Positions 1 to 64,000 of a DNA stretch of 64,000 bases are shown here, piece by piece. A program made the position numbers and the translations under genes. The stretch comes from Zavarzinia marina (GTDB taxonomy: Bacteria > Pseudomonadota > Alphaproteobacteria > Zavarziniales > Zavarziniaceae): positions 1 to 64,000 of the forward strand of contig NZ_JAKGSB010000005.1 in the NCBI RefSeq assembly GCF_021568905.1, given 5' to 3'. Every line of letters begins with the position of its first letter. Position 1 is the first letter of the stretch. The notes under the pieces were generated by a model. That model was not told the origin of the DNA and made no database searches. It saw only the letters and a program-made list of their open reading frames with translations.

Positions 1-92
1 CGTTCCTTCAGGAACGGCACCAGCGCACGCGCACGGGCGCGGATCTCGTCCTCCGACGGAATGATGGTCTCGACTTCGCTCGTGCCGTCCAT
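1..92 (-). CDS. acyl-CoA dehydrogenase-like flavoprotein, N-terminal fragment
   Basis: Only the first 30 codons are present; the gene runs off the left edge. The visible start is Met-Asp-Gly-Thr followed by an acidic stretch and a basic helix with R-A-R-A-R-A-L-V-P and L-K-E-R. That pattern resembles the opening helix of acyl-CoA-dehydrogenase-fold flavin monooxygenases such as HsaA-like hydroxylases, where a comparable Arg-rich helix ends in a Pro and a charged turn. The resemblance is short, so family membership is an inference. It lies downstream of the TetR-SDR-fpr unit on the same strand, but the 295-bp AT-rich gap in front of it suggests its own promoter. Confidence 0.45.
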   Translation of the reverse strand, partial: MDGTSEVETIIPSEDEIRARARALVPFLKE

Positions 93-387
93 GGCTCGTC
101 CCCGCTTTCCTTCCCCCGCCAGCTCGAGGCCGGCTGTTCTCATGTCGCCAAACTGCCCACACACACAAGTCAAGACATCGTCTATGCGGACTACGCGAAA
201 GAAATTAACGGCGATTCGGGCATCATTATCTATTGCAGTTGCAATAATTTACTGCGGCGCAACATGTGAAATCGCAAATAAGCGCGTATATTTCGTGTAT
301 CATTTCACACGAATACACTGTCTTCCGGGTGCGTACCCGAAAGGGAGGCAATCGGCACAATGTTCCGGCCCGTCTTCGGGCCGTCCG
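93..387. promoter_or_regulatory. AT-rich intergenic region with palindromes
   Basis: This gap is much richer in A+T than its surroundings and contains no convincing gene. It lies between fpr and the left-edge gene, both leftward, so it should carry the promoter of the left-edge gene. A perfect 7-bp inverted repeat TATTGCA-GT-TGCAATA sits at 231-246. A second inverted repeat with arms CGTGT and ACACG (8-nt spacer) lies just before position 311. Either could be an operator; no regulator can be assigned. Confidence 0.5.
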
Positions 388-1164
388 TCAGCGTTCGACG
401 AAGGCCCGCTCGTAGACGTAATCGCCGGCTTCGCCCACATGAGGCGAGACGGTGAAACCTTTCGCGTCCAGCATGGCACGCAGATCCTCGAGCATGGCGG
501 GGCTGCCGCAGATCATGACCCGATCGGTTTCGGGGTTCAGTTGCGGCAGGCCGATATCGGCGGCCAGCTTGCCCGTCTCGATCACCTCGGTGATGCGGGC
601 CCGGTTGGGGTGCGGTTCCCGCGTGACGAGGGGGTAGTAGATCAGCTTTTGCCGCGCCCATACGCCGAAGATCTCGTCCGCCGGCAGGTCGCGGGTGAAA
701 TAGTCGGCATAGGCCAGTTCGCTGGCGTAACGCACCCCGTGCATGAGCACGATCCGCTCGAAGCGCTCGTACATTTCGGGATCCTTCACCAGGGACATGA
801 AGGGGGCGAGCCCGGTGCCCGTGCCCATGAGGTAGAGATGTCGGCCGGGCCGCAAGTCCGAGAGCAGCAGGGTACCGGTCGGCTTCTTGCCGACGATCAC
901 CTCCGAGCCCGGCTCGAGATGCTGAAGGCGCGAGGTCAGGCGCCCGTCCTGGACCTTGATGCTGAAGAATTCCAGATGATCCTCGTGGTTGGCGCTGGCG
1001 ATCGAATAGGCGCGCAACAGGGGCTTGCCGTCGACCGGCAGGCCGATCATCACGAATTGACCGTTCTCGAAGCGCAGCCCCGCGCTGCGCGTGGTGCGGA
1101 AGCTGAACAGCGTGTCGTTCCAGTGACGGACGTCGATGACGCGTTCTGTGCCGAGGTTCGACAT
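388..1164 (-). CDS. fpr: ferredoxin-NADP reductase
   Basis: A 258-residue Fpr-type flavoprotein that moves electrons between NADPH and ferredoxin or flavodoxin. The FAD-binding motif R-A-Y-S-I-A-S is at residues 51-57 and the NADP-binding glycine-rich G-T-G-T-G-L-A-P at about 114-121. The C-terminus V-Y-E-R-A-F-V-E-R is typical of bacterial Fpr. The chosen start gives the usual length; a longer in-frame extension upstream overlaps the preceding gene and is unlikely. It ends the TetR-SDR-fpr transcription unit, 10 bp after the SDR. In this context it is a natural electron donor for the ferredoxin domain of the CYP51 fusion at 11572-13233, and perhaps for the di-iron hydroxylase at 6260; that pairing is inference. 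Confidence 0.9.
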   Translation of the reverse strand: MSNLGTERVIDVRHWNDTLFSFRTTRSAGLRFENGQFVMIGLPVDGKPLLRAYSIASANHEDHLEFFSIKVQDGRLTSRLQHLEPGSEVIVGKKPTGTLLLSDLRPGRHLYLMGTGTGLAPFMSLVKDPEMYERFERIVLMHGVRYASELAYADYFTRDLPADEIFGVWARQKLIYYPLVTREPHPNRARITEVIETGKLAADIGLPQLNPETDRVMICGSPAMLEDLRAMLDAKGFTVSPHVGEAGDYVYERAFVER

Positions 1165-1174
1165 GGCGGTACCC

Positions 1175-1948
1175 TCAGAGACCGAAACCGCCGGAGACGT
1201 TGATCGTCTGTCCGGTGACATAGGCGGCGCGGTCCGACGCCAGGAAGACGGCGGCATGGCCGATCTCCTCGGGCCGGCCAAGGCGCTTGATCGACAGCAT
1301 CTTCAAGGTCTCCTTGATCCAATGGTCGTCGAAGACGCCGCGCGCCTTCAGCTCGAGGAACATGCCGGCCTCGATGACGCCGATCAGGACCGAATTGGCA
1401 CGTATGCCGTTACGCCCCTCCTCCCGCGCGATGCCCTTGATCAGGGCTTCGTTCGCCGCCTTGGGGGCGACCGACAGGCCGTCCTTGATCGGCCAGCGCA
1501 TATGCCCGGCGGAACCGAGATGGACGAAGGAGCCGCCGCCCGCCGCGCGCATGTGGGGCACCACGGCCGAGACCACGTTGAAGAAGCCGAAGGTCTCGGT
1601 CTCGATCGAGCGGCGCCACAGATCCGGCGTCACATCGGCGATCGGCATCTGCTCCACCACCGGCCCGGCGGCGAAAACCACCGTGTGGATACGGCCGTGT
1701 TCCGCCGCCACGCCGGCCACCATGGCCCCGACGGAGTCCGCGTCCGTCAGATCGACCGCATGGCTGCTGCCCTTCCGGCCCATCGCATCCGCCTCGGCCG
1801 CGACCTCGGCCGCGACCTCGGCCTTGCGGCGATAGGTGACCGCGATGTCGCAGCCCGCTTCGGCGAAGCATTTCGCCACCGCCCGGCCAATGCCGCCGCT
1901 GCCGCCGACGATCAGCGCCACACCTTCGGGAAAATGCCCGTCCCCCAT
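1175..1948 (-). CDS. short-chain dehydrogenase/reductase, atypical active site
   Basis: A 257-residue SDR with the nucleotide-binding motif G-G-S-G-G-I-G at residues 15-21 and a C-terminal V-T-G-Q-T-I-N-V-S-G-G typical of classical SDRs. The catalytic YxxxK motif is altered. The segment reads L-S-V-A-P-K-A-A-N, so the Lys is kept but the Tyr position appears to be Ser. The upstream Ser (L-G-S-A-G) is present. The start at 1948 was chosen because the Rossmann strand begins about 10 residues later; a start 16 codons upstream would overlap the regulator gene. It lies between a TetR gene and fpr, next to sterol-type enzymes, so a keto-sterol reductase role is possible. The missing Tyr makes the reaction uncertain. 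Confidence 0.8.
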   Translation of the reverse strand: MGDGHFPEGVALIVGGSGGIGRAVAKCFAEAGCDIAVTYRRKAEVAAEVAAEADAMGRKGSSHAVDLTDADSVGAMVAGVAAEHGRIHTVVFAAGPVVEQMPIADVTPDLWRRSIETETFGFFNVVSAVVPHMRAAGGGSFVHLGSAGHMRWPIKDGLSVAPKAANEALIKGIAREEGRNGIRANSVLIGVIEAGMFLELKARGVFDDHWIKETLKMLSIKRLGRPEEIGHAAVFLASDRAAYVTGQTINVSGGFGL

Positions 1949-1992
1949 GAACCCCTCGTCTCCTCGAACCCGTCTTTCGTTGTCCGCCCGGC

Positions 1993-2796
1993 TCAATTGC
2001 CGTCCAGGCTTTCGATTTCAGCCCGCACCGCCGGCCGAAGATCGGTCCCGTCGTCGGTCAGCATGGCGACGGCGACGGCGGGGCGGCAGAACTGACGGAC
2101 GAAATCCGCCATCACCCGGTCGATCACCGATCGATGATCCTCCACCATGCCGCCGGCGACCCAATTGGCCAGCCGCGTCTGTTGCAGCGCCAGCACCATG
2201 CGCGCCTGATCGGCGCCCTCGCCCGCCACCAAGAGGCCTTCGCGCACCCCCCAGCCAAGCACGTTCTCGATGGCGACGACGCCCTGCTCCCAGAGGCGCT
2301 GCTCCTCGGTCGTCGGCTGGGCGGCGGCGTGATACCAGGCGTAGCCTTCCTGCAGGATGAGGCGCAGGTAGTCCGGCCGTTCCAGCAGGAAGCCGAGATG
2401 AGCCTTCATCACCCAAAGCATCTGCGGCAGCGACTGGGGCCGGGCCAGCGCCGCCTGCACCTTGGACAGCACCGCCGCCACCATCTGCTGATGCCGGGCG
2501 ATCAGGACGGCGCGATGCAGTTCCTTCTTGCCCGGATGAAACTGGTAGAGCGTCGCCAGCGAGATTCCGGCCTCCCGCGCCACATCCTGCATGCGGGCAT
2601 TGGCGAAGCCGTGATCGGCGAAGACCCGTTCCGCCACTTCCATGATGTGCTCGCGCGACAGCGCATCCTTCGCGGCACGCAGCGCGGCCGCCGCCTGATT
2701 GCGCGGACGCGCCGCCGCGCGCAGGACCGGCGTCTCGTCCGCCCCGTCTTCGATCCGGATGCTGTCGTCGATCTGGGTCTTGGCTTCGGCACTCAT
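1993..2796 (-). CDS. TetR/AcrR family transcriptional regulator
   Basis: A 267-residue TetR-family protein. After about 45 polar residues comes the DNA-binding domain: a helix rich in A-E-R-V-F-A-D-H-G-F, then the helix-turn-helix at about 68-94 with D-V-A-R-E-A-G-I-S and T-L-Y-Q-F. The remainder is the all-helical ligand and dimer domain. The gene is divergent from the GMC-ALDH-sterol oxidase operon across 201 bp that hold a clear palindrome. This is the usual arrangement for a local repressor, so it is the best candidate controller of the sterol cluster. Ligand unknown. Confidence 0.88.
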   Translation of the reverse strand: MSAEAKTQIDDSIRIEDGADETPVLRAAARPRNQAAAALRAAKDALSREHIMEVAERVFADHGFANARMQDVAREAGISLATLYQFHPGKKELHRAVLIARHQQMVAAVLSKVQAALARPQSLPQMLWVMKAHLGFLLERPDYLRLILQEGYAWYHAAAQPTTEEQRLWEQGVVAIENVLGWGVREGLLVAGEGADQARMVLALQQTRLANWVAGGMVEDHRSVIDRVMADFVRQFCRPAVAVAMLTDDGTDLRPAVRAEIESLDGN

Positions 2797-2997
2797 CTGG
2801 CGTTCCGGCTTCTCTCGTTTCGCTCCCGGGCATCATTGCCGATCAGGCATCATTGACAATCAGAACCGCGCTTTTTAGTATGGTAATTGAAATTACTGAG
2901 TTTGCAAGAGTGATTACCGAGACGCCCCGGGGGAGGGCGGCGACAGGGCGGCAAGAACCGGCGGAAAGCCGGTGCCCCAGCAGAGGACCGGACAGGG
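2797..2997. promoter_or_regulatory. divergent promoter region with palindromic operator
   Basis: This 201-bp spacer separates the divergent TetR gene and the GMC oxidoreductase operon. Its centre is AT-rich and holds a perfect palindrome GTAATT-GA-AATTAC at 2883-2896, with a further ATTACC half-site about 20 bp to the right. It is the most likely operator for the adjacent TetR protein. No precise -35/-10 assignment is made. Confidence 0.55.
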
Positions 2998-4653
2998 ATG
3001 GAGAGCGAAGGCTTCGACTATGTCATCGTCGGGGGCGGTTCCGCCGGCTGCGTCGCGGCGGCGCGCCTGGCGGCGGCCGGCTCCGTCCTGCTGCTGGAGG
3101 CCGGCGATCCGGCGACCGCGCATCCCGAGAGCCTGTCGTCCGACGGCTTCAAATATGCCTTCGCCAATGACGCCCTGATGTGGCACCGCATGTCCGCGCC
3201 CCAGGCCCATTGCGGCGGGCGTTCCGTCTTCATCGGCACCGGGCGCGGCATGGGCGGCAGCGGCTCTGTCAACGGCATGGTCTATACCAGGGGCGACCGG
3301 CGCGATTTCGACGCCTGGCCGAAGGACTGGCAATGGGACGACGTGGTGCCCGCCTTCGAGGCCGTCGAAGCCCGCCTGGGCATAAGCCCGCGTCCGCCCA
3401 CCCCTTTCGCCGAAGCCTTTCTCTCCGCTGCGACCGACGCGGGGTTCGAGCGGCGCGATCACATGAACGACGGCGACCTGGGCGGTGTGGTCGGCTGCAA
3501 CGACATGAATTACGCCGGTGATCAGCGCCGCAGTTCCTATCGCGCCTTCCTGCACGACGCCCCCGTCCCCGGCCTGACGATCCGGACCGGCGCCACGGCA
3601 CGCCGTATCGTCTTCGTCGGTTCCCGCGCGATCGCCGTCGAATATGAGTCCGGCGGCAAGGTCACCACGGTCGCCGTGGGTCGCGAACTCGTGCTGGCGG
3701 CGGGCGCCCTGGTGACGCCTCATCTGCTGATGATTTCCGGCGTCGGTCCCAGGGCTGAACTCCAGGCCGCCGGCGTACCCTTGGTCCTCGATGCGCCGGG
3801 GGTCGGGCGTAACCTGCAGGACCATCCGAACGTCTGCATCTTCTATCGCGCCGATGCGCCGGTCGACTTCCAATATCCGCAAGTCTACGGCTTCGACGCC
3901 GCCCGCGCGCCCGAAGGCGGCCAGCGGGGTGAGACGCCGGACACCTGCTATGTCTGCTATGCGGCACCCGCCTCGCTGCAACAGTCGATGCAGCGCATGG
4001 TGCCGGTGCTGGCCCTGCCCGGCCGGCTCTATCATGCGCGGACATTACGGCGCCTGTTGCGGGGCATGGTGAACCTGGCCTTCCGCCTGCCGCCGCTGCG
4101 CCGCTTCGTCGGCTCGATCTTCGGCATCGTCGTCATCCTGGGCAAGCCGACGGCACGGGGCGCGATCCATCTCGCCTCCGCCGATCCCGCCGTGCCGCCC
4201 AGGATAGACCCCGCCTATTACGCGACCGAGGAAGACCGCGCCGTCATGCGCGCCGGGATCGGGCGCGCACACGCCATCGCCGCCAAGCCGGGCCTTCGCC
4301 GCGCCGGCGCCCGCCCCCTGTCCGCCGGCGCCAAACCCGTTTCGGAAAAGGCGCTTTGGAAATGGGTCCATGGCGCAACCATGACGACCTTCCATTTCTG
4401 TGGTTCGTGCCGCATGGGCGACGAGGCCGAAAGCCCGCTCGACACGCGGCTTCGGGTCAAGGGCCTCGCCAATGTCCGCGTCGCCGATGCCTCGGCCGTG
4501 CCGGAAATCCCGGTCTCCGCCCTCAATGCGCCCAGCATGATGATCGCCTGGCGTGCCGCCGATTTCATCCTGGCCGAGCAGGATGCGACCGCCACCGCCG
4601 ATGTCCCTTCCTTCGAACAACCCCGCCGCATTCACGCAGGAGAACCGGCATGA
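2998..4653 (+). CDS. GMC family FAD-dependent alcohol oxidoreductase
   Basis: A 551-residue glucose-methanol-choline oxidoreductase. The N-terminal FAD motif V-G-G-G-S-A-G is at residues 11-17. The second GMC signature region covers R-G-M-G-G-S-G-S-V-N-G-M at about 80-95. The C-terminal catalytic region has T-F-H-F-C-G-S-C-R-M-G with the active-site His near residue 465, followed by N-A-P-S-M-M-I-A-W. It has no signal peptide, so it should be cytosolic. It opens a five-gene operon and overlaps the aldehyde dehydrogenase start by ATGA. Beside C4-sterol-type enzymes, it could oxidise a hydroxymethyl or 3-hydroxyl group. Substrate is inferred from context only. Confidence 0.88.
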   Translation: MESEGFDYVIVGGGSAGCVAAARLAAAGSVLLLEAGDPATAHPESLSSDGFKYAFANDALMWHRMSAPQAHCGGRSVFIGTGRGMGGSGSVNGMVYTRGDRRDFDAWPKDWQWDDVVPAFEAVEARLGISPRPPTPFAEAFLSAATDAGFERRDHMNDGDLGGVVGCNDMNYAGDQRRSSYRAFLHDAPVPGLTIRTGATARRIVFVGSRAIAVEYESGGKVTTVAVGRELVLAAGALVTPHLLMISGVGPRAELQAAGVPLVLDAPGVGRNLQDHPNVCIFYRADAPVDFQYPQVYGFDAARAPEGGQRGETPDTCYVCYAAPASLQQSMQRMVPVLALPGRLYHARTLRRLLRGMVNLAFRLPPLRRFVGSIFGIVVILGKPTARGAIHLASADPAVPPRIDPAYYATEEDRAVMRAGIGRAHAIAAKPGLRRAGARPLSAGAKPVSEKALWKWVHGATMTTFHFCGSCRMGDEAESPLDTRLRVKGLANVRVADASAVPEIPVSALNAPSMMIAWRAADFILAEQDATATADVPSFEQPRRIHAGEPA

Positions 4654-6236
4654 GCATCGTCACCATTGCCGAGGCCAAGGCCAACACGGGCCCGCGCTCC
4701 TCCGCCAGCGTGATCCATTGCATCAATCCGGCGACCGGCGAGTCCCTGGGTGAAGTCCCCGTCGCCTCGCCGGACGACGTGCGCGCGGCGGTGGAACGCG
4801 CCCGTGTCGCCCAGGCCGCCTGGGGCAAGACGGATTTCGCCACCCGCCGCGCCGTCCTGCGCCATCTGCTGGACGTCGTCGTCGAGAAGATGGACGACAT
4901 CTGCGAGGCGGTGGTGGAGGACAGCGGCAAGACCTTCGAGAATGCCCTCCTGGGCGAGGTCATGCCGGTCTGCAACAAGATCCGCTGGGTCATGAAGAAC
5001 GGCGAGAAGCATCTGAGGCCGGAACACGTGCCCTCCGGCATGCTGATGCACAAGAAGGGGCGGATCGAATATCCGCCGCTGGGTGTCGTCGCCTGCATCG
5101 TGCCCTGGAACTATCCGTTCCAGAACATCTTCGGTTCCTTCGTCGCCCCCCTGATGGCGGGCAATGCGGTGGTCATCAAGGCCTCCGAAGCGGTCGCCTG
5201 GTCGACGGTCTTCTTCCAGAAGGTGATCGACGAGGCCCTGCGCCGGGCCGGCCAGCCGACCGACCTCGTGCAGATCATCAACGGCTTCGGCGAGACCGGC
5301 GCCGCCCTGGTGCGCGCGCGGGTACAGAAGATCCTGTTCATCGGCTCCGTCGGCAACGGAAGGCGCATCATCGAGGGCAGCGCCGAGCACCTGACCCCCG
5401 TGGTGATGGAACTGGGCGGCAAGGACCCGATGATCGTCTGCGACGATGCCGACCTGATGCATGCCGTCCATTCGGCGCTGGGCGGCTGTTTCATCAACCT
5501 CGGGCAGAATTGCATCGCCTCCGAGCGGATCCTGGTGATGGACGGCATCTACGACCGTTTCGTCCAGGAATTCGCCGGGCGCGCCGGGGCCATGCGCCAG
5601 GGCGTGCCCACGGCACCGGGCACCATGGACGTCGGTGCCATCAACACCCGCCAGCAGATGAAGGTGATCGACGATCTGGTGACCGATGCCATCGCATCCG
5701 GCGCCAGGGTGCTGACCGGCGGCCGCATCCCCGACGGGCCGGGGCAATTCTATCCCCCCACCGTGCTGGTCGACGTGACGCCCGAGATGCGCATCGCACG
5801 CGAGGAAGTCTTCGGCCCGGTCGCCCTGATCATGCGGGTGAAGGACGACGCCGAGGCGATCCGCATCGCCAATGGCACCGATTTCGGCCTGCATTCCTCG
5901 GTCTTCACCAGGGACGGGGCGCGGGGCGAGCGGATCGCCGCCGCGCTGGATGCCGGCGCGACCTGCATCAACGACTTCGGCCTCTGCTACCTCAATCAGG
6001 ACCTGCCCTTCGGCGGCGTGAAATATTCCGGCTTCGGGCGCATGAACGGGCGCGACGGGTTGCGCGCCTACACCGACCCCAAGGCGGTGCTGAGCGACCG
6101 CCTGCCCTTCGCCATTCCGCCCAAACTCTATCCCGTGGGGCCCAGGGATTACGCCAGGGCGCGCCACACTATCCGTCTCATGTTCGCACGGGGCCTGGGC
6201 GCCAGGATCGGCGCCCTCTTCGGCCTGATGCGCTGA
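4650..6236 (+). CDS. NAD(P)-dependent aldehyde dehydrogenase
   Basis: A 528-residue aldehyde dehydrogenase. The cofactor loop V-P-W-N-Y-P is near residue 153, the general-base Glu lies in V-M-E-L-G-G-K-D at about 254, and the nucleophilic Cys in G-Q-N-C-I-A-S at about 288. The C-terminus carries a basic, hydrophobic extension after the canonical fold, reminiscent of membrane-anchored fatty or medium-chain aldehyde dehydrogenases. The ATG overlaps the stop of the GMC gene (ATGA), so the two are translationally coupled. A GMC-ALDH pair converts an alcohol to an acid. Next to a C4-methyl-oxidase-like gene it could finish oxidation of a sterol methyl group, but a general lipid aldehyde role is not excluded. 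Confidence 0.9.
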   Translation: MSIVTIAEAKANTGPRSSASVIHCINPATGESLGEVPVASPDDVRAAVERARVAQAAWGKTDFATRRAVLRHLLDVVVEKMDDICEAVVEDSGKTFENALLGEVMPVCNKIRWVMKNGEKHLRPEHVPSGMLMHKKGRIEYPPLGVVACIVPWNYPFQNIFGSFVAPLMAGNAVVIKASEAVAWSTVFFQKVIDEALRRAGQPTDLVQIINGFGETGAALVRARVQKILFIGSVGNGRRIIEGSAEHLTPVVMELGGKDPMIVCDDADLMHAVHSALGGCFINLGQNCIASERILVMDGIYDRFVQEFAGRAGAMRQGVPTAPGTMDVGAINTRQQMKVIDDLVTDAIASGARVLTGGRIPDGPGQFYPPTVLVDVTPEMRIAREEVFGPVALIMRVKDDAEAIRIANGTDFGLHSSVFTRDGARGERIAAALDAGATCINDFGLCYLNQDLPFGGVKYSGFGRMNGRDGLRAYTDPKAVLSDRLPFAIPPKLYPVGPRDYARARHTIRLMFARGLGARIGALFGLMR

Positions 6237-6259
6237 CCGGTCACCGACGAGGCATCACC

Positions 6260-6934
6260 ATGGACACCACATTCTTCATCATCTGGGGCGTGACGCTCGC
6301 CGTGAACGGCATGATCATGGCCACCTTCAACTGGATGTCGAACAACCACAGTTTCGACAAATACCGCATCCGCATCCCGAAAAGCCCGCAGATCCCGCCA
6401 TTGCGCAAATGGATCAACGTCAGCCTGAACGGGATGTTCTCCACCCTGCTGATGATCGGGTTCTTCTATTTTTTCGGGAACGCCGTGATCTACAAGGGCC
6501 TGCCCGGGCCGGCGGCTTTCATCGGTGAGACCCTGGGCGTCCTCCTCCTCTATGATTTCATGTATTACTTCCTGCATCGCTTCATGCATTGGAAGCCGGT
6601 GCTGAAATATGTCCACCGCACCCATCACCTGATCCGCTTCCCCACGGCGCCCGAGAGCATCTATCTCCACCCGGCCGAGAATTTCGCCGGCCTCGCCTTG
6701 CTCCTGCTGGCGATGTGGATCCTGGGGCCGGTTTCGGGCGCGTCGTTCCTGATCGTGTTCTTCATCTATTCGGTCATCAACGTGCTGGTGCACACCAATT
6801 TCGTGTTCCCGCACGCGGCCTTCCGGCTGTTCAACTTCTGGACCACGAAGCACGACACCCATCACTTCCGCATGAACTACAACTACGCCTCCATCTTCCC
6901 GTTCTGGGACCAGGCCTTCGGCACCGACAAGTGA
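6260..6934 (+). CDS. sterol desaturase/fatty acid hydroxylase family protein, C4-methyl oxidase-like
   Basis: A 224-residue polytopic membrane protein with the three His clusters of the membrane di-iron family: H-R-F-M-H at 106-110, H-R-T-H-H at about 119-123, and H-D-T-H-H near 198-202. The segment Y-L-H-P-A-E after the second box and N-Y-A-S-I-F-P-F-W-D after the third match the layout of ERG25/SMO sterol C4-methyl monooxygenases better than C5-desaturases. It is shorter than eukaryotic ERG25 (about 300 residues). The next gene is ERG26-like, which supports C4 demethylation. Electrons could come from the Fpr encoded nearby. Family assignment is firm; the precise sterol position is inference. 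Confidence 0.8.
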   Translation: MDTTFFIIWGVTLAVNGMIMATFNWMSNNHSFDKYRIRIPKSPQIPPLRKWINVSLNGMFSTLLMIGFFYFFGNAVIYKGLPGPAAFIGETLGVLLLYDFMYYFLHRFMHWKPVLKYVHRTHHLIRFPTAPESIYLHPAENFAGLALLLLAMWILGPVSGASFLIVFFIYSVINVLVHTNFVFPHAAFRLFNFWTTKHDTHHFRMNYNYASIFPFWDQAFGTDK

Positions 6935-6942
6935 GCGCGACA

Positions 6943-7968
6943 ATGAAGAAGAAGATTCTCATCACGGGAGGACAGGGCTTCGTCGGACGGGCCCTGGTGG
7001 ACCGCTTCGCCGATCTCGGCCACGCGGTCACCTGCGGCGACATGAACGACCGGCCGTTCCGCGACGACGTGCGTTTCATCAAGCTCGACATCCGCGACAA
7101 GGGGGCGGTCGATGCGGCGCTGGCCGGCATGGACAGCGTGATCCACAACGCGTCCCTGGTGCATACCAAGCACAACCGGGTGGAAGACGTCTGGGCCGTA
7201 AACCTGGGCGGCACCGAGAACATCCTCGACGCCTGCGCCAAACACGGCATTCCCCGCCTCGTCTACATCTCGTCGGCAAGCGCCGTCTATGAGGGCGGCG
7301 ACATCGAGAACGGTGACGAAACATTGCCCTATTCCTCGATCTCCCAGGCACCTTATGCCGACAGCAAGATCGCGGCGGAGAAGAAGGCGCTGGCCTTCAA
7401 CGGCACGGGCGGCACGCTGACCTGCGCCATCCGCCCCCATGTCATCTTCGGGGCCGGCGACAACCGCTTCATCCCGGCGATCCTGGACAAGGCCAGGGCG
7501 GGCAAGCTGAACCGCGCCGTGGGCAATCGCGACAAGCTTTCGGACTTCACCTATATCGACAATCTGGTCGATGCGGTCGTGGCGGCCGAGGACAAGCTGG
7601 TGCCCGGCAGCCCCGCCGCCGGCCAGGCCTATTTCATCACCAATGGCGAGCCGATCGCCTTCTTCGACTTCATCGAGAAACTGATCCTCGAACTCGGCTA
7701 TCCGCCGATCAAGGGCAAGGTTCCCTACTGGCTGGCTTACGGCGTCGCCGCGGCGGCGGAAGCGATCGACACCCTGAAGGGCGGCACGCTCAACGCCGAG
7801 AACGGTCTGACCCGTTTCTCGGTCCGTTACATGGTGACTCATCACTACTTCAACATCGCCAAGGCGAAGCGCGATCTGGACTGGTCGCCCAAGATCACAT
7901 TGGCGGAAGGCATCAAGCTGACCGTGAACGAATTGGTGGCGCGCCAGCCCTCGCTCCGCGTCGCCTGA
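6943..7968 (+). CDS. 3beta-hydroxysteroid dehydrogenase/sterol C4-decarboxylase family protein (ERG26-like)
   Basis: A 341-residue extended SDR. The NAD motif G-G-Q-G-F-V-G is at 9-15, and catalytic Y138 and K142 lie in Y-A-D-S-K. Family-specific stretches include N-G-D-E-T-L-P-Y, the A-I-R-P-H-V-I-F-G-A-G-D segment, D-F-T-Y-I-D-N, and G-Q-A-Y-F-I-T-N-G-E-P. This set is typical of ERG26/NSDHL and bacterial 3beta-HSD/D proteins, which oxidise the 3-hydroxyl and release the C4 carboxyl as CO2. It starts 8 bp after the C4-methyl-oxidase-like gene. The pairing mirrors the eukaryotic C4-demethylation module. Confidence 0.85.
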   Translation: MKKKILITGGQGFVGRALVDRFADLGHAVTCGDMNDRPFRDDVRFIKLDIRDKGAVDAALAGMDSVIHNASLVHTKHNRVEDVWAVNLGGTENILDACAKHGIPRLVYISSASAVYEGGDIENGDETLPYSSISQAPYADSKIAAEKKALAFNGTGGTLTCAIRPHVIFGAGDNRFIPAILDKARAGKLNRAVGNRDKLSDFTYIDNLVDAVVAAEDKLVPGSPAAGQAYFITNGEPIAFFDFIEKLILELGYPPIKGKVPYWLAYGVAAAAEAIDTLKGGTLNAENGLTRFSVRYMVTHHYFNIAKAKRDLDWSPKITLAEGIKLTVNELVARQPSLRVA

Positions 7969-7969
7969 A

Positions 7970-8953
7970 ATGACCGGCGCGGCCCTGGTCCTCGGGGCCT
8001 CCGGCTTCCTGGGCAGCCATGTCGTCCGCCATCTGGCGGGCGAGGGGCGAAGACTCCGCGCCTTCGCCCGCCAGACCAGCGACTGCCGCCTGATCGAGGG
8101 CCTGGCGGTCGAACGGGCGACCGGTGATATCAAGAACCGTGACAGTCTCGCCGCCGCCATGCAGGGCATCGACACGGTCTTTCACTGTATCGTCGATACC
8201 CGCGCCTGGCTGCGCGATGCAGCCCCCCTGATCGCCGTCAATATCGACGGCTTGCGCAATGCGCTTGAGGCCGCGCGCGACGCGGGCGTTCGGCGTTACG
8301 TCCTCACCAGTTCCTATTGCACGATCAAGCCTTGCGATGATCGCGCCTCGACCGAGGCGGATCACTTCGACGGCATCGCCCATCTGCCCGCCTATGTCCG
8401 AACCCGGATCGAGGCGGAACGCCTGTTCTTCGCCCTGACCCGGGAAATGGGCATGGAAGGTATGGCGCTTTGCATCGCCACGACCTATGGCGCCGACGAT
8501 GTCGCGCCCACGCCCCAAGGCCAATTGCTGACCGACGTGCTGTCCGGCCGCCTGCGTTTCCATTGGGACGGCGGCGCCGCCAGCCTGGGCATCGAGGACG
8601 CCGCCGCCGGCATGGTCCTGGCCGCCGACCGGGGCCGGCCGGGGGAGCGCTACATCCTGTCGGAACGCTGGATCAGCTATCGCGAGCTATTCGAGGGGAC
8701 TCTGGCCCGTGCCGGCATCCGGCGAAGACTGTGGCGTTTCCCGCCCGGCCTGATGAAAGCAGCCGCCATCGCGACCGAGGCCGTGGCCAGCCGCCTCGAC
8801 CTCGAGAACCGCTTCAACGTCGACGCCATCCGCTGTTCCAACGAATTGGGCGATTGCCTGAACGACAAGGCAAAGGGCGAGCTGGGCTGGCAACCTCGCC
8901 CGCTGGACGCGGTGCTGGATGAAACGATCGCCTATTTCAAGGCGCGTCTGTAA
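7970..8953 (+). CDS. NAD-dependent epimerase/dehydratase family protein with YxxxR
   Basis: A 327-residue extended SDR, last gene of the GMC operon, starting 1 bp after the ERG26-like gene. The nucleotide-binding G-A-S-G-F-L-G is at about 9-15 and the active-site strand has T-S-S-Y. The usual YxxxK reads Y-V-R-T-R, with Tyr at 142 and Arg at 146 in place of Lys. The C-terminus G-W-Q-P-R-P-L-D resembles other 3beta-HSD/epimerase proteins. It could be a 3-keto-sterol reductase or a second sterol dehydrogenase, but the Lys-to-Arg change leaves catalytic competence open. Confidence 0.78.
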   Translation: MTGAALVLGASGFLGSHVVRHLAGEGRRLRAFARQTSDCRLIEGLAVERATGDIKNRDSLAAAMQGIDTVFHCIVDTRAWLRDAAPLIAVNIDGLRNALEAARDAGVRRYVLTSSYCTIKPCDDRASTEADHFDGIAHLPAYVRTRIEAERLFFALTREMGMEGMALCIATTYGADDVAPTPQGQLLTDVLSGRLRFHWDGGAASLGIEDAAAGMVLAADRGRPGERYILSERWISYRELFEGTLARAGIRRRLWRFPPGLMKAAAIATEAVASRLDLENRFNVDAIRCSNELGDCLNDKAKGELGWQPRPLDAVLDETIAYFKARL

Positions 8954-8962
8954 TCCCCAAGC

Positions 8963-9043
8963 CGTCATCCCGGCGAAGGCCGGGATCTTCATCAGGAAAA
9001 GGCGGCCTTCCGTCGAAAGGTCCCGGCCTTCGCCGGGACGACG
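8963..9043. repeat. REP-like inverted repeat, copy A
   Basis: An 81-bp element between convergent genes, with outer arms CGTCATCCCGGCGAAGGCCG and CGGCCTTCGCCGGGACGACG in inverted orientation. Copies B (28799-28877) and C (50042-50123) share the same arms and partly conserved cores. In this position it may also act as a bidirectional transcription stop. Confidence 0.85.
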
Positions 9044-9057
9044 CGTTTGTTTACGGC

Positions 9058-9888
9058 CTACAGCGATCCCACCCAATGGGCGGCGAAGTCGAGCAGGAAG
9101 AAGGTCAGCATGGATGCGGACAATCCGCCGGCCACGGTCTGCATCAGGGACCAGCGCCTGTCCCGGCGCTCGTCCAGGAAATAGTAGATCGGGAAGCTGG
9201 CGATGAAATAGGTGGCATAGATCGCCGAGCCATAGGCCAGCATGATCTCCAGCTTCTCGTAATAGAAGCTCTGGGCCATCATGGGATTGGCCATGGCCTT
9301 GGTCTCCAGCCAGGCCCAGAAATAGCCGATCACGAAGACGAAGACGGGGAACAGCAGCGCCATCCCCGGCAGGCCCGTGGTGCGCAGGCGGCGCAACACG
9401 ATATTGGCCGTCGAATGATAGGTCATGAAATAGACGTGGGTGTAGAAATACATGATCAGCGGCACGGTCTGCTCGCCCCGGCCGACGATCGCGCTGTCCA
9501 GCACCGTCGTCGCGTGCGGATAGACATAGACCATGCCCAGCACGTCGAAGAAATATTCGGAACCGAAGTAGTTACCGAAGAAGCCGAAGACGAAGAGATA
9601 GACGTTCGCCTTGAACCAATAGGAATCCCACCACGGCCGATCGGTGAAGCGCCGCGCCACCAGCATGGGGATCAGCAGGGCCGGCGCCGCCGTCAGGGCG
9701 CCGTGCAGCAGCAGGGCGCCATCGCCCCAGGTCTTGTCCCAGCCGGTGAACATCATCATGGCCATGGAGGCCATCCACACCGGGGAATAGATCAGGAAGA
9801 ATTTCTCGACCCAGGCCTTGTCCGGGTTGGAGGAGAACCAGCGTGCCCCGCCGGTCCCGGCGCGCACGCCCATCGCCACGCTGGTCAT
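9058..9888 (-). CDS. cycloeucalenol cycloisomerase (CPI1) homologue
   Basis: A 276-residue polytopic membrane protein. From memory of plant CPI1 sequences, several blocks line up in order: a Pro-Asp-Lys-x-Trp start followed by F-F-L-I-Y-S-P-V-W; a Y-W-F-K-A-N then F-G-N-Y-F block ending in E-Y-F-F-D-V-L-G; T-H-V-Y-F then Y-H-S-T-A-N with L-R-R-L-R; and Y-A-T-Y-F-I-A-S-F-P-I-Y-Y ending L-D-E. Plant CPI1 opens the 9beta,19-cyclopropane ring of cycloeucalenol to give obtusifoliol, the substrate of plant CYP51. Length is close to the plant enzyme. It is the last gene of the unit led by a CYP51 fusion, which supports a sterol role. A bacterial homologue could act on a different cyclopropyl sterol. 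Confidence 0.85.
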   Translation of the reverse strand: MTSVAMGVRAGTGGARWFSSNPDKAWVEKFFLIYSPVWMASMAMMMFTGWDKTWGDGALLLHGALTAAPALLIPMLVARRFTDRPWWDSYWFKANVYLFVFGFFGNYFGSEYFFDVLGMVYVYPHATTVLDSAIVGRGEQTVPLIMYFYTHVYFMTYHSTANIVLRRLRTTGLPGMALLFPVFVFVIGYFWAWLETKAMANPMMAQSFYYEKLEIMLAYGSAIYATYFIASFPIYYFLDERRDRRWSLMQTVAGGLSASMLTFFLLDFAAHWVGSL

Positions 9889-9895
9889 GGAGCCC

Positions 9896-10534
9896 TCACT
9901 TGCCGGTCAGGGCGATCTTGGCGATCGCGAAGGTGTTGCGCATCTTCTGGAACACGGAAGGCGCCGGATGCAGGCGGCGATGGCCGGGCAGCAGCTTGCC
10001 GCGCGCCTGTTCGTGGATCTTCTGCTTCACCACGGAACTGAGCACGCCGGCGCCCGCGAGCTGGAAGAACATGTCCTTGGCATTGCCGAAGTCGAAGAAG
10101 TCGCGCTGCCACTGCCATTGCCAGTCGCCGCCGTATTCGAACCAGGAGCCGCCGATGCCGGCGATCTCGTACCAGGTGCCGTCGGGGCGCTTGTAGGGGG
10201 CGCGCTGCTTCCAGAATCCGATCACCGTGCCGCGCGTCTCGTCGATGATGATGTCGTGATAGGGATATTCCCAATCCTCGAAACCCTTCATCTGGTAACC
10301 GATGGCGATATCGGCGATCTGCTGGCGGCCTTCGGCGACGAAATCCTCGTTGGGGCCGATGTTCCAGGAATAGACCGCGTCCTCCTTGTAGAAGGGGGTC
10401 AGATGGGTCTTCCAGTCGCCCGCCTTCTCGGCGTCGATATTGCCCTGAAGCCAGCGCTGCACCATCTCTTCCAGCTCGGCGCGGGGCCAGGCCCTGTTGG
10501 GCGGCGTGATCGAAGGCGACCTCTTGTCGGACAT
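9896..10534 (-). CDS. NTF2-like (SnoaL-type) protein
   Basis: A 212-residue soluble protein. The first 150 residues have an NTF2-like pattern: an N-terminal helix with W-L-Q-G-N, then F-Y-K-E-D-A-V-Y-S-W, an aromatic-rich strand F-E-D-W-E-Y-P-Y-H, and W-Y-E-I-A-G-I-G-G-S-W-F. This fold serves ketosteroid isomerases, dehydratases and cyclases, but I see no definitive Asp/Tyr catalytic set. A basic C-terminal tail extends past the fold. It sits between an epimerase-like gene and the CPI1 homologue, with 7 bp to the latter. A role in double-bond isomerisation or ligand binding is possible and unproven. Confidence 0.65.
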   Translation of the reverse strand: MSDKRSPSITPPNRAWPRAELEEMVQRWLQGNIDAEKAGDWKTHLTPFYKEDAVYSWNIGPNEDFVAEGRQQIADIAIGYQMKGFEDWEYPYHDIIIDETRGTVIGFWKQRAPYKRPDGTWYEIAGIGGSWFEYGGDWQWQWQRDFFDFGNAKDMFFQLAGAGVLSSVVKQKIHEQARGKLLPGHRRLHPAPSVFQKMRNTFAIAKIALTGK

Positions 10535-10549
10535 TGTTTTCCCTCCCCC

Positions 10550-11572
10550 TCAGTGGACCAGTTTTCCGGCGTATTTGGCTTCGAGATGGCCGGCCGCGAC
10601 GAGCCAGCGAATGGTATCGCCATAGGTTTCCTCGCCCGGGCGGAAGACGAGCTTCGCCCGCGAGGCGATGCGCGAGGAATCGGCGAAGGCCCAGCGGGTG
10701 ACATATTCCATGGCCTCGGCCGAGACCTGGGTCTCGAACGGTACGAGGCGGCGGAGCGCATCGACGCCGCGCCCCATCGCCCGCATCATCCATCCGGGCA
10801 TGCGCGGTCCGGCGATGCGCCGCCCGGTGATCCGCTGCAGCAGGTCCCGGAACTCCGCCCAGGTGTAATAGGTGCCGCCGACGATATAGCGCGCCGTGGT
10901 GGCGTCGTTCGGCGCCTCGTTCTCGAGGAGGAAGCGATGGGCGAGCGCCAGATCGCGCACGTCGACGCCCTGGAAGCCGCTGGAGGTCTGCGGTACCACC
11001 TTCACGAAGGACGCCATGCCGTGATTGGCCTCGGACAATTTGGGATCGTCGGGCCCGAAGATGCCGGACGGATAGGTCATCTGGATCGGCAATCCGTCGG
11101 CCTGCATGCGCCGCACGTGTTCGTCGCAGTCGCGCTTCGAGCGGGCATAGGCATTGCCGGGATTGGCCAGCGGCACGCTCTCGTCGATCCGGGAAACGCC
11201 CGGCTGGAACAGCACGGAGAGGCTGGAGACATAGACCACGCGCCCGATGCCGAGACGGCAGGCGGTGCCGAGCACGGCGTCGATGCCGGCGACATTGTTG
11301 CGATAGATCTCGTCCGCGCGCTTCGGATCGACCGAGACCAGGGCGGCGGCGTGAAGGACGGCGTCACAGCCCCTCATCGCCCCGGCCACCAGGGGCTGGT
11401 CGCGCATGTCGCCCAGGACGAGGTCGTCGACCTTGTAGCCGTGGCGGGCGAAATAGTCGGTGACCGCCGCTTTGGACCGGACCAGGAGACGCACGTCGTG
11501 GCCCGCGTCCAGAAGGGCCCGCGCGCTATGGGCGCCGACGAAGCCGGTGGCCCCGGTGACGAAGATCTTCAT
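10550..11572 (-). CDS. NAD-dependent epimerase/dehydratase (3beta-HSD-like) protein
   Basis: A 340-residue extended SDR with G-A-T-G-F-V-G at 7-13 and the catalytic pair Y142/K146 in Y-A-R-S-K. The layout V-Y-V-S-S-L-S, Y-P-S-G-I-F-G-P-D and Y-I-V-G-G follows dihydroflavonol-4-reductase and 3beta-HSD relatives. Its ATG-proximal end follows the CYP51 stop-side by a 1-bp TGATG-type overlap, so it is coupled to the P450 fusion. In a sterol cluster it is a good candidate for the 3-ketosterol reductase needed after C4 decarboxylation, since its active site is intact while two other SDRs here are altered. That choice is inference. Confidence 0.8.
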   Translation of the reverse strand: MKIFVTGATGFVGAHSARALLDAGHDVRLLVRSKAAVTDYFARHGYKVDDLVLGDMRDQPLVAGAMRGCDAVLHAAALVSVDPKRADEIYRNNVAGIDAVLGTACRLGIGRVVYVSSLSVLFQPGVSRIDESVPLANPGNAYARSKRDCDEHVRRMQADGLPIQMTYPSGIFGPDDPKLSEANHGMASFVKVVPQTSSGFQGVDVRDLALAHRFLLENEAPNDATTARYIVGGTYYTWAEFRDLLQRITGRRIAGPRMPGWMMRAMGRGVDALRRLVPFETQVSAEAMEYVTRWAFADSSRIASRAKLVFRPGEETYGDTIRWLVAAGHLEAKYAGKLVH

Positions 11573-13233
11573 CAGCCGTGCCGTTCGAGGCGCAGCGCCG
11601 CATTGGGGCAGTAGTTCACCGCCGATTGCACCGCCTGCATCTCCTCGGGCGAGACCGCCTGCCTGACGATCTTCAGCACGCCGTCGTCACCGACCTGGAA
11701 ATGGGACGGCGCCTCGCCCATGCACATGGCATGGCCCTGGCACAGCCCGCGATCGACCACGACCGTGACCGAGGGCATCTCGGCCTTGGCCATGGCGGCG
11801 TGATCGACCGGGCATTTGGCGGCCGGCGGCTCGCCCCTGCCGTAGTCGCCGACCGAGGCATCGGCCTTGCGGCGGCGATAGCGCACGCGGCACGGCTCCA
11901 CCGGCTGGACGATCATGTCCTTGTAGTTGTCGACATAATTCTCCGGCGGATCGACCAGTTCGAATTCGTAGCGGCGCAGCAGGATCGCGAAGATCGCCTT
12001 GATCTGGAACATCGCGAAGGCATTGCCCGAGCATTTGTGCTTGCCGCCACCGAAGGGCTGATAGGCCATCAGGTTGCGGTCCTCGCGCCGTTCGGGCGAG
12101 AAGCGGTCGGGATCGAAGGCGGTCGGATTGGAGAACAGGCGCGACAGGCGGTGGGTGACCGGCGGGCAGGCCCAGACCATGTCGCCCTTCTTGATCGTGT
12201 AATCCTTGAAGCGCAGATCCTCCGCCACCTGGCGCATCAGGATGATCAGCGGCGGATGCAGGCGCAGCACTTCCTTCAGCACATTTTCCAGCATCGGCAT
12301 TTCGCGGAGACTGGCGAAGGTGACCTCGCCCCTGGTGCCCAGCAGATCGTCCAGCTCCGCCCGCGTCTCGCGCAGGATGGCGGGATGTTTCAGCAGTTCC
12401 AGCAGAACCCAGGCGGCGGTGCCCGACGAGGTGTGGTGACCGGCGAAGATGGCGCCGATCAGCATGCCCGTGATCTCGTTGTCGGACAGGCGGGTGCCGT
12501 CGTCGTAGCGCATGTCGATCAGGGACTGGAACATGTCGCTCGGCTTTTCGGCCTGGGCCTCGCGCTTCTTCACGATGCCGCCGACCAGTTCCTGCAGGCG
12601 TTTGCGGGCCTTGTCGCGCTTCCTGAACTTCGGGATCGGCAGATTGGGGAAGTGATAGGCGAGGGGATGAACGCCCTGTTCCAGATCGTGATAGATATGG
12701 GCGAATTCCTCGCTCAGCTCATAGCGGAACTCGCGCCCCAGCAGGCAATGGCTGGCGGTGTTGATGGTCAGCTGCTTCATGAAGTGGACGAGGTCGATCT
12801 CGCCGGCATCGCCCCAGTCGGCGATGATGTCCTCCACCTCCTGCACGATCTTGTGGGAATGCTCGCGCATCGCATCGACCCGGAGCGACGGCATGAGCAT
12901 GCGCAACTGTTCGTTCTTGCGCTCGATCGGGGCGTCGAAGATCAGCCCTTCGCCGAAGATCGGCGTCATCAGCTTGTAGGCGGCGGACTGGTCGAGCTGT
13001 TCGTCGGAGGAGCGGTAGAACAGCTCGCTCGCCTCGTCGCCGGTCAGCAGGATGATGCGCTGGCCCATCAGGGTGAAGGAGACGATCTCCCCCCCTTCGC
13101 GGGCGATGCGCTCGACGAAGCGGAAGGGATTGCCGGCGAAAGACATCATATGGCCGAACCAGGGGATCCCCCCCTTGGCCGCCGGCGGCGTGCCGCCGCT
13201 TCCGGTCGCGCGCATGGATGCCTGCATGGTCAT
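11572..13233 (-). CDS. cyp51: CYP51 sterol 14alpha-demethylase fused to [3Fe-4S] ferredoxin
   Basis: A 553-residue fusion. Residues 1-455 are a CYP51-type P450: the family signature Y86-x5-P-x-F-G-x-G-x-x-F-D-A, the I-helix A-G-H-H-T-S-S-G-T-A at 264-273, the ExxR pair E321/R324 followed by L-H-P-P-L-I-I-L-M-R, and the haem Cys C401 in F-G-G-G-K-H-K-C. The sequence strongly recalls mycobacterial CYP51. A linker (about 456-488) joins a ferredoxin domain with C498-x2-H501-x2-C504 and C542-P, the [3Fe-4S] pattern of P450 redox partners. Methylococcus capsulatus CYP51 has the same fusion. A strong GGAGGAGG ribosome site precedes the ATG. It leads the unit ending in the CPI1 homologue. Confidence 0.93.
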   Translation of the reverse strand: MTMQASMRATGSGGTPPAAKGGIPWFGHMMSFAGNPFRFVERIAREGGEIVSFTLMGQRIILLTGDEASELFYRSSDEQLDQSAAYKLMTPIFGEGLIFDAPIERKNEQLRMLMPSLRVDAMREHSHKIVQEVEDIIADWGDAGEIDLVHFMKQLTINTASHCLLGREFRYELSEEFAHIYHDLEQGVHPLAYHFPNLPIPKFRKRDKARKRLQELVGGIVKKREAQAEKPSDMFQSLIDMRYDDGTRLSDNEITGMLIGAIFAGHHTSSGTAAWVLLELLKHPAILRETRAELDDLLGTRGEVTFASLREMPMLENVLKEVLRLHPPLIILMRQVAEDLRFKDYTIKKGDMVWACPPVTHRLSRLFSNPTAFDPDRFSPERREDRNLMAYQPFGGGKHKCSGNAFAMFQIKAIFAILLRRYEFELVDPPENYVDNYKDMIVQPVEPCRVRYRRRKADASVGDYGRGEPPAAKCPVDHAAMAKAEMPSVTVVVDRGLCQGHAMCMGEAPSHFQVGDDGVLKIVRQAVSPEEMQAVQSAVNYCPNAALRLERHG

Positions 13234-13255
13234 GCCGATCCTCCTCCCTCTTTAT

Positions 13256-13304
13256 CGCTGCAAACTATACAATATTACTTATTATGTAAAGTCGTATTGC
13301 AGCG
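13256..13304. promoter_or_regulatory. AT-rich promoter core flanked by inverted repeats, upstream of cyp51
   Basis: Upstream of the cyp51 start, 8-bp arms CGCTGCAA (13256-13263) and TTGCAGCG (13297-13304) flank 33 bp that are nearly all A+T, in sharp contrast to the surroundings. The layout suggests a promoter core bracketed by a regulator's two half-sites. The same TTGCAG hexamer occurs in the palindrome at 231-246. Confidence 0.4.
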
Positions 13305-13443
13305 CGATGCCGAACCGGCCCCCGTCTGGGGCATGGCGGTCCTGGGGGAAGTGCATGTATGGTCCTCGATCGGACCCATTCCGGCCGCATCCCGGCCGGA
13401 CCAAGCGAGTGCGCGTTATGAGCATGACGATCGGAACCCGGCC

Positions 13444-14892
13444 ATGAGCGGCATCGAATCCGGCGACGATGCCGGGATGTTCGATCTCGCGCCGGTCTCC
13501 CTCTGGCTCGAGGATTTCAGCGCCGTGCGCCGCCTGTTCGACGACTGGCGCGCCGCCGGCGTGACCGACCTCGCCGCCCATCTGGCGGCGGATCCCGCGC
13601 GGGTCCGGGCCTGCGCCGAGCGGATCGTGGTCCTGAAGGTCAACGCCCGTACCCTGCGCCTGTTCGAGGCGGCGGATCTGGCGGAGCTGACCGCCAATCT
13701 GGGCAGGATCTTCCGCGACGACATGCTGGATCGCCACGCCGCGGAACTGACCGCGCTGTGGCAGGGCCGGACCGAATTCCTCAGCCATTCCGTCAACTAC
13801 AGCCTGTCGGGGCGGCGCATCGACATCCAGATGACCGGCCGCGTCCTGCCCGGCCACGAAGAGAGCCTGGACCGCGTCCTCATCGCCATCGAGGACGTCA
13901 CCGCGCGCGAGACGGCAAGGCGCGAGGCCGCCGCCAGCGAGAATTACGCCCGCGGCCTGTTCGAACATTCGCCCGTGTCGCTGTGGGTGGAGGATTTCAG
14001 TTCGATCAAGCGCCTGCTCGACGAGGTGCGCGAGCGCGGGATCGAGGATTTCCGCGTCTTCACCGACGTGCATCCGGAATTCGTGCAGCGCTGCATGAGC
14101 GAGATCCGCGTGCTCGACGTCAACCGCCAGACCCTCGAGATGTTCATGGCGCCCGACCGGGCGACGCTGCTGCGCCGGCTGGGTGACGTCTTCCGCGACG
14201 ACATGGAACGGACCTTTCGCGAGCAATTGATCGACCTCTGGCACGGCAAGCTGTTCCAGCAGCGCGAGGTGGTGAACTACGCCCTGAACGGCAATCCGGT
14301 GCATGTCCTGTTGCAGCTTTCGGTCCTGCCGGGTCATGAGGACGACTGGTCCCTGGTGCAGGTCGCGCTGACCGACATCACCGCGCGCAAGAAGGCCGAA
14401 GCCTATCTCGAGTATCTCGGCACCCACGACGTGCTGACCAAGCTCTACAACCGGTCCTTCTATACCGACGAATTGAACCGCATCGAGCGCAGCAAGCTGC
14501 GGCCGGTCACGGTCATCCTGGCCGATCTGAACGGGCTGAAGGTCGCCAACGACACCATGGGCCACGCGGTCGGCGACGGCCTGTTGCGTCGGGCCGGCGA
14601 AGTGCTGGGCAAGGTGGTCGAGAAACCGTCCTGCGCCGCCCGCATCGGCGGCGACGAATTCGTCCTGCTGCTGCCCGGCGTCGACGCCCATGGCGCCAAA
14701 CTGGTGATGGAGGAGGTCGAGCGCCTGACCGACCTGAACAACCAGTTCTATCCCGGCACCCGCCTGTCGCTCGCCATGGGGGTCGCCACCAGCCTGCCGG
14801 ACGAGCGGCTGGAGGACGTGGTCCGCCGCGCGGATGCCGCCATGTATGAGGCGAAGCGCGACTTCTACGGCGATCTCGCCCAGGAAGCCTGA
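13444..14892 (+). CDS. diguanylate cyclase with tandem PAS domains
   Basis: A 482-residue cytosolic protein. Two homologous sensor repeats of about 140 residues each contain P-V-S-L-W-(L/V)-E-D-F-S, V-N-x-x-(T)-L-x-(L/M)-F and F-R-D-D-M, and end in V-T-A-R or I-T-A-R; they look like PAS domains that duplicated within the gene. The C-terminal GGDEF domain has an intact G-G-D-E-F at 402-406, followed by V-L-L-L-P-G, so it should make c-di-GMP. No RxxD inhibitory site is visible five residues before it. The start was chosen at ATG 13444 because no other in-frame start lies nearby. It is divergent from cyp51. The polysaccharide operon begins just downstream. Confidence 0.88.
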   Translation: MSGIESGDDAGMFDLAPVSLWLEDFSAVRRLFDDWRAAGVTDLAAHLAADPARVRACAERIVVLKVNARTLRLFEAADLAELTANLGRIFRDDMLDRHAAELTALWQGRTEFLSHSVNYSLSGRRIDIQMTGRVLPGHEESLDRVLIAIEDVTARETARREAAASENYARGLFEHSPVSLWVEDFSSIKRLLDEVRERGIEDFRVFTDVHPEFVQRCMSEIRVLDVNRQTLEMFMAPDRATLLRRLGDVFRDDMERTFREQLIDLWHGKLFQQREVVNYALNGNPVHVLLQLSVLPGHEDDWSLVQVALTDITARKKAEAYLEYLGTHDVLTKLYNRSFYTDELNRIERSKLRPVTVILADLNGLKVANDTMGHAVGDGLLRRAGEVLGKVVEKPSCAARIGGDEFVLLLPGVDAHGAKLVMEEVERLTDLNNQFYPGTRLSLAMGVATSLPDERLEDVVRRADAAMYEAKRDFYGDLAQEA

Positions 14893-14961
14893 CGCGATCC
14901 ACGACGAATCCTGATTTTCGCCACGCTGGAAACGGGTTTCGACTCGACCTATTTCAATGCA

Positions 14962-15198
14962 ATGTCGCGACATATTATTCTATGCTCGCACGACGTGATT
15001 CAGGGTTCGGGCGGGGTTGCATTGACAGGATCGGGAACGACGGAGACCGGACCGGCGGCCGCCGGATCGGCGGCTTCCGGACCGGACTTCGCCTGGGCCG
15101 CGCCGGCCCTGGCGACGGCCTGCCTGGTGCTGGCCGCGGCAATCGTTCTTCTGCGCCAGCGGCGGCATCGGCGTCGTGAAGCCGGCGGGCGGGCATAG
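14962..15198 (+). CDS. small single-span membrane protein (tentative)
   Basis: A 78-codon frame. A Gly/Thr/Ala-rich segment is followed by one transmembrane helix (W-A-A-P-A-L-A-T-A-C-L-V-L-A-A-A-I-V-L-L at about residues 45-64) and a strongly basic tail of Arg and His, predicting the C-terminus in the cytosol. It overlaps the GTG start of the glycosyltransferase by 23 bp, as a coupled leader gene might. No homologue recognised. It could instead be non-coding leader sequence. Confidence 0.4.
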   Translation: MSRHIILCSHDVIQGSGGVALTGSGTTETGPAAAGSAASGPDFAWAAPALATACLVLAAAIVLLRQRRHRRREAGGRA

Positions 15199-17116
15199 AC
15201 GACAGGCGCTCTCCTCCGCGCCCGGCGCCGCGGCGGCCCGCGGCGCGGGCGACGGCAATGGCCTGCTGGCCGGGCCCGTCGGCGACCGTCTGGTCGCGCG
15301 CCGCCTGATCGACCCCGACCGGCGCGAGGCGGCCCTGGATATCCTGCGGCATCGCGACGCCGATCCCGTGGATGTCCTGCTAGGCCTCGACCCCGCCGGC
15401 GACCGGGGCACGATCACCGACACCATCGCCGATACCCTTGATATTGCGCGCATCCACCCGGACCGGACGCCGCCCGACCCCGGCCTCGGCCGCCTCGAGG
15501 ATCTGCCGACCTATTGCCGGCACCTGATCATGCCCTGGCACGTCGCGCCGGACGCCGCGACGGTCTTCGCCTGCACCGCGCCCGGCCCCGAACGGCTGGC
15601 GCTCGCCCGGACCATGGCCGATGGCCCCGTGAGGCTGGCCGTGATCCCCCGCCCCGACCTGATGACGGCCCTGGCCGCTGTTTTCGCCGACGCCCTGTCG
15701 GATGAGGCGCGGCACGGCCTGCTGCGCCGTGCGCCCCGGCTGTCCGCCGGGCAGCCGGCGCCGGCCTGGCAGCGCGCCCTGCCGACCGGCCTGGCGCTCG
15801 CCCTTGCGGCCGGTCTCGCGCTGGCGCCGACCACGACCCTGGGCATCATGGGGGGCGCCGTCGCCGCCTTTTATCTGGCCAATCTGGCGCTGCGGCTGGT
15901 GCTGGTCTTCGCGTCGCTGCCCGCCGAATCCGTCCCCGCGCCGCCCCTCCTTGCCGATGCCGATCTGCCGAGCTACACCGTCCTCGTACCGCTCTACGGC
16001 GAGCCGGAAGTGCTGCCGCTGCTGGCGGATTCCCTGTGCCGGCTGGACTATCCGCCGGATCGTCTCGACGTGAAGCTGATCCTCGAGGCGGACGACGGCC
16101 CGACCCGCGCGGCCGCGGCCGCCCTCGATCTCGACGGGCGCTTCGACATCGTCGTGGTGCCGCCGTCGATGCCGCGCACCAAGCCCAAGGCCTGCAACTA
16201 CGCCCTGCCCCTGGCCAGGGGCGATCGCATCGTGATCTACGACGCCGAGGACCGGCCGGAGGCCGACCAATTGCGGAAGGCCGCCGCCGCCCTCGCCCAT
16301 GGCCCGGCGGACCTCGCCTGTGTCCAGGCGCGCCTGAATTTCGACAATGCCCAGGAAAACTGGCTGACGCGCATGTTCGCGCTCGATTACGCGCTGTGGT
16401 TCGACTATCTGCTGCCCGGCCTCGGGCGGCTCGGCATGCCGGTGCCGCTGGGCGGGACGTCGAACCATTTCCGGCGCGACGCCCTGGAGGCGGTGGGCGC
16501 CTGGGATCCCTTCAACGTGACCGAGGATGCCGACCTCGGGCTGCGCCTCCATGCCGCCGGCTATCGCGTCGGCGTGATCGATTCGACGACTTTCGAGGAA
16601 GCGACCTGCACGCCCATGAACTGGCTGCGCCAGCGCAGCCGCTGGATGAAGGGCTACATGCAGACCTTCGCCGTGCAGATGCGCGATCCCGCCGGCCTTT
16701 GGCGCCGCGTCGGCCCCTTGGGTTTCCTGGGTGTCACCGCCTTCGTCGGCGGCACGGCGGCGTCGAGCCTGCTCAATCCCGTGGTCTGGGCGCTGTTCCT
16801 GATCTGGGCCGTGGCGCCCGGCGCCGGCTGGCTGGACCCGCTGTTTCCGCCGGCGGTCATGGCCATGAGCGTCGTCAGCTGGGGCCTCGGGAATTTCAGC
16901 CTGCTCTATCTCGCCATGATCGCGCCGTTCCGGCGGCGCTGGTTCGGCCTGTCGCCCTGGGCGCTCACCGCCGGGATCTACTGGGGCTTCGTTTCGGTGG
17001 CGGCCTATCGGGCTCTCTGGCAGTGGCGGCGCCGCCCGTTCCACTGGGAGAAGACCCGCCACGGCCTCAGCCGCCATTTCGGCGCGGCCCTCGCGCGGCA
17101 CCGGCGGGATCCGTGA
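15176..17116 (+). CDS. processive family 2 glycosyltransferase with MshEN-like N-terminus
   Basis: A 646-residue membrane glycosyltransferase. About residues 30-190 have the L-V-x-R-x-L-I, R-E-A-A-L and alternating helix-strand pattern of MshEN/T2SSE_N domains, which bind c-di-GMP in some proteins; this part is inference. Two transmembrane helices follow near 200-245. The GT2 core then shows E-A-D-D-G (about 303), Y-D-A-E-D-R-P (about 355), T-E-D-A-D-L-G and Q-R-S-R-W (about 485), the acceptor motif of processive synthases. Three or more helices close the protein. Start is GTG at 15176; a later start is possible because the first 25 residues are low-complexity. It should extrude a polysaccharide across the inner membrane. 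Product unknown. Confidence 0.8.
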   Translation: MKPAGGHRRQALSSAPGAAAARGAGDGNGLLAGPVGDRLVARRLIDPDRREAALDILRHRDADPVDVLLGLDPAGDRGTITDTIADTLDIARIHPDRTPPDPGLGRLEDLPTYCRHLIMPWHVAPDAATVFACTAPGPERLALARTMADGPVRLAVIPRPDLMTALAAVFADALSDEARHGLLRRAPRLSAGQPAPAWQRALPTGLALALAAGLALAPTTTLGIMGGAVAAFYLANLALRLVLVFASLPAESVPAPPLLADADLPSYTVLVPLYGEPEVLPLLADSLCRLDYPPDRLDVKLILEADDGPTRAAAAALDLDGRFDIVVVPPSMPRTKPKACNYALPLARGDRIVIYDAEDRPEADQLRKAAAALAHGPADLACVQARLNFDNAQENWLTRMFALDYALWFDYLLPGLGRLGMPVPLGGTSNHFRRDALEAVGAWDPFNVTEDADLGLRLHAAGYRVGVIDSTTFEEATCTPMNWLRQRSRWMKGYMQTFAVQMRDPAGLWRRVGPLGFLGVTAFVGGTAASSLLNPVVWALFLIWAVAPGAGWLDPLFPPAVMAMSVVSWGLGNFSLLYLAMIAPFRRRWFGLSPWALTAGIYWGFVSVAAYRALWQWRRRPFHWEKTRHGLSRHFGAALARHRRDP

Positions 17117-18081
17117 CGGCGGCGCGGCGCTCCGCCGGTCTCGGGCGCCGCGCCGCGCCGCTGCTGGCACTGCCGCTTGTCTTCGCGCTGCTGCGCCTGA
17201 TGGTGCCGCCGGGGGCGGAAACCATCGCCGTCGACGGGGGCCTGGGATCGGCGCTGACGGTCCGGCTGGCCGGCATGCTGGCGTTCTGGCCCGGGCCGAA
17301 CGGCCCGTCGGGCGCGGACGGCATCGCCATTCTCGCCGCCCTCGCGACCGCCGCCCTGGTCGCGCCGTGGTCGTCGGCACGGGCGGCGGCGGGCCCCGCG
17401 ATCGCGCTCGGCGCCCTGGCGGGGCCGGGAACGGCGTTGCTCACCCTGCTCTCGGTCGCGCTCTGGCGCGGCTTTCGCCATGCCGAGGGCCGAAGCCTTT
17501 CGGGCCGGAACGGGGTCGGCGGCCTGGCCGTCATGGGGATCGCGCTGGCCCTGATGCCGCTGGTCCATGGCGCGGGCGCGGCCCTGGTGGTGGCCCTGGC
17601 GCCCGTTCTCGCGCTGACCCTGCCGGCCCCCCTGATCGTCGGTCAGGCCCTGGCCGGGGTCGCGCTGATCCTGGGCTTTCCCCTGGCTGTCGCCGCCGCC
17701 GGCCACGGCTTTGCCTGTCTCGTCCATGGTTGTCAGATCCTGGCGCCGGTCGCCGGCCTTCTCGGCCTGACCTCGGCCGGGGTCGGCGACTGGCCGAGGG
17801 CGATGGCGGCGGGCGGCGCCGTCGCGCTGCCGGCGGTCGTCGCCGGGCTTGGCCGGCGACGCGCGGCGCCAGCCGCCCTGTTCGGCCTGACGCCCGTGGC
17901 GGCCGCGCTGATCCATGGTCTCGGCGGGGGTGACCCGACGCCGGCGCTGATGGTCGCCCCCGCGATCGCGATGGTCGCCGCCGCCGGCATCGAAGGGCGG
18001 CGCACGGCGCGGGTGGTCGCCCTGCTGACGGCGGTGGGGGCCATCCTGCTGATGGTGGAGCCCTCGTGGACGTCCTCGTGA
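17113..18081 (+). CDS. polytopic membrane protein of polysaccharide operon
   Basis: A frame of 323 codons, very rich in Ala, Gly, Leu and Val, with about 8-10 predicted transmembrane segments and no recognisable family signature. The GTG start overlaps the glycosyltransferase stop as GTGA, and the end overlaps the next gene by 16 bp, so the three genes form one tight operon. A role in polymer export or as a synthase partner is suggested only by position. Confidence 0.65.
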   Translation: MTAARRSAGLGRRAAPLLALPLVFALLRLMVPPGAETIAVDGGLGSALTVRLAGMLAFWPGPNGPSGADGIAILAALATAALVAPWSSARAAAGPAIALGALAGPGTALLTLLSVALWRGFRHAEGRSLSGRNGVGGLAVMGIALALMPLVHGAGAALVVALAPVLALTLPAPLIVGQALAGVALILGFPLAVAAAGHGFACLVHGCQILAPVAGLLGLTSAGVGDWPRAMAAGGAVALPAVVAGLGRRRAAPAALFGLTPVAAALIHGLGGGDPTPALMVAPAIAMVAAAGIEGRRTARVVALLTAVGAILLMVEPSWTSS

Positions 18082-18965
18082 TTCCCGACGATCGCGCGGA
18101 CGGCGCCGAATGGGCCGAAGGCCTGCGTGGCAACGGCTTCCTTGTCGCCGCCGCCGCCTGGCCGCCGGACGCGGCACGGCCCGCCGCCGTCGTGATCCTG
18201 GACCGTCCGGCACCCGAGATGCTGGGTCAGCGCCTCGCCACCCTCGCCGCCCATCCGGCCCTGGCCGAAGCGGTCGTCCTGGTCCGGACCGACGACGCGG
18301 ACAGCCGCCGCCACTGCCGCCTGGCCGGCGCCTTTCCCCTGCCGGTCGGGGCGGGTGGCGACTGCGGCGCCGCCACCCTTCTCCTCGCCCTCCGCCTGTG
18401 GGGCGAGACCGCGCGGCGCCGGACCCTGGAGGACGATCGCCAGCGCCTGGCGGCGGAACGGGCGGCGCTGAGCGCCCTGGCCCCTTTCGCCGGTGCCGGC
18501 GAGATCCTCTCGCCCGAGACCGGACGCTACCGCGCCCGGCGCCTGCTGACCTACGGGCCGGCCACCGTCCTGGTCCTGGCGATCGACGATTTCGACGGCC
18601 TGCGCCGGGGTTTCGGCCTGGAGACGGCAGCCAGGGCCGAGGACGCGGTCGCCGCCCTGCTGGCCGAAACGCCGGCCCGTCTGGGCGACATGGCCTGCGG
18701 GCGGGGTCCCGGCCTCGGCTGGATCATCTGGCTGGCGGGCGATACGCGGGCAAGTGCCAGCGCCCTGGCCCATGCCCTGCTGGACCGGGTGCGCGCCGCC
18801 GGACTGACGGCGTCGCCGCTACGCGCCGAAGCCCGCATCACGATATCCGCCGGCATCGCCCCGGCCCCGGCCCGATCCGACGCGGAGGCGGCCGAAGAGG
18901 CGGCGGAGGCGGCGCTTCGCCTCGCCGCCAGCCTCGGCGGCGACCGCATCCGATGGGCCGGCTGA
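18066..18965 (+). CDS. degenerate GGDEF-like regulatory protein
   Basis: A 299-residue soluble protein starting at GTG. Residues 1-100 have a receiver-like alternating pattern (D-V-L-V-I-P-D-D, V-V-I-L-D-R-P) but no clear phospho-acceptor set. Residues 150-295 resemble a GGDEF domain in layout: R-Y-R-A-R-R-L-L, an L-A-I-D-D-F-D-G-L-R-R-G-F-G strand-helix unit like the substrate-binding part of cyclases, and a final I-T-I-S-A-G-I-A-P strand. The signature loop is G-R-G-P-G-L-G-W instead of G-G-D-E-F, so cyclase activity is not expected. It is likely an inactive sensor or regulator for the upstream glycosyltransferase. Confidence 0.6.
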   Translation: MDVLVIPDDRADGAEWAEGLRGNGFLVAAAAWPPDAARPAAVVILDRPAPEMLGQRLATLAAHPALAEAVVLVRTDDADSRRHCRLAGAFPLPVGAGGDCGAATLLLALRLWGETARRRTLEDDRQRLAAERAALSALAPFAGAGEILSPETGRYRARRLLTYGPATVLVLAIDDFDGLRRGFGLETAARAEDAVAALLAETPARLGDMACGRGPGLGWIIWLAGDTRASASALAHALLDRVRAAGLTASPLRAEARITISAGIAPAPARSDAEAAEEAAEAALRLAASLGGDRIRWAG

Positions 18966-19038
18966 CGCGGCCCGGGCGCGGGGTGGGGTTTCGCGCCTTG
19001 CACGTGCGCGGCCGGGCCGCCGCGGTTAATGTCGCGCC

Positions 19039-20274
19039 ATGTCCGATGCCGCCAATTCCAACAGTCCCCATGGATCGACCGCGACACCGGCGCCGCTCGG
19101 CCGCCTCGGCCTGATCGCGCTGCTCGGCGCGCTGACCGCCTTCGCGCCGCTGTCGATCGATATGTATCTGCCGGCCTTTCCCGCCCTGCAGGCCCATTTC
19201 GGGGTCGGTCCGGGCGCCGTGCAGGCGACCTTGGCGGCCTTCTTCGTCGGCCTCGCCATCGGCCAGTCGATCCATGGCCCGCTGTCGGACCGGCTGGGCC
19301 GGCGCCTGCCGCTGATCGCGGGTGTTCTCGTCTATGTCGCGACCTCGATCGCCGCCGTCTTCGCGCCCGACGTCGAAACCCTGACCGTGCTGCGCCTCGT
19401 GCAGGGGCTGGGCGGCTGCGCCGGCATCGTCATCGCCCGCGCCATGGTGCGCGACCTGTTCGACGAGCGCGACTCGGCCCGGGTCTATTCCATGCTGATG
19501 CTGGTCATGGGGGTGGCGCCGATCCTGGCGCCGCTGCTCGGCGGACAATTGCTGACGGTCGCCGACTGGCGCTGGATCTTCGTCTCGCTCGCCCTGTTCG
19601 GGATCGCCTGCCTCGCGGCGGCACTCTTCGTCCTGCCGGAGAGCCTGCCGCCGGACCGGCGCCAGCGCGGTGGACCGGGGCCGGTGCTGCGGGCCTATGC
19701 CCGCCTCGCGCTCGATCGCGAATTCATGGGCTTCGCGCTCGCCAGCGGGTTCGTGCTGGCCGGCATGTTCGCCTATATCACCGGCTCGCCCTTCGTCTTC
19801 ATCACCCTGCACGGCGTCAGTCCGCAGGATTTCGGCTTCCTGTTCGGCCTCAACGCGGCGGGTCTGATCGGCGCCAGCCAGCTCAACCTGCGCCTGCTGA
19901 GACGGTTCGAGGGGCGGCGCATCCTGACCTTCGCCCTGTTCGCCAACGGCGCCTCGGCGCTGGCGCTGGCCGCGGTGACCCTGTGGGACGGGGCGCCGCT
20001 GGCCGCCGTGCTGGGGCCGCTGTTCCTGACCATCGCCAGCCTCGGCTTCGTCACGGCGAACGCCATGGCGGCGGCGATGTCGCGCGCCGGCGCCCATGCC
20101 GGCGTCGCCTCGGCCCTGATCGGTCTGATGCAATTCGTTCTGGGAGCGGTGGCCGGCGGCCTGGTCGGCGCCTTCGAGGACGGCACCGCCGCCCCCATGG
20201 GCCTGACCATCGCCGGCTTCAGCCTGGCCGGCATCGCGGCGCACCGGCAATTGACCGGGCGCCGCGGGGACTGA
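19039..20274 (+). CDS. Bcr/CflA family drug-resistance MFS transporter
   Basis: A 411-residue, 12-helix major facilitator. The N-terminal helix has A-P-L-S-I-D-M-Y-L-P-A-F-P, diagnostic of Bcr/CflA exporters, and loop 2-3 has G-P-L-S-D-R-L-G-R-R. The helix-4 region reads L-R-L-V-Q-G-L-G-G-C-A-G. Such proteins use the proton gradient to export small drugs or metabolites. It stands alone, convergent with the next gene with only 3 bp between stops. Substrate cannot be told. Confidence 0.88.
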   Translation: MSDAANSNSPHGSTATPAPLGRLGLIALLGALTAFAPLSIDMYLPAFPALQAHFGVGPGAVQATLAAFFVGLAIGQSIHGPLSDRLGRRLPLIAGVLVYVATSIAAVFAPDVETLTVLRLVQGLGGCAGIVIARAMVRDLFDERDSARVYSMLMLVMGVAPILAPLLGGQLLTVADWRWIFVSLALFGIACLAAALFVLPESLPPDRRQRGGPGPVLRAYARLALDREFMGFALASGFVLAGMFAYITGSPFVFITLHGVSPQDFGFLFGLNAAGLIGASQLNLRLLRRFEGRRILTFALFANGASALALAAVTLWDGAPLAAVLGPLFLTIASLGFVTANAMAAAMSRAGAHAGVASALIGLMQFVLGAVAGGLVGAFEDGTAAPMGLTIAGFSLAGIAAHRQLTGRRGD

Positions 20275-20277
20275 CGA

Positions 20278-21093
20278 TCACGCCTCGTAGGCGGTCTTGT
20301 ACTGATCGATCAGGTGACGGGTGTCCTTCTGCCAGGGGTGGAAGCCCGGCTTCAGGTAAGCCATGTAGTGGGGCAGCGTGCGCAGGAAGACGCCGGGGCT
20401 GACGAAGCTGAAGCGCAGCATGCCCAGCACCAGGTTGCGGAAGCCGCCGTAACCCCGCGCGCGCATGAAGTGGCGCGCGTTGAAGCGGGTGTGACCGACG
20501 AAGATCCGCGTCGCGAAGGCGAGCGCGCGCATCCGCATGGCATAGCCCTTCAGGCCCTTCGGCCCGACCGCGTTCCAGACGTCGAAGGCGACCGACTTGT
20601 GTTCCGCCTCCTCGATCGCGTGCCAGCGCCAGACCCGGGCGAATTCCGCCTCCGCCCCCTCGAAGAATTCGGGGTGCTCGAGCACATGCTCGGCCAGCAT
20701 GGCGGTGAAATGCTCGAAGGCGCAGGTCACCGCCAGGCGATACTCGGGCGACTCGTCCCGGCGCAGCTTGTCGGCCTCGGCCGCGAGGCGGGCTTCGAGG
20801 GAGGCGACATTGCCGCCGAAGGCCTCGACCGCCTTGTTGTAGCGGCGATGCTCGCGCGAATGGATGCCTTCCTGCTGCTGGAAGCCGGTGATGTCGGCCT
20901 GGAGCTGCGGATCGGCGATCCGGTCGCGGAAATACACCACCGATTCGATGAAGAACGTCTCGCCGATCGGGAACAGCACGGACGCGCCATCCATGATGGC
21001 GGTGGCGACCGGATCGCCGGCGAACCAGTTGCGCTTGTCCTCGCCCGCCAGGGCGAACTTGATGTTGCGCGGAACGATTTCGTGAGCAGTCAT
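20278..21093 (-). CDS. PF10118-type metal-dependent hydrolase family protein (paralogue 1)
   Basis: A 271-residue helical protein. Conserved segments shared with its neighbour are K-R-N-W-F-A-G-D-P, H-S-R-E-H-R-R-Y-N, F-E-H-F-T-A-M-L and W-H-A-I-E-E-A-E-H-K-S-V. The repeated Glu-x-x-His spacing suggests a ferritin-like di-metal site; the family name says hydrolase but chemistry is poorly defined. It ends with F-H-P-W-Q-K-D-T-R. It is about 70% identical by eye to the next gene, so a tandem duplication is likely. It is the last gene of an SDR-led unit under a divergent TetR gene. Confidence 0.82.
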   Translation of the reverse strand: MTAHEIVPRNIKFALAGEDKRNWFAGDPVATAIMDGASVLFPIGETFFIESVVYFRDRIADPQLQADITGFQQQEGIHSREHRRYNKAVEAFGGNVASLEARLAAEADKLRRDESPEYRLAVTCAFEHFTAMLAEHVLEHPEFFEGAEAEFARVWRWHAIEEAEHKSVAFDVWNAVGPKGLKGYAMRMRALAFATRIFVGHTRFNARHFMRARGYGGFRNLVLGMLRFSFVSPGVFLRTLPHYMAYLKPGFHPWQKDTRHLIDQYKTAYEA

Positions 21094-21112
21094 CGTGTGA
21101 GCCCTTTTACCT

Positions 21113-21931
21113 TCAGGCCTCGTAGGCCGACTTGAATTTCTCGATCAGGTGGCGGTTGTCGTGCTGCCAGGGATGGAAGCCGGGCTTGAAATAGGCCAGA
21201 TAGGCCGGCAGCGAGCGGCGCAGCACACCCGGCTTGATCAGCGAGAAATAGAGCACGCCGAGAACCGTGGTGCGGAACCCGCCGTAACCGCGGGCGCGCA
21301 GCAGGGCGCGGGCGTTGTAGCGGCTCTGGCCGACGAAGACGGAGGTCGCCTTCATCATGGCGCGAGCACGCATCCAGTAACCCTTCAGGCCCTTGGGCCC
21401 GACGACGTTCCAGACGTCGTAGGCGACCGACTTGTGCTCGGCTTCCTCGATCGCGTGCCAGTGCCAGATGCGCGAGAATTCGGGATCGGCGCCGGCCATG
21501 AAGTCCGGATGGGCCAGCAGGTCGTCCGCCAGCATGGCGGTGAAATGCTCGAAGGCGCAGGTCAGCGCCAGCTTGTATTCCGGCGAGGCGTTGCGGCGCT
21601 CCAGTTCGTCGATCTCGGCCTGCAGACGGCCTTCCAGCTCGGCGATGTTGCCGCCGAAGGCTTCGACCGCCTTGTTGTAGCGGCGGTGCTCGCGCGAATG
21701 GATGCCTTCCTGCTGCTGGAAGCCGGTGATTTCGGCCTGGAGCTGCGGGTCGGCGATCCGGTCGCGGAAATGAACCACGGACTGGATGAAGAAGGTCTCG
21801 CCCAGCGGGAACAGGATGGAGGCGCCGTCCATGATGGCGGTCGCCACCGGATTGCCGGCGAACCAGTTGCGCTTGTCCTCGCCCGCCAGGGCGAACTTGA
21901 TGTTGCGCGGCTTGATTTCTGCCAGGCTCAT
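21113..21931 (-). CDS. PF10118-type metal-dependent hydrolase family protein (paralogue 2)
   Basis: A 272-residue paralogue of the preceding protein, 19 bp away, with all the same His/Glu motifs: H-S-R-E-H-R-R-Y-N, E-H-F-T-A-M-L and W-H-A-I-E-E-A-E-H-K-S-V. The start at 21931 matches the paralogue's N-terminus (I-K-P-R-N-I-K-F-A-L-A-G-E-D-K). The frame stays open far upstream but that part overlaps the SDR and lacks sense. The two copies differ mostly in the middle of the protein, which may reflect different substrates or a heteromer. Confidence 0.83.
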   Translation of the reverse strand: MSLAEIKPRNIKFALAGEDKRNWFAGNPVATAIMDGASILFPLGETFFIQSVVHFRDRIADPQLQAEITGFQQQEGIHSREHRRYNKAVEAFGGNIAELEGRLQAEIDELERRNASPEYKLALTCAFEHFTAMLADDLLAHPDFMAGADPEFSRIWHWHAIEEAEHKSVAYDVWNVVGPKGLKGYWMRARAMMKATSVFVGQSRYNARALLRARGYGGFRTTVLGVLYFSLIKPGVLRRSLPAYLAYFKPGFHPWQHDNRHLIEKFKSAYEA

Positions 21932-21960
21932 GTTCGTTTCTCCTCGCAAGGCCACGGGGC

Positions 21961-22833
21961 TCAGGGCCGTGCCGTGGCGGCGTTGGTGTTCTTGTTCTTC
22001 GCCCCCCGCGCGACGCCACCGAAGGCCATGCGCACGAGCGAGGCGTAAGCAACAGGCAACAGGCGCGCGAGACCCGAGATCACCCGGGCGTCGGGGCCGA
22101 TGAGGATCCGGGGGGAGCGTTTCTCGATGCCCCGGATGATGGTCGCGGCCGCCTGCGCCGGCGTGGTGCGGGCGACTTCCTCGAAGCGGCGCGCGATGGC
22201 CTCGGCCGATTCGGCGCCTTCCGGCAGTTCGATCACGCGCGCCGACTTCGCGATATTCGTCTTGATGCCGCCGGGATGGACGCAGCCGATATGGACGCCC
22301 GATCCGTGCATCTCCTGGCGCAGGGTCTCGGTGAAGCCGCGCACGGCGAATTTCGCCGCGCAATAGGCGCCCTGCCCGGGCACGCCGATCAGGCCGAAGA
22401 CGCTGGAGACATTGACGATGGAACCGGCCTTCCTTTCCGTCATATGGGGCAGGAAAGCCTTGGTGCCATGCACCACGCCCCAGAAATTGATGCCCATCAG
22501 CCAGTCGATCTGGTCGATCGGCAGGCTGGCGATGGAGCCGACCAGGGCGACGCCGGCATTGTTGATCACCACGTCCGCGCCACCCATCTCGCCGATCACC
22601 TTGTCGGCATAGGCGAAGAAGGCGTCACGGTCGGCGACGTCCAGGCGATCGGCCAGGACGGTGGCGCCGCCGCGCCGCAACTCTTCGGCCAGAGTGTTCA
22701 GACCGTCGATGTTCACGTCGGAGAGGGCGAGCTTCGCGCCGCGGCGGGCGAAGTCCCGGGCGAGCGCCTGACCGATGCCGGAAGCGGCGCCGGTGACGAC
22801 CACGACCTTTCCCTCGAACATATCCTGAGCCAT
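21961..22833 (-). CDS. short-chain dehydrogenase/reductase
   Basis: A 290-residue classical SDR. The cofactor motif T-G-A-A-S-G-I-G is near residues 14-21, N-N-A-G near 92, the catalytic Ser in V-N-V-S-S near 143, and the Tyr/Lys in Y-C-A-A-K near 157-161. A C-terminal extension of about 40 residues, partly hydrophobic and basic (L-L-P-V-A-Y-A-S-L-V-R), may touch the membrane, as in lipid-active SDRs. It is the first gene of the unit with the two PF10118 proteins and is divergent from a TetR gene. Confidence 0.87.
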   Translation of the reverse strand: MAQDMFEGKVVVVTGAASGIGQALARDFARRGAKLALSDVNIDGLNTLAEELRRGGATVLADRLDVADRDAFFAYADKVIGEMGGADVVINNAGVALVGSIASLPIDQIDWLMGINFWGVVHGTKAFLPHMTERKAGSIVNVSSVFGLIGVPGQGAYCAAKFAVRGFTETLRQEMHGSGVHIGCVHPGGIKTNIAKSARVIELPEGAESAEAIARRFEEVARTTPAQAAATIIRGIEKRSPRILIGPDARVISGLARLLPVAYASLVRMAFGGVARGAKNKNTNAATARP

Positions 22834-22878
22834 CCGTCTCTCCCTTTATGGCGATGTTTTCTCACCTGACCAAACTTA

Positions 22879-22890
22879 TGTCAATCGACA
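22879..22890. promoter_or_regulatory. candidate TetR operator
   Basis: The 142-bp AT-rich gap between the divergent SDR and TetR genes contains TGTC-AATC-GACA, extended on both sides by T/A-rich near-symmetric sequence (TTA...TAA). It is the best operator candidate here. Confidence 0.4.
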
Positions 22891-22975
22891 AATAAAACCA
22901 TTTTGCGGCGAATGCTTGAACCCACCGGGGCCTTGACGCATTGTGCCCGGGAACTGGAAAGCAAACGGAGTGGCG

Positions 22976-23668
22976 GTGTCGCGTCCCGTCTTCGATGACC
23001 TGCAGGCCCGCCTGCGCTCGCTGGCGCGGGGCGATCTGCCTTCGGCGGTGGCCCTGCCGGGCAGCCGCGCCGAACGCTCGGCGGCGCTGCGCGCCCGCAT
23101 CATCGAGGTCGCGAAGGCCGAATTCGCCGCCAAGGGCTATGACGGTGCCTCGGTGCGGGGCATTGCCGCCACGGCCGGCATCGAACAGGGCCACCTCGGC
23201 TATCATTTCAAGACGAAACGCGCGCTTTGGGAAGCGACCGTCGATGTCGTCTTCGCCGATTTCCCGGAAACCGTGCAGGAAATGCCGGTACCGCGCACCT
23301 ATGACGACGCCCGCATGGTCATGCGCGCCATGCTGCAGAATTACGCGACCTATTGCATCGCGGCGCCCGAGCACGCACGCTTCGTCTTCAACGAGGCCTC
23401 GGCCGGCGGCGAGCGCCTGGAATGGATGGTGGAGCGCCACATCCGCAAGCGGGTGAAGGCGATGGAGCCGGTCTTCCGCGCCGCGCGCGACCGGGGCGCG
23501 GTGGCCGCGACGTCGTTCGAGGCCTTCATGGTCTCGTTCCTCGCCGCCTTCGGCCTCACCTATGCGCTGCACACCTTCCAGGCCGCGATCTTCGGCCCGC
23601 CCGGCGCCGATCCCGGCACGATCCCGCCCGTGCCGATCGACGAGATGATCGCCCTCTTCGTGAAATAG
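22976..23668 (+). CDS. TetR family transcriptional regulator
   Basis: A regulator of about 230 residues. The DNA-binding domain has A-R-I-I-E-V-A-K-A-E-F-A-A-K-G-Y, then G-I-A-A-T-A-G-I-E-Q-G-H-L-G-Y-H-F, the usual TetR helix-turn-helix ending in Y-H-F. The ligand domain follows. Start GTG 22976 was chosen because AACGGAG lies 5 bp upstream; GTG 22970 and 22943 are in frame and possible. Divergence from the SDR-PF10118 unit suggests it controls that unit. Confidence 0.85.
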   Translation: MSRPVFDDLQARLRSLARGDLPSAVALPGSRAERSAALRARIIEVAKAEFAAKGYDGASVRGIAATAGIEQGHLGYHFKTKRALWEATVDVVFADFPETVQEMPVPRTYDDARMVMRAMLQNYATYCIAAPEHARFVFNEASAGGERLEWMVERHIRKRVKAMEPVFRAARDRGAVAATSFEAFMVSFLAAFGLTYALHTFQAAIFGPPGADPGTIPPVPIDEMIALFVK

Positions 23669-23680
23669 GCCGGAACCGCC

Positions 23681-24322
23681 TCAGGACGCCTGCGCGACCG
23701 GCATCAGGCCGCCCGCCCGCTCGATGAAGGCGGCGATGTCGGCGACCCCGTCGCCCTTGGCCGCGCGGGCGAAGACGAAGGGTTTCTCTCCCCGCATCAG
23801 TTTGGCGTCCCGGTCCATCACGCCGAGGTCGGCGCCGACCAGGGGCGCCAGATCGGTCTTGTTGATGACCAGGAGATCGGAGCGGGTGATGCCCGGGCCG
23901 CCCTTCCGCGGGATCTTGTCGCCCGCCGAGACGTCGATGACGTAGATCGTCAGGTCGGCCAGTTCGGGGCTGAAGGTGGCGGCCAGATTGTCGCCGCCGG
24001 ATTCGATCAGCACGAGATCGAGATCGGGGAAGCGCCGCCGCATCTCCGCGACCGCCGCCAGATTGATCGAGGCATCCTCGCGGATCGCGGTATGGGGACA
24101 GCCGCCGGTCTCCACCCCCAGGATCCGGTCCGGCGAAAGACTGCCGGCGCGGGTCAGGAATTCCGCGTCTTCCTTGGTGTAGATGTCATTGGTGATGGCG
24201 GCGATGTCGTAGCGCGCCCCCAGGAGCTTGCACAGCTTGTCCATCAGCGCCGTCTTGCCCGAGCCGACGGGCCCGCCGACGCCGACACGCAGGGGACCAT
24301 GGGGGTTTCGGTTACTCGTCAT
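23681..24322 (-). CDS. ureG: urease accessory GTPase UreG
   Basis: A 213-residue SIMIBI GTPase that powers nickel delivery to urease. The P-loop G-P-V-G-S-G-K-T is near 15-22, the metal-binding Cys-Pro-His in [11 protein letters not shown] near 70, E-S-G-G-D-N near 104, and the G4 motif N-K-T-D near 156. Length is normal. It is the last urease gene and is separated from ureF by an opposite-strand YciI-like gene, so it may need its own promoter inside or beyond that insert. Confidence 0.96.
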
Positions 24323-24488
24323 CGGGCACATCCAACAGAAATCGCGGGCAGCCGAAAGAGTAGCGGGGTTTCGCCGGCCCAGGCAACAGGACCGCCGTTC
24401 CCAAAAAATGCGCCATGCTGTCGGCACCGGCCCGCCGGCCGCGTCGTATCGACGGAAAGGGCGACGGGCCCGAGCGAAGGAGAGCGAC

Positions 24489-24908
24489 ATGCGCGTGATG
24501 GTGATCGTCAAGGCCACGGCGGACAGCGAGGCGGGCGTCATGCCCCCGACCGAACTGATGGAAGCCATGGGCCGTTTCAACGAGGCGCTGGTCGATGCCG
24601 GCGTCATGCTGGCCGGCGAAGGCCTGCACCCGTCTTCGCGCGGCAAGCGCGTGGTCTTCGAGGGCGAGGGCCGGGAGGTGGTCGACGGCCCCTTCGGCGC
24701 GGCCGAGGATCTGGTGGCCGGCTTCTGGCTGTGGCAGGTGAAGGACATGGACGAGGCGCTGGCCTGGGCGCGCCGCTGCCCCAATCCGATGCTCGGCCGG
24801 GGCGTCCTCGAAATCCGCCCGCTGTTCGAGATGGCGGATTTCGGCGACGCCATGACCCCCGAGATCGCCGCCCAAGAGGAACGCCTGCGCGAAAAGCTCG
24901 GGAGCTGA
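24489..24908 (+). CDS. YciI-related (DGPF domain) protein
   Basis: A 139-residue protein on the strand opposite to the urease genes, between ureG and ureF. It has the core pattern of YCII/DGPF proteins: [40 protein letters not shown] and [19 protein letters not shown] precedes the ATG. Function in this family is mostly unknown. Its place within the urease cluster is unusual and probably reflects insertion. Confidence 0.85.
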
Positions 24909-24925
24909 ACCTCAGGTTCGGAAAT

Positions 24926-25606
24926 TCAGGTCCTGAACAGGCGGGTGTATTGCGTCTCGTGGCGCATGGCGCAGATGTCGGAGACCAGGGTGGCGCCGCC
25001 CAGGTGATCGAAGGCATCGGCCGTGGGATCGAGGGCCAGCGCCCGTTCCGTCACCGCCTCGACCGTCGACATCAGATCGGCGATCGCCTTCTGCCCGTCG
25101 GTCTGGCCCAGCGGCACGAGGCGCTGCGCCGCCGACACCAGATTGGCGGCGAAGGCGTGGAGATAGGCGGTCAACGCCGGCGCCACGGGAATGCCATGCG
25201 CCGCCGCCAGGGCGCCGACCGCGACCGGATAGGCGACGTCGGCGGGCAGCGCCGCCTGCCCTTCGACGGGCCAGCTCGATTCCGAGATCAGGCGGAAGGC
25301 CGTGCCCTGGGCCATGGTCTCCACCCGCCGTTCCCGGGCCGGGGCATTGGCCCGCGCCAGATCGTTCAGCGCGGCCAGCCGCCCGGCGTCGCCGCCGGCA
25401 CCATGGGCATGGACGAAGATCACCGCATCGTTCCAGCCGCTGCCCGCTTCCAGCAGCCGGCTCAGCCAGTCCACCAGGGCGGCGCGGTCACGCACCCAGC
25501 CCATTTCCACCGCCCATTCGAGACCGTGGGAATGGCTGAAGGCGCCGACCGGATAGGACGGCGACAGCCAGGCCATCAGGCGATAGAGCGCACCCTCAGT
25601 GGTCAT
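24926..25606 (-). CDS. ureF: urease accessory protein UreF
   Basis: A 226-residue all-helical accessory factor that works with UreD and UreG as a nickel-insertion complex. Typical segments are [17 protein letters not shown] near the start, and the L-Q/L-G-Q-T-D-G region in the C-terminal third. The start lies 11 bp inside ureE. The upstream open frame that crosses the His-Asp repeat of ureE is a Met/Thr-rich artefact of that repeat. Confidence 0.94.
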
Positions 25607-26198
25607 GCCCGCAGCCGGGGCCGTGGACGTGACCGTGGTCGTGGTCGTGATCATGATCATGGTCATGGTGGTGATCGTGCCCGTGATCATGGCCGCAGCA
25701 GGCGCCATGCCCGTGATCGTGGTCATGGTCATGGTCATGATCATGGCCATGATCATGATGGCCGTGGCCGCCGGCATAGGCCCCGCCCTCGGGATCGAAG
25801 GCGGCGTCGATCTTGGTCACCGTGGCGCCCAGACCGACCAGCATGTCCTCGATCACATGATCCGGGCGGATGCGCAGGGCGTCCGGCATGAGCTGGGTCG
25901 GCAGGTGACGGTTGCCCAGATGCCAGGCGATGCGGACCAGGTCGGCCCGGCTCTTGGCGGTGATTTCGACCAGCCGCTCCGGCGCCGCCAGCACCTTGAT
26001 CACGCCGCCGCCGTCGAGGGCCAGACCGTCGCCGTCGTTCAGCGGCACCAGTTCCGGCAGGTCCAGCAGGAATTGCTGGCGCCCGGCCGACAGCACCGCC
26101 CGGCGCCGCAGCCGGGCCTCGGAATCGAGCACCACCTCACCGACGACGGCGTCATCGGCGAAGGAGCCCCTGGGCAGGACGGCGGAAGCACGCTTCAT
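25596..26198 (-). CDS. ureE: urease accessory nickel-binding chaperone UreE
   Basis: A 200-residue UreE. The first 140 residues carry the two-domain UreE fold with L-L-D-L-P-E, D-G-D-G-L and W-H-L-G-N-R-H-L-P (metal-site His). The C-terminal 55 residues are almost wholly His, Asp and Gly, with more than 25 His and a few Cys ([14 protein letters not shown]). This is a large nickel-storage tail; the classic Klebsiella UreE tail has fewer His. The DNA of the tail (about 25599-25765) is a simple-sequence repeat liable to length change. Confidence 0.95.
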
Positions 26199-26308
26199 GG
26201 TTTCGGATCCTCGAGGAAAAGCACATCCCCGTTCTTACGCCCCAAGGCGAAGAACGTCACGCCCCCTCGCCTCGCTTGCGGGGAGAGGGTGGGGTGAGGG
26301 GAAACCCC
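26199..26308. other. spacer between ureC and ureE with GC-rich hairpin sequence
   Basis: A 110-bp gap in the urease operon. It holds a C-rich run followed by a G-rich run (CCCTCGCC ... GGGGAGAGGG ... GAGGGG) that can fold into a hairpin, followed by the ureC stop. It may lower readthrough into ureEF. No gene is seen. Confidence 0.4.
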
Positions 26309-28021
<1,713 letters not shown>

Positions 28022-28022
28022 G

Positions 28023-28328
28023 TCAAAGCCCCCCCATCACCAGGCCGCGGAAGCCGACGGCGCGGCGCAGGCCCCGCATCGGGACCAGCGCGACCTCGCG
28101 GGTCTGGCCCGGCTCGAAGCGGACGGCGGTGCCCGCCGGAATGTCCAGGCGGTAACCATGGGCGGCCTTGCGGTCGAACGACAGGCCGGCGTTGGTTTCC
28201 GCGAAATGATAGTGGCTGCCGACCTGGACCGGCCGGTCGCCCGTGTTGGCGACCTCGAGGGTGATCGCCTCGGCGCCTTCGTTCAGCACGATCTCGCCCT
28301 CGGCGGGAATGATTTCACCGGGAATCAT
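28023..28328 (-). CDS. ureB: urease beta subunit
   Basis: A 101-residue urease beta subunit. It begins with I-P-G-E and has the family strand [15 protein letters not shown] and R-F-E-P-G-Q, all canonical. It is 10 bp after ureA and 1 bp before ureC, as in the usual three-subunit arrangement of separate gamma, beta and alpha chains. Confidence 0.97.
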
Positions 28329-28338
28329 CGGCGCCTCC

Positions 28339-28641
28339 TCAGCGGATCGGTTCGTGAACGGTGACCAGTTTGGTCCCGTCCGGGAAAGTGGCCTCGACCT
28401 GGACGTCGTGGATCATCTCGGCGATGCCGTCCATCACCTGATCGCGGCTGATCACCGTGGCACCCGCCGCCATCAGGTCCGCGACCGAGCGCCCGTCCCT
28501 TGCCCCTTCGACGACGAAATCGGTGATCAGCGCCACCGCTTCCGGGTAGTTCAGCTTCACGCCCCGCTCCAGACGCTTGCGCGCCACCATCGCCGCCATG
28601 GCGATCAGCAGCTTGTCCTTCTCACGCGGTGAAAGATTCAT
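28339..28641 (-). CDS. ureA: urease gamma subunit
   Basis: A 100-residue urease gamma subunit with [11 protein letters not shown] at the start, [18 protein letters not shown] and the C-terminal T-V-H-E-P-I-R. It begins the ureABC set. Its upstream 252 bp hold a REP-like element and two structured direct repeats rather than a gene. Confidence 0.97.
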
Positions 28642-28658
28642 GGTTCGGTCCCTCAGAC

Positions 28659-28691
28659 GCCGGGCGGCAGCATCCGCCGCCTTGGCTCGCT
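28659..28691. repeat. 33-bp hairpin direct repeat, unit 1
   Basis: First of two 33-bp direct repeats (28 of 33 positions identical) upstream of ureA. Each unit has the layout GCCGGG-stem-ATCC-stem-TTGGCTCGCT. Here the stem arms are GGCAGC and GCCGCC, with one mismatch. The second unit lies 55 bp away. Confidence 0.6.
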
Positions 28692-28713
28692 GGTTTATTG
28701 TTTGCCCTCAAGT

Positions 28714-28746
28714 GCCGGGTGGTCGCATCCGCGACCTTGGCTCGCT
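28714..28746. repeat. 33-bp hairpin direct repeat, unit 2
   Basis: Second unit of the pair. Its arms GGTCGC and GCGACC around ATCC pair perfectly. Four of the five differences from unit 1 fall in the arms, and the two arms have changed together, so the folded form may matter. Confidence 0.6.
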
Positions 28747-28798
28747 TCGCTAAAGCTCCGCGGGGCCTCAATGGCCCGGTTGGAGTTGGTTCTAAAGT

Positions 28799-28877
28799 CG
28801 TCATCCCGGCGCAGGCCGGGATCTTTCGACCAGATGGCCCTTTCCGGCGGAAGGTCCCGGCCTGCGCCGGGGCGACG
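28799..28877. repeat. REP-like inverted repeat, copy B
   Basis: A 79-bp copy of the dispersed element, between ureD and ureA. The arms are CGTCATCCCGGCGCAGGCCG and CGGCCTGCGCCGGGGCGACG. Compared with copy A, both arms carry the matching change (GCGAAGG to GCGCAGG and CCTTCGC to CCTGCGC), which keeps the pairing. Confidence 0.85.
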
Positions 28878-28893
28878 AGAAAAACGCCGGTAA

Positions 28894-29778
28894 TCATATC
28901 TGCCATACTCTCGGCACCGGGCGGCCGTCGCGCAAGGGGGCCAGCGCCGCGAGTACCATGGGGCGGAGATGCGCGCCGGTTTCGGCGAGCAGGCGGATGA
29001 TCAGCATATCGTCGTCGGCGCTGGCACCCCAGAGGGCAAAGTGACCGAGGGCATTACGCACTTCTCCCAGCCGGTCGCCGGCCCCCGGCGCGACATGGAC
29101 GATGCTGGCCGTCGCCACCATGCCCTGGCCGGTCGCCCTCGCCGCGAGTGTTTCCTGCATGTCGCCCGAAAGCGCGAAGACGTCGGCATAGAGCAGGCGG
29201 CCGTCGCGGCGGATGCGCCAGGCGTCGCGGAATTGGCCGCCGCGCACCACCTCGCCCCGCGCCGTCCGCCCGAACACCACCTGTTCGAGGCCGGTGAAGA
29301 CCGCGTCGCCCGCGACCGCGACCTCCAGATCACGCTGCAGGGCGGCGCCGTCGAACAGGATCGTTTCCTGCGGCAGCCATTCGGCCCGTGCCCCGGCGCC
29401 GACCGTGAGCCGGGTCGAGAGCCGGGCCGGCACCGGGCCCATGGCGCGATAGGCGCGCTCCGCCGCCTGCGAGGCGACGGTGGCCGCCGTGCCCGCGCCC
29501 CATTCGATGCTGGTGGCGATCCGGTCGCCGTCGGTCAGGCCGCCGGACGTGTTGAGGGTGACGGCGGTCGAGAACGCGCCCGCTTCCCGCTTCGGAAACC
29601 GGGCCTTGGCGCAGCCCTGCTGATAGAGATGATCGAGAACCGTCAGGTCGCCCCGGCGCCGAAAACGGATATCGAGGGCACCCTCCGCCCGGGCGAGGCC
29701 CGGAGGGAACGGCGCGGGTTCCGCGATCTTCGGCGTCTCGTCCTCAGACCATGACGTGGCGGCGAACCTCGGCTTCAT
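28894..29778 (-). CDS. ureD: urease accessory protein UreD
   Basis: A UreD/UreH scaffold of about 294 residues that binds apo-urease with UreF and UreG. Typical segments are L-Y-Q-Q-G-C-A-K-A-R-F-P, T-L-N-T-S-G-G-L-T-D-G-D, A-A-E-R-A-Y-R, L-P-Q-E-T-I-L-F-D-G and V-F-G-R-T-A-R-G-E. The start at 29778 overlaps the end of urtE by 35 bp. The true start could be slightly downstream, because the first 30 residues are not family-like. The gene ties urea uptake genes to the urease genes. Confidence 0.93.
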   Translation of the reverse strand: MKPRFAATSWSEDETPKIAEPAPFPPGLARAEGALDIRFRRRGDLTVLDHLYQQGCAKARFPKREAGAFSTAVTLNTSGGLTDGDRIATSIEWGAGTAATVASQAAERAYRAMGPVPARLSTRLTVGAGARAEWLPQETILFDGAALQRDLEVAVAGDAVFTGLEQVVFGRTARGEVVRGGQFRDAWRIRRDGRLLYADVFALSGDMQETLAARATGQGMVATASIVHVAPGAGDRLGEVRNALGHFALWGASADDDMLIIRLLAETGAHLRPMVLAALAPLRDGRPVPRVWQI

Positions 29779-30439
29779 CCAACTGGTCCTTGAGCCCCGA
29801 CAGGACCACCTCGCCCCGGTCCATGACCGCGAGCGTCTGACCGAGTTCATGGGCGAAATCGAAATACTGCTCGACCAGAAGGATGGCCATTTCGCCCCGG
29901 TCCCGCAACAGTTCGATGACCTTGCCGATATCCTTGATGATGGAGGGCTGAATGCCTTCCGTCGGCTCGTCGAGGACCAGAAGCCGGGGTTTCATGACGA
30001 GCGCGCGGCCGATCGCCAATTGCTGCTGCTGGCCGCCCGACAGATCGCCGCCGCGCCGGCGCAGCATGGACTTCAGCACCGGGAACAGGTCGAAGATCTC
30101 GTCCGGCACCTTGCGCTCGGATCGCGGCAGCACGGCGAAGCCGGTCTCCAGGTTCTCGCGCACCGTCAGCAGGGGGAAGATGTCGCGGCCCTGGGGGACA
30201 TAGCCGATGCCGCGGCGCGCGCGCTCGAACGGCTTCAGATGGGTGATGTCGTCGCCTTCCCACATGATCCTGCCGCGCTTCACCGGCTGATTGCCGGTGA
30301 TGGCGCGCAGCATGGAGGTCTTGCCGACGCCGTTGCGGCCGAGGAGGCAGGTGACCTTGCCGACCTCGGCTTCGAGGGAGACGGAGCGCAGCGCCTGGGC
30401 GGCGCCGTAGAAGAGGTCGATCTTTTCGACAGACAGCAT
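29744..30439 (-). CDS. urtE: urea ABC transporter ATP-binding protein UrtE
   Basis: A 231-residue ABC ATPase of the branched-chain amino acid/urea type (LivF-like). Walker A G-R-N-G-V-G-K-T is near 38-45, signature L-S-G-G-Q-Q-Q-Q-L-A near 137, Walker B L-L-V-L-D-E-P-T-E-G-I-Q-P near 157. The stretch G-R-D-I-F-P-L-L-T-V-R-E-N is typical of UrtE. The ATG was chosen to match the family N-terminus (M-L-x-V-x-x-I-D-x-F-Y-G). Confidence 0.94.
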   Translation of the reverse strand: MLSVEKIDLFYGAAQALRSVSLEAEVGKVTCLLGRNGVGKTSMLRAITGNQPVKRGRIMWEGDDITHLKPFERARRGIGYVPQGRDIFPLLTVRENLETGFAVLPRSERKVPDEIFDLFPVLKSMLRRRGGDLSGGQQQQLAIGRALVMKPRLLVLDEPTEGIQPSIIKDIGKVIELLRDRGEMAILLVEQYFDFAHELGQTLAVMDRGEVVLSGLKDQLDEAEVRRHVMV

Positions 30440-30450
30440 GACCGCGCCCC

Positions 30451-31209
30451 TCAGCGACCGAGATAGACTTCGATGACCCGCTCGTTGGCCTGCACCTGAT
30501 CGAGCGGACCTTCCGCCAGCACCGAGCCTTCGTGCAGCACCGTGACCTTGACGCCCAGCGCCTTCACGAAGGTCATGTCGTGTTCGACGACGACGACGGA
30601 ATGGGTCTTGTTGATTTCGACCAGCAGTTCGGCCGTCTCCTCGGTCTCGGCGTCGGTCATGCCGGCGACCGGTTCGTCGACCAGGAGGAGGGCGGGTTCC
30701 TGCGCCATCAGCATGCCGATCTCCAGCCATTGCTTCTGGCCGTGGGAGAGATCGCCCGCCATGCGGTCGACGGCTTCCGTCAGCTTGGTCAAGACCAGAA
30801 GCTCGTCGATCCGCTCCTTCTCCTTCGCCGTCTCCCTGGCGAAGAGCACCGCGAAGGGTTTGCGCAGGCCCGCCAGGGCCAGCTGCAGATTGTCGCGCAC
30901 CGTATGGCTTTCGAACACGGTGGGCTTCTGGAACTTGCGCCCGATGCCCAATTGGGCGATCGCCGCCTCGTCCATCTTGGTCAGGTCGACGTCGCCGTTG
31001 AAGGCGACGGTGCCGACGTCGGGCCGGGTCTTGCCGGTGATGACGTCCATCATCGTGGTCTTGCCGGCGCCGTTCGGGCCGATGATGGCCCGCATCTCGC
31101 CCGGCGCGATCACCAGGGAGAGATCGTTGAGCGCGCGGAAGCCGTCGAAGGTGACGGTGACGCCGTCGACATAGAGGATGGGCTTCGGGGAAATGTCGCC
31201 GATCAGCAT
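30451..31209 (-). CDS. urtD: urea ABC transporter ATP-binding protein UrtD
   Basis: A 252-residue LivG-like ATPase. Walker A G-P-N-G-A-G-K-T-T is near 48-56, then G-R-K-F-Q-K-P-T-V-F, the UrtD signature L-S-H-G-Q-K-Q-W-L-E-I-G-M-L (His replacing the first Gly of LSGGQ) and Walker B L-L-L-V-D-E-P-V-A-G-M-T-D. The LSHGQ form is diagnostic for UrtD. An 11-bp gap leads to urtE. Confidence 0.95.
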   Translation of the reverse strand: MLIGDISPKPILYVDGVTVTFDGFRALNDLSLVIAPGEMRAIIGPNGAGKTTMMDVITGKTRPDVGTVAFNGDVDLTKMDEAAIAQLGIGRKFQKPTVFESHTVRDNLQLALAGLRKPFAVLFARETAKEKERIDELLVLTKLTEAVDRMAGDLSHGQKQWLEIGMLMAQEPALLLVDEPVAGMTDAETEETAELLVEINKTHSVVVVEHDMTFVKALGVKVTVLHEGSVLAEGPLDQVQANERVIEVYLGR

Positions 31210-31219
31210 GGGATGTCTC

Positions 31220-32392
31220 CTATTCCCCCGCGCCCTTGGGCGCATCCGCCGACGGCGGCGCATCCGGCGCCTTTTCGGCGACCGCGTTCTGGGCCCTTCG
31301 GTTGCGCGCCATCTCGAGAAGCTGCGGCACGGTGCCGAGAATGCCCTTCGGCATCAGGAGCGTGACGAAGACGAAGAGACCGCCGAGCGCGAAGAGCCAG
31401 AGATCCGGCAGCCAGCCGGTGAACAGGGTCTTGCCCAGGTTGACCACGATGGCGCCGATGGCGGCCCCGACCAGGGTGCCGCGCCCGCCGACCGCGACCC
31501 AGACCACCGCCTCGATCGAATTCTGCGGCGCGAATTCGCCCGGGTTGATGATGCCGACCTGGGGCACATAGAGGGCCCCGGCCAGCCCGGCCATGATGCC
31601 GGACAGGGTGAAGGCCGCGACCTTGTAGCCCTCCACCCGATAGCCCATGAAACGCGTCCGGCTCTCGGCGTCGCGAATGGCGATCAGCACCTTGCCGAAG
31701 CGCGACAGGGTGATCCAGCGGCACAGCAGATAGCAGGCGGCGAGCAGGATGCCGGACGAAACGAAGAGCGTCACGCGCATGCCGTCGGTCTGCAGGTTGA
31801 AGCCGAGCAGGTCCTTGAAGTCGGTCAGGCCGTTGTTGCCGCCGAAGCCCATGTCGTTCCTGAAGAAGGCGAGCAGCAGGGCATAGGTCATGGCCTGGGT
31901 GATGATCGACAGATAGACGCCGGTCACCCGCGAACGGAACGCCAGATAGCCGAAGACGAAGGCGAGCAGCGCCGGCACCAGCGCGACCATGAACATGGCG
32001 AAGAAGAAATTGTCGAAGCCGAGCCAGTACCAGGGCAGTTCCTTCCAGTTCAGGAACACCATGAAATCCGGCAGGATCGGATCGCCATAGACGCCGCGCG
32101 GGCCGATCTGGCGCATCAGATACATGCCCATGGCATAGCCGCCGAGGGCGAAGAAGGCGCCATGCCCGAGCGAGAGGATGCCGACGTAACCCCAGACGAG
32201 GTCGATCGACAGCGCCAGGATCGCATAGCACAGATATTTGCCCATCAGCGCCACCGCGTAGGTGGGCACGTGGAAGGCGGAATCCGGCGTCGTCGCCAGG
32301 TTCAGCACCGCGACCAGCGCCAGGACGCCGAACAGGATGCCGAGGAACCAGAGCGTGAGCCGGTCGTTGCCGAAGATACGCTTCGTGATCAT
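31220..32392 (-). CDS. urtC: urea ABC transporter permease UrtC
   Basis: A 390-residue inner-membrane permease of the LivM type with about 10 hydrophobic segments. Family landmarks are W-G-Y-V-G-I-L-S-L-G-H-G-A-F-F-A-L-G-G-Y-A in the second third of the N-terminal half, N-N-G-L-T-D-F, and R-D-A-E-S-R-T-R-F-M-G-Y. It is longer than amino acid LivM because of the insert around D-F-M-V-F-L-N-W-K-E-L-P-W, as usual for UrtC. It overlaps urtB by 4 bp. Confidence 0.95.
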   Translation of the reverse strand: MITKRIFGNDRLTLWFLGILFGVLALVAVLNLATTPDSAFHVPTYAVALMGKYLCYAILALSIDLVWGYVGILSLGHGAFFALGGYAMGMYLMRQIGPRGVYGDPILPDFMVFLNWKELPWYWLGFDNFFFAMFMVALVPALLAFVFGYLAFRSRVTGVYLSIITQAMTYALLLAFFRNDMGFGGNNGLTDFKDLLGFNLQTDGMRVTLFVSSGILLAACYLLCRWITLSRFGKVLIAIRDAESRTRFMGYRVEGYKVAAFTLSGIMAGLAGALYVPQVGIINPGEFAPQNSIEAVVWVAVGGRGTLVGAAIGAIVVNLGKTLFTGWLPDLWLFALGGLFVFVTLLMPKGILGTVPQLLEMARNRRAQNAVAEKAPDAPPSADAPKGAGE

Positions 32393-34026
32393 CTCTCGAC
32401 CGCCCTGCCTTTCTGGGGGAACAGCCCGCGCGGCTTGCGCTGGATGAAGAGGACCAGGGCGACCAGCACGATGATCTTGCCGAGGACGGCGCCCGCGACC
32501 GGCTCCAGCAGCTTGTTGGTGATGCCGAGGGTGAGGGCGCCGACGAGCGTACCCCAGAGGTTACCCACGCCGCCGAACACCACCACCATGAAGCTGTCGA
32601 TGATGTAGCCCTGGCCGAGGTTGGGGCTGACGTTGTCGATCTGCGACAGCGCCACGCCCGCGATGCCGGCGACGCCGGAGCCGAGGCCGAAGGTCAGGCT
32701 GTCCACCCAATTGGTGCGGATGCCCATGGAACCGGCCATGCGCCGGTTCTGGGTGACGGCGCGCATCTGCAGGCCGAAGGCGGTGCGCCTCAGCACCACC
32801 ATCAGGATCGCCAGCACGACGAAGGCGAAGACGATGATCCACATGCGGTTGTAGGTCAGCGTCAGCCCGCCGAGATCGAAGGCGCCCGACATCCAGGAGG
32901 GATTGCCGACCTCGCGATTGGTCGGCCCGAAGATCGTCCGCACCGCCTGCTGCAGCACGAGGGACAGGCCGAAGGTGGCGAGCAGGGTTTCGAGCGGGCG
33001 GCCGTAGAGAAAGCGGATGATGCCGCGTTCGATGGCGACGCCGACGGCGCCCGCGACCAGAAAGGCCAGCGGCAATGCGATCGCCAGCGAATAGTCGAAC
33101 AGGAAGGGCGCCGAATTGCGGATCACCTCCTGCACCATGAAGGTCGTATAGGCGCCGATCATCACCATTTCGCCATGCGCCATGTTGATCACGCCCATCA
33201 CGCCGAAGGTGATGGCGAGGCCGATCGCCGCGAGAAGGAGGACGGAGCCGAGCGAGATGCCGTAATAGACGCTCTGCACCCCCGACCAGATGGCGAGACT
33301 GCTCTCGATCGCGTCCTGGGCCGAGGAGATCGCCTCGGCCATGGCCGGCGTCGGCTCGGGCACGCCGACCAGGGTCGCCAGGGCATCCTGATTGCCCATG
33401 TCGGCGATCACGTCGATCGCTTCGAGCTTGGCCGTCTCGTCGGCGTCGCCATAGAGGGTGAGCGCGGCGAGAGCCTGCTGCAGGGCGCGCTTGACCTTGC
33501 CGTCCTGTTCCGTCTCGAGCGCGCTCCTGACCAGCGGCAGGGACGCCTGGTCGCGCGACTTGAAGACCGAAAGAGCGGCGTCGTAACGCTTGCCGGCATC
33601 GGCGCTCATCAGGGTGAGCTGGCCGAGGGCGGCGTCGACCGCGCGGCGGATCCGGTTGTTGGCGCGCACCGCCTTGGCGCCCGCCGGCTCGCCGTCGAGG
33701 GCGGCGCCGGTGAGGGCGTCGTGCCAGGTGCCGGCCGCGTCCTCGAAGACGATGGCATCGCCGGCGACATGGAGCCGGCGGTCGCCGAGGGCCGAAAGAA
33801 TGTCGATCGCCTGGGGATGGCCGCTGGCGGCCAGATCGGCGATGCCCTTCTCGATGTCGTCGTAGGATTTGGACGCGAACAGCGCCAGCGCGTCACCGGC
33901 GGCGTCGGCCCGCGCGGCGGGTGCCGCGGCCATGAGGCCCGCGAGCACGAAGGCGGCCGCCATGACGGCCGCGAGGACCGGGGCGGCGAGCGGCCGCAGG
34001 CAGCGAAGGAAAAGCGAACGCATCAT
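32389..34026 (-). CDS. urtB: urea ABC transporter permease UrtB
   Basis: A 545-residue protein. A signal peptide (about 1-40, ending A-R-A-D-A) is followed by a periplasmic region to about 230 with degenerate HEAT-like helical repeats, then a LivH-type permease with about eight membrane segments, including M-G-V-I-N-M-A-H-G-E-M-V-M-I-G-A-Y. The long periplasmic N-terminus distinguishes UrtB from ordinary LivH. Two adjacent ATG codons (34026 and 34023) are both possible starts. Confidence 0.94.
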   Translation of the reverse strand: MMRSLFLRCLRPLAAPVLAAVMAAAFVLAGLMAAAPAARADAAGDALALFASKSYDDIEKGIADLAASGHPQAIDILSALGDRRLHVAGDAIVFEDAAGTWHDALTGAALDGEPAGAKAVRANNRIRRAVDAALGQLTLMSADAGKRYDAALSVFKSRDQASLPLVRSALETEQDGKVKRALQQALAALTLYGDADETAKLEAIDVIADMGNQDALATLVGVPEPTPAMAEAISSAQDAIESSLAIWSGVQSVYYGISLGSVLLLAAIGLAITFGVMGVINMAHGEMVMIGAYTTFMVQEVIRNSAPFLFDYSLAIALPLAFLVAGAVGVAIERGIIRFLYGRPLETLLATFGLSLVLQQAVRTIFGPTNREVGNPSWMSGAFDLGGLTLTYNRMWIIVFAFVVLAILMVVLRRTAFGLQMRAVTQNRRMAGSMGIRTNWVDSLTFGLGSGVAGIAGVALSQIDNVSPNLGQGYIIDSFMVVVFGGVGNLWGTLVGALTLGITNKLLEPVAGAVLGKIIVLVALVLFIQRKPRGLFPQKGRAVER

Positions 34027-34070
34027 GGGGTGAGCGCCTCTCGCAGGGTGCGCAATTCCGGTTGATCCCG

Positions 34071-34102
34071 AAAAAACACCCGGGCGGACGATGCCGCCCG
34101 GG
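34071..34102 (-). terminator. intrinsic terminator between urtA and urtB
   Basis: Read on the minus strand, a perfect 9-bp stem CCCGGGCGG / CCGCCCGGG with a 6-nt loop is followed by G-T-G-T and then a run of six T. It lies 73 bp after the urtA stop and before urtB. It should stop most transcripts after the binding-protein gene and let a fraction read into urtBCDE. Confidence 0.8.
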
Positions 34103-34174
34103 CTTGCAAGTCGAGGGAGGAGACCAGAAGGAATGGATGACCGGCCATGGAACGCGGCCGGTCACCCGCGGGCA

Positions 34175-35470
34175 TTACTCGCCCGAACCACCGCACTTGC
34201 CGGTGGCGACGTTGAAGTTGCCGCAGGACAGCGGCGCGCGCCAGTCGGAGATCAGATCCTTGGAACCTTCGAGGTAATCCGACCATTCGTCGCCCATGAT
34301 CAGACCCGAGGTCTGGGAGACGATGTTGAACTGGCCGTCGGCCTCGATCTCGCCGATCAGCACCGGCTTGGTGATGTGGTGGTTCGGCATCATGGTCGAA
34401 TAGCCGCCCGAGAGGTTCGGGACCGAAACGCCGATCAGGGCGTCGATCACCGCGTCCGGATCGGTGGTGCCGGCCTTCTCGACCGCCTTCACCCACATGT
34501 TGAAGCCGATGACATGGGCTTCCATGGGATCGTTCGAGACGCGCTTCGGATTCTCGGTGAAGGCCTGCCACTTCTCGATGAACTCGGCGTTCTCGGGCGT
34601 GTCGACCGACATGAAGTAGTTCCAGGCGGCCAGGTGACCGACCAGGTTCGAGGTGTCGAGACCGGCCAGCTCTTCCTCGCCGACCGAGAAGGCGACGACG
34701 GGAATGTCGGTGGCGGCGATGCCCTGGTTGGCCAGTTCCTTGTAGAACGGCACGTTGGCGTCACCATTGATGGTCGAGACCACGGCGGTCTTCTTGCCGG
34801 CCGAGCCGAATTTCTTGATGTCGGCGACGATCGTCTGCCAGTCGGAATGACCGAACGGCGTGTAGTTGATCATGATGTCGTCGGCGGCGACGCCCTTGGC
34901 CTTCAGATAGGCCTCGAGGATCTTGTTGGTGGTGCGCGGGTACACATAGTCGGTACCGGCCAGCACCCAGCGCTCCACGCCTTCCTCTTCCATCAGGTAG
35001 TCGACGGCGGGAATGGCCTGCTGGTTCGGCGCGGCGCCGGTGTAGAAGATGTTGCGCGAGGATTCCTCACCCTCGTACTGCACCGGGTAGAACAGGATGC
35101 TGTCCAGTTCCTCGAACACCGGCAGCACCGACTTGCGCGACACCGAGGTCCAGCAGCCGAAGACGGCCGAGACCTTGTTGACGGAAATCAGTTCGCGGGC
35201 CTTTTCGGCGAACAGCGGCCAGTCGGACGCCGGATCGACCACGACGGGCTCGAGCTTCATGCCCAGAACGCCGCCCTTCTTGTTCTGCTCCTCGATGAGC
35301 ATGAGCATCACGTCTTTCAGCGTGGTCTCGCTGATCGCCATGGTGCCCGAGAGCGAATGCAGGACGCCGACCTTGATCGTGTCCTCGGCCTTGGCACCGG
35401 CGGTCGCGCCGACCATCGCGGTCGCGCCGAGCACCGCTCCGGCCAACCATTTCGTGAACCTCGTCGACAT
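34175..35470 (-). CDS. urtA: urea ABC transporter substrate-binding protein UrtA
   Basis: A 431-residue periplasmic binding protein. The signal peptide (about 1-28) ends A-G-A-K-A-E. The mature domain starts D-T-I-K-V-G-V-L-H-S-L-S-G-T-M-A, then F-G-C-W-T-S-V-S-R-K-S, N-Q-Q-A-I-P-A and V-Y-P-R-T-T-N-K-I, all hallmarks of UrtA over amino-acid LivJ. It captures urea for the UrtBCDE pump. It is preceded by a sigma-54 promoter and followed by a terminator, which should make it the most abundant product of the operon. Confidence 0.96.
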   Translation of the reverse strand: MSTRFTKWLAGAVLGATAMVGATAGAKAEDTIKVGVLHSLSGTMAISETTLKDVMLMLIEEQNKKGGVLGMKLEPVVVDPASDWPLFAEKARELISVNKVSAVFGCWTSVSRKSVLPVFEELDSILFYPVQYEGEESSRNIFYTGAAPNQQAIPAVDYLMEEEGVERWVLAGTDYVYPRTTNKILEAYLKAKGVAADDIMINYTPFGHSDWQTIVADIKKFGSAGKKTAVVSTINGDANVPFYKELANQGIAATDIPVVAFSVGEEELAGLDTSNLVGHLAAWNYFMSVDTPENAEFIEKWQAFTENPKRVSNDPMEAHVIGFNMWVKAVEKAGTTDPDAVIDALIGVSVPNLSGGYSTMMPNHHITKPVLIGEIEADGQFNIVSQTSGLIMGDEWSDYLEGSKDLISDWRAPLSCGNFNVATGKCGGSGE

Positions 35471-35803
35471 TTCGATTAACCCCCACCCCTGTAGGATCCG
35501 GATGAGACCGCGGAGCCGCGGCCAGGCAAGGCGTATCCCGGGACTGGCCCCCGAAGCCGCCCGCCCCTTCACTGGCAAGGAGCGTGCCAACATGGTTTCC
35601 TTCGGGTGAATCACTGCTTTAGTGGAGTTTTCAGCGACTCTCGGCAATCTCCCCCGTGGGGGCCGTAAAAACTTTCTTTGGTTAAATTTAAGGCATCAAT
35701 ACGCATATCGACGCAGCAAAAGCCTAAAATGTGACCATATCGCCGCGGGGCCGCGGGCCGGCCGCATCATGGTACCGGCCCGCGCAATCCGCCCTCGCCG
35801 CGA
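35471..35803. promoter_or_regulatory. 333-bp urtA leader and promoter region
   Basis: No gene is seen. The left half carries the urtA leader and the sigma-54 promoter. At 35612-35624 there is CACT-N5-AGTG, a possible weak NtrC-like site, and near 35654 a short C5-GT-G5 hairpin. The stretch 35665-35735 is markedly AT-rich and likely holds upstream activator sites. Confidence 0.5.
35574..35589 (-). promoter_or_regulatory. sigma-54 promoter for urtA
   Basis: On the minus strand the sequence is TGGCACG-CTCC-TTGCC, a near-perfect match to the sigma-54 consensus TGGCACG-N4-TTGC(A/T) with GG at -24 and GC at -12 correctly spaced. Transcription would start near 35562, giving a leader of about 90 nt. 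Sigma-54 control fits nitrogen-limitation induction of urea uptake through NtrC. Confidence 0.8.
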
Positions 35804-36226
35804 TCAGGCGACGATCAGGTCGACCTTGATGTTGCCCCGCGTGGCATTGGAATAGGGGCAGACCACATGGGCCTTCTGCACCAGGTCTTCCACCACCGCG
35901 CGGTCGACGCCGGGCACGGTGACGGTCAGCGCCACCTCGATGCCGAAGCCGGTCGGGATCGGGCCGATGCCGACGGCGCCGGCGATCGTGGTGTCGTCCG
36001 GCAGCGCCACCTTGGCCTGGCGGGCGACGAACTTCAGGGCGCCGAGGAAACAGGCGGAATAGCCGGCGGCGAAGAGCTGTTCCGGATTGGTGCCGGCGCC
36101 GTCGTCGCCGCCGAGCCCCTTGGGCACGGAGAGTTTCACGGCGAGACGGCCGTCGTCGGTGGCGGCGGAACCGTCGCGGCCGCCGGTGGCGGTGGCATGA
36201 GCGGTATAGAGGATCTTGTCGGGCAT
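35804..36226 (-). CDS. ohr: organic hydroperoxide resistance protein Ohr
   Basis: A 140-residue Ohr/OsmC-family thiol peroxidase that reduces organic and fatty acid hydroperoxides. The two reactive Cys are present: one in [10 protein letters not shown] near 61, one in [13 protein letters not shown] near 124. It starts with an [15 protein letters not shown] strand typical of Ohr rather than OsmC. An OhrR-type box lies about 40 bp upstream. The MarR-type regulator gene precedes it on the same strand. Confidence 0.95.
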
Positions 36227-36264
36227 GGTCTTGAACTCCGGTTGCGACGGGGTTTAGATAGCGT

Positions 36265-36284
36265 CAAATTTCATTGTGTACAAT
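36265..36284 (-). promoter_or_regulatory. OhrR-like operator upstream of ohr
   Basis: On the minus strand the site reads ATTGTACACAATGAAATTTG. It shares TTGTACACAAT and the CAAT-N3-ATTG-type core with two sites at 39088-39107 and 39142-39161. Known OhrR boxes are AT-rich palindromes of TACAATT and AATTGTA, which this resembles. Confidence 0.7.
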
Positions 36285-36304
36285 ATATACTCGCCGCAGA
36301 GCCG

Positions 36305-36790
36305 TCATGCGCCCCCTGCAAGCCGACGCCGGAAGGCAACCGTGGCATCGCGCAGCGCCCGCACCTCATCGCCCGTGGAGCCGAGATTGCAGACCAGGAT
36401 CTCGTAGTGGCGCCGCGCCTCCGCTTCCAGGGCGCGGCCGGCATCGCTGAGACGGACGCGCACCTGGCGTTCGTCAGCCGGATCGCGCCGGCGCTCGACG
36501 AGGCCGAGGGCTTCGAGCCGCTTGAGGAGCGGCGTCAGCGTGCCGGAATCGAGGAACAGCCGCTCGCCCAGGGCGCCGACGGTCAGATCGTCCGCTTCCC
36601 ACAGCACCAGCATGGCCAGATATTGCGGATAGGTCAGGCCCAGCGCGCCCAGCATGGGCCGATAGGCCCGCGTCATCAGATGCGACGCGGAATAGAGCGC
36701 GAAGCAGAGCTGGTCGTCGAGATGGAGGGAGAGCGCGGGCGCCTTGGCCCCAGCCTTCTTCACCGCGGATTTCTTCGTATCGCTCGCCAT
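36305..36790 (-). CDS. ohrR: MarR family peroxide-sensing regulator, OhrR-like
   Basis: A 161-residue MarR-family protein. After a basic, low-complexity start comes [13 protein letters not shown], which has the conserved peroxide-sensing Cys of OhrR, then [18 protein letters not shown], and the winged-helix wing with L-L-K-R-L-E and [11 protein letters not shown] 36790 has AGAGGTG 6 bp ahead; the in-frame codon at 36820 lies inside a palindrome and is unlikely. Oxidation of the Cys by lipid hydroperoxide would release DNA and induce ohr. Confidence 0.92.
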
Positions 36791-36815
36791 CGCTGCACCT
36801 CTTTCGGTCCGAACG

Positions 36816-36829
36816 ACCATATATATGGT
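36816..36829. promoter_or_regulatory. perfect 14-bp palindrome upstream of ohrR
   Basis: ACCATATATATGGT, a perfect palindrome about 26 bp ahead of the ohrR start. It differs from the OhrR-type boxes, so it may be a promoter -10 region or a site for another regulator. Confidence 0.45.
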
Positions 36830-36911
36830 GCGCGATGGGCTTGCGCACGAGAAAACATGCGCAAGCCCCGAGGTGTCGATCCGGGCAAGCCGGCCGGCGG
36901 TCGCCGCCTGC

Positions 36912-38906
36912 CTACCAGTGCAGGCCCTTGGTCAGGGCGGCGAGCGCCACCGCCTCGGTCGAGGGCGCGCCTTCGACATCAGCCGTCTTCTCGCCCCTGG
37001 CCGCCGCCGAATCCGGGAACAGGCGGAAGGTGGTGTTGAACAGGATGTTGGTGACGTCCGGTGCCGCCGCCCACAGCAGTTCGCCCATGGTGCCGAGGCG
37101 GGTCGCGATCCGCTTCGGCTTCTCGACGATGCCGCGCACGATCAGATTGGCCGCATCGTCCGGCGAGAGCGTCGGGATGTGGTCGTACATCTTGGTCGGC
37201 GCGATCATCGGGGTGCGGACCAGCGGCATGTAGATATTGGTGAAGGTGACGTTGCGGTGATGGAATTCCGGCGCCGCGCAGCGCGAGAAGGCGCCCAGCG
37301 CCGCCTTCGACGCGACATAGGCGGAGAAACGCGGCTGGTTCACCTGCACCCCGATCGAGAGGATGTTCACGATGTGGCCGGACTTCCGCGACGACATCAC
37401 GGGCAGGAAGCCCATGATCAGGCGCAGCGCCCCGAAGTAGTTGACCGCCATGGTGCGCTCGAAATCATGGAAGCGGTCGTAGGAGAGGTTCACCGAACGG
37501 CGGATGGAACGCCCGGCGTTATTGACCAGAACGTCGACGTGGCCGTGGTCCTTGAGGACGGCGGCGATGAAGCGATCGCAGCTCTCCATCTCCGCGACGT
37601 CGACCGAATAGGCGTGGACGTCGCCGCCGGCCGCGCGCAATTCGGCCTGCACCGCGTCCAGTTCCTCTTGCTTGCGGGCGCAGATGATGGTCCTGGCGCC
37701 CGCCGCCGCCACCTTCCTCGCGGTCTCGAGACCGATGCCCGAGGTGGCGCCGGTGATCACCACCACCTTGCCGCCGACCGAACCGGCCAGCGAGCGGTCG
37801 CGGTGCAGTTCCGGGTTCAGGTGACGTTCCCAATAGTCCCAGATGAAGCCCGCGTAGTCCGCCAGCGGCGGGCAGGCGATGCCCGAGCCCTTCAGGGCCT
37901 TGGCGGTATCGCGATTGTCGAATTTGGTCGGATAGTTGAAGAACTTCAGGGCCTGGCGCGGAATGCCGTAGCCGCCCAGCACCGTGTCGATGATCGAGCG
38001 GATGGGCGGCAGATTGGCCAGCATGGCGCGCATGCCGCCCGGAATGAAACCGAACACCCGGCTGTCGACGCGGAGCGAGAATTGCGGCGCCCCCGCCGCC
38101 TTGGCGAAGATATTGACCACCTCGCCGACCCGATTGTGCTTCGGGTTGGTCAGGTGGAAGGCCCGGCCCTCCAGCCCCGGCTTGTGACCGATATGGTCCA
38201 TGGCGCGGGCGACGTAGTCGACCGGCACGATGTTCAGCAGACCGCCCTCGATGCCCAGCAGCGAGATCCACTGCGGGATGGCGCGGCGCAGCTGCAGGAT
38301 CAGGTTGAAGAAGAAATAGGGCCCGTCGATCTTGTCGATCTCGCCGGTCTCGGAATGGCCGACGACGATGCCGGGACGATAGATGCGCCAGGGAATGGAA
38401 CATTCCTCGCGCACGATCAGCTCGCTGTCGTGCTTGGTGCGGTAATAGGGGTGATCGTCCGCCGCCCATTCCTCGAACATGTCCTCGCGCCAATAGCCTT
38501 CGTAGAGGCCGGCGGCGGCGATCGACGAGGTATGGTGGAACTGCTTGGCGCCCACGGCCTCGGCGAAGGTCACGGCATTGCGCGTGCCCTCCACATTGGC
38601 CTTCACCTGGGCTTCCTGATCCTCGTTGGTCAGGTCGTAGATGGCGGCGAGATGGAAGACATGGGCGATCTTGCCCGCCAGTTTCTCCATGTCCGCCTTG
38701 GAGACGCCGAGGCGCTTCTTGCCCAGGTCGCCGGTGATGCCGACGATGCGTTCCGCGTCGCGTTCCCAGCGCTCTTCCTTCAGGGCTTCCAGTTTCTTCC
38801 TCGATCCCGCCCGCACCAGGACATAGATGGTGCCGTCACGTTTCAGCAGGGCGTCGATCAGATTGCGGCCCAGAAACCCCGTGCCGCCGGTGACGAAATA
38901 GCTCAT
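36912..38906 (-). CDS. fatty acyl-CoA/ACP reductase, alcohol-forming
   Basis: A 664-residue two-domain protein. Residues 1-360 are an extended SDR with G-G-T-G-F-L-G at 7-13 and a Y-x-x-x-K active site in Y-Y-R-T-K. Residues 375-660 are a second SDR with G-A-T-S-G-I-G near 385 and Y-V-A-S-K near 530. From memory the sequence and layout follow Marinobacter Maqu_2507 closely (W-R-I-Y-R-P-G-I-V-V-G-H-S-E-T-G-E-I and R-F-H-D-F-E-R-T-M), which reduces acyl-CoA to fatty alcohol in one protein for wax ester synthesis. Length matches that enzyme. It is divergent from the alpha/beta hydrolase gene. A wax ester synthase is not in the window. Confidence 0.9.
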   Translation of the reverse strand: MSYFVTGGTGFLGRNLIDALLKRDGTIYVLVRAGSRKKLEALKEERWERDAERIVGITGDLGKKRLGVSKADMEKLAGKIAHVFHLAAIYDLTNEDQEAQVKANVEGTRNAVTFAEAVGAKQFHHTSSIAAAGLYEGYWREDMFEEWAADDHPYYRTKHDSELIVREECSIPWRIYRPGIVVGHSETGEIDKIDGPYFFFNLILQLRRAIPQWISLLGIEGGLLNIVPVDYVARAMDHIGHKPGLEGRAFHLTNPKHNRVGEVVNIFAKAAGAPQFSLRVDSRVFGFIPGGMRAMLANLPPIRSIIDTVLGGYGIPRQALKFFNYPTKFDNRDTAKALKGSGIACPPLADYAGFIWDYWERHLNPELHRDRSLAGSVGGKVVVITGATSGIGLETARKVAAAGARTIICARKQEELDAVQAELRAAGGDVHAYSVDVAEMESCDRFIAAVLKDHGHVDVLVNNAGRSIRRSVNLSYDRFHDFERTMAVNYFGALRLIMGFLPVMSSRKSGHIVNILSIGVQVNQPRFSAYVASKAALGAFSRCAAPEFHHRNVTFTNIYMPLVRTPMIAPTKMYDHIPTLSPDDAANLIVRGIVEKPKRIATRLGTMGELLWAAAPDVTNILFNTTFRLFPDSAAARGEKTADVEGAPSTEAVALAALTKGLHW

Positions 38907-39087
38907 GCCTCTCCCCCGGTTCTCCCTGTCGCCGGCCTTTTCTCCGGCCGTGCGTCGCCGCCAGTCTAGACACCATTACACGGATAAGGGGAGAGGGAAT
39001 CGCTTTCCCTTAAGGTCAAGCGAAGCGCTTCGCCCGCCGTGGGAAACGCCGGCTTCGACCGGGCCTTCGGCCGGCGCCACATAAAAA

Positions 39088-39107
39088 ATCGTACACAATT
39101 TAATTGC
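39088..39107 (+). promoter_or_regulatory. OhrR-like operator 1 at the hydrolase promoter
   Basis: ATCGTACACAATTTAATTGC, with the exact palindrome CAATT-T-AATTG, ends 5 bp before the -35 hexamer. It shares GTACACAAT and AATTG with the ohr site. Confidence 0.65.
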
Positions 39108-39112
39108 GCGTA

Positions 39113-39141
39113 TTGACAGCCTCGTCCGACGGGATTATTTA
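39113..39141 (+). promoter_or_regulatory. sigma-70-type promoter of the alpha/beta hydrolase
   Basis: TTGACA at 39113-39118 and TATTTA at 39136-39141 are separated by exactly 17 bp. The promoter is bracketed by two OhrR-like boxes, an ideal repression layout. Confidence 0.75.
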
Positions 39142-39161
39142 GTTGTACACAATCTAATTGC
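39142..39161 (+). promoter_or_regulatory. OhrR-like operator 2 at the hydrolase promoter
   Basis: GTTGTACACAATCTAATTGC, next to the -10 and over the predicted transcription start. It has 17 of 20 positions in common with operator 1. Confidence 0.65.
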
Positions 39162-39183
39162 CGGCAAACGATGGAGCCCGCCG

Positions 39184-40140
39184 ATGACCGACCAACCCAA
39201 TACCGGAACCACCCGCCGCCTGGTGCTTGCCGCCGGCGGACTTCTCGGGATCGGGCTTTCCCTTCCCCGGGCCTTCGCGGGCCCTCTTTCCAGCAGCGAT
39301 GAAACAGGAGTGACGACCATGACCACCTTCACCACCACCGACGGCACCGAAATCTTCTACAAGGACTGGGGCTCGGGCCAGCCGATCGTCTTTTCCCACG
39401 GCTGGCCGCTGAGCGCCGATGCCTGGGACGCCCAGATGCTGTTCTTCGCCGAGAACGGCTATCGCGTGATCGCCCACGACCGGCGCGGCCACGGCCGCTC
39501 GGCCCAGCCCTGGGCCGGCAACGACATGGACCGCTATGCCGACGACCTGGCGGAACTGATCGAGCATCTGGACCTGAAGGACGTGATCCTGATCGGCCAT
39601 TCGACCGGCGGCGGCGAAGTCGCCCATTACGTCGGCCGTCACGGCAACAGCCGGGTCGCCAAGGTGGTGCTGGTCGGTGCCGTGCCGCCCCTGATGCTGA
39701 AGACCGAGGCCAATCCGAACGGCACCCCGATCGAGGTCTTCGACGGCATCCGCAAGGGCACGGCGCTGGACCGCTCGCAGTTCTTCATGGACCTGACCCT
39801 GCCGTTCTACGGCTTCAACCGCGACGGCGCCGCCGTGAACCAGGGCCTGCGCGACAGCTTCTGGCTCCAGGGCATGGCCGGCGGCATCAAGGGCCAATAC
39901 GACTGCATCCATGAATTCTCGGAAGTCGACTATACCGCCGACCTGAAGGCGATCGCGGTGCCGACCCTGGTGATCCACGGCGACGACGACCAGATCGTGC
40001 CGATCGACGCCTCGGGCCGGCTCAGCGCCGCGATCGTGAAGGATGCCCGGCTCCTGGTCTATCCGGGCGCGCCCCACGGCCTGGCCCAGACCGAGCCCGA
40101 GAAATTCAACGCCGACGTCCTCGCCTTCATCAAGGCGTGA
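39184..40140 (+). CDS. alpha/beta hydrolase, non-haem chloroperoxidase type, with optional Tat signal
   Basis: A 318-residue alpha/beta hydrolase. Catalytic residues are visible: the nucleophile in G-H-S-T-G-G-G near 140, the acid in H-G-D-D-D-Q-I-V-P near 259, and the His in G-A-P-H-G-L near 300. An N-terminal [23 protein letters not shown] segment (about 10-32) resembles a twin-arginine signal. A second in-frame ATG at 39319 has AACAGGAG 8 bp before it and begins where cytosolic family members start (M-T-T-F-T-T). Both exported and cytosolic forms are plausible. Its promoter carries OhrR-type boxes. The cofactor-free perhydrolase/esterase activity of this family fits peroxide stress. Confidence 0.88.
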
Positions 40141-40148
40141 GTCCGAAA

Positions 40149-40173
40149 GGCGGGCGGGATCACCCCGTCCGCC
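40149..40173 (+). terminator. hairpin downstream of the hydrolase gene
   Basis: GGCGGGCGGG and CCCGTCCGCC can pair over 10 bp (one G-T) around a short loop, 8 bp after the stop codon. It lacks a T-run, so termination would be weak or Rho-linked. Confidence 0.4.
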
Positions 40174-40245
40174 TTGCCTCTCTCCCCATTGTCCCCGGCG
40201 CCACTTCGGCCTAAACAGCAGCGATCCCCCAGTCGGAGACTTGCC

Positions 40246-41364
40246 TTGAGCCAAACGGCCCTACGCCGATCCCCTTCGCCCGACGCCGAACAGGCGGCAC
40301 TGAATGCCGCCTATGGCGTTCTGGCCGGAGAGGCGCGGCTGCTGCCGATCAAGGTGACCGGCTTCTATGCCGAGAAGCTGGCGGCGGAAGCCGCGGCCCT
40401 GGGCCACACGCGGGGGCCCCTGCACCGGGTGGTCTATCCGAGCCGCGAGCGGCTGGACCAGCGCGCGCCGGGCGAAGTGGCGGATTTCGTCGACGACCGC
40501 AGCAACATGAAGACCGCGTCCCGCGCCATCGTGCAGAAGTATGCCGACCGGGTGCTGTTCCTGGTCACGCCGCGCTGCGCCGCCCATTGCCAATATTGCT
40601 TCCGCCAGGACGTGCTGACCGAAATGCAGGGCGACGACCCGGCGGATCTGGACGAGACGCTGGCGGCCCTGACCGATCACGTCCGCGCCGATCCCGCGAT
40701 CCGCGAGGTGATCCTGTCCGGCGGCGATCCCCTGACCCTGTCACCCGCCGCACTCGACAGGGTGTTGAGCCGCCTCCGCGCCCTGCCGCAACTCGATTCC
40801 ATCCGGCTGCACACGCGCTGCGCCGTCTTCGCGCCCCCGTTCTTCGACAAGGGCGACAAGATCGGCCTATTGGCCGAGGCCGGTGTCCGCCTCGTCCATC
40901 ACGTGGTGCATCCCTATGAGATCTGCGACCGGGTGGCCGACCTGTTCCACCGCCTGGACCGGGCCGGGATCCGGCAATACAACCAGTTCCCGATCCTGCG
41001 CGGCGTCAATGACGATGCCGGCCTGCTGGCCCGCCTGCTGCTGCGGCTGGACGAGGCGCGGGTGCGCAATCTCTCCCTCTTCGCGCCGGACCCGATCCAT
41101 CATTCCGCCGCCTTCCGCCTGACCCTGGACCGTCTGTTCGCGATCCACGACCGGCTTTCGGCCGAAACGCCGAGCTGGATCAACGCGACGGCCCTGACCT
41201 TCGACAGCCCGCTCGGCAAATTCCGCCGCGAACATCTGGTCGCGCGCGACCGCACCGCCGGCACCGCCCTGTTCCGCCATCGCGGGCAGGACATCCCCTA
41301 TCACGACCTGCCGGCGGAAATGGATGTCCCGGGCAATCCCGCCGTCATGCTGTGGCGGGGCTGA
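40246..41364 (+). CDS. KamA-family radical SAM protein, lysine 2,3-aminomutase-like
   Basis: About 372 residues. The radical SAM cluster motif C-A-A-H-C-Q-Y-C is at 111-118, G-G-D-P follows in I-L-S-G-G-D-P-L near 160, and R-L-H-T-R-C-A-V near 190. F-D-S-P-L-G-K-F near the end contains a Lys at the place of the PLP-binding Lys. The C-terminal Cys cluster that binds zinc in classic KamA is absent, and the protein is shorter, so it may be closer to EpmB or a divergent aminomutase. TTG 40246 with CGGAG upstream is the most likely start; a start at 40174 is open in frame. Confidence 0.75.
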   Translation: MSQTALRRSPSPDAEQAALNAAYGVLAGEARLLPIKVTGFYAEKLAAEAAALGHTRGPLHRVVYPSRERLDQRAPGEVADFVDDRSNMKTASRAIVQKYADRVLFLVTPRCAAHCQYCFRQDVLTEMQGDDPADLDETLAALTDHVRADPAIREVILSGGDPLTLSPAALDRVLSRLRALPQLDSIRLHTRCAVFAPPFFDKGDKIGLLAEAGVRLVHHVVHPYEICDRVADLFHRLDRAGIRQYNQFPILRGVNDDAGLLARLLLRLDEARVRNLSLFAPDPIHHSAAFRLTLDRLFAIHDRLSAETPSWINATALTFDSPLGKFRREHLVARDRTAGTALFRHRGQDIPYHDLPAEMDVPGNPAVMLWRG

Positions 41365-41384
41365 TCCGCCCGGAAGCGACGCTT

Positions 41385-41407
41385 CACCCCTCGGCCCGTT
41401 CGGGGTG
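41385..41407. terminator. hairpin between convergent genes
   Basis: CACCCC and GGGGTG arms with an 11-nt loop lie in the 55-bp gap between the convergent KamA-like gene and hemW. Suitable as a bidirectional stop, but without a clear T-run. Confidence 0.35.
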
Positions 41408-41419
41408 AGGGGGGGCAGA

Positions 41420-42601
41420 TCAGGCCAGCAGTTCGCCGAGCAGGCCGTTGAGCACGGCGCGGCCCCTGTCGGTCGCGGTCAGGACGCCCTCCGCCATCGA
41501 CAGAAAGCCGCCGGCCACCAGCCGCTCGACGCGCCAGGGCGCGATCAGCTCGGCGAAGGGGCGGCCGCCCAGGCGTTCGAGACGGGCAATGGGCACGCCC
41601 TCGGCGAGGCGCAGGCCCATCATGACCGCTTCGTCGACGCGGGTTTCGGGATCGAGGGACGTGATGCTCTCGGTGCCGTCGCCCCGGCCGGCGGCTTCCA
41701 TCCAGGTCTCGGGCTTGCGGTAGGCCGCCGTCGCGACGGCGCCACCATCGAGGCACAGACGGCCATGGGCGCCGGGGCCGATCCCGGCGTAATCGCCATA
41801 GCGCCAATAGGTCAGATTGTGACGGCTCTCGTTCCCCGGCCGGGCGTGGTTGGAGATTTCATAGGCGGGCAGGCCGGCGGCGGCAAGGATGTCCCCCGTC
41901 GCCTCGTAGAGCGCGGCCTGGGTATCCTCGTCCGGGGGCGACCAGTCGCCCCGGCGGACGGCGGCGTGAAAGGCGGTGCCTTCCTCGATCGTCAATTGAT
42001 AGACCGACAGATGGTCGGGTCCGAAGGACAGCGCATGGTCGAGTTCCGCCGCCCAGCTTTCCACGGTCTGGCCCGGCCTTGCATAGATCAGGTCGAAGGA
42101 GACCCGGGGGAAGACCGCGCGGGCTTCCGCGACCGCCGCCATCGCCTCCGCCGCCGAATGCTGGCGGCCGAGGAAGCGGAGATCCTCTTCCGCCAGGGAC
42201 TGCACGCCGAGGCTGGCGCGATTGACCCCTGCGGCCCGAAAATCGCGCAGCTTGCCCGCCTCGACCGAGGTCGGATTGGCTTCGAGGGTAATCTCGATGT
42301 CGGGCGCGAAAGTCCAGGCCCGGTCCGCCGCCGCGATCACCGCGTCCACGGTCGCGGGCGCCATCAGGGACGGCGTACCGCCGCCGAAGAAGATCGAGGT
42401 CAGCACCCGGCCCGGCGCCTGCGCGGCCACCCGTTCCACCTCCGCCACCAGGGCGCGGGCCCAGGCGGCGTGATCCACCGCATCGCGGACATGGCTGTTG
42501 AAGTCGCAATAGGGGCATTTCGACTTGCAGAACGGCCAATGGACGTAGAGCGCGATTGCGCCCGGATCGCCGGCACGGGGAGAATGCGGCGCCGGCGCCA
42601 T
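41420..42601 (-). CDS. hemW: radical SAM haem chaperone HemW
   Basis: A 393-residue HemW. The motif C25-x3-C29-x2-C32 sits in F-C-K-S-K-C-P-Y-C-D-F, with the extra Phe-Asn after it typical of HemW, and G-G-G-T-P-S-L near 75. N-L-T-Y-W-R-Y-G-D-Y-x-G-I-G-P-G-A-H near 245 is the family signature. It binds haem and was long misnamed an oxygen-independent coproporphyrinogen oxidase. It is coupled to rdgB (1-bp spacer), a common alphaproteobacterial pair. Confidence 0.93.
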   Translation of the reverse strand: MAPAPHSPRAGDPGAIALYVHWPFCKSKCPYCDFNSHVRDAVDHAAWARALVAEVERVAAQAPGRVLTSIFFGGGTPSLMAPATVDAVIAAADRAWTFAPDIEITLEANPTSVEAGKLRDFRAAGVNRASLGVQSLAEEDLRFLGRQHSAAEAMAAVAEARAVFPRVSFDLIYARPGQTVESWAAELDHALSFGPDHLSVYQLTIEEGTAFHAAVRRGDWSPPDEDTQAALYEATGDILAAAGLPAYEISNHARPGNESRHNLTYWRYGDYAGIGPGAHGRLCLDGGAVATAAYRKPETWMEAAGRGDGTESITSLDPETRVDEAVMMGLRLAEGVPIARLERLGGRPFAELIAPWRVERLVAGGFLSMAEGVLTATDRGRAVLNGLLGELLA

Positions 42602-42602
42602 C

Positions 42603-43205
42603 TCAGCCCTTCAGGCTGTCGACCAATTGGGCGAAGGCCCGCGCGCGGTGGCTGATGGCGTGTTTCGCCGCCGGTTCCATCTCGCCGAAGGTCACGTCCA
42701 TGCCGTCGGCCTGGAACACGGGATCATAGCCGAAGCCGTTGGTGCCGCGCGGCGGCCAGACCAGATGGCCGTGAACCTCGCCGACGAATGTGGTGCAGGT
42801 GCCGTCGGGCCGTGCCAGCGACAGGGCGCAGGTGAACCAGGCGCGCCGCGCGTCGGGCGTCAGCGCGCCTTTTTCGCGCAGCAGGGCCTCGATCTTCTCC
42901 ATGGCGACGGCGAAATCCTTGGACGGGCCGGCCCAGCGCGCCGAATAGACGCCGGGATCGCCGCCCAGGGCCTCGACCGAGAGACCCGAGTCGTCGGCCA
43001 GCGCCGGCAGACCCGACGCCAGCGCCGCCGCCCGCGCCTTCAGTTCGGCATTGCCGGCAAACGTGGTCTCGGTCTCTTCCGGTTCGGGCAGGCCGAGGCT
43101 GCCGGCCGAGACCGGCGCGATCCCGAAGGGAGCGAGGAGATCGCCGATCTCCCGCACCTTGCCCTTGTTGTGGCTGGCGACCACCAGCCGGCCCGACAGT
43201 TTCAT
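42603..43205 (-). CDS. rdgB: XTP/dITP pyrophosphatase
   Basis: A 200-residue HAM1-family enzyme that removes deaminated purine nucleotides. Start motif V-V-A-S-H-N-K-G-K is near 6-14, then T-F-x-x-N-A-x-L-K-A, L-A-D-D-S-G-L, and the F-G-Y-D-P-V-F motif. The ATG overlaps the rph stop as TGATG; an upstream TTG in frame is unlikely. The rph-rdgB-hemW order is common in alphaproteobacteria. Confidence 0.95.
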
Positions 43206-43924
43206 CAATAGAGCCCCAGCGCCTGGCGCTGATAGGTGGTGAGCCGCGTGATGCCGTTCTGCGCCAGCGCGAAGAGATTGGCGAATTGTTCCGCCGTGAA
43301 GGGGGCGGCTTCGGCCGTGCCCTGGATCTCGACGATCTCGCCCGTGCCGGTCAGGACGAAATTGGCATCCGCCTCCGCCGTGCTGTCCTCGGAATAATCG
43401 AGGTCGAGCAGCGCCTTGCCGCCGACGAGACCGCAGGAGACGGCCGCGACCTCGGTCCTTATCGGGTTTTCCTTCAGCGTGCCCTTGTTCATCAAGAGTT
43501 CGATCGCCTGATGAAGTGCCACATAGGCCCCGGTGACCGAGGCGGTGCGGGTGCCGCCGTCGGCCTGGATCACGTCGCAGTCGATCTTGATCGAGACCTC
43601 GCCCAGTTTTTCGAGGTCGATGGCGGCGCGCAGTGCCCGGCCGATCAGGCGCTGGATCTCCTGGGTGCGGCCCGACTGCTTGCCCTTCGCCGCCTCGCGG
43701 TCGTTCCGGCTGTGGGTGGAGCGGGGCAGCATGCCGTATTCGGCGGTGACCCAGCCCCGGCCCTGGCCGCGCAGCCAGGACGGCACCTTCTCGTCGATCG
43801 AGGCGGTGCAGAGCACATGGGTGTCGCCGAAACGCACGAAGCAGGAGCCTTCGGCATGCTTGGAGAAACCGGGTTCGAGGCTGATGGGCCGCAGCTGGTC
43901 GGCCTCGCGGCCATGGGCGCGCAT
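43205..43924 (-). CDS. rph: ribonuclease PH
   Basis: A 239-residue phosphorolytic exoribonuclease that trims tRNA 3' ends. It begins R-P-I-S-L-E-P-G-F and has [34 protein letters not shown] and L-D-L-D-Y-x-E-D-S. The length and catalytic Asp/Arg are normal. It leads the rph-rdgB-hemW unit. Confidence 0.97.
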
Positions 43925-44003
43925 GAGATTTTCCTCAACAAGGGACTGTTCCGGCCGCCCTTTTAGCCTCTCGGGCGCGGCCTTGCACGCGCCGCGTCGC
44001 GAA

Positions 44004-44573
44004 TCAGACCGGCCGGAACGAACGGATCAGCGCCAGCGCCGCGTCCGACGCCCAATCGGCCGTGCCGAGAACGGTGCCGCGCATATTGCCCTCGGCGTCG
44101 ATGATCACGGTCGTCGGCAGGCCGCGCACGGAAAGACTGCGCGCCACCGCCATGCCGTCGTCGCGATAGACCGCCAGATTGCCGGCCTCGTTCTTCGCCA
44201 GAAAGGCGCGCACCGTCTCGTCCGGCAGGTCGGTCTGATCGGCCGAAAGCGCCAGGACTTCGATCCCCTCGGCCTCGCCGATCTCGGCCAGGCGGCCGAG
44301 GGACGGCATTTCCTCGACACAGGGCGCGCACCAGGTGGCCCAGAAATTCACGACCAGCACCTTGCCCTTGAAATCGGCCAGGGTCAGGCGCTCGCCCTTC
44401 GCATCGCGGAAGGCCGTGTCGGGTGCTGGCTTCGGCGCATCGCTCGGGCTAAAGTTCGCGATCCCGGCCGCCCGGGTGGCTTCGGGAGCCGGACTCACGA
44501 GCCCCTGGACGGCGACCGCCCCGGCCACCGCGACGACGGCGGCCACGATCGCGACAACCGGCAGCAGTTTCAT
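44004..44573 (-). CDS. tlpA: TlpA-like thiol:disulfide interchange protein
   Basis: A 189-residue membrane-anchored thioredoxin-fold protein. The N-terminal helix (about 4-24) anchors it, facing the periplasm. The active site is W-C-A-P-C at 81-85 and the cis-Pro loop is G-L-P-T-T near 153. The role is usually to reduce cytochrome c or CuA-site Cys. It is divergent from argH across 62 bp, the usual place of tlpA in alphaproteobacteria. Confidence 0.92.
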
Positions 44574-44635
44574 GTCTTCTCTCCCGTGATGCTGTGCCGC
44601 TCCCGAGCCCCAGGTACCAAAGTCAGTTTCCTTCG

Positions 44636-46060
44636 ATGCCCGACCAAGACAGCAAGACTTCCGTCCCCGCCCCCGCCACCTCCAACCAGATGTGGGGCGG
44701 GCGCTTCGAACGCGGCCCGGCCGAGATCATGGAGCGCATCAACGCCTCCATCGATTTCGACCGCAAGCTCTACGCCCAGGACATTGCGGGGTCAAAGGCC
44801 CATGCCCGCATGTTGGTCGCGACCGGCATCCTGACAAGGGAGGACGGCGAAAAGATCCAGGCCGGCCTCGACGCCGTGAAGGCGGAGATCGAGGAGGGCC
44901 GCTTCGCCTTCCGCAAGGACCGCGAGGACATCCACCTGAACGTCGAGGCCCGGCTGGCCGAGCTGATCGGCCCCGCCGCCGGCCGCCTGCACACCGGGCG
45001 GTCGCGGAACGATCAGGTGGCGACCGATTTCCGCCTCTGGGTGCGCGATGCGATCGACCGCCTGGGGGCCGGCGTGCGGAAACTCCTGGGCGCGCTTCTC
45101 GATCAGGCGGACGCCCATGCCGAGGTGGTGATGCCCGGCTTCACCCATCTCCAGGTCGCGCAGCCCATCACCTTCGGCCATCACATGATGGCCTTCGTCG
45201 CCATGCTGGAACGGGACCTGGGCCGCCTGACCGACGCCCGCGCGCGGCTGAACGAATGTCCGCTGGGCGCCGCCGCCCTGGCCGGCACCTCCTTTCCCAT
45301 CGACCGCCACATGACGGCGGCCGACCTCGGCTTCGACCGGCCGACGGCCAATTCGCTGGACAGCGTGTCGTCGCGCGATTTCGCGCTCGAATACATGGCC
45401 GCCGCCTCGATCCTGGGCGTGCATCTGTCGCGCCTGGCGGAAGAGATGGTGATCTGGACCAGCGCCCAGTTCCGCTTCGTTTCCTTCACCGACGCCTTCA
45501 CCACCGGTTCCTCGATCATGCCGCAGAAGCGCAATCCGGATGCGGCGGAACTGAGCCGGGCCAAGGTCGGCCGGGTGATCGGCGCCCTGAACGCCCTGCT
45601 GATCGTCATGAAGGGCCTGCCGCTGGCCTATGCCAAGGACATGCAGGAAGACAAGGAACCGGTCTTCGACGCCGCCGACTCGATCGAACTGGTGGTCGAC
45701 GCCATGGCCGGCATGGTCGCCGACCTGACACCCAACGCCGAGGTGCTGAAGGCCGCCGCCGGCACCGGCTTCTCGACCGCGACCGATCTCGCCGACTGGC
45801 TGGTCCGGGCGCTGAACATGCCGTTCCGCGAGGCCCATCACGTCACCGGCCGGATCGTCAAGCTGGCGGAGACCCGGGGCATCGACCTCGACGCGCTCTC
45901 GCTCGCGGACATGCAGGGCGTCGAACCGCGGATCACGCAGGCGGTGTTCGACGTGCTTTCGGTCGACAATTCGGTCGCCAGCCGCATCAGCTTCGGCGGC
46001 ACCGCGCCCGAGAGCGTGCGCTTCCAGATCCGGGCGGCGCGCGGCCGTCTCGGGCTTTGA
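44636..46060 (+). CDS. argH: argininosuccinate lyase
   Basis: A 474-residue fumarase-superfamily enzyme, last step of arginine synthesis. W-G-G-R-F near 20, the [10 protein letters not shown] block near 118, and the signature [11 protein letters not shown] near 290 are intact. The start at 44636 was chosen because upstream codons are unrelated; the N-terminus is Ser/Thr/Pro-rich as usual. Confidence 0.97.
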
Positions 46061-46086
46061 GGGCCAGGAAATGGTAGGGATGAGGA

Positions 46087-46281
46087 ATGGCGATGCGTAA
46101 GGTCCTGACCCTGGCCCTGGTGGCCGCCGCCCTGCTCGGCACCGCGGCCTGCGGCAAGCGCGGCGATCCCATGCGCCCCGACACCGGCCAGACCGTCAAC
46201 CTGCCGGAGACGACCCAGCCGCGCCAGCACGGCACCTACGAGAGCAATACCTCCGGCACCACGCCGCAGCCGATCTTCTGA
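46087..46281 (+). CDS. lptM: LptM-like small lipoprotein
   Basis: A 64-residue lipoprotein. The hydrophobic signal is followed by L-L-G-T-A-A-C-G-K-R-G-D-P, where Cys is the lipidation site and C-G-x-x-G-D-P is typical of the LptM (YifL) family. That protein helps LptD disulfide maturation in outer-membrane LPS export. The position between argH and lysA is conserved in many proteobacteria. The rest is low-complexity. Confidence 0.85.
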   Translation: MAMRKVLTLALVAAALLGTAACGKRGDPMRPDTGQTVNLPETTQPRQHGTYESNTSGTTPQPIF

Positions 46282-46291
46282 CGGACCCGCC

Positions 46292-47566
46292 ATGAATCAT
46301 TTCGAGTATCGCGACGGCCGGCTGTTCGCCGAGGACGTCTCGGTCGAGGCGATCGCCGCCGCCGTCGGCACGCCCTTCTACTGCTATTCGACGGCGACCC
46401 TGCAGCGCCATTTCCGCGTCTTCGCCGATGCCTTCGCCGACCAGAAGGCATTGGTGTGCTATGCCCTGAAGGCCAATTCCAACCAGGCCGTCATCGCCAC
46501 CCTGGCGCGCCAGGGCGCCGGCGCCGACGTCGTCTCGGGCGGCGAGTTGAAGCGGGCGCTGGCCGCCGGCGTGCCGGCTTCGCGCATCGTCTTTTCCGGC
46601 GTCGGCAAGACCGCCGAGGAGATGGCCATGGCGCTGGATGCCGGCATCCATCAGTTCAACGTCGAATCGGAACCGGAGCTGGAGCGCCTGTCGGCGGTCG
46701 CGGCGGGCAAGGACATGGTGGCGCCCATCACCATCCGCGTGAACCCGGACGTCGACGCCATGACCCACGCCAAGATCTCGACCGGCAAGGCCGAGAACAA
46801 GTTCGGCATCGCCTGGGAGCGGGTGCGCGAGGTCTATGCCCGCGCCGCCGCCCTGCCGGGGATCCGCGTCGTCGGCGTCGACGTCCACATCGGCAGCCAG
46901 CTCACCGCCCTCGAACCCTTCGAGGCCGCCTTCCGCAAGGTCGCCGAACTGGTGGCGGTGCTGCGGGCCGACGGCCATGCCATCGACCGGCTCGACCTCG
47001 GCGGCGGGCTCGGCATTCCCTACGAGGAAAACCGCCTGGTCCCGCCCGAGCCGACCCATTACGCCGACATCGTGAAAAGGGCGACGGGACATCTCGGCTG
47101 TGGCATCATTCTGGAGCCGGGTCGCCTGATCGTGGGCAATGCCGGGGTGCTGGTCACCCGCGTGCTCTATGTGAAGAAGGCGACGGCGAAGACCTTCGTG
47201 ATCGTGGATGCGGCCATGAACGATCTGCTCCGCCCGACCCTCTATGATGCGTACCACGGCGTCCTGCCGGTGGTGGCGGCGGGACCGGACGCGCCGGTCG
47301 CCCCGGTCGACATCGTCGGCCCGGTGTGCGAGACGGGCGACTTCATCGCCCTGGGCCGCCCCATGCCGCCGCTGGCGGAAGACGATCTGATCGCCGTGCT
47401 CTCGGCCGGCGCCTATGGCGCGGTCATGGCCTCGACCTACAACACGCGGCCGCTGGTGCCCGAGGTGCTGGTGGACGGCGGCCAATTCGCGGTGGTGCGG
47501 GAACGCATGCCGGTCGATACCGTCATCGGCCTCGACCACCTGCCGCCCTGGCTCGGGGCGAGCTGA
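46292..47566 (+). CDS. lysA: diaminopimelate decarboxylase
   Basis: A 424-residue PLP enzyme that makes lysine from meso-diaminopimelate. The PLP Lys is K60 in C-Y-A-L-K-A-N-S-N, H-I-G-S-Q near 203, G-G-G-L-G-I near 236, E-P-G-R near 275, and the catalytic Cys in G-P-V-C-E-T-G-D near 348. It follows the LptM-like gene by 10 bp and runs straight into the next gene, so it is part of the argH operon. Confidence 0.97.
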   Translation: MNHFEYRDGRLFAEDVSVEAIAAAVGTPFYCYSTATLQRHFRVFADAFADQKALVCYALKANSNQAVIATLARQGAGADVVSGGELKRALAAGVPASRIVFSGVGKTAEEMAMALDAGIHQFNVESEPELERLSAVAAGKDMVAPITIRVNPDVDAMTHAKISTGKAENKFGIAWERVREVYARAAALPGIRVVGVDVHIGSQLTALEPFEAAFRKVAELVAVLRADGHAIDRLDLGGGLGIPYEENRLVPPEPTHYADIVKRATGHLGCGIILEPGRLIVGNAGVLVTRVLYVKKATAKTFVIVDAAMNDLLRPTLYDAYHGVLPVVAAGPDAPVAPVDIVGPVCETGDFIALGRPMPPLAEDDLIAVLSAGAYGAVMASTYNTRPLVPEVLVDGGQFAVVRERMPVDTVIGLDHLPPWLGAS

Positions 47567-47567
47567 T

Positions 47568-50021
47568 ATGGCGGGCGGCGCCACGGCGAGGGGGGGCGAT
47601 CGGGCCTTTCGGCGCCGGCTGACCGCCGCCCGCGTCGTCCTGACCCTCGAGACCCTGGGGCCGGCACTGCTGCCCGGGCTCGGCGTCGCCGCCGTCTTCG
47701 CGGCCCTCGCCTTCGCCGGCTTCTTCGACATCCTGCCCGGCACTCTCCATGCCATCCTCCTCGGCCTGTTCGGGCTGGCCCTCATCCTCGGCTGGCGCCG
47801 GGTGCCGGCGGCGCTGCGCCTGGCGCCGGAAGCGGCGGCGCGGCGGCGCCTCGAGGTCGACAACAAGGTGCCCCACCGCGCCCTCGAAGTACTGGAGGAC
47901 GATCTGGCCGCCGGCGCGGAAGACGACATGACGGCGGCATTGTGGCGCCTGCACCGCGAACGCGCGGCGCGGAATGCCGGGCGCCTTTCGGTCCATGGCC
48001 CGCGCCCGCAGATGGCGCGGCGCGATCCCTGGGCCCTCAGGGCACTGGTGGTGCCGGCGCTGGTGGTCGCGGCCGTGGCCGCCGGGCCGGAAGCCGTGCC
48101 CCGCCTGACGGACGCCCTGATGCCGCGCTTCGGCAAGACGGGTCCGGCCCCGGCGGGCGCGACGACGGATTTCACCGCCTGGATCACGCCGCCCGCCTAT
48201 ACCCGGCTGCCGCCGCTCTATCTCGGGGCGCAGGGACTGACGCCCGGGCAGGCGCTGCGGGTCGCCGCCGGCTCCACCGTGGTCGCCCGGCTCTATGGCG
48301 TCGAGGCGGGCCGGATCGGCTTCGGCGAGGCGCGCGTCGCCCTCGACCCGGTCGAGGAAGGCAGTTTCGCGGGCGAGGTGCCGGTCCAGGCCGGCACGAC
48401 CCTGCGCCTGCTGGACGGCGACGATGAAATCGCCGCCTGGCCCCTCGAAGTCGTGGCCGACACGCCCCCCGAGGTCGCCTTCACCGCCCCCCTGAGCGCC
48501 ACCGAACGCCGCGTGCTGCGCATCGCCTACGAGGCGGAGGACGATTACGGCATCGCCGCCGTCGCCCTCGAACTGCGCCTGCCCGACCGGCCGGACGTGC
48601 TGAGCGTGCCGCTCGGCGGCGGCACCGGCCGGGCCGAGGCCAAGGGTGTGGCCTTCCGCGACCTGACCGCCCATCCCTGGGCCGGGCTGGAGGTGGCGGC
48701 GGTGCTGACCGCCAGGGATGCCCTGGACCAGACCGGCCTGTCCGATCCGGTCACCATCACCCTGCCCGAGCGCGAGTTCCGCCATCCCGTCGCCCGCGCC
48801 ATCGTCGCCGCCCGGAAGCACCTGGTGTCGCATCCGCGCGAAAGGCGCAAGGTGGCCGACACATTGGCCGACATCGCCAGCGTCCCCGGCGCTTTCGGCG
48901 AGCGGATTTCGGTCTATCTGGGGCTGGTGACCTCGGTCTTCTCGCTCTATCGCAACACGGACGCCGAATCGGATGCGCGGGTGGTCGATCTCCTGTGGGA
49001 AATCGCCCTCGACCTCGACGAGGGACGCGTGCCGTCGGCCCTGGCCAGTCTTCGCGAAGCCCAGGAGGCGCTGGAGGAAGCCCTGGAATCCGGCGCCTCG
49101 GATGCCGAGGTCGCGCGATTGATGGACGAGTTGCGCCGGGCCATGGCGGAATATCTCCAGGCGCTGGCGATGGAGGCGCAGCGCTGGGGCGGCAATCTGC
49201 AGGAACTGCAGCCGATCCCCGGCGGGCGCCTGCTGACCGACCGCGACCTGCAGCGCATGATCGACGAGGCCCAGCGCGCGGCCGAGGCCGGATCGCGCGA
49301 GGCGGCGCGCCAGACCCTGCAGAACCTGCGCGAAATGCTCGAGAACCTTCAGGCCATGCAGGGCCTGATGCAGGACAATCCGGCCGCCCGCGCCATGGAC
49401 CAGGGCATGCAGCAATTGAGCGACATGCTGCGCCGCCAGGGCGAATTGCGCGACCAGGCCTTTTCCGAGCAGCAGCGGCGACAGGGCGGCGCCATGCCCG
49501 GCGGACAGAACGGCCAGCCCCGCCCCGCTCCCGGCGGCGACATGAGCGGGCTGGCCCGCGACCAGGAAGACCTGCGCCGGCAATTGGGCGAGATGCTGCG
49601 CCAATTGGGCGAGGCCGGCCTGCCCATGCCCGATTCGCTGACGGAAGCCGAACGGGCCATGGACCGGGCCCGCGGCGCTCTCGAAGGCGACGATCCGGCC
49701 GCCGCCGCCGAGGCCCAGGGCCAGGCCCTGTCGGCGCTGCGCGAAGGCTTGCAGGATCTCGGCGAGCAGATGGCGCAGCAACTGGGCTTGCGGCGCGGCC
49801 AGGGCCAGGGCGCGGGTCAGGAACCGGGTGACGAGCGCGACCCCCTGGGCCGGCCCCGGCCCGGCCGCGAATTCGGCTCCGGCAACGACGTCCGCGTGCC
49901 GACGGAGGCGGAGGCGAAGCGCGTGCGCGAAATCCTGAACGAATTGCAGCGCCGCGCCGGCGACCGCACCCGCCCGGCGGAGGAACTGGACTACATCCGC
50001 CGCCTGCTCGACCGTTTCTGA
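47568..50021 (+). CDS. TIGR02302-family membrane protein
   Basis: An 817-residue protein with two or three N-terminal membrane helices (about 20-70 and 165-180) and a long hydrophilic part. The beta-rich middle (about 210-420) is followed by a region rich in Gln, Glu, Met and Arg (about 530-720) likely to be coiled coil: repeats of L-R-R-Q, A-Q-R-A-A-E-A and M-Q-G-L-M-Q. This is the alphaproteobacteria-specific TIGR02302/DUF4175 family, of unknown function, commonly after lysA. The start is 1 bp after the lysA stop codon. Confidence 0.87.
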   Translation: MAGGATARGGDRAFRRRLTAARVVLTLETLGPALLPGLGVAAVFAALAFAGFFDILPGTLHAILLGLFGLALILGWRRVPAALRLAPEAAARRRLEVDNKVPHRALEVLEDDLAAGAEDDMTAALWRLHRERAARNAGRLSVHGPRPQMARRDPWALRALVVPALVVAAVAAGPEAVPRLTDALMPRFGKTGPAPAGATTDFTAWITPPAYTRLPPLYLGAQGLTPGQALRVAAGSTVVARLYGVEAGRIGFGEARVALDPVEEGSFAGEVPVQAGTTLRLLDGDDEIAAWPLEVVADTPPEVAFTAPLSATERRVLRIAYEAEDDYGIAAVALELRLPDRPDVLSVPLGGGTGRAEAKGVAFRDLTAHPWAGLEVAAVLTARDALDQTGLSDPVTITLPEREFRHPVARAIVAARKHLVSHPRERRKVADTLADIASVPGAFGERISVYLGLVTSVFSLYRNTDAESDARVVDLLWEIALDLDEGRVPSALASLREAQEALEEALESGASDAEVARLMDELRRAMAEYLQALAMEAQRWGGNLQELQPIPGGRLLTDRDLQRMIDEAQRAAEAGSREAARQTLQNLREMLENLQAMQGLMQDNPAARAMDQGMQQLSDMLRRQGELRDQAFSEQQRRQGGAMPGGQNGQPRPAPGGDMSGLARDQEDLRRQLGEMLRQLGEAGLPMPDSLTEAERAMDRARGALEGDDPAAAAEAQGQALSALREGLQDLGEQMAQQLGLRRGQGQGAGQEPGDERDPLGRPRPGREFGSGNDVRVPTEAEAKRVREILNELQRRAGDRTRPAEELDYIRRLLDRF

Positions 50022-50041
50022 GCACCGAATCCGAGATTTTT

Positions 50042-50123
50042 CGTCATCCCGGCGCAGGCCGGGATCTTTCGACGGAAAGGGCGCCTCTTCCGGATGAAGG
50101 CCCCGGCCTTCGCCGGGGCGACG
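50042..50123. repeat. REP-like inverted repeat, copy C
   Basis: An 82-bp copy between convergent genes with arms CGTCATCCCGGCGCAGGCCG and CGGCCTTCGCCGGGGCGACG. Followed by an AT-rich run (ATATTATTCTATATAATT), so it could terminate transcription from the left. Confidence 0.85.
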
Positions 50124-50143
50124 AGTATATTATTCTATATAAT

Positions 50144-50512
50144 TCAGGCATTCCGCGCCGACAGCGCGGCCGCCACGGCGGCCAGCAGATCGGCCATCGA
50201 AAAGGGCTTCTGGAGGACGCCCGAGACGAAACCGGCGAGATCGTCCGCCCGTTCCCGTTCGCTGGCGAAGCCCGTCATGAGCAGGACCGGCAGGTCCGGC
50301 CGGTCGGCGCCCAGCGCCAGCGCCAGCGCGACGCCGTCCATCACCGGCATCCGGACGTCGGAGAGAAGGAGATCGAAATCCTCGGCCAGCGCGAGGCGCC
50401 AGGCGGCGGCACCATCGGCGGCGACGGTGGCCTGATGACCTGCCGCCGTCAGGGCACGGCGGATGAATTCGGCGATCGCGCTTTCGTCCTCGGCCACCAG
50501 GATGCGGGCCAT
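50144..50512 (-). CDS. cpdR: CpdR-like single-domain response regulator
   Basis: A 122-residue receiver with no output domain. The acidic pocket is E8-D9, the phospho-acceptor D52 lies in L-L-L-S-D-V-R-M-P, and the Lys is in L-Q-K-P-F near 104. The sequence resembles Caulobacter CpdR (M-A-R-I-L-V-A-E-D, G-V-A-L-A-L, L-L-M-T-G-F-A-S-E-R). CpdR, when unphosphorylated, localises ClpXP for cell-cycle proteolysis. The C-terminus ends R-N-A. hpt is its upstream neighbour. Confidence 0.88.
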   Translation of the reverse strand: MARILVAEDESAIAEFIRRALTAAGHQATVAADGAAAWRLALAEDFDLLLSDVRMPVMDGVALALALGADRPDLPVLLMTGFASERERADDLAGFVSGVLQKPFSMADLLAAVAAALSARNA

Positions 50513-50549
50513 GGCACGCTCTTTCCCCGATTCGTCGGGCCCCGATTCG

Positions 50550-51092
50550 TCAGGTTTCGACGACGCCGATGAAGGGCAGTTCCCGGAAGCAGTTGGCGAC
50601 GTCCATGCCGTAGCCGACGACGAAACGTTCCGGGCATTCGAAGCCGACGAAATCCGATTCGAGGGCGTTCTCGCGCTTCTTCGGCTTGTCGAGGAGGACG
50701 CAGAGCTGCACGTCGGCGCCACGCGCCGCCATCAGGTCCTTGGCGAAGGAGAGCGTGCGGCCCGATTCCAGAATGTCGTCCACCAGCAGCACTTTCTTGT
50801 CGCGCACGATGATGGAAATGTCGCGCTGCACCGTCACCTGGCCGGAACTGGTGGTGCGGTCGCCATAGGACGACAGGATGACGAAATCGACCTCGACCAG
50901 CGCGCCCTCGGCATGGAGCGCGCGCAGAAGGTCGGCGGCGAACATGAAGCTGCCCTTCAGGATGGGCACGACGACGAAATTCGTGCCCAGCCGGGCGACG
51001 ATCTCCTTGGCCAGTTCCTTCACGCGGGCGTCGATCACCGGGGCGTCGAACAGGGTACGAACGGTCTTGCCCTCGACAACCGGGCGGGTCAT
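50550..51092 (-). CDS. hpt: hypoxanthine phosphoribosyltransferase
   Basis: A 180-residue PRTase of purine salvage. The PRPP motif V-L-L-V-D-D-I-L-E-S-G-R-T-L is near 98-111 and P-I-L-K-G-S-F-M-F near 43. V-G-Y-G-M-D near 160 and the terminal F-R-E-L-P-F-I-G-V fit the family. It overlaps the upstream zinc-ribbon gene by 4 bp. Confidence 0.95.
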   Translation of the reverse strand: MTRPVVEGKTVRTLFDAPVIDARVKELAKEIVARLGTNFVVVPILKGSFMFAADLLRALHAEGALVEVDFVILSSYGDRTTSSGQVTVQRDISIIVRDKKVLLVDDILESGRTLSFAKDLMAARGADVQLCVLLDKPKKRENALESDFVGFECPERFVVGYGMDVANCFRELPFIGVVET

Positions 51093-51757
51093 GGCGCTTC
51101 TCCGAAAGTCACGGCGACCCTCGTCGCCTCCGTTGGCGGGGCGGCGAAGCGCACCCGGTAGCGGGCCTCGCCGCCGGGCGGCAGCAGCGCCGGTTCCGCC
51201 GTCGTCATCTCGCGGCGCAAGACGCGGCCGCTGTCGTCCAGGAGGCTGATCCAGATCGGCGGTACCGGCCGCTCGCTCTCCAGGGTGGAGCGGACGATGC
51301 CGGTGACCGAGACGATTTCCGCCCCGCCCTCGGTCGAACGCTCGCTGACGGGATCGGACAGGGTCAGGCCGTATTCGGCGACCGGCAGCCCCGCCAGCTC
51401 GAACAGTTTGGCGGACGGCGGCCAGGCCTCGACGATCCGGTCGCGATAGACGGCGGCCGCCCCCAGGGCGCCGCCCAGCACCAGCACGAACAGGATCCAG
51501 CCGACGGCGCCGGAGCGGCGCCGGGGTTGCGCCGCCGTGGCCGGCAGATTGCGCGGCCGGTCCATGTCGGCGGCGAGGCCGGCGGCGCCATGGGCGCGCA
51601 CCGGCTCCGTCAGGTCGACGGTGCGGGGCATGTCCGCCGGCGGGGCCTGGAACCAGGCGTGTCCGCAGCGTGCGCAGCGCACCTCGCGCCCCGCCGGTGC
51701 CAGGGCGGCGGGCGGCAGCAGATAGCGGGTGCTGCAGGAAGGACAGGTGATGATCAT
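51089..51757 (-). CDS. zinc-ribbon (MJ0042-type) membrane protein
   Basis: A 222-residue protein. The first 40 residues are an MJ0042 zinc ribbon with C-P-S-C and C-A-R-C, followed by a polar linker, one membrane helix (about 97-120) and a periplasmic C-terminal domain of DUF3426 type, with V-T-G-I-V-R-S and a P-P-G-G-E-A-R-Y-R-V-R-F end. Such proteins are often near ftsEX; here ftsE starts 152 bp away in the opposite direction. Function unknown. Confidence 0.82.
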   Translation of the reverse strand: MIITCPSCSTRYLLPPAALAPAGREVRCARCGHAWFQAPPADMPRTVDLTEPVRAHGAAGLAADMDRPRNLPATAAQPRRRSGAVGWILFVLVLGGALGAAAVYRDRIVEAWPPSAKLFELAGLPVAEYGLTLSDPVSERSTEGGAEIVSVTGIVRSTLESERPVPPIWISLLDDSGRVLRREMTTAEPALLPPGGEARYRVRFAAPPTEATRVAVTFGEAP

Positions 51758-51908
51758 GCGTGACGGATCGAATGAAGACGTAGCGGCCTTTATAGGCGGA
51801 GTCGCCGCCGCCTGCCAGCCTTTGCGGGGTACGGCGCGCCGACGCCGGGGGCTTGGCCTCGGGTCCCGCTTCATGCCATGGTGCCGGTTCCACCAACAGG
51901 CAGCGGTC

Positions 51909-52616
51909 ATGGTACGGTTCGACAATGTCGGGATGCGCTATGGCGTCGGCCAGGAAGTGTTGCGCGACATCTCCTTCGACTTGCCACGCGGCTCCTTCAC
52001 CTATCTCACCGGGGCGAGCGGGGCCGGAAAATCCTCCCTGCTCAAGCTCATGTTTCTCGCCCATCGGCCATCGCGCGGCATGATCGAGATCCTGGGCCGC
52101 GACCTGTCGCGCCTGCCGCGCCAGGCCCTGCCCGAACTGCGGCGCCAGATCGGCGTCGTCTACCAGGATTTCCGCCTGATCGACCACATGACCGTCTTCG
52201 ACAACGTCGCCCTGCCGCTGCGCCTTTCCCGGACCGCCGAAGCCGAGGTGCGCGCCCATGTCGACGAATTGCTCGGCTGGGTCGGGCTGGCGGACCGGAC
52301 CGGCGCCACCCCGCCGGAGCTTTCGGGCGGCGAACAGCAGCGCGTCGCGATCGCGCGCGCGGTGATCGCCAGGCCCCGCCTGCTGCTCGCGGACGAGCCG
52401 ACGGGCAGTGTCGACCCCGACATGGGCGACCGGCTGATGCATCTGTTTCAGGAGCTGAACCGAATCGGCACCACGATCGTCATCGCCACCCACGACATCG
52501 CCATGATGGAACGCCACCGCGCCGCCGTGCTGCGGCTGGTGCGGGGCGAGCTGAGCGCCGGCCCCCTGACCGCTGCCGGCTTCGGGAGCACCGGCTTCGG
52601 GGGGCGCCCGCACTGA
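51909..52616 (+). CDS. ftsE: cell division ATP-binding protein FtsE
   Basis: A 235-residue ABC ATPase. Walker [10 protein letters not shown] is near 36-44, Y-Q-D-F-R-L-I-D near 86 is diagnostic of FtsE, signature [12 protein letters not shown] near 139, Walker [13 protein letters not shown] near 161. With FtsX it controls peptidoglycan hydrolases at the septum. The start is set by family length; there is no gene between it and the zinc-ribbon gene. Confidence 0.95.
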
Positions 52617-52618
52617 TC

Positions 52619-53500
52619 ATGTTTTTGCGCAGCCTGCATCTTCTGCCGCGCGGCGCGCTGTCGAGCCGCCTGGTGCCCGCGATCATCGCCACCATGGTGC
52701 TGCTGCTGACCCTGGCGTCGGCGGCCGCGATCGGCATCGAGCGTTCGCTGGCCAGCTTCCAGAGCGAACTGGCCGGGCGCTATACGGTCGAACTGCCGAC
52801 GGCCCAGACCGGCGCCGTCGACGACGAGACCGTGGCCCGGGTCGTCGACCTCCTGGCCGAGACCGAAGGCGTGATCGCCGCAGAGGTCGTCCCCGCGCAG
52901 ACCATGCAGACCCTGCTGGAGCCCTGGCTGGGGCGCGATGCCGCCGTCGGCGACCTGCCCCTGCCGGTCCTGATCGACATCGTCGCGACGCCGGGCATGA
53001 CCCTCGATCCCGCGGCCCTGGCCGAGCGGATCGGCAAGCTGGTCAAGGGCGCGCGGGTCGAGGCCGCGGTCGAGAGCCTGGACGAGATCGGCGAGATCGC
53101 GGGCGCGGTCGAGCTTTCGGCCTATTGCGTCGTCGCCCTGGTCGCCTTCTGCCTGGCGGCCGTGGTGGTCTTCGCCACCGGCGCCGGCCTCGCCGCCCAT
53201 CACGGCATCATCGAGATCGTGCATCAGATCGGCGCCCGCGACCGGATCGTGGCCCGCGAATTCGAGCGCCGCTTCCTCATCCTCGGCTTCGTCGGCGGAT
53301 TGATCGGGGTGGCGGTCGGGGCCGTCGCCGTCTACGGCTTCGCGCTCTATGCCCAATCCCTCGATTCGCCCTTCCTGCCGGCGATGGGCGATTTCATGCG
53401 GGCGCTGGTGCCCCTTCTCGCCATTCCGCCGCTGGTCGCGGCGCTGACCACGGCGACCGCCGGCCTGACCGTGAACCGCGCCCTGAGGCGGCTGGCCTGA
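52619..53500 (+). CDS. ftsX: cell division protein FtsX
   Basis: A 293-residue FtsX with four membrane helices: about 22-43, 165-190, 210-235 and 260-285. A periplasmic loop of about 110 residues sits between helices one and two. G-A-R-D-R-I-V-A-R-E-F-E-R-R-F near 208 is typical. It begins 2 bp after the ftsE stop and is coupled to it. Confidence 0.92.
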   Translation: MFLRSLHLLPRGALSSRLVPAIIATMVLLLTLASAAAIGIERSLASFQSELAGRYTVELPTAQTGAVDDETVARVVDLLAETEGVIAAEVVPAQTMQTLLEPWLGRDAAVGDLPLPVLIDIVATPGMTLDPAALAERIGKLVKGARVEAAVESLDEIGEIAGAVELSAYCVVALVAFCLAAVVVFATGAGLAAHHGIIEIVHQIGARDRIVAREFERRFLILGFVGGLIGVAVGAVAVYGFALYAQSLDSPFLPAMGDFMRALVPLLAIPPLVAALTTATAGLTVNRALRRLA

Positions 53501-54183
53501 TGCGCGCGCTTCGCCTGCTCGGCTTCCTGCTCTGCTTCGTCTTCGGCGCCTATGGCTGGTTCCTGGGCCGCATCCCGGTCGCGGTGGCGGAGCCGGAGCG
53601 CGCGACCGACGGCATCGTCGTCTTGACCGGCGGTGCGCTCCGCCTCGACGAGGCGGCGGCGGTGATGGCCAAGGGCCTCGCCGGGCGCCTGCTGGTCTCG
53701 GGCGTTTCGACCGATTCGGGGCCGGAGGACATCCGCGCCCGGCTGGCGGCGTTGCCGGACGCCATGTTCAACTGCTGCGTCGATCTCGGCTATCAGGCGC
53801 GCAACACCATCGGCAACGCGGACGAGGCGGCGGCATGGGCCCGGGCCCACGGCATGGCGACACTGCGGGTGGTGACCGCCGCCTATCACATGCCCCGGGC
53901 GCTGGCCGAATTGAACCGCGCCCTGCCCGAAGTCGTGCTGCTGCCCCATCCGGTGTTCCCCGAGCGCAGCTTCGACAGCGGCACCCTGCCGGCGGTGACG
54001 GCACCGCTCGAATTCGCCAAATACACCGCGGCCCTGGTCCGCCAGCGCCTGGCCGAGATCGCGCCCGAGACGGCCGGCACGGTCGAGGCGCCGATCGCCG
54101 AGGGCACGGCCCCCGCATCACCCAGGACCGAGCAACTGTCGCCCGCCGAGGCGGGCGGCGCGCCACCGAAGGACACCCCATGA
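53500..54183 (+). CDS. YdcF family protein (DUF218)
   Basis: A 227-residue membrane-anchored protein with an N-terminal helix (about 4-22) and the DUF218 core: D-G-I-V-V-L-T-G-G, L-L-V-S-G-V-S, A-R-N-T-I-G-N-A-D-E and T-A-A-Y-H-M-P-R-A. Family members are thought to bind nucleotides or act on envelope glycans. The ATG overlaps the ftsX stop (TGATG). A 35-residue Pro/Ala/Thr/Glu-rich tail closes it. Confidence 0.85.
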   Translation: MRALRLLGFLLCFVFGAYGWFLGRIPVAVAEPERATDGIVVLTGGALRLDEAAAVMAKGLAGRLLVSGVSTDSGPEDIRARLAALPDAMFNCCVDLGYQARNTIGNADEAAAWARAHGMATLRVVTAAYHMPRALAELNRALPEVVLLPHPVFPERSFDSGTLPAVTAPLEFAKYTAALVRQRLAEIAPETAGTVEAPIAEGTAPASPRTEQLSPAEAGGAPPKDTP

Positions 54184-54923
54184 GACCGCTGCTGTGGCTG
54201 CGCTCGGCCCTGTTCAACCTGTTCTTCTATGTCTGGACCGCCCTGGTCGCGATCCTGATGCTGCCGGCGCTGGCCATGCCCCGGACCCTCGGCCTCTTCG
54301 CGGCCCGCTTCTGGATCGCCGGGGTGAACCTGGGCCTGCGCCTGATCTGCGGCGTCAGGATCGAGATCAAGGGCCGACATCACCTGCCCGACGGCCCGGT
54401 GCTGATCGCGGCCAAGCATCAGTCGGCCTGGGATACGATCGCCCTCCTCGCGATTTGCGGCATGCCCGCCGTCGTCCTGAAGCGCGAGTTGACCTGGATC
54501 CCCTTCTACGGCTGGTACATCCTTTCGACCGGCAATATCCCGATCGACCGCGGCGCCGGCGCCAAGGCCCTGAAGGACATGGTGAAACAGGCCAAGGCCC
54601 GGATCGCCGAGGGGCGCGCCGTCCTGATCTTTCCCCAGGGCACCCGCGTCGCCGTCGGCGCCAAAATGCCCTATCAGCCGGGCGTCGCCGCGATCTACGG
54701 CCAGTTGGGCGTGCCCTGCGTGCCGGTCGCGCTGAATTCCGGCATCGTCTGGCCGCGCCGCGCCTTCCGTCGTCCGCCCGGCACCATCACCGTCGAGTTC
54801 CTGGCCCCGATACCACCGGGATTGCGCCGCGAGCCCTTCATGACGACACTGGAAGCCAAGATCGAGGCGGCCTCGGACGCCCTGGCCGCGGTCGGCCGTC
54901 GGCCCCAAGATATGGCACCATAG
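54180..54923 (+). CDS. plsC: 1-acyl-sn-glycerol-3-phosphate acyltransferase
   Basis: A 247-residue inner-membrane acyltransferase that makes phosphatidic acid. The catalytic H-x4-D is in K-H-Q-S-A-W-D near 79-85; block III is F-P-Q-G-T-R near 150 (Gln for the usual Glu, common in this lineage); block IV P-V-A-L-N-S-G is near 180. One N-terminal helix anchors it. It overlaps the YdcF gene by 4 bp. It closes the ftsE-ftsX-ydcF-plsC operon. Confidence 0.92.
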   Translation: MRPLLWLRSALFNLFFYVWTALVAILMLPALAMPRTLGLFAARFWIAGVNLGLRLICGVRIEIKGRHHLPDGPVLIAAKHQSAWDTIALLAICGMPAVVLKRELTWIPFYGWYILSTGNIPIDRGAGAKALKDMVKQAKARIAEGRAVLIFPQGTRVAVGAKMPYQPGVAAIYGQLGVPCVPVALNSGIVWPRRAFRRPPGTITVEFLAPIPPGLRREPFMTTLEAKIEAASDALAAVGRRPQDMAP

Positions 54924-55159
54924 ACGAATCGAGAACATTTGGGTCGCCACAACATCTGGATTGTGGATAACTGGTCATCCACGAATTGTTGAATCTGGGG
55001 ATAAGTGGAATTCCTCAGGAAAATCAGCATTTTGTGATTTGGCCACCTGTGGAAACAAATCGAGAACGAAACCTTGACCGGGGTTTGACCGGCTGCCACT
55101 CTGTCGAGCCCGCCGTTCCGCCCCGCTCTCGGGGAAGCCCCTTGAGAATGAGGACCGCC
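54924..55159. promoter_or_regulatory. nrdJ upstream region with DnaA-box-like cluster
   Basis: A 236-bp gap with no gene. The perfect DnaA box TTATCCACA is on the minus strand at 54962-54970. One-mismatch boxes lie at 54996-55004 (TTATCCCCA) and 55048-55056 (GTTTCCACA), both minus strand. GTGGAT and ATCCAC arms flank AACTGGTC at 54963-54982. A 10-bp direct repeat AATCGAGAAC occurs at 54927-54936 and 55058-55067. GAATC (GANTC methylation) sites are present. This is probably the nrdJ control region. Confidence 0.6.
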
Positions 55160-58100
55160 ATGGTGTCGATCGCGCCGATCAGCCAGCAGATCTGGGACAT
55201 GAAATACCGCCTGAAGGATGCGGAAGGCCGGCCCCTGGATGCCACGGTGGAAGAGACCTGGGACCGCGTCGCCGCCGCCCTGGCGGCGCCCGAGACGGCG
55301 AATCGCGCGGTTCACGAGGCGGCGTTCCGCGACGCCCTGCAGGATTTCCGCTTCATGCCGGCGGGAAGGATCATGGCGGGTGCCGGCACCGACCGGAAGG
55401 TGACCCTGTTCAACTGCTTCGTCATGGGCACGATCCCCGACGACATGTCGGGCATCTTCGAGCACCTGCGCGAGGCGGCGCTGACCATGCAGCAGGGCGG
55501 CGGCATCGGCTACGACTTCTCGACGCTGCGGCCCAAGGGCGCGCCGGTGAAGGGCGTCGGCGCCGACGCCTCGGGCCCCCTGCCCTTCATGGACGTCTGG
55601 GACAGCATGTGCCGCACCATCATGTCGGCGGGCTCGCGCCGGGGCGCCATGATGGCGACCATGCGCTGCGACCATCCGGACATCGAAGCCTTCATCGCCG
55701 CCAAGCGCGATGCCGGCCGGCTGCGCATGTTCAACCTCTCCGTCCTCGTCACCGACGATTTCATGGCGGCGGTCGCGGCCGACGATGCCTGGAACCTGAC
55801 CTTCGGCGGCACGGTCTACAAGACCATCCAGGCGCGCGAGCTGTGGGACACCATCATGCGCGCGACCTACGCCTATGCCGAACCGGGCGTCATCTTCATC
55901 GACCGCATCAACCGCCTTAACAATCTCTGGTATGCGGAGACGATCAGCGCGACAAACCCCTGCGTCACCGCCGATACCTGGGTCCATACCGCCGACGGCC
56001 CGCGCCGGGTCGCCGATCTCGTCGGCCGCCCCTTCGCCGCCATGGTGGACGGCAAGGCCCATGCCACCGACCCGCGCGGTTTCTTTCCGACCGGCACCAA
56101 GCCCGTGGTCGACCTCGAGACCCTCGACGGCTTCCGCCTGCGCCTGACCGCCGATCACAAGGTCCTGAAGATCGCCGCCCGCACCCGCTTTCGGCGCGAG
56201 ACGGCGTGGACCGCCGCCGGCGCTCTCCGCCCCGGTGACGAGATCGTCCTGAACGATCATGCCGGCGAAGCCGCTTGGCCCGGCCGGGGCACCGCTGGCG
56301 AGGGGCTGCTTCTCGGCATGCTGGTCGGCGACGGCACCCTCAAGGCCGAGGCCGGCGTGCTCAGCGTCTGGCCGCAGGCCGAGGCCGTGAACGGCGCATC
56401 GGCCGGCGATCCCGCCTTCGCCCTGATGCGCGAGATCGAGGACGCGGCGCGGCAATTGCCCCACCGCAGCGATTTCGCCGGCTGGCACGAAATCCAGGGC
56501 CGGGGCGAATATCGTCTGAAGATGAAGGCGATCGCCGATCTGGCCGCCGCCTACGGCATGGCGCCGGGGCGAAAGACCGTGACGCCCGCCGTCGAAGCCG
56601 CTTCCGCCGCCTTCCAGCGCGCCTTCCTGCGCGCCCTCTTCGATTGCGACGGCAGCGTTCAGGGCACACAGGCCAAGGGCATCAGTATCCGCCTCGCCCA
56701 GAGCGACCGCGACCTCCTGCGCGCGGTCCAGCGCATGCTGGCCCGCTTCGGCGTGATCGCGCGCCTCTACGACCGCCGCCCCGCCGGCGAGAGCATCCTG
56801 CCCGACGGCAAGGGCGGCACAGGCGCCTATCCGACCCGGCCGCAGTTCGAACTGATCGTCGCGCGGTCCAACGTGCTGCGCTTTCGCGACCGGATCGGTT
56901 TCACGGACACGGCGAAACAGCGCCGCCTGGACGGCCAGATCGAGGCCTTCCGCCGCGCCCCCAACCGGGAAATCTTCGCCGCGACGGTGAAGGCGGTCAC
57001 GGCGGCGGGCGAAGCCCCCGTATTCGACGTTTCCGTGCCGGGCATCAATGCCTTCGATGCCAATGGCCTCTATGTCCACAATTGCGGTGAACAGCCCCTG
57101 CCGCCTTACGGCGCCTGTCTGCTCGGCTCGGTCAATCTGGCGCGTTTCGTGACCGATCCCTTCGCGGAGGAGGCGGCGCTCGACCTCGCCGCGCTGGAGA
57201 CGGTGGTGCGCACCGCCATCCGCATGATGGACAATGTCGTCGACACCTCGAACTTCCCGCTGCCCGAACAGGCGGCGGAGGCGCGGGCGAAGCGGCGCAT
57301 CGGTCTTGGCGTCACCGGGCTCGCGGATGCGCTGATCATGTGCCGGGCGCGCTATGGCGGGCCCATGGCGCTGCGCCTGATCGGGCAATGGATGAAGGCG
57401 ATCCAGCGCGCCGCCTATCTCGAATCCGCCGAACTGGCGCGGGAGAAAGGCCCCTTCCCCCTGTTCGACCGCGAGAAATATCTGGCCGGCGAAAGCATCA
57501 GGACGCTCGACGCCGACGTCCGCGCCGCGATCGCCGAACACGGCATCCGCAATGCCCTGCTCACCTCGATCGCGCCGACGGGCACCATTTCGCTCTTCGC
57601 CGACAATGTCTCGTCGGGGCTCGAGCCCGTGTTCTCCTTCGCCTATACCCGCAAGGTGCTGATGCCCGACGGCACGCGGCGGGAGGAGGAAGTCACCGAC
57701 TACGCCTATCGCCTGTGGCGCCGCCTGAAGGGCGACGCGCCCCTGCCCGATTATTTCGTCGACGCCCAGGTGCTGAGCCCGGCCGACCACGTCCGGGTCC
57801 AGGCCGAGGTGCAGAAATACGTCGACAGTTCGATCTCCAAGACCATCAATTGTCCGGAGGACATTTCCTTCGACGCCTTCAAGGACGTCTATCTGATGGC
57901 CTGGCGCGAGGGGTGCAAGGGCTGCACCACCTATCGCCCGAACGACGTCACGGGTTCCGTGCTCTCGGTCCAGCCGAAGAAGGAGGCGAAGGCCGCCGAG
58001 CCCGAACTGCCCCTCGAATCCCCCGCCGCCACGGCGCGCCACGAGGACGTCTACGAGGCGGGCGGCATCGTCTATATGACCAAGCCCCTGGACCGGCCCG

Positions 58101-58624
58101 AGGTCCTGCCCGGCAAGACCTACAAGGTGCGCTGGCCCGAATCCGAACACGCGCTCTACATCACCGTGAACGACGTGGTGCAGGAGAGCCGGCGCCGGCC
58201 CTTCGAGGTCTTCATCAATTCGAAGAACATGGAGCATTACGCCTGGACCGTCGCCCTGACGCGCATGATCTCGGCCGTGTTCCGGCGCGGCGGCGACGTC
58301 GCCTTCGTCGTGGAGGAATTGAAGGCCGTGTTCGATCCGCGCGGCGGCTATTGGATGCAGGGCCGCTATGTCCCCTCGCTCCTCGCCGCGATCGGCGAGG
58401 TGATCGAGCAGCACATGATCGACATCGGCTTCATCCAGGCTCAGAAGGTCGAAGTGCCGGAGAAATTCCTGAACGCGGCGACCAGCGGCGAGGCGAGCGG
58501 CGGCGGCGCCGCGACCGGCGGCCCCAAGGGCGCGCGCCCCTGCCCGCGCTGCGGCCAGCCCAGCCTGGTGCGCCAGGAGGGCTGCGACGCCTGTTTCTCC
58601 TGCGGTTACTCCAAGTGCGGGTGA
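55160..58624 (+). CDS. nrdJ: class II (B12-dependent) ribonucleotide reductase with intein
   Basis: A frame of 1154 residues that splices to about 780. The extein is a class II NrdJ: I-S-Q-Q-I-W-D-M-K-Y-R near the start, F-N-C-F-V-M-G with the first redox Cys, M-Q-Q-G-G-G-I-G-Y-D-F, and N-P-C-G-E-Q-P-L-P-P-Y-G-A-C-L-L-G-S, where N-x-C-x-E is the radical site. The C-terminus has C-P-R-C and C-F-S-C-G-Y-S-K-C Cys pairs for re-reduction. It makes deoxynucleotides with adenosylcobalamin. ATG 55160 has GAGGA 5 bp ahead; ATG 55148 is in frame but spaced poorly. The intein occupies 55961-57082. Confidence 0.96.
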   Translation: MVSIAPISQQIWDMKYRLKDAEGRPLDATVEETWDRVAAALAAPETANRAVHEAAFRDALQDFRFMPAGRIMAGAGTDRKVTLFNCFVMGTIPDDMSGIFEHLREAALTMQQGGGIGYDFSTLRPKGAPVKGVGADASGPLPFMDVWDSMCRTIMSAGSRRGAMMATMRCDHPDIEAFIAAKRDAGRLRMFNLSVLVTDDFMAAVAADDAWNLTFGGTVYKTIQARELWDTIMRATYAYAEPGVIFIDRINRLNNLWYAETISATNPCVTADTWVHTADGPRRVADLVGRPFAAMVDGKAHATDPRGFFPTGTKPVVDLETLDGFRLRLTADHKVLKIAARTRFRRETAWTAAGALRPGDEIVLNDHAGEAAWPGRGTAGEGLLLGMLVGDGTLKAEAGVLSVWPQAEAVNGASAGDPAFALMREIEDAARQLPHRSDFAGWHEIQGRGEYRLKMKAIADLAAAYGMAPGRKTVTPAVEAASAAFQRAFLRALFDCDGSVQGTQAKGISIRLAQSDRDLLRAVQRMLARFGVIARLYDRRPAGESILPDGKGGTGAYPTRPQFELIVARSNVLRFRDRIGFTDTAKQRRLDGQIEAFRRAPNREIFAATVKAVTAAGEAPVFDVSVPGINAFDANGLYVHNCGEQPLPPYGACLLGSVNLARFVTDPFAEEAALDLAALETVVRTAIRMMDNVVDTSNFPLPEQAAEARAKRRIGLGVTGLADALIMCRARYGGPMALRLIGQWMKAIQRAAYLESAELAREKGPFPLFDREKYLAGESIRTLDADVRAAIAEHGIRNALLTSIAPTGTISLFADNVSSGLEPVFSFAYTRKVLMPDGTRREEEVTDYAYRLWRRLKGDAPLPDYFVDAQVLSPADHVRVQAEVQKYVDSSISKTINCPEDISFDAFKDVYLMAWREGCKGCTTYRPNDVTGSVLSVQPKKEAKAAEPELPLESPAATARHEDVYEAGGIVYMTKPLDRPEVLPGKTYKVRWPESEHALYITVNDVVQESRRRPFEVFINSKNMEHYAWTVALTRMISAVFRRGGDVAFVVEELKAVFDPRGGYWMQGRYVPSLLAAIGEVIEQHMIDIGFIQAQKVEVPEKFLNAATSGEASGGGAATGGPKGARPCPRCGQPSLVRQEGCDACFSCGYSKCG
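55961..57082 (+). other. intein with LAGLIDADG homing endonuclease in NrdJ
   Basis: A 374-residue in-frame insert between Asn-Pro and the Cys-Gly-Glu of the NrdJ radical site. Splice features are complete: Cys1 in C-V-T-A-D-T-W-V, block B T-A-D-H with the His, and block F/G ending V-H-N followed by Cys+1. Endonuclease motifs L-L-G-M-L-V-G-D-G-T (about residue 114) and F-L-R-A-L-F-D-C-D-G-S (about 222) keep both catalytic Asp. Cys+1 is the catalytic thiyl Cys of the host enzyme, so reductase activity requires splicing. Confidence 0.93.
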
Positions 58625-58628
58625 GGCC

Positions 58629-59216
58629 TCAGCGGGTCAGATGCGCGACCGCGTGGTCGCCGAGGGGCGGCGCCGGGATGGCGCGGACGGCGCGGTCGAG
58701 CCGGTGGAGGACGCCGTCGACCAGGCCGAGACGTTCCAATTCCGCGACGGTCGCCGCCAGATAGTCGCGGTTGCGGCCGGCGCTGCCCTCGGCGCCCGCG
58801 ATCACGGCGACCTGGTCCTCGAACGAGAGTTTGCCGGCATATTGGACATGGCGCCGGTCGGCGACATAGGTGACGGCCCGGACCGTGGCGCCCGCCTCGG
58901 TCCGGACCGGCACGACCTTCTCCTCATAGACATGGGTGACCAGCTCGCGCTCGCGCAGATAGGCGAGCACCGTCGCCCGCGCGTCCGCCGCGACATGGAA
59001 CAGCATGCCCCGGCAGCAGCCGCCCCGGTCGAGCCCGAGGACGAGGCCGCGCCGTTCGGGCGTGCCCCGGTAATGTTCCGAATAGACGCAGAACGCCCGG
59101 TGATAGCCGTGCAGCACCGCCGGCACCGCCGACAGAAAGGGAAAGCCCGGCCGCCAGATCAGCGACCCGTAACCGAAAACCCAGAGATCACCCGCCGCCA
59201 TTTCCATTCCCGACAC
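58629..59216 (-). CDS. chaC: ChaC-like gamma-glutamylcyclotransferase
   Basis: A 195-residue ChaC-type enzyme that cleaves glutathione to 5-oxoproline and Cys-Gly. F-G-Y-G-S-L-I-W is near 14-21, Y-R-G-T-P-E-R-R-G-L-V near 48 with the catalytic Glu, and Y-A-G-K-L-S-F-E-D-Q near 126. It is convergent with nrdJ across 4 bp. Confidence 0.9.
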   Translation of the reverse strand: MSGMEMAAGDLWVFGYGSLIWRPGFPFLSAVPAVLHGYHRAFCVYSEHYRGTPERRGLVLGLDRGGCCRGMLFHVAADARATVLAYLRERELVTHVYEEKVVPVRTEAGATVRAVTYVADRRHVQYAGKLSFEDQVAVIAGAEGSAGRNRDYLAATVAELERLGLVDGVLHRLDRAVRAIPAPPLGDHAVAHLTR

Positions 59217-59281
59217 TGCAAGCTTTCCCCGATCCGCCGGATTGCCTATTAAGGAAGCCGGCCGGGGCGAGGAGGTCCATC

Positions 59282-60370
59282 TTGCGCATTTCGCGACGCT
59301 ATCTCTACCTGACTCTGTTCGTGATCCTGGCCGTCGCCGCCTGGACCTTCTTCTGGTTCCGCATCGCGGGCGAGGTGCGCACCCGTACCGACGCCTGGAT
59401 CGCCGAACAGGCGGCGCAGGGCGTCGAGGTCACCTATGGCGACATGCAGGTGAACGGCTATCCCTATCGGATCGAGGTCACGATCGCCGATCTTGCGGCC
59501 GAGGGCCTGCCCCGGGGCGGCGCCTTCACCGTGCCCGAGGTGACGGTGCTGAGCCTGCCGTGGAATCCCCGCCTGATCGTCGGCAGCCTGGCGGGCGAGA
59601 CGCGCTTTCGCTGGACGGACGAGAGGGGGGCGGCCCAGAGCGGCACCTATGCCGCGACCTCGACCGGCTTCTCCATCGCCTTCGAGGACGGGCAGGCGGC
59701 GCGCTTCGCGCTTTCGGGCGATGCCCCGATCGTGACCGCCACCACCCTGCAGGGCCCGCTTTCGGCCAAGGTGTTCGAGGTTCACGCCCGGCGCCTCGCC
59801 GGCGGCGCCACGCCGGAAGGCGAGGGGGCCGCCGGCGATACCGCGCCGACCGCCCCCCTGCTGGGCGAGGTGGCGGTGGACGGCACCGACGTGCATCTGC
59901 CCGCCAATGTGCGAAGCCCGCTCGGCCCCCTGGTCGAGAAGATCGGCTATACCGTCGGCCTGACCGGTCATATTCCAACCGGCCGCATCCCGGCACCCGG
60001 CCCCGGCCGGCGCATCGAGGACATGGCGGCCGAATGGGCGCGCGACGGCGGCACCATCGAACTGTCCCGGGCGGAGACACGCTGGGGCCCCCTGAACCTC
60101 ACCCTGACCGGCAGTTTCTCGATCGATGCCCTGAACCGCCCAATCGGCGCCATCTCCGGCCGGATCGGCGGGCTGGAACCCCTGATCGACGGCGCCGTCG
60201 CCGAAGGCCGCCTGCGCGAGAACCAGGCGCGCGGCATCAAGCAGGCCCTGAACGCGCTCGGCTTCATCGCCAAGGACAAGGAAGGCCGGGTGCCGGTCTC
60301 CGTCACCGTGCAGGACGGCCGCGTCTCGGTCGGTCCCGTCCCGGTCGGCGAGGTGAAGCCGCTGTTCTGA
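59282..60370 (+). CDS. DUF2125 family protein
   Basis: A 362-residue protein with one N-terminal membrane helix (about 8-26) followed by a beta-rich periplasmic domain. The segment V-N-G-Y-P-Y-R-I near 60 is the DUF2125 hallmark. The start is TTG at 59282, supported by the strong GAGGAGG 7-14 bp upstream. It is conserved in alphaproteobacteria beside aromatic amino acid genes; function is unknown, perhaps envelope lipid handling. Confidence 0.87.
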   Translation: MRISRRYLYLTLFVILAVAAWTFFWFRIAGEVRTRTDAWIAEQAAQGVEVTYGDMQVNGYPYRIEVTIADLAAEGLPRGGAFTVPEVTVLSLPWNPRLIVGSLAGETRFRWTDERGAAQSGTYAATSTGFSIAFEDGQAARFALSGDAPIVTATTLQGPLSAKVFEVHARRLAGGATPEGEGAAGDTAPTAPLLGEVAVDGTDVHLPANVRSPLGPLVEKIGYTVGLTGHIPTGRIPAPGPGRRIEDMAAEWARDGGTIELSRAETRWGPLNLTLTGSFSIDALNRPIGAISGRIGGLEPLIDGAVAEGRLRENQARGIKQALNALGFIAKDKEGRVPVSVTVQDGRVSVGPVPVGEVKPLF

Positions 60371-60389
60371 CGTCGGCCGACCGAGAGTG

Positions 60390-61319
60390 CTATTCGCCGC
60401 CGCCCGGCACGCGGCGGCCGAAGTCGGCGGCAGGGGTTTCCTGGCCGGCGTCGACGATCGAGCGGCGGATGGCGCGGGTCTTGGTGAAGAGGTCGAACAG
60501 GGCATCGCCCTCGCCCCAGCGGATGGCGCGCTGGAGCGCCGTCAGGTCCTCGACGAAACGGCCCAGCATCTCGAGCACGGCTTCCCTGTTGTTCAGGAAG
60601 ATGTCGCGCCACATGGTCGGATCGCTGGCCGCGATGCGGGTGAAGTCGCGAAAGCCGCCGGCCGAATACTTGATCACTTCCGACTGGGTCACCGCTTCGA
60701 GGTCGGAGGCCGTGCCGACGATGTTGTAGGCGATCAGATGCGGCACGTGAGAGGTGATGGCCAGCACCAGATCGTGATGCTGGGCGCTCATGCGGTCGAC
60801 CTTGGCGCCCATGGCGGCCCAGAGCGCCTCGACCTTGTCGACGGCGGCGGCATCGGCGTCGTCGGGCGGGGTCAGGATGCACCAGCGGTTCTCGAACAAT
60901 TCGGCGAAACCCGATTCGGGGCCCGAATGTTCGGTGCCGGCGACCGGATGGCCCGGCACCAGATGGACGTTGAGGGGCAGATGCGGGCCGACGTCGCGCA
61001 GCACCATGCCCTTCACCGAGCCGACGTCGGTGACGATGGTGCCGGCGGCGACCACCGGCCCGATCTCGGCCGCGATCCGGGCGAAGGCGCCGATCGGCGT
61101 CGCCAGCACCACGAGATCGGCGCCGCGCGCCGCGCTCGCCGCGTCTTCATGGACGGCATCGACGAGGCCGAGGCGGAGCGCGGCCGCCCGGCTCTTCTCC
61201 GAGCGGGTGGCGCAGACGATCTCGCCGGCGAGGCCGTGGCGGCGCATGGCGAGCGCCATGGAAGAGCCGATCAGGCCGATGCCGATCAGGGCGACACGGC
61301 GGAACAGGGGTTCGGTCAT
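60390..61319 (-). CDS. tyrC: prephenate/arogenate dehydrogenase family protein
   Basis: A 309-residue NAD-dependent dehydrogenase of tyrosine synthesis. The Rossmann motif G-I-G-L-I-G-S-S is near 13-20, H-P-V-A-G-T-E-H-S-G-P near 117 carries the substrate His, and T-S-H-V-P-H-L near 188. It overlaps the hisC stop by TGATG. It is the last gene of the chorismate mutase-hisC-tyrC operon. Confidence 0.93.
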   Translation of the reverse strand: MTEPLFRRVALIGIGLIGSSMALAMRRHGLAGEIVCATRSEKSRAAALRLGLVDAVHEDAASAARGADLVVLATPIGAFARIAAEIGPVVAAGTIVTDVGSVKGMVLRDVGPHLPLNVHLVPGHPVAGTEHSGPESGFAELFENRWCILTPPDDADAAAVDKVEALWAAMGAKVDRMSAQHHDLVLAITSHVPHLIAYNIVGTASDLEAVTQSEVIKYSAGGFRDFTRIAASDPTMWRDIFLNNREAVLEMLGRFVEDLTALQRAIRWGEGDALFDLFTKTRAIRRSIVDAGQETPAADFGRRVPGGGE

Positions 61320-62458
61320 CACGCCTCCCCCCGCAGGAAGTCGGCGATGGCGGCGGCGGCGATCTCGCATTCCTCGGCCGTGCCGATCGAGATGCGGAGA
61401 TGCGCCGGCAGGCCGTAGGCCGTCACCCGGCGCAGCAATATGCCCCGCGCGGTCAGCCAGGCATCGGCGTCCGCCGCCGTCCTGCCCGCCTCGTCGGGAA
61501 AGCGGACGAGGAGGAAATTGGTCACCGAGGGCGTGACCTCCAGCCCCATCTGGGTCAGGCGCGCGGTCAGCCAGGCGCGCCATTCGGCATTGTGACTGCG
61601 CGCGTGTTCCAGGAACGCCGTATCGCGCAGGGAGGCGACGCCCGCCGCCTGCGCCGCGATCGAGGTGTTGAAGGGCCCCCTTACCCGGTTCAGCACGTCG
61701 GCGACCGCTTCCGGACAATAGGCCCAGCCGAGGCGGAGCGCCGCGAGGCCGTAGAGCTTCGAGAAGGTGCGCAGCATGACGACGTTCTCCGCCCCCTCGA
61801 CCAGGGCGAGGCCGGCCTCGTAGTCGGCGACGTCGACGAATTCGGCATAGGCGGCGTCGAGCACCAGAAGCACATGGCCGGGCAGGCCGGCATGCAGGCG
61901 CGCCACTTCCGCAGGCGGCAGATAGGTGCCGGTCGGATTGTTGGGATTGGCCAGATAGACGAGCTTGGTCGCCGGCGTCACCGCCGCCAGAAGCGCGTCG
62001 ACGTCGGCGCGCAGATCCTTTTCCGGCGCCTTCACCGGCGTCGCGCCGGCGGCATGGGCCGAGATCGGATAGACCAGGAAGCCGTGTTCGGAATAGAGCA
62101 CCTCGTCCCCCGGCGCGGCATAGGCGGTGGTCAGCAGGTGGATGAGTTCGTCGGAACCGGCGCCGCAGACGATGCGGTCGGCCGGGATGTCGAAGGATTC
62201 CGCGATCGCGGCCCGCAGTTCCGCGGCGCCGCCGTCCGGATAGCGGTGCATGGCCTCGGCGGCGGCGCGATAGGCCTCGATCGCCCGCGGGCTGGGGCCG
62301 ATGCCGGATTCGTTGGAGGAGAGCTTGATCACGCGCTGGCCCGGTTCGGCCGTGGAGCGGCCGCCGACATAGGGGGCGATCGCCAGGATGCCGGGGCGGG
62401 GTACGGGTCGGGCGCCACCGGGCGGCGACGAAACGGGGGGCGTTGAAACGGGGGGCAT
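61319..62458 (-). CDS. hisC: histidinol-phosphate/aromatic aminotransferase
   Basis: A 379-residue fold-type I PLP aminotransferase. K-L-S-S-N-E-S near 44, N-P-N-N-P-T-G near 172, and the PLP Lys in T-F-S-K-L-Y-G-L-A near 235, with L-R-L-G-W after it. The N-terminal 20 residues are Pro/Ser-rich. In this operon it probably transaminates phenylpyruvate or prephenate as well as imidazole acetol phosphate. Confidence 0.93.
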   Translation of the reverse strand: MPPVSTPPVSSPPGGARPVPRPGILAIAPYVGGRSTAEPGQRVIKLSSNESGIGPSPRAIEAYRAAAEAMHRYPDGGAAELRAAIAESFDIPADRIVCGAGSDELIHLLTTAYAAPGDEVLYSEHGFLVYPISAHAAGATPVKAPEKDLRADVDALLAAVTPATKLVYLANPNNPTGTYLPPAEVARLHAGLPGHVLLVLDAAYAEFVDVADYEAGLALVEGAENVVMLRTFSKLYGLAALRLGWAYCPEAVADVLNRVRGPFNTSIAAQAAGVASLRDTAFLEHARSHNAEWRAWLTARLTQMGLEVTPSVTNFLLVRFPDEAGRTAADADAWLTARGILLRRVTAYGLPAHLRISIGTAEECEIAAAAIADFLRGEA

Positions 62459-62491
62459 GACGCCTCTCCTCGCGCTACGGATGAGTTTCGG

Positions 62492-63337
62492 TCAGCGCCC
62501 GGAGACGTCCACCGGGCGGGCATAGCCGCCGACGGGGATGGCCTGGGCGATCTCGTCGCCATGGGCCGCGATCAGGGCATGGAGACGCGGGTCGCGGTCG
62601 TCCAGGACGCCGTCGACCTCGAACAGATGGAGCGTGTCGCCGCCGCGCTGGCGGCTGTCGATGCAGTGGCCGTGGATGCCGGCGGCGGTCAGGCGGTCGT
62701 TCAGGCGGCCGCGGCTGATCTCCTTGCCGTGCATGGTGACGACGATGAGATAGGTCGCGTCGTCGCCGCTGGCGCCCGGATCGAAGGGCGCGACCGTCAC
62801 CGCCTCGAAGGGGCTCTGGCCGTCGCGGAGGAAGGGCAGGCGGGCGACGATGCGCGGCCGCCCGGCGTCGGTCGAGGCGAGGAGGGGCCACCAGGCATTC
62901 TCGTCCGCCACCGGGACCGGCAGCACGCCGATCACGCCGCCGCCGTTCTCGGCCACGGCGCGCAGCGCCTGGACCGGCGAATCATGGACGTCGATGCGGG
63001 TGGCGCCGAAATGGGCGCGGGCGAGGTCGAAATGTTCCACCGGGCCATAGGGCGCATAGAGGGCGATCGCCATGGGCGCCTGCTGGCGCGTCAGGGCCGA
63101 GATGATCTCGCGCCAGACCCGGCCGACCACGGCTGCGGGCAGGGGACCGCGATGGCGCCCGGTCAGCCGGCGCAGGATCGCCGCCTCGCGCTCGGGGCGC
63201 ATGGCGGGGCCGCCGCGCTTGGCCGACGACAGGCGGTGCACGAGGTCTGCGCGCTGCATCAGGAGATCGTGCAACCGGTCGTCGATCGAATCGATTTCAC
63301 GCCGCAGGTCGTCGAGGTCGATGGTGTTCTCGCTCAT
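62492..63337 (-). CDS. chorismate mutase with degenerate prephenate dehydratase-like domain
   Basis: A 281-residue protein. Residues 1-90 are an AroQ chorismate mutase: L-R-R-E-I-D-S-I-D-D, L-L-M-Q-R, and R-P-E-R-E-A-A-I-L-R-R-L. The rest has a binding-protein-like fold with G-V-I-G-V-L-P-V-P and a final ACT-like part (R-G-R-L-N-D-R-L, G-I-H-G-H-C-I-D). The T-R-F motif of prephenate dehydratase is replaced by A-T-Y-L-I-V-V, so dehydratase activity is doubtful. The start at 63337 matches the domain start; an ATG 3 codons earlier is possible. First gene of the unit with hisC and tyrC. Confidence 0.85.
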   Translation of the reverse strand: MSENTIDLDDLRREIDSIDDRLHDLLMQRADLVHRLSSAKRGGPAMRPEREAAILRRLTGRHRGPLPAAVVGRVWREIISALTRQQAPMAIALYAPYGPVEHFDLARAHFGATRIDVHDSPVQALRAVAENGGGVIGVLPVPVADENAWWPLLASTDAGRPRIVARLPFLRDGQSPFEAVTVAPFDPGASGDDATYLIVVTMHGKEISRGRLNDRLTAAGIHGHCIDSRQRGGDTLHLFEVDGVLDDRDPRLHALIAAHGDEIAQAIPVGGYARPVDVSGR

Positions 63338-63515
63338 GCGGGTCAACTACCTGCCGGACTCACGGAAATGTCGAGACCCCGGACCGCCCGAAGACGGGCA
63401 CGCCGAGAACCGATGTCGAAGGGTGCCGGGGCCGGCCGGGCCGCCCGCGGGCCCGATGGTTGTAGACGGATGAAGACGGGAACGCAAAGAAAACATTGGC
63501 CGCTTCCGGCGCCCG

Positions 63516-64000
63516 TCAGGCGGGTTCCGCGCCGTCCCGCCGGGCGCCCGAAACCGGGGCCGCCGGCACGCGCGCGGCGCGGCTGACCGCCGGCACGGCG
63601 ACCTTCGCCTTGACCTTCGCCGCGACCTTCTCGCCCGGCGGGGTCAGGGCGTAGAGGCTCTTCGACGCCTCGACGATCCAGAGCCCGGCGAACGCCGTGC
63701 CCCAGCGCGCGCCCATGTTCTCCCAGAAGGGTGCCGTCCGGATGAGGAAGCGGCGCTTGGTGGGCGGCAGATAGAGCGCGGGCACGCTGCGCAGGGGCTC
63801 GAACAGGGCGCCGCTCAGGGTGTGCTCGATCTGGCGGAGCGAGAAAGGGCGCCCGGCGCCGAAGGGCGTGGCGTCGGTCCGGGCCCAGATGCCCCGCCGA
63901 TTGGGCACCACCGCGAGCAGCCGGCCCTCGGGCGCCAGCACGCGCCAGATCTCGCGCAGCAGGGGCCCCAGGTCCGCCGCCAGTTCCAGTTCGTGGACCA
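63516..64000 (-). CDS. class I SAM-dependent methyltransferase, C-terminal fragment
   Basis: The 3' part of a gene entering from the right edge. The visible 160 residues include V-H-E-L-E-L-A, L-L-R-E-I-W-R-V-L-A-P-E-G-R-L-L-A-V-V-P-N, which is the post-motif II/III strand of Methyltransf_11 proteins, then P-F-G-A-G-R-P-F-S. A basic, Ala/Val-rich tail follows. In related alphaproteobacteria a methyltransferase of this type sits next to glyoxalase II near the chorismate mutase operon. The substrate is unknown. Confidence 0.8.
   Translation of the reverse strand, partial: VHELELAADLGPLLREIWRVLAPEGRLLAVVPNRRGIWARTDATPFGAGRPFSLRQIEHTLSGALFEPLRSVPALYLPPTKRRFLIRTAPFWENMGARWGTAFAGLWIVEASKSLYALTPPGEKVAAKVKAKVAVPAVSRAARVPAAPVSGARRDGAEPA

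Follow-up and report, generated by a model that had tools for sequence, protein, structure and literature searches.

We analysed a window of 64,000 nucleotides from Zavarzinia marina and found that it encodes a bacterial homologue of cycloeucalenol cycloisomerase (CPI1), a plant enzyme of sterol synthesis, among two blocks of candidate sterol-processing genes. Our preferred reading, to which we give a probability of about 0.6, is that the CPI homologue serves a catabolic gene module by which sterols from outside the cell, both 4,4,14-trimethyl and 9,19-cyclopropyl, are cut back to 3-ketosteroids.

The CPI homologue and its relation to plant CPI1

The gene is an intact open reading frame on the minus strand, with its ATG at 9888 and its stop at 9058. 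The coordinates 9058-9888 in the preliminary description of this DNA were exact; the strand was absent from it. The 276 aa product is a polytopic membrane protein within the CPI1 range of ~270-290 aa, and long helices predominate in its AF2 model (pLDDT 90.6). Homologues within the genus Zavarzinia are 74-83% identical. A single pass over 84,980 species genomes gave at least 39 loci in several phyla at 37-79% identity; its search patterns favour close relatives, so that this count is a lower bound. Because it is conserved in the genus and at these loci, we take the open reading frame to be a real gene.

The Arabidopsis CPI1 sequence used here is an approximate version and not a database copy. 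A profile built from 42 bacterial members matched this sequence over its full length at 200 bits, whereas the best of 2000 shuffles of it reached 10.7 bits against the same profile. The window protein and the approximate plant sequence are 36% identical over 257 residues, and 30 of the 39 near-invariant bacterial positions are identical in the latter, including W26, E28, K93, Y107, Y157, R166, E195, T196, D239 and E240 (window numbering). The homology to CPI1 put forward in the preliminary description is supported, by a match that is very strong in size though made to an approximate plant sequence. Sequence comparison makes a strong case that the window protein belongs to the CPI1 family, and we infer from it that the bacterial homologue may open a cyclopropane ring. 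Plant CPI1 (Arabidopsis At5g50375) is like the window protein in length and, as far as the approximate sequence shows, in full-length similarity and in its near-invariant residues, and CYP51 accompanies both. However, the plant enzyme serves sterol synthesis, whereas the window host, judged by its genes, produces no sterols and has the core enzymes of steroid degradation.

No model in Pfam or NCBIfam matched the CPI reading frame, a search of solved structures by sequence gave no match, and Foldseek comparison of the model with solved structures gave none at E<=0.001. An Insig-2 chain was considered as a fold relative and rejected, since its best VIA-align Z of 6.1 over 112 residues is in the range of unrelated helical proteins. 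Searches of viral contigs and plasmids found no CPI relative, so that nothing points to carriage by a phage or a plasmid; the approximate Arabidopsis CPI1 sequence likewise had no match among viral contigs.

Two blocks of candidate sterol genes

The genes at issue are the following.

388-1242, minus strand: ferredoxin-NADP reductase (NCBIfam ferredoxin--NADP reductase, 152 bits, below cut-off)
1175-1996, minus strand: SDR adjoining the TetR regulator (Pfam adh_short_C2)
1993-2796, minus strand: regulator of the TetR family, transcribed divergently from the GMC operon (Pfam TetR_N)
2998-4653, plus strand: GMC oxidoreductase, candidate 4-hydroxymethyl or 3beta-hydroxy oxidase (Pfam GMC_oxred_N/C; conserved partner)
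4650-6236, plus strand: aldehyde dehydrogenase (ALDH), candidate for the 4-formyl to 4-carboxy step (Pfam Aldedh, E 3e-134; conserved partner)
6260-6934, plus strand: di-iron enzyme of the FA-hydroxylase superfamily, candidate C-4 sterol methyl oxidase (Pfam FA_hydroxylase, E 3e-23; motifs HX3H, HX2HH and HX2HH; conserved partner)
6943-7968, plus strand: SDR of the 3beta-hydroxysteroid dehydrogenase (3beta-HSD) family, candidate ERG26-like C-4 decarboxylase (Pfam 3Beta_HSD, E 6e-56; conserved partner)
7970-8953, plus strand: HpnA/SdmB-like SDR, a partner of lesser conservation (Pfam/NCBIfam)
9058-9888, minus strand: homologue of CPI1-family cyclopropyl-sterol isomerases, polytopic membrane protein (sequence family and AF2 model)
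9896-10534, minus strand: candidate 8,14-Bsr-type sterol reductase, 212 aa, NTF2 fold (six pocket residues and fold)
10550-11572, minus strand: HpnA/SdmB/3beta-HSD-like SDR, candidate sterol 3-oxidoreductase/4-decarboxylase (Pfam Epimerase and 3Beta_HSD; NCBIfam HpnA 156 bits and SdmB 110 bits, both below cut-off)
11572-13233, minus strand: CYP51 sterol 14alpha-demethylase fused to ferredoxin (P450 and Fer4, Fer4_15)

The CPI gene closes a four-gene operon on one strand, in the order CYP51-ferredoxin fusion, SDR, NTF2-fold protein and CPI. The first two genes overlap by 1 base, 15 bases separate the SDR from the NTF2 gene, and 7 bases separate the latter from CPI. This tight same-strand spacing supports the proposed co-transcription of CPI with CYP51, though the CYP51 gene is three genes upstream and non-adjacent. 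Directly upstream of and divergent from this operon, a signalling protein with PAS-type and GGDEF domains was read by eye from the translation at ~13400-14892 (plus strand).

The CYP51-ferredoxin fusion matched that of M. capsulatus (6mcw) with an E of 3e-195 over 13-549, and the two have the BC-loop, the I-helix AGHHTSS and the haem-binding FGGG-HKCSG in common. According to Lee, Giner and Welander, 8,14-Bsr belongs to the NTF2 superfamily and makes an 8(14)-sterol from the product of CYP51; in M. capsulatus its pocket is lined by Y37, Y43, Y78, Y80, D133 and D136 (PMC13277303). We found all six in the window NTF2 protein at an offset of +12 (Y49, Y55, Y90, Y92, D145 and D148), the sole fit among 100 offsets tried, and they are kept in all operon homologues. 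Membership was judged by these published residue numbers. The AF2 model (pLDDT 89.5) had 346 PDB matches at E<=0.001, to NTF2/SnoaL/KSI folds. When 398 genomes sampled from the phylum were searched for Bsr homologues, only the window host's own copy was found. The pocket residues and fold make this protein a candidate 8,14-Bsr, with putative reductase/isomerase activity on the 8,14-diene. The same CYP51 fusion, pocket residues and co-localisation characterise the CYP51-ferredoxin/8,14-Bsr pair of Methylococcus, Mycobacteriales and uncultured myxobacteria (PMC13277303). The text of that paper on the pair mentions neither a CPI homologue nor a GMC/ALDH/FA-hydroxylase/3beta-HSD block, and Methylococcus, unlike the window host, produces its own lanosterol.

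Linkage was counted over 18 loci (L008-L025) comprising the window clade and its nearest relatives, two of which (L021 and L022) are short contigs. A CYP51-ferredoxin gene was in the same locus as CPI in 15/18, and so was a Bsr candidate (15/18); L012 and L014 have the operon without Bsr. The GMC-ALDH-FA-hydroxylase-3beta-HSD block was present in 7/18, and the GMC gene of L017 is cut by the contig end. In the window this block (2998-7968) runs towards the CPI operon. In two Gammaproteobacteria (L008 and L019) eight genes form a single same-strand run, in the order GMC, ALDH, FA-hydroxylase, HSD, CYP51-ferredoxin, SDR, Bsr and CPI. The gene set is kept across Zavarzinia, Nevskiales, Spongiibacter, HdN1 and other gammaproteobacteria. 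Linkage of both blocks across classes points to a common pathway and is otherwise hard to explain. By their families, the pieces match removal of the 14-methyl (CYP51 and Bsr) and of the C-4 methyls, the latter by a putative hydroxylase, alcohol and aldehyde oxidation, and a decarboxylating 3beta-HSD. The known bacterial C-4 demethylation system, SdmAB(C) (PMC10202945), has an SdmB-like SDR, as does the window. However, the window cassette is without the Rieske SdmA, and oxidation there apparently proceeds through a eukaryote-like di-iron hydroxylase with GMC and ALDH enzymes.

In the intergenic stretch that separates the TetR gene from the GMC operon (2797-2997) lies the palindrome GTAATTGAAATTAC, which may serve as an operator. 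The CYP51 operon is not preceded by a copy of it, and an operator common to both operons was dropped as a candidate when only a weak 14-base match appeared. The ferredoxin-NADP reductase at 388-1242 is a possible electron donor to the CYP51 ferredoxin.

Synthesis or degradation of sterols

The Zavarzinia host genome (3.95 Mb) is scored as 100% complete. Using one search method, we found no match in it to a squalene/oxidosqualene cyclase or to squalene epoxidase, which suggests that the host does not synthesise sterols. A cyclase was likewise not found in four other Zavarzinia genomes or in most CPI-bearing gammaproteobacteria. In contrast, both core enzymes of 9,10-seco steroid degradation are present in the host at high similarity, KshA (E 3e-140 to 4qdc) and KstD (E 7e-186 to 7p18), with their genes within ~4 kb of each other. 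The plant-like biosynthetic role that the preliminary description implied is thus not borne out. KshA_C scored over cut-off in 42/42 CPI-bearing genomes but in only 14/299 background genomes sampled from the phylum (Fisher 1e-42, with genomes counted as independent despite their kinship). A second KshA-like Rieske oxygenase, found at the end of a contig (L051, 5820-10468; G000:C1), has a thiolase and SDRs as neighbours and perhaps belongs to a side-chain or ring degradation cluster.

A cyclase scored over cut-off in nine of the 42 CPI genomes; four of these have the hopene-cyclase motif and five are oxidosqualene cyclases (OSCs), leaving 37/42 without an OSC. The five OSC-positive genomes, L015 and L021 among them, come under the labels Myxococcota, Deltaproteobacteria or unclassified, and it is in these five that KshA_C scores lowest (E 1e-17 to 1e-26); the match there may be another Rieske enzyme. 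Valine at OSC position 453 is a mark of lanosterol synthesis (PMC4919349). We found that every OSC with a readable motif in the CPI genomes is V453, and none is of the cycloartenol type (I453). Since no CPI genome examined shows a cycloartenol-type cyclase, a cyclopropyl substrate, if any, would come from outside. In one Myxococcota genome (G1003:C237, L113) the CPI gene is ~12 kb from a V453 OSC gene on the same contig, and other Myxococcota genomes also have both.

We infer the substrate, the reaction and the order of every step of the module. The cell would take up 9beta,19-cyclopropyl sterols of plants, algae or protists, such as cycloartenol or 24-methylenecycloartanol. By protonation at C-19 the CPI homologue would open the cyclopropane and so yield a delta-8 sterol, which is what CYP51 requires. 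The CYP51-ferredoxin fusion would then remove the 14alpha-methyl, and 8,14-Bsr would convert the delta-8,14 product to a delta-8(14) sterol by reduction-isomerisation. Loss of the C-4 methyls would fall to the di-iron hydroxylase together with the GMC oxidase, the aldehyde dehydrogenase and the 3beta-HSD, and the resulting 3-ketone would pass into the KstD/KshA 9,10-seco ring-cleavage pathway. Plant CPI1 is said to act poorly on 4,4-dimethyl cyclopropyl sterols (PMC12667688), so C-4 demethylation may come before or after ring opening. A 3-ketone end product suits catabolism. Known 9,10-seco pathways start with cholesterol-type sterols, which have neither the 4,4,14-methyls nor the 9,19 ring, and the module would be a putative front end to them. 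A Mycobacterium is reported to convert lanosterol to an 8(14)-C19 steroid (PMC13277303), and that paper's citations include a 1991 article on microbial transformation of cycloartenol.

Many Myxococcota pair the CPI family with V453 OSCs and have no evident source of cyclosterols; this counts against the catabolic reading and keeps a rival alive. The protein could instead be a sterol isomerase of other specificity that moves a double bond within the rings (from delta-8 to delta-7, or from delta-8(14) onward) in lanosterol-type sterols with no cyclopropane, acting around the CYP51 and Bsr steps. Protonation followed by deprotonation beside a cation is chemistry shared with delta-8/delta-7 isomerases, a delta-8(14) double bond must be relocated ahead of ring cleavage, and some relatives (clade B, below) adjoin other P450s; the lack of I453 among readable OSCs in CPI genomes also suits this alternative. 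However, the 30/39 near-invariant residues in common with the approximate plant CPI1 sequence argue for the plant reaction, and catabolic hosts meet cyclosterols in plant or algal matter without a cyclase of their own. On balance we think such an isomerase unlikely, while treating it as a serious competitor. We consider it improbable that the module alters or detoxifies sterols of a host or the environment, for defence or for use in membranes, with no onward flow into degradation. Mycobacteria can do without their CYP51 and Bsr, which could act on lanosterol from outside (PMC13277303), yet the constant co-occurrence of KshA and a C-4 demethylation block that ends in a 3-ketone speak against this. 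Plant-like de novo synthesis, with CPI feeding CYP51, would fit the gene company and the OSCs of some CPI-bearing Myxococcota, but is contradicted for Zavarzinia by the cyclase and epoxidase searches and the degradation core, and we regard it as very improbable.

Catabolism of exogenous sterols would matter because cycloartenol-type sterols are a large plant and algal carbon input. In the literature that we searched, we found no account of how bacteria rid such sterols of the cyclopropane and of their three additional methyls; the cassette supplies candidate enzymes for each step of this trimming. Neither a bacterial CPI nor the cassette turned up in the open-access literature, which leaves out most subscription journals, and automatic database names for some bacterial CPI members may exist. 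A catabolic module would place the CPI1 family in a second physiological context and suggests why organisms that produce no sterols carry CYP51 and 8,14-Bsr. Its enzymes have potential use in converting cycloartenol or lanosterol to steroid precursors.

Distribution of the CPI family and other features of the window

The CPI loci were found in Zavarzinia, Nevskiales (Stagnimonas, Stenotrophobium, Nevskia and Solimonas), Oceanococcus, Spongiibacter, HdN1, Halieaceae, Rhodospirillales and Myxococcota. A member was present in 40/379 Myxococcota genomes; among Alphaproteobacteria the family is rare (6/385 genomes, 2 genera). The preliminary description had regarded the reaction as typical of plants, algae and some protists, which fails as an account of the family's distribution. 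In the CPI tree the window gene belongs to a clade of 19 (support 95/97), a second clade of 18, clade B (100/100), has other gene settings, and an additional small clade comes from large genomes. The Zavarzinia sequences are nested among gammaproteobacterial ones, so the gene has moved between classes. We see an even chance that bacteria across the Alpha- and Gammaproteobacteria, with relatives in Myxococcota, have a dedicated catabolic pathway for 9,19-cyclopropyl and 4,4,14-trimethyl sterols that begins with a cyclopropane-opening CPI1-type isomerase and a eukaryote-like C-4 block, and that this "plant" isomerase family is widespread in, and maybe from, bacteria. The distribution bears on whether plants or bacteria invented the CPI1-type enzyme.

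Clade B loci (e.g. L028, 8349-10849) adjoin non-CYP51 P450s with ferredoxins, or SdmB/HpnA-like SDRs. Their CPI members, which lack the CYP51-Bsr operon, may act on another sterol. Two Polyangia-labelled contigs (L015 and L021) have a coverage of ~1 and CPI sequences nested among alpha- and gammaproteobacterial ones; these are possibly misbinned contigs or a recent transfer.

Elsewhere in the window, tandem PF10118 paralogues (predicted metal-dependent hydrolases) lie at 20278-21093 and 21113-21919, beside an SDR and a TetR regulator. Between 24000 and 36000 the window encodes the alpha subunit of urease along with an ABC transporter cluster of the branched-chain type; these are probably an ordinary system for urea uptake and use.
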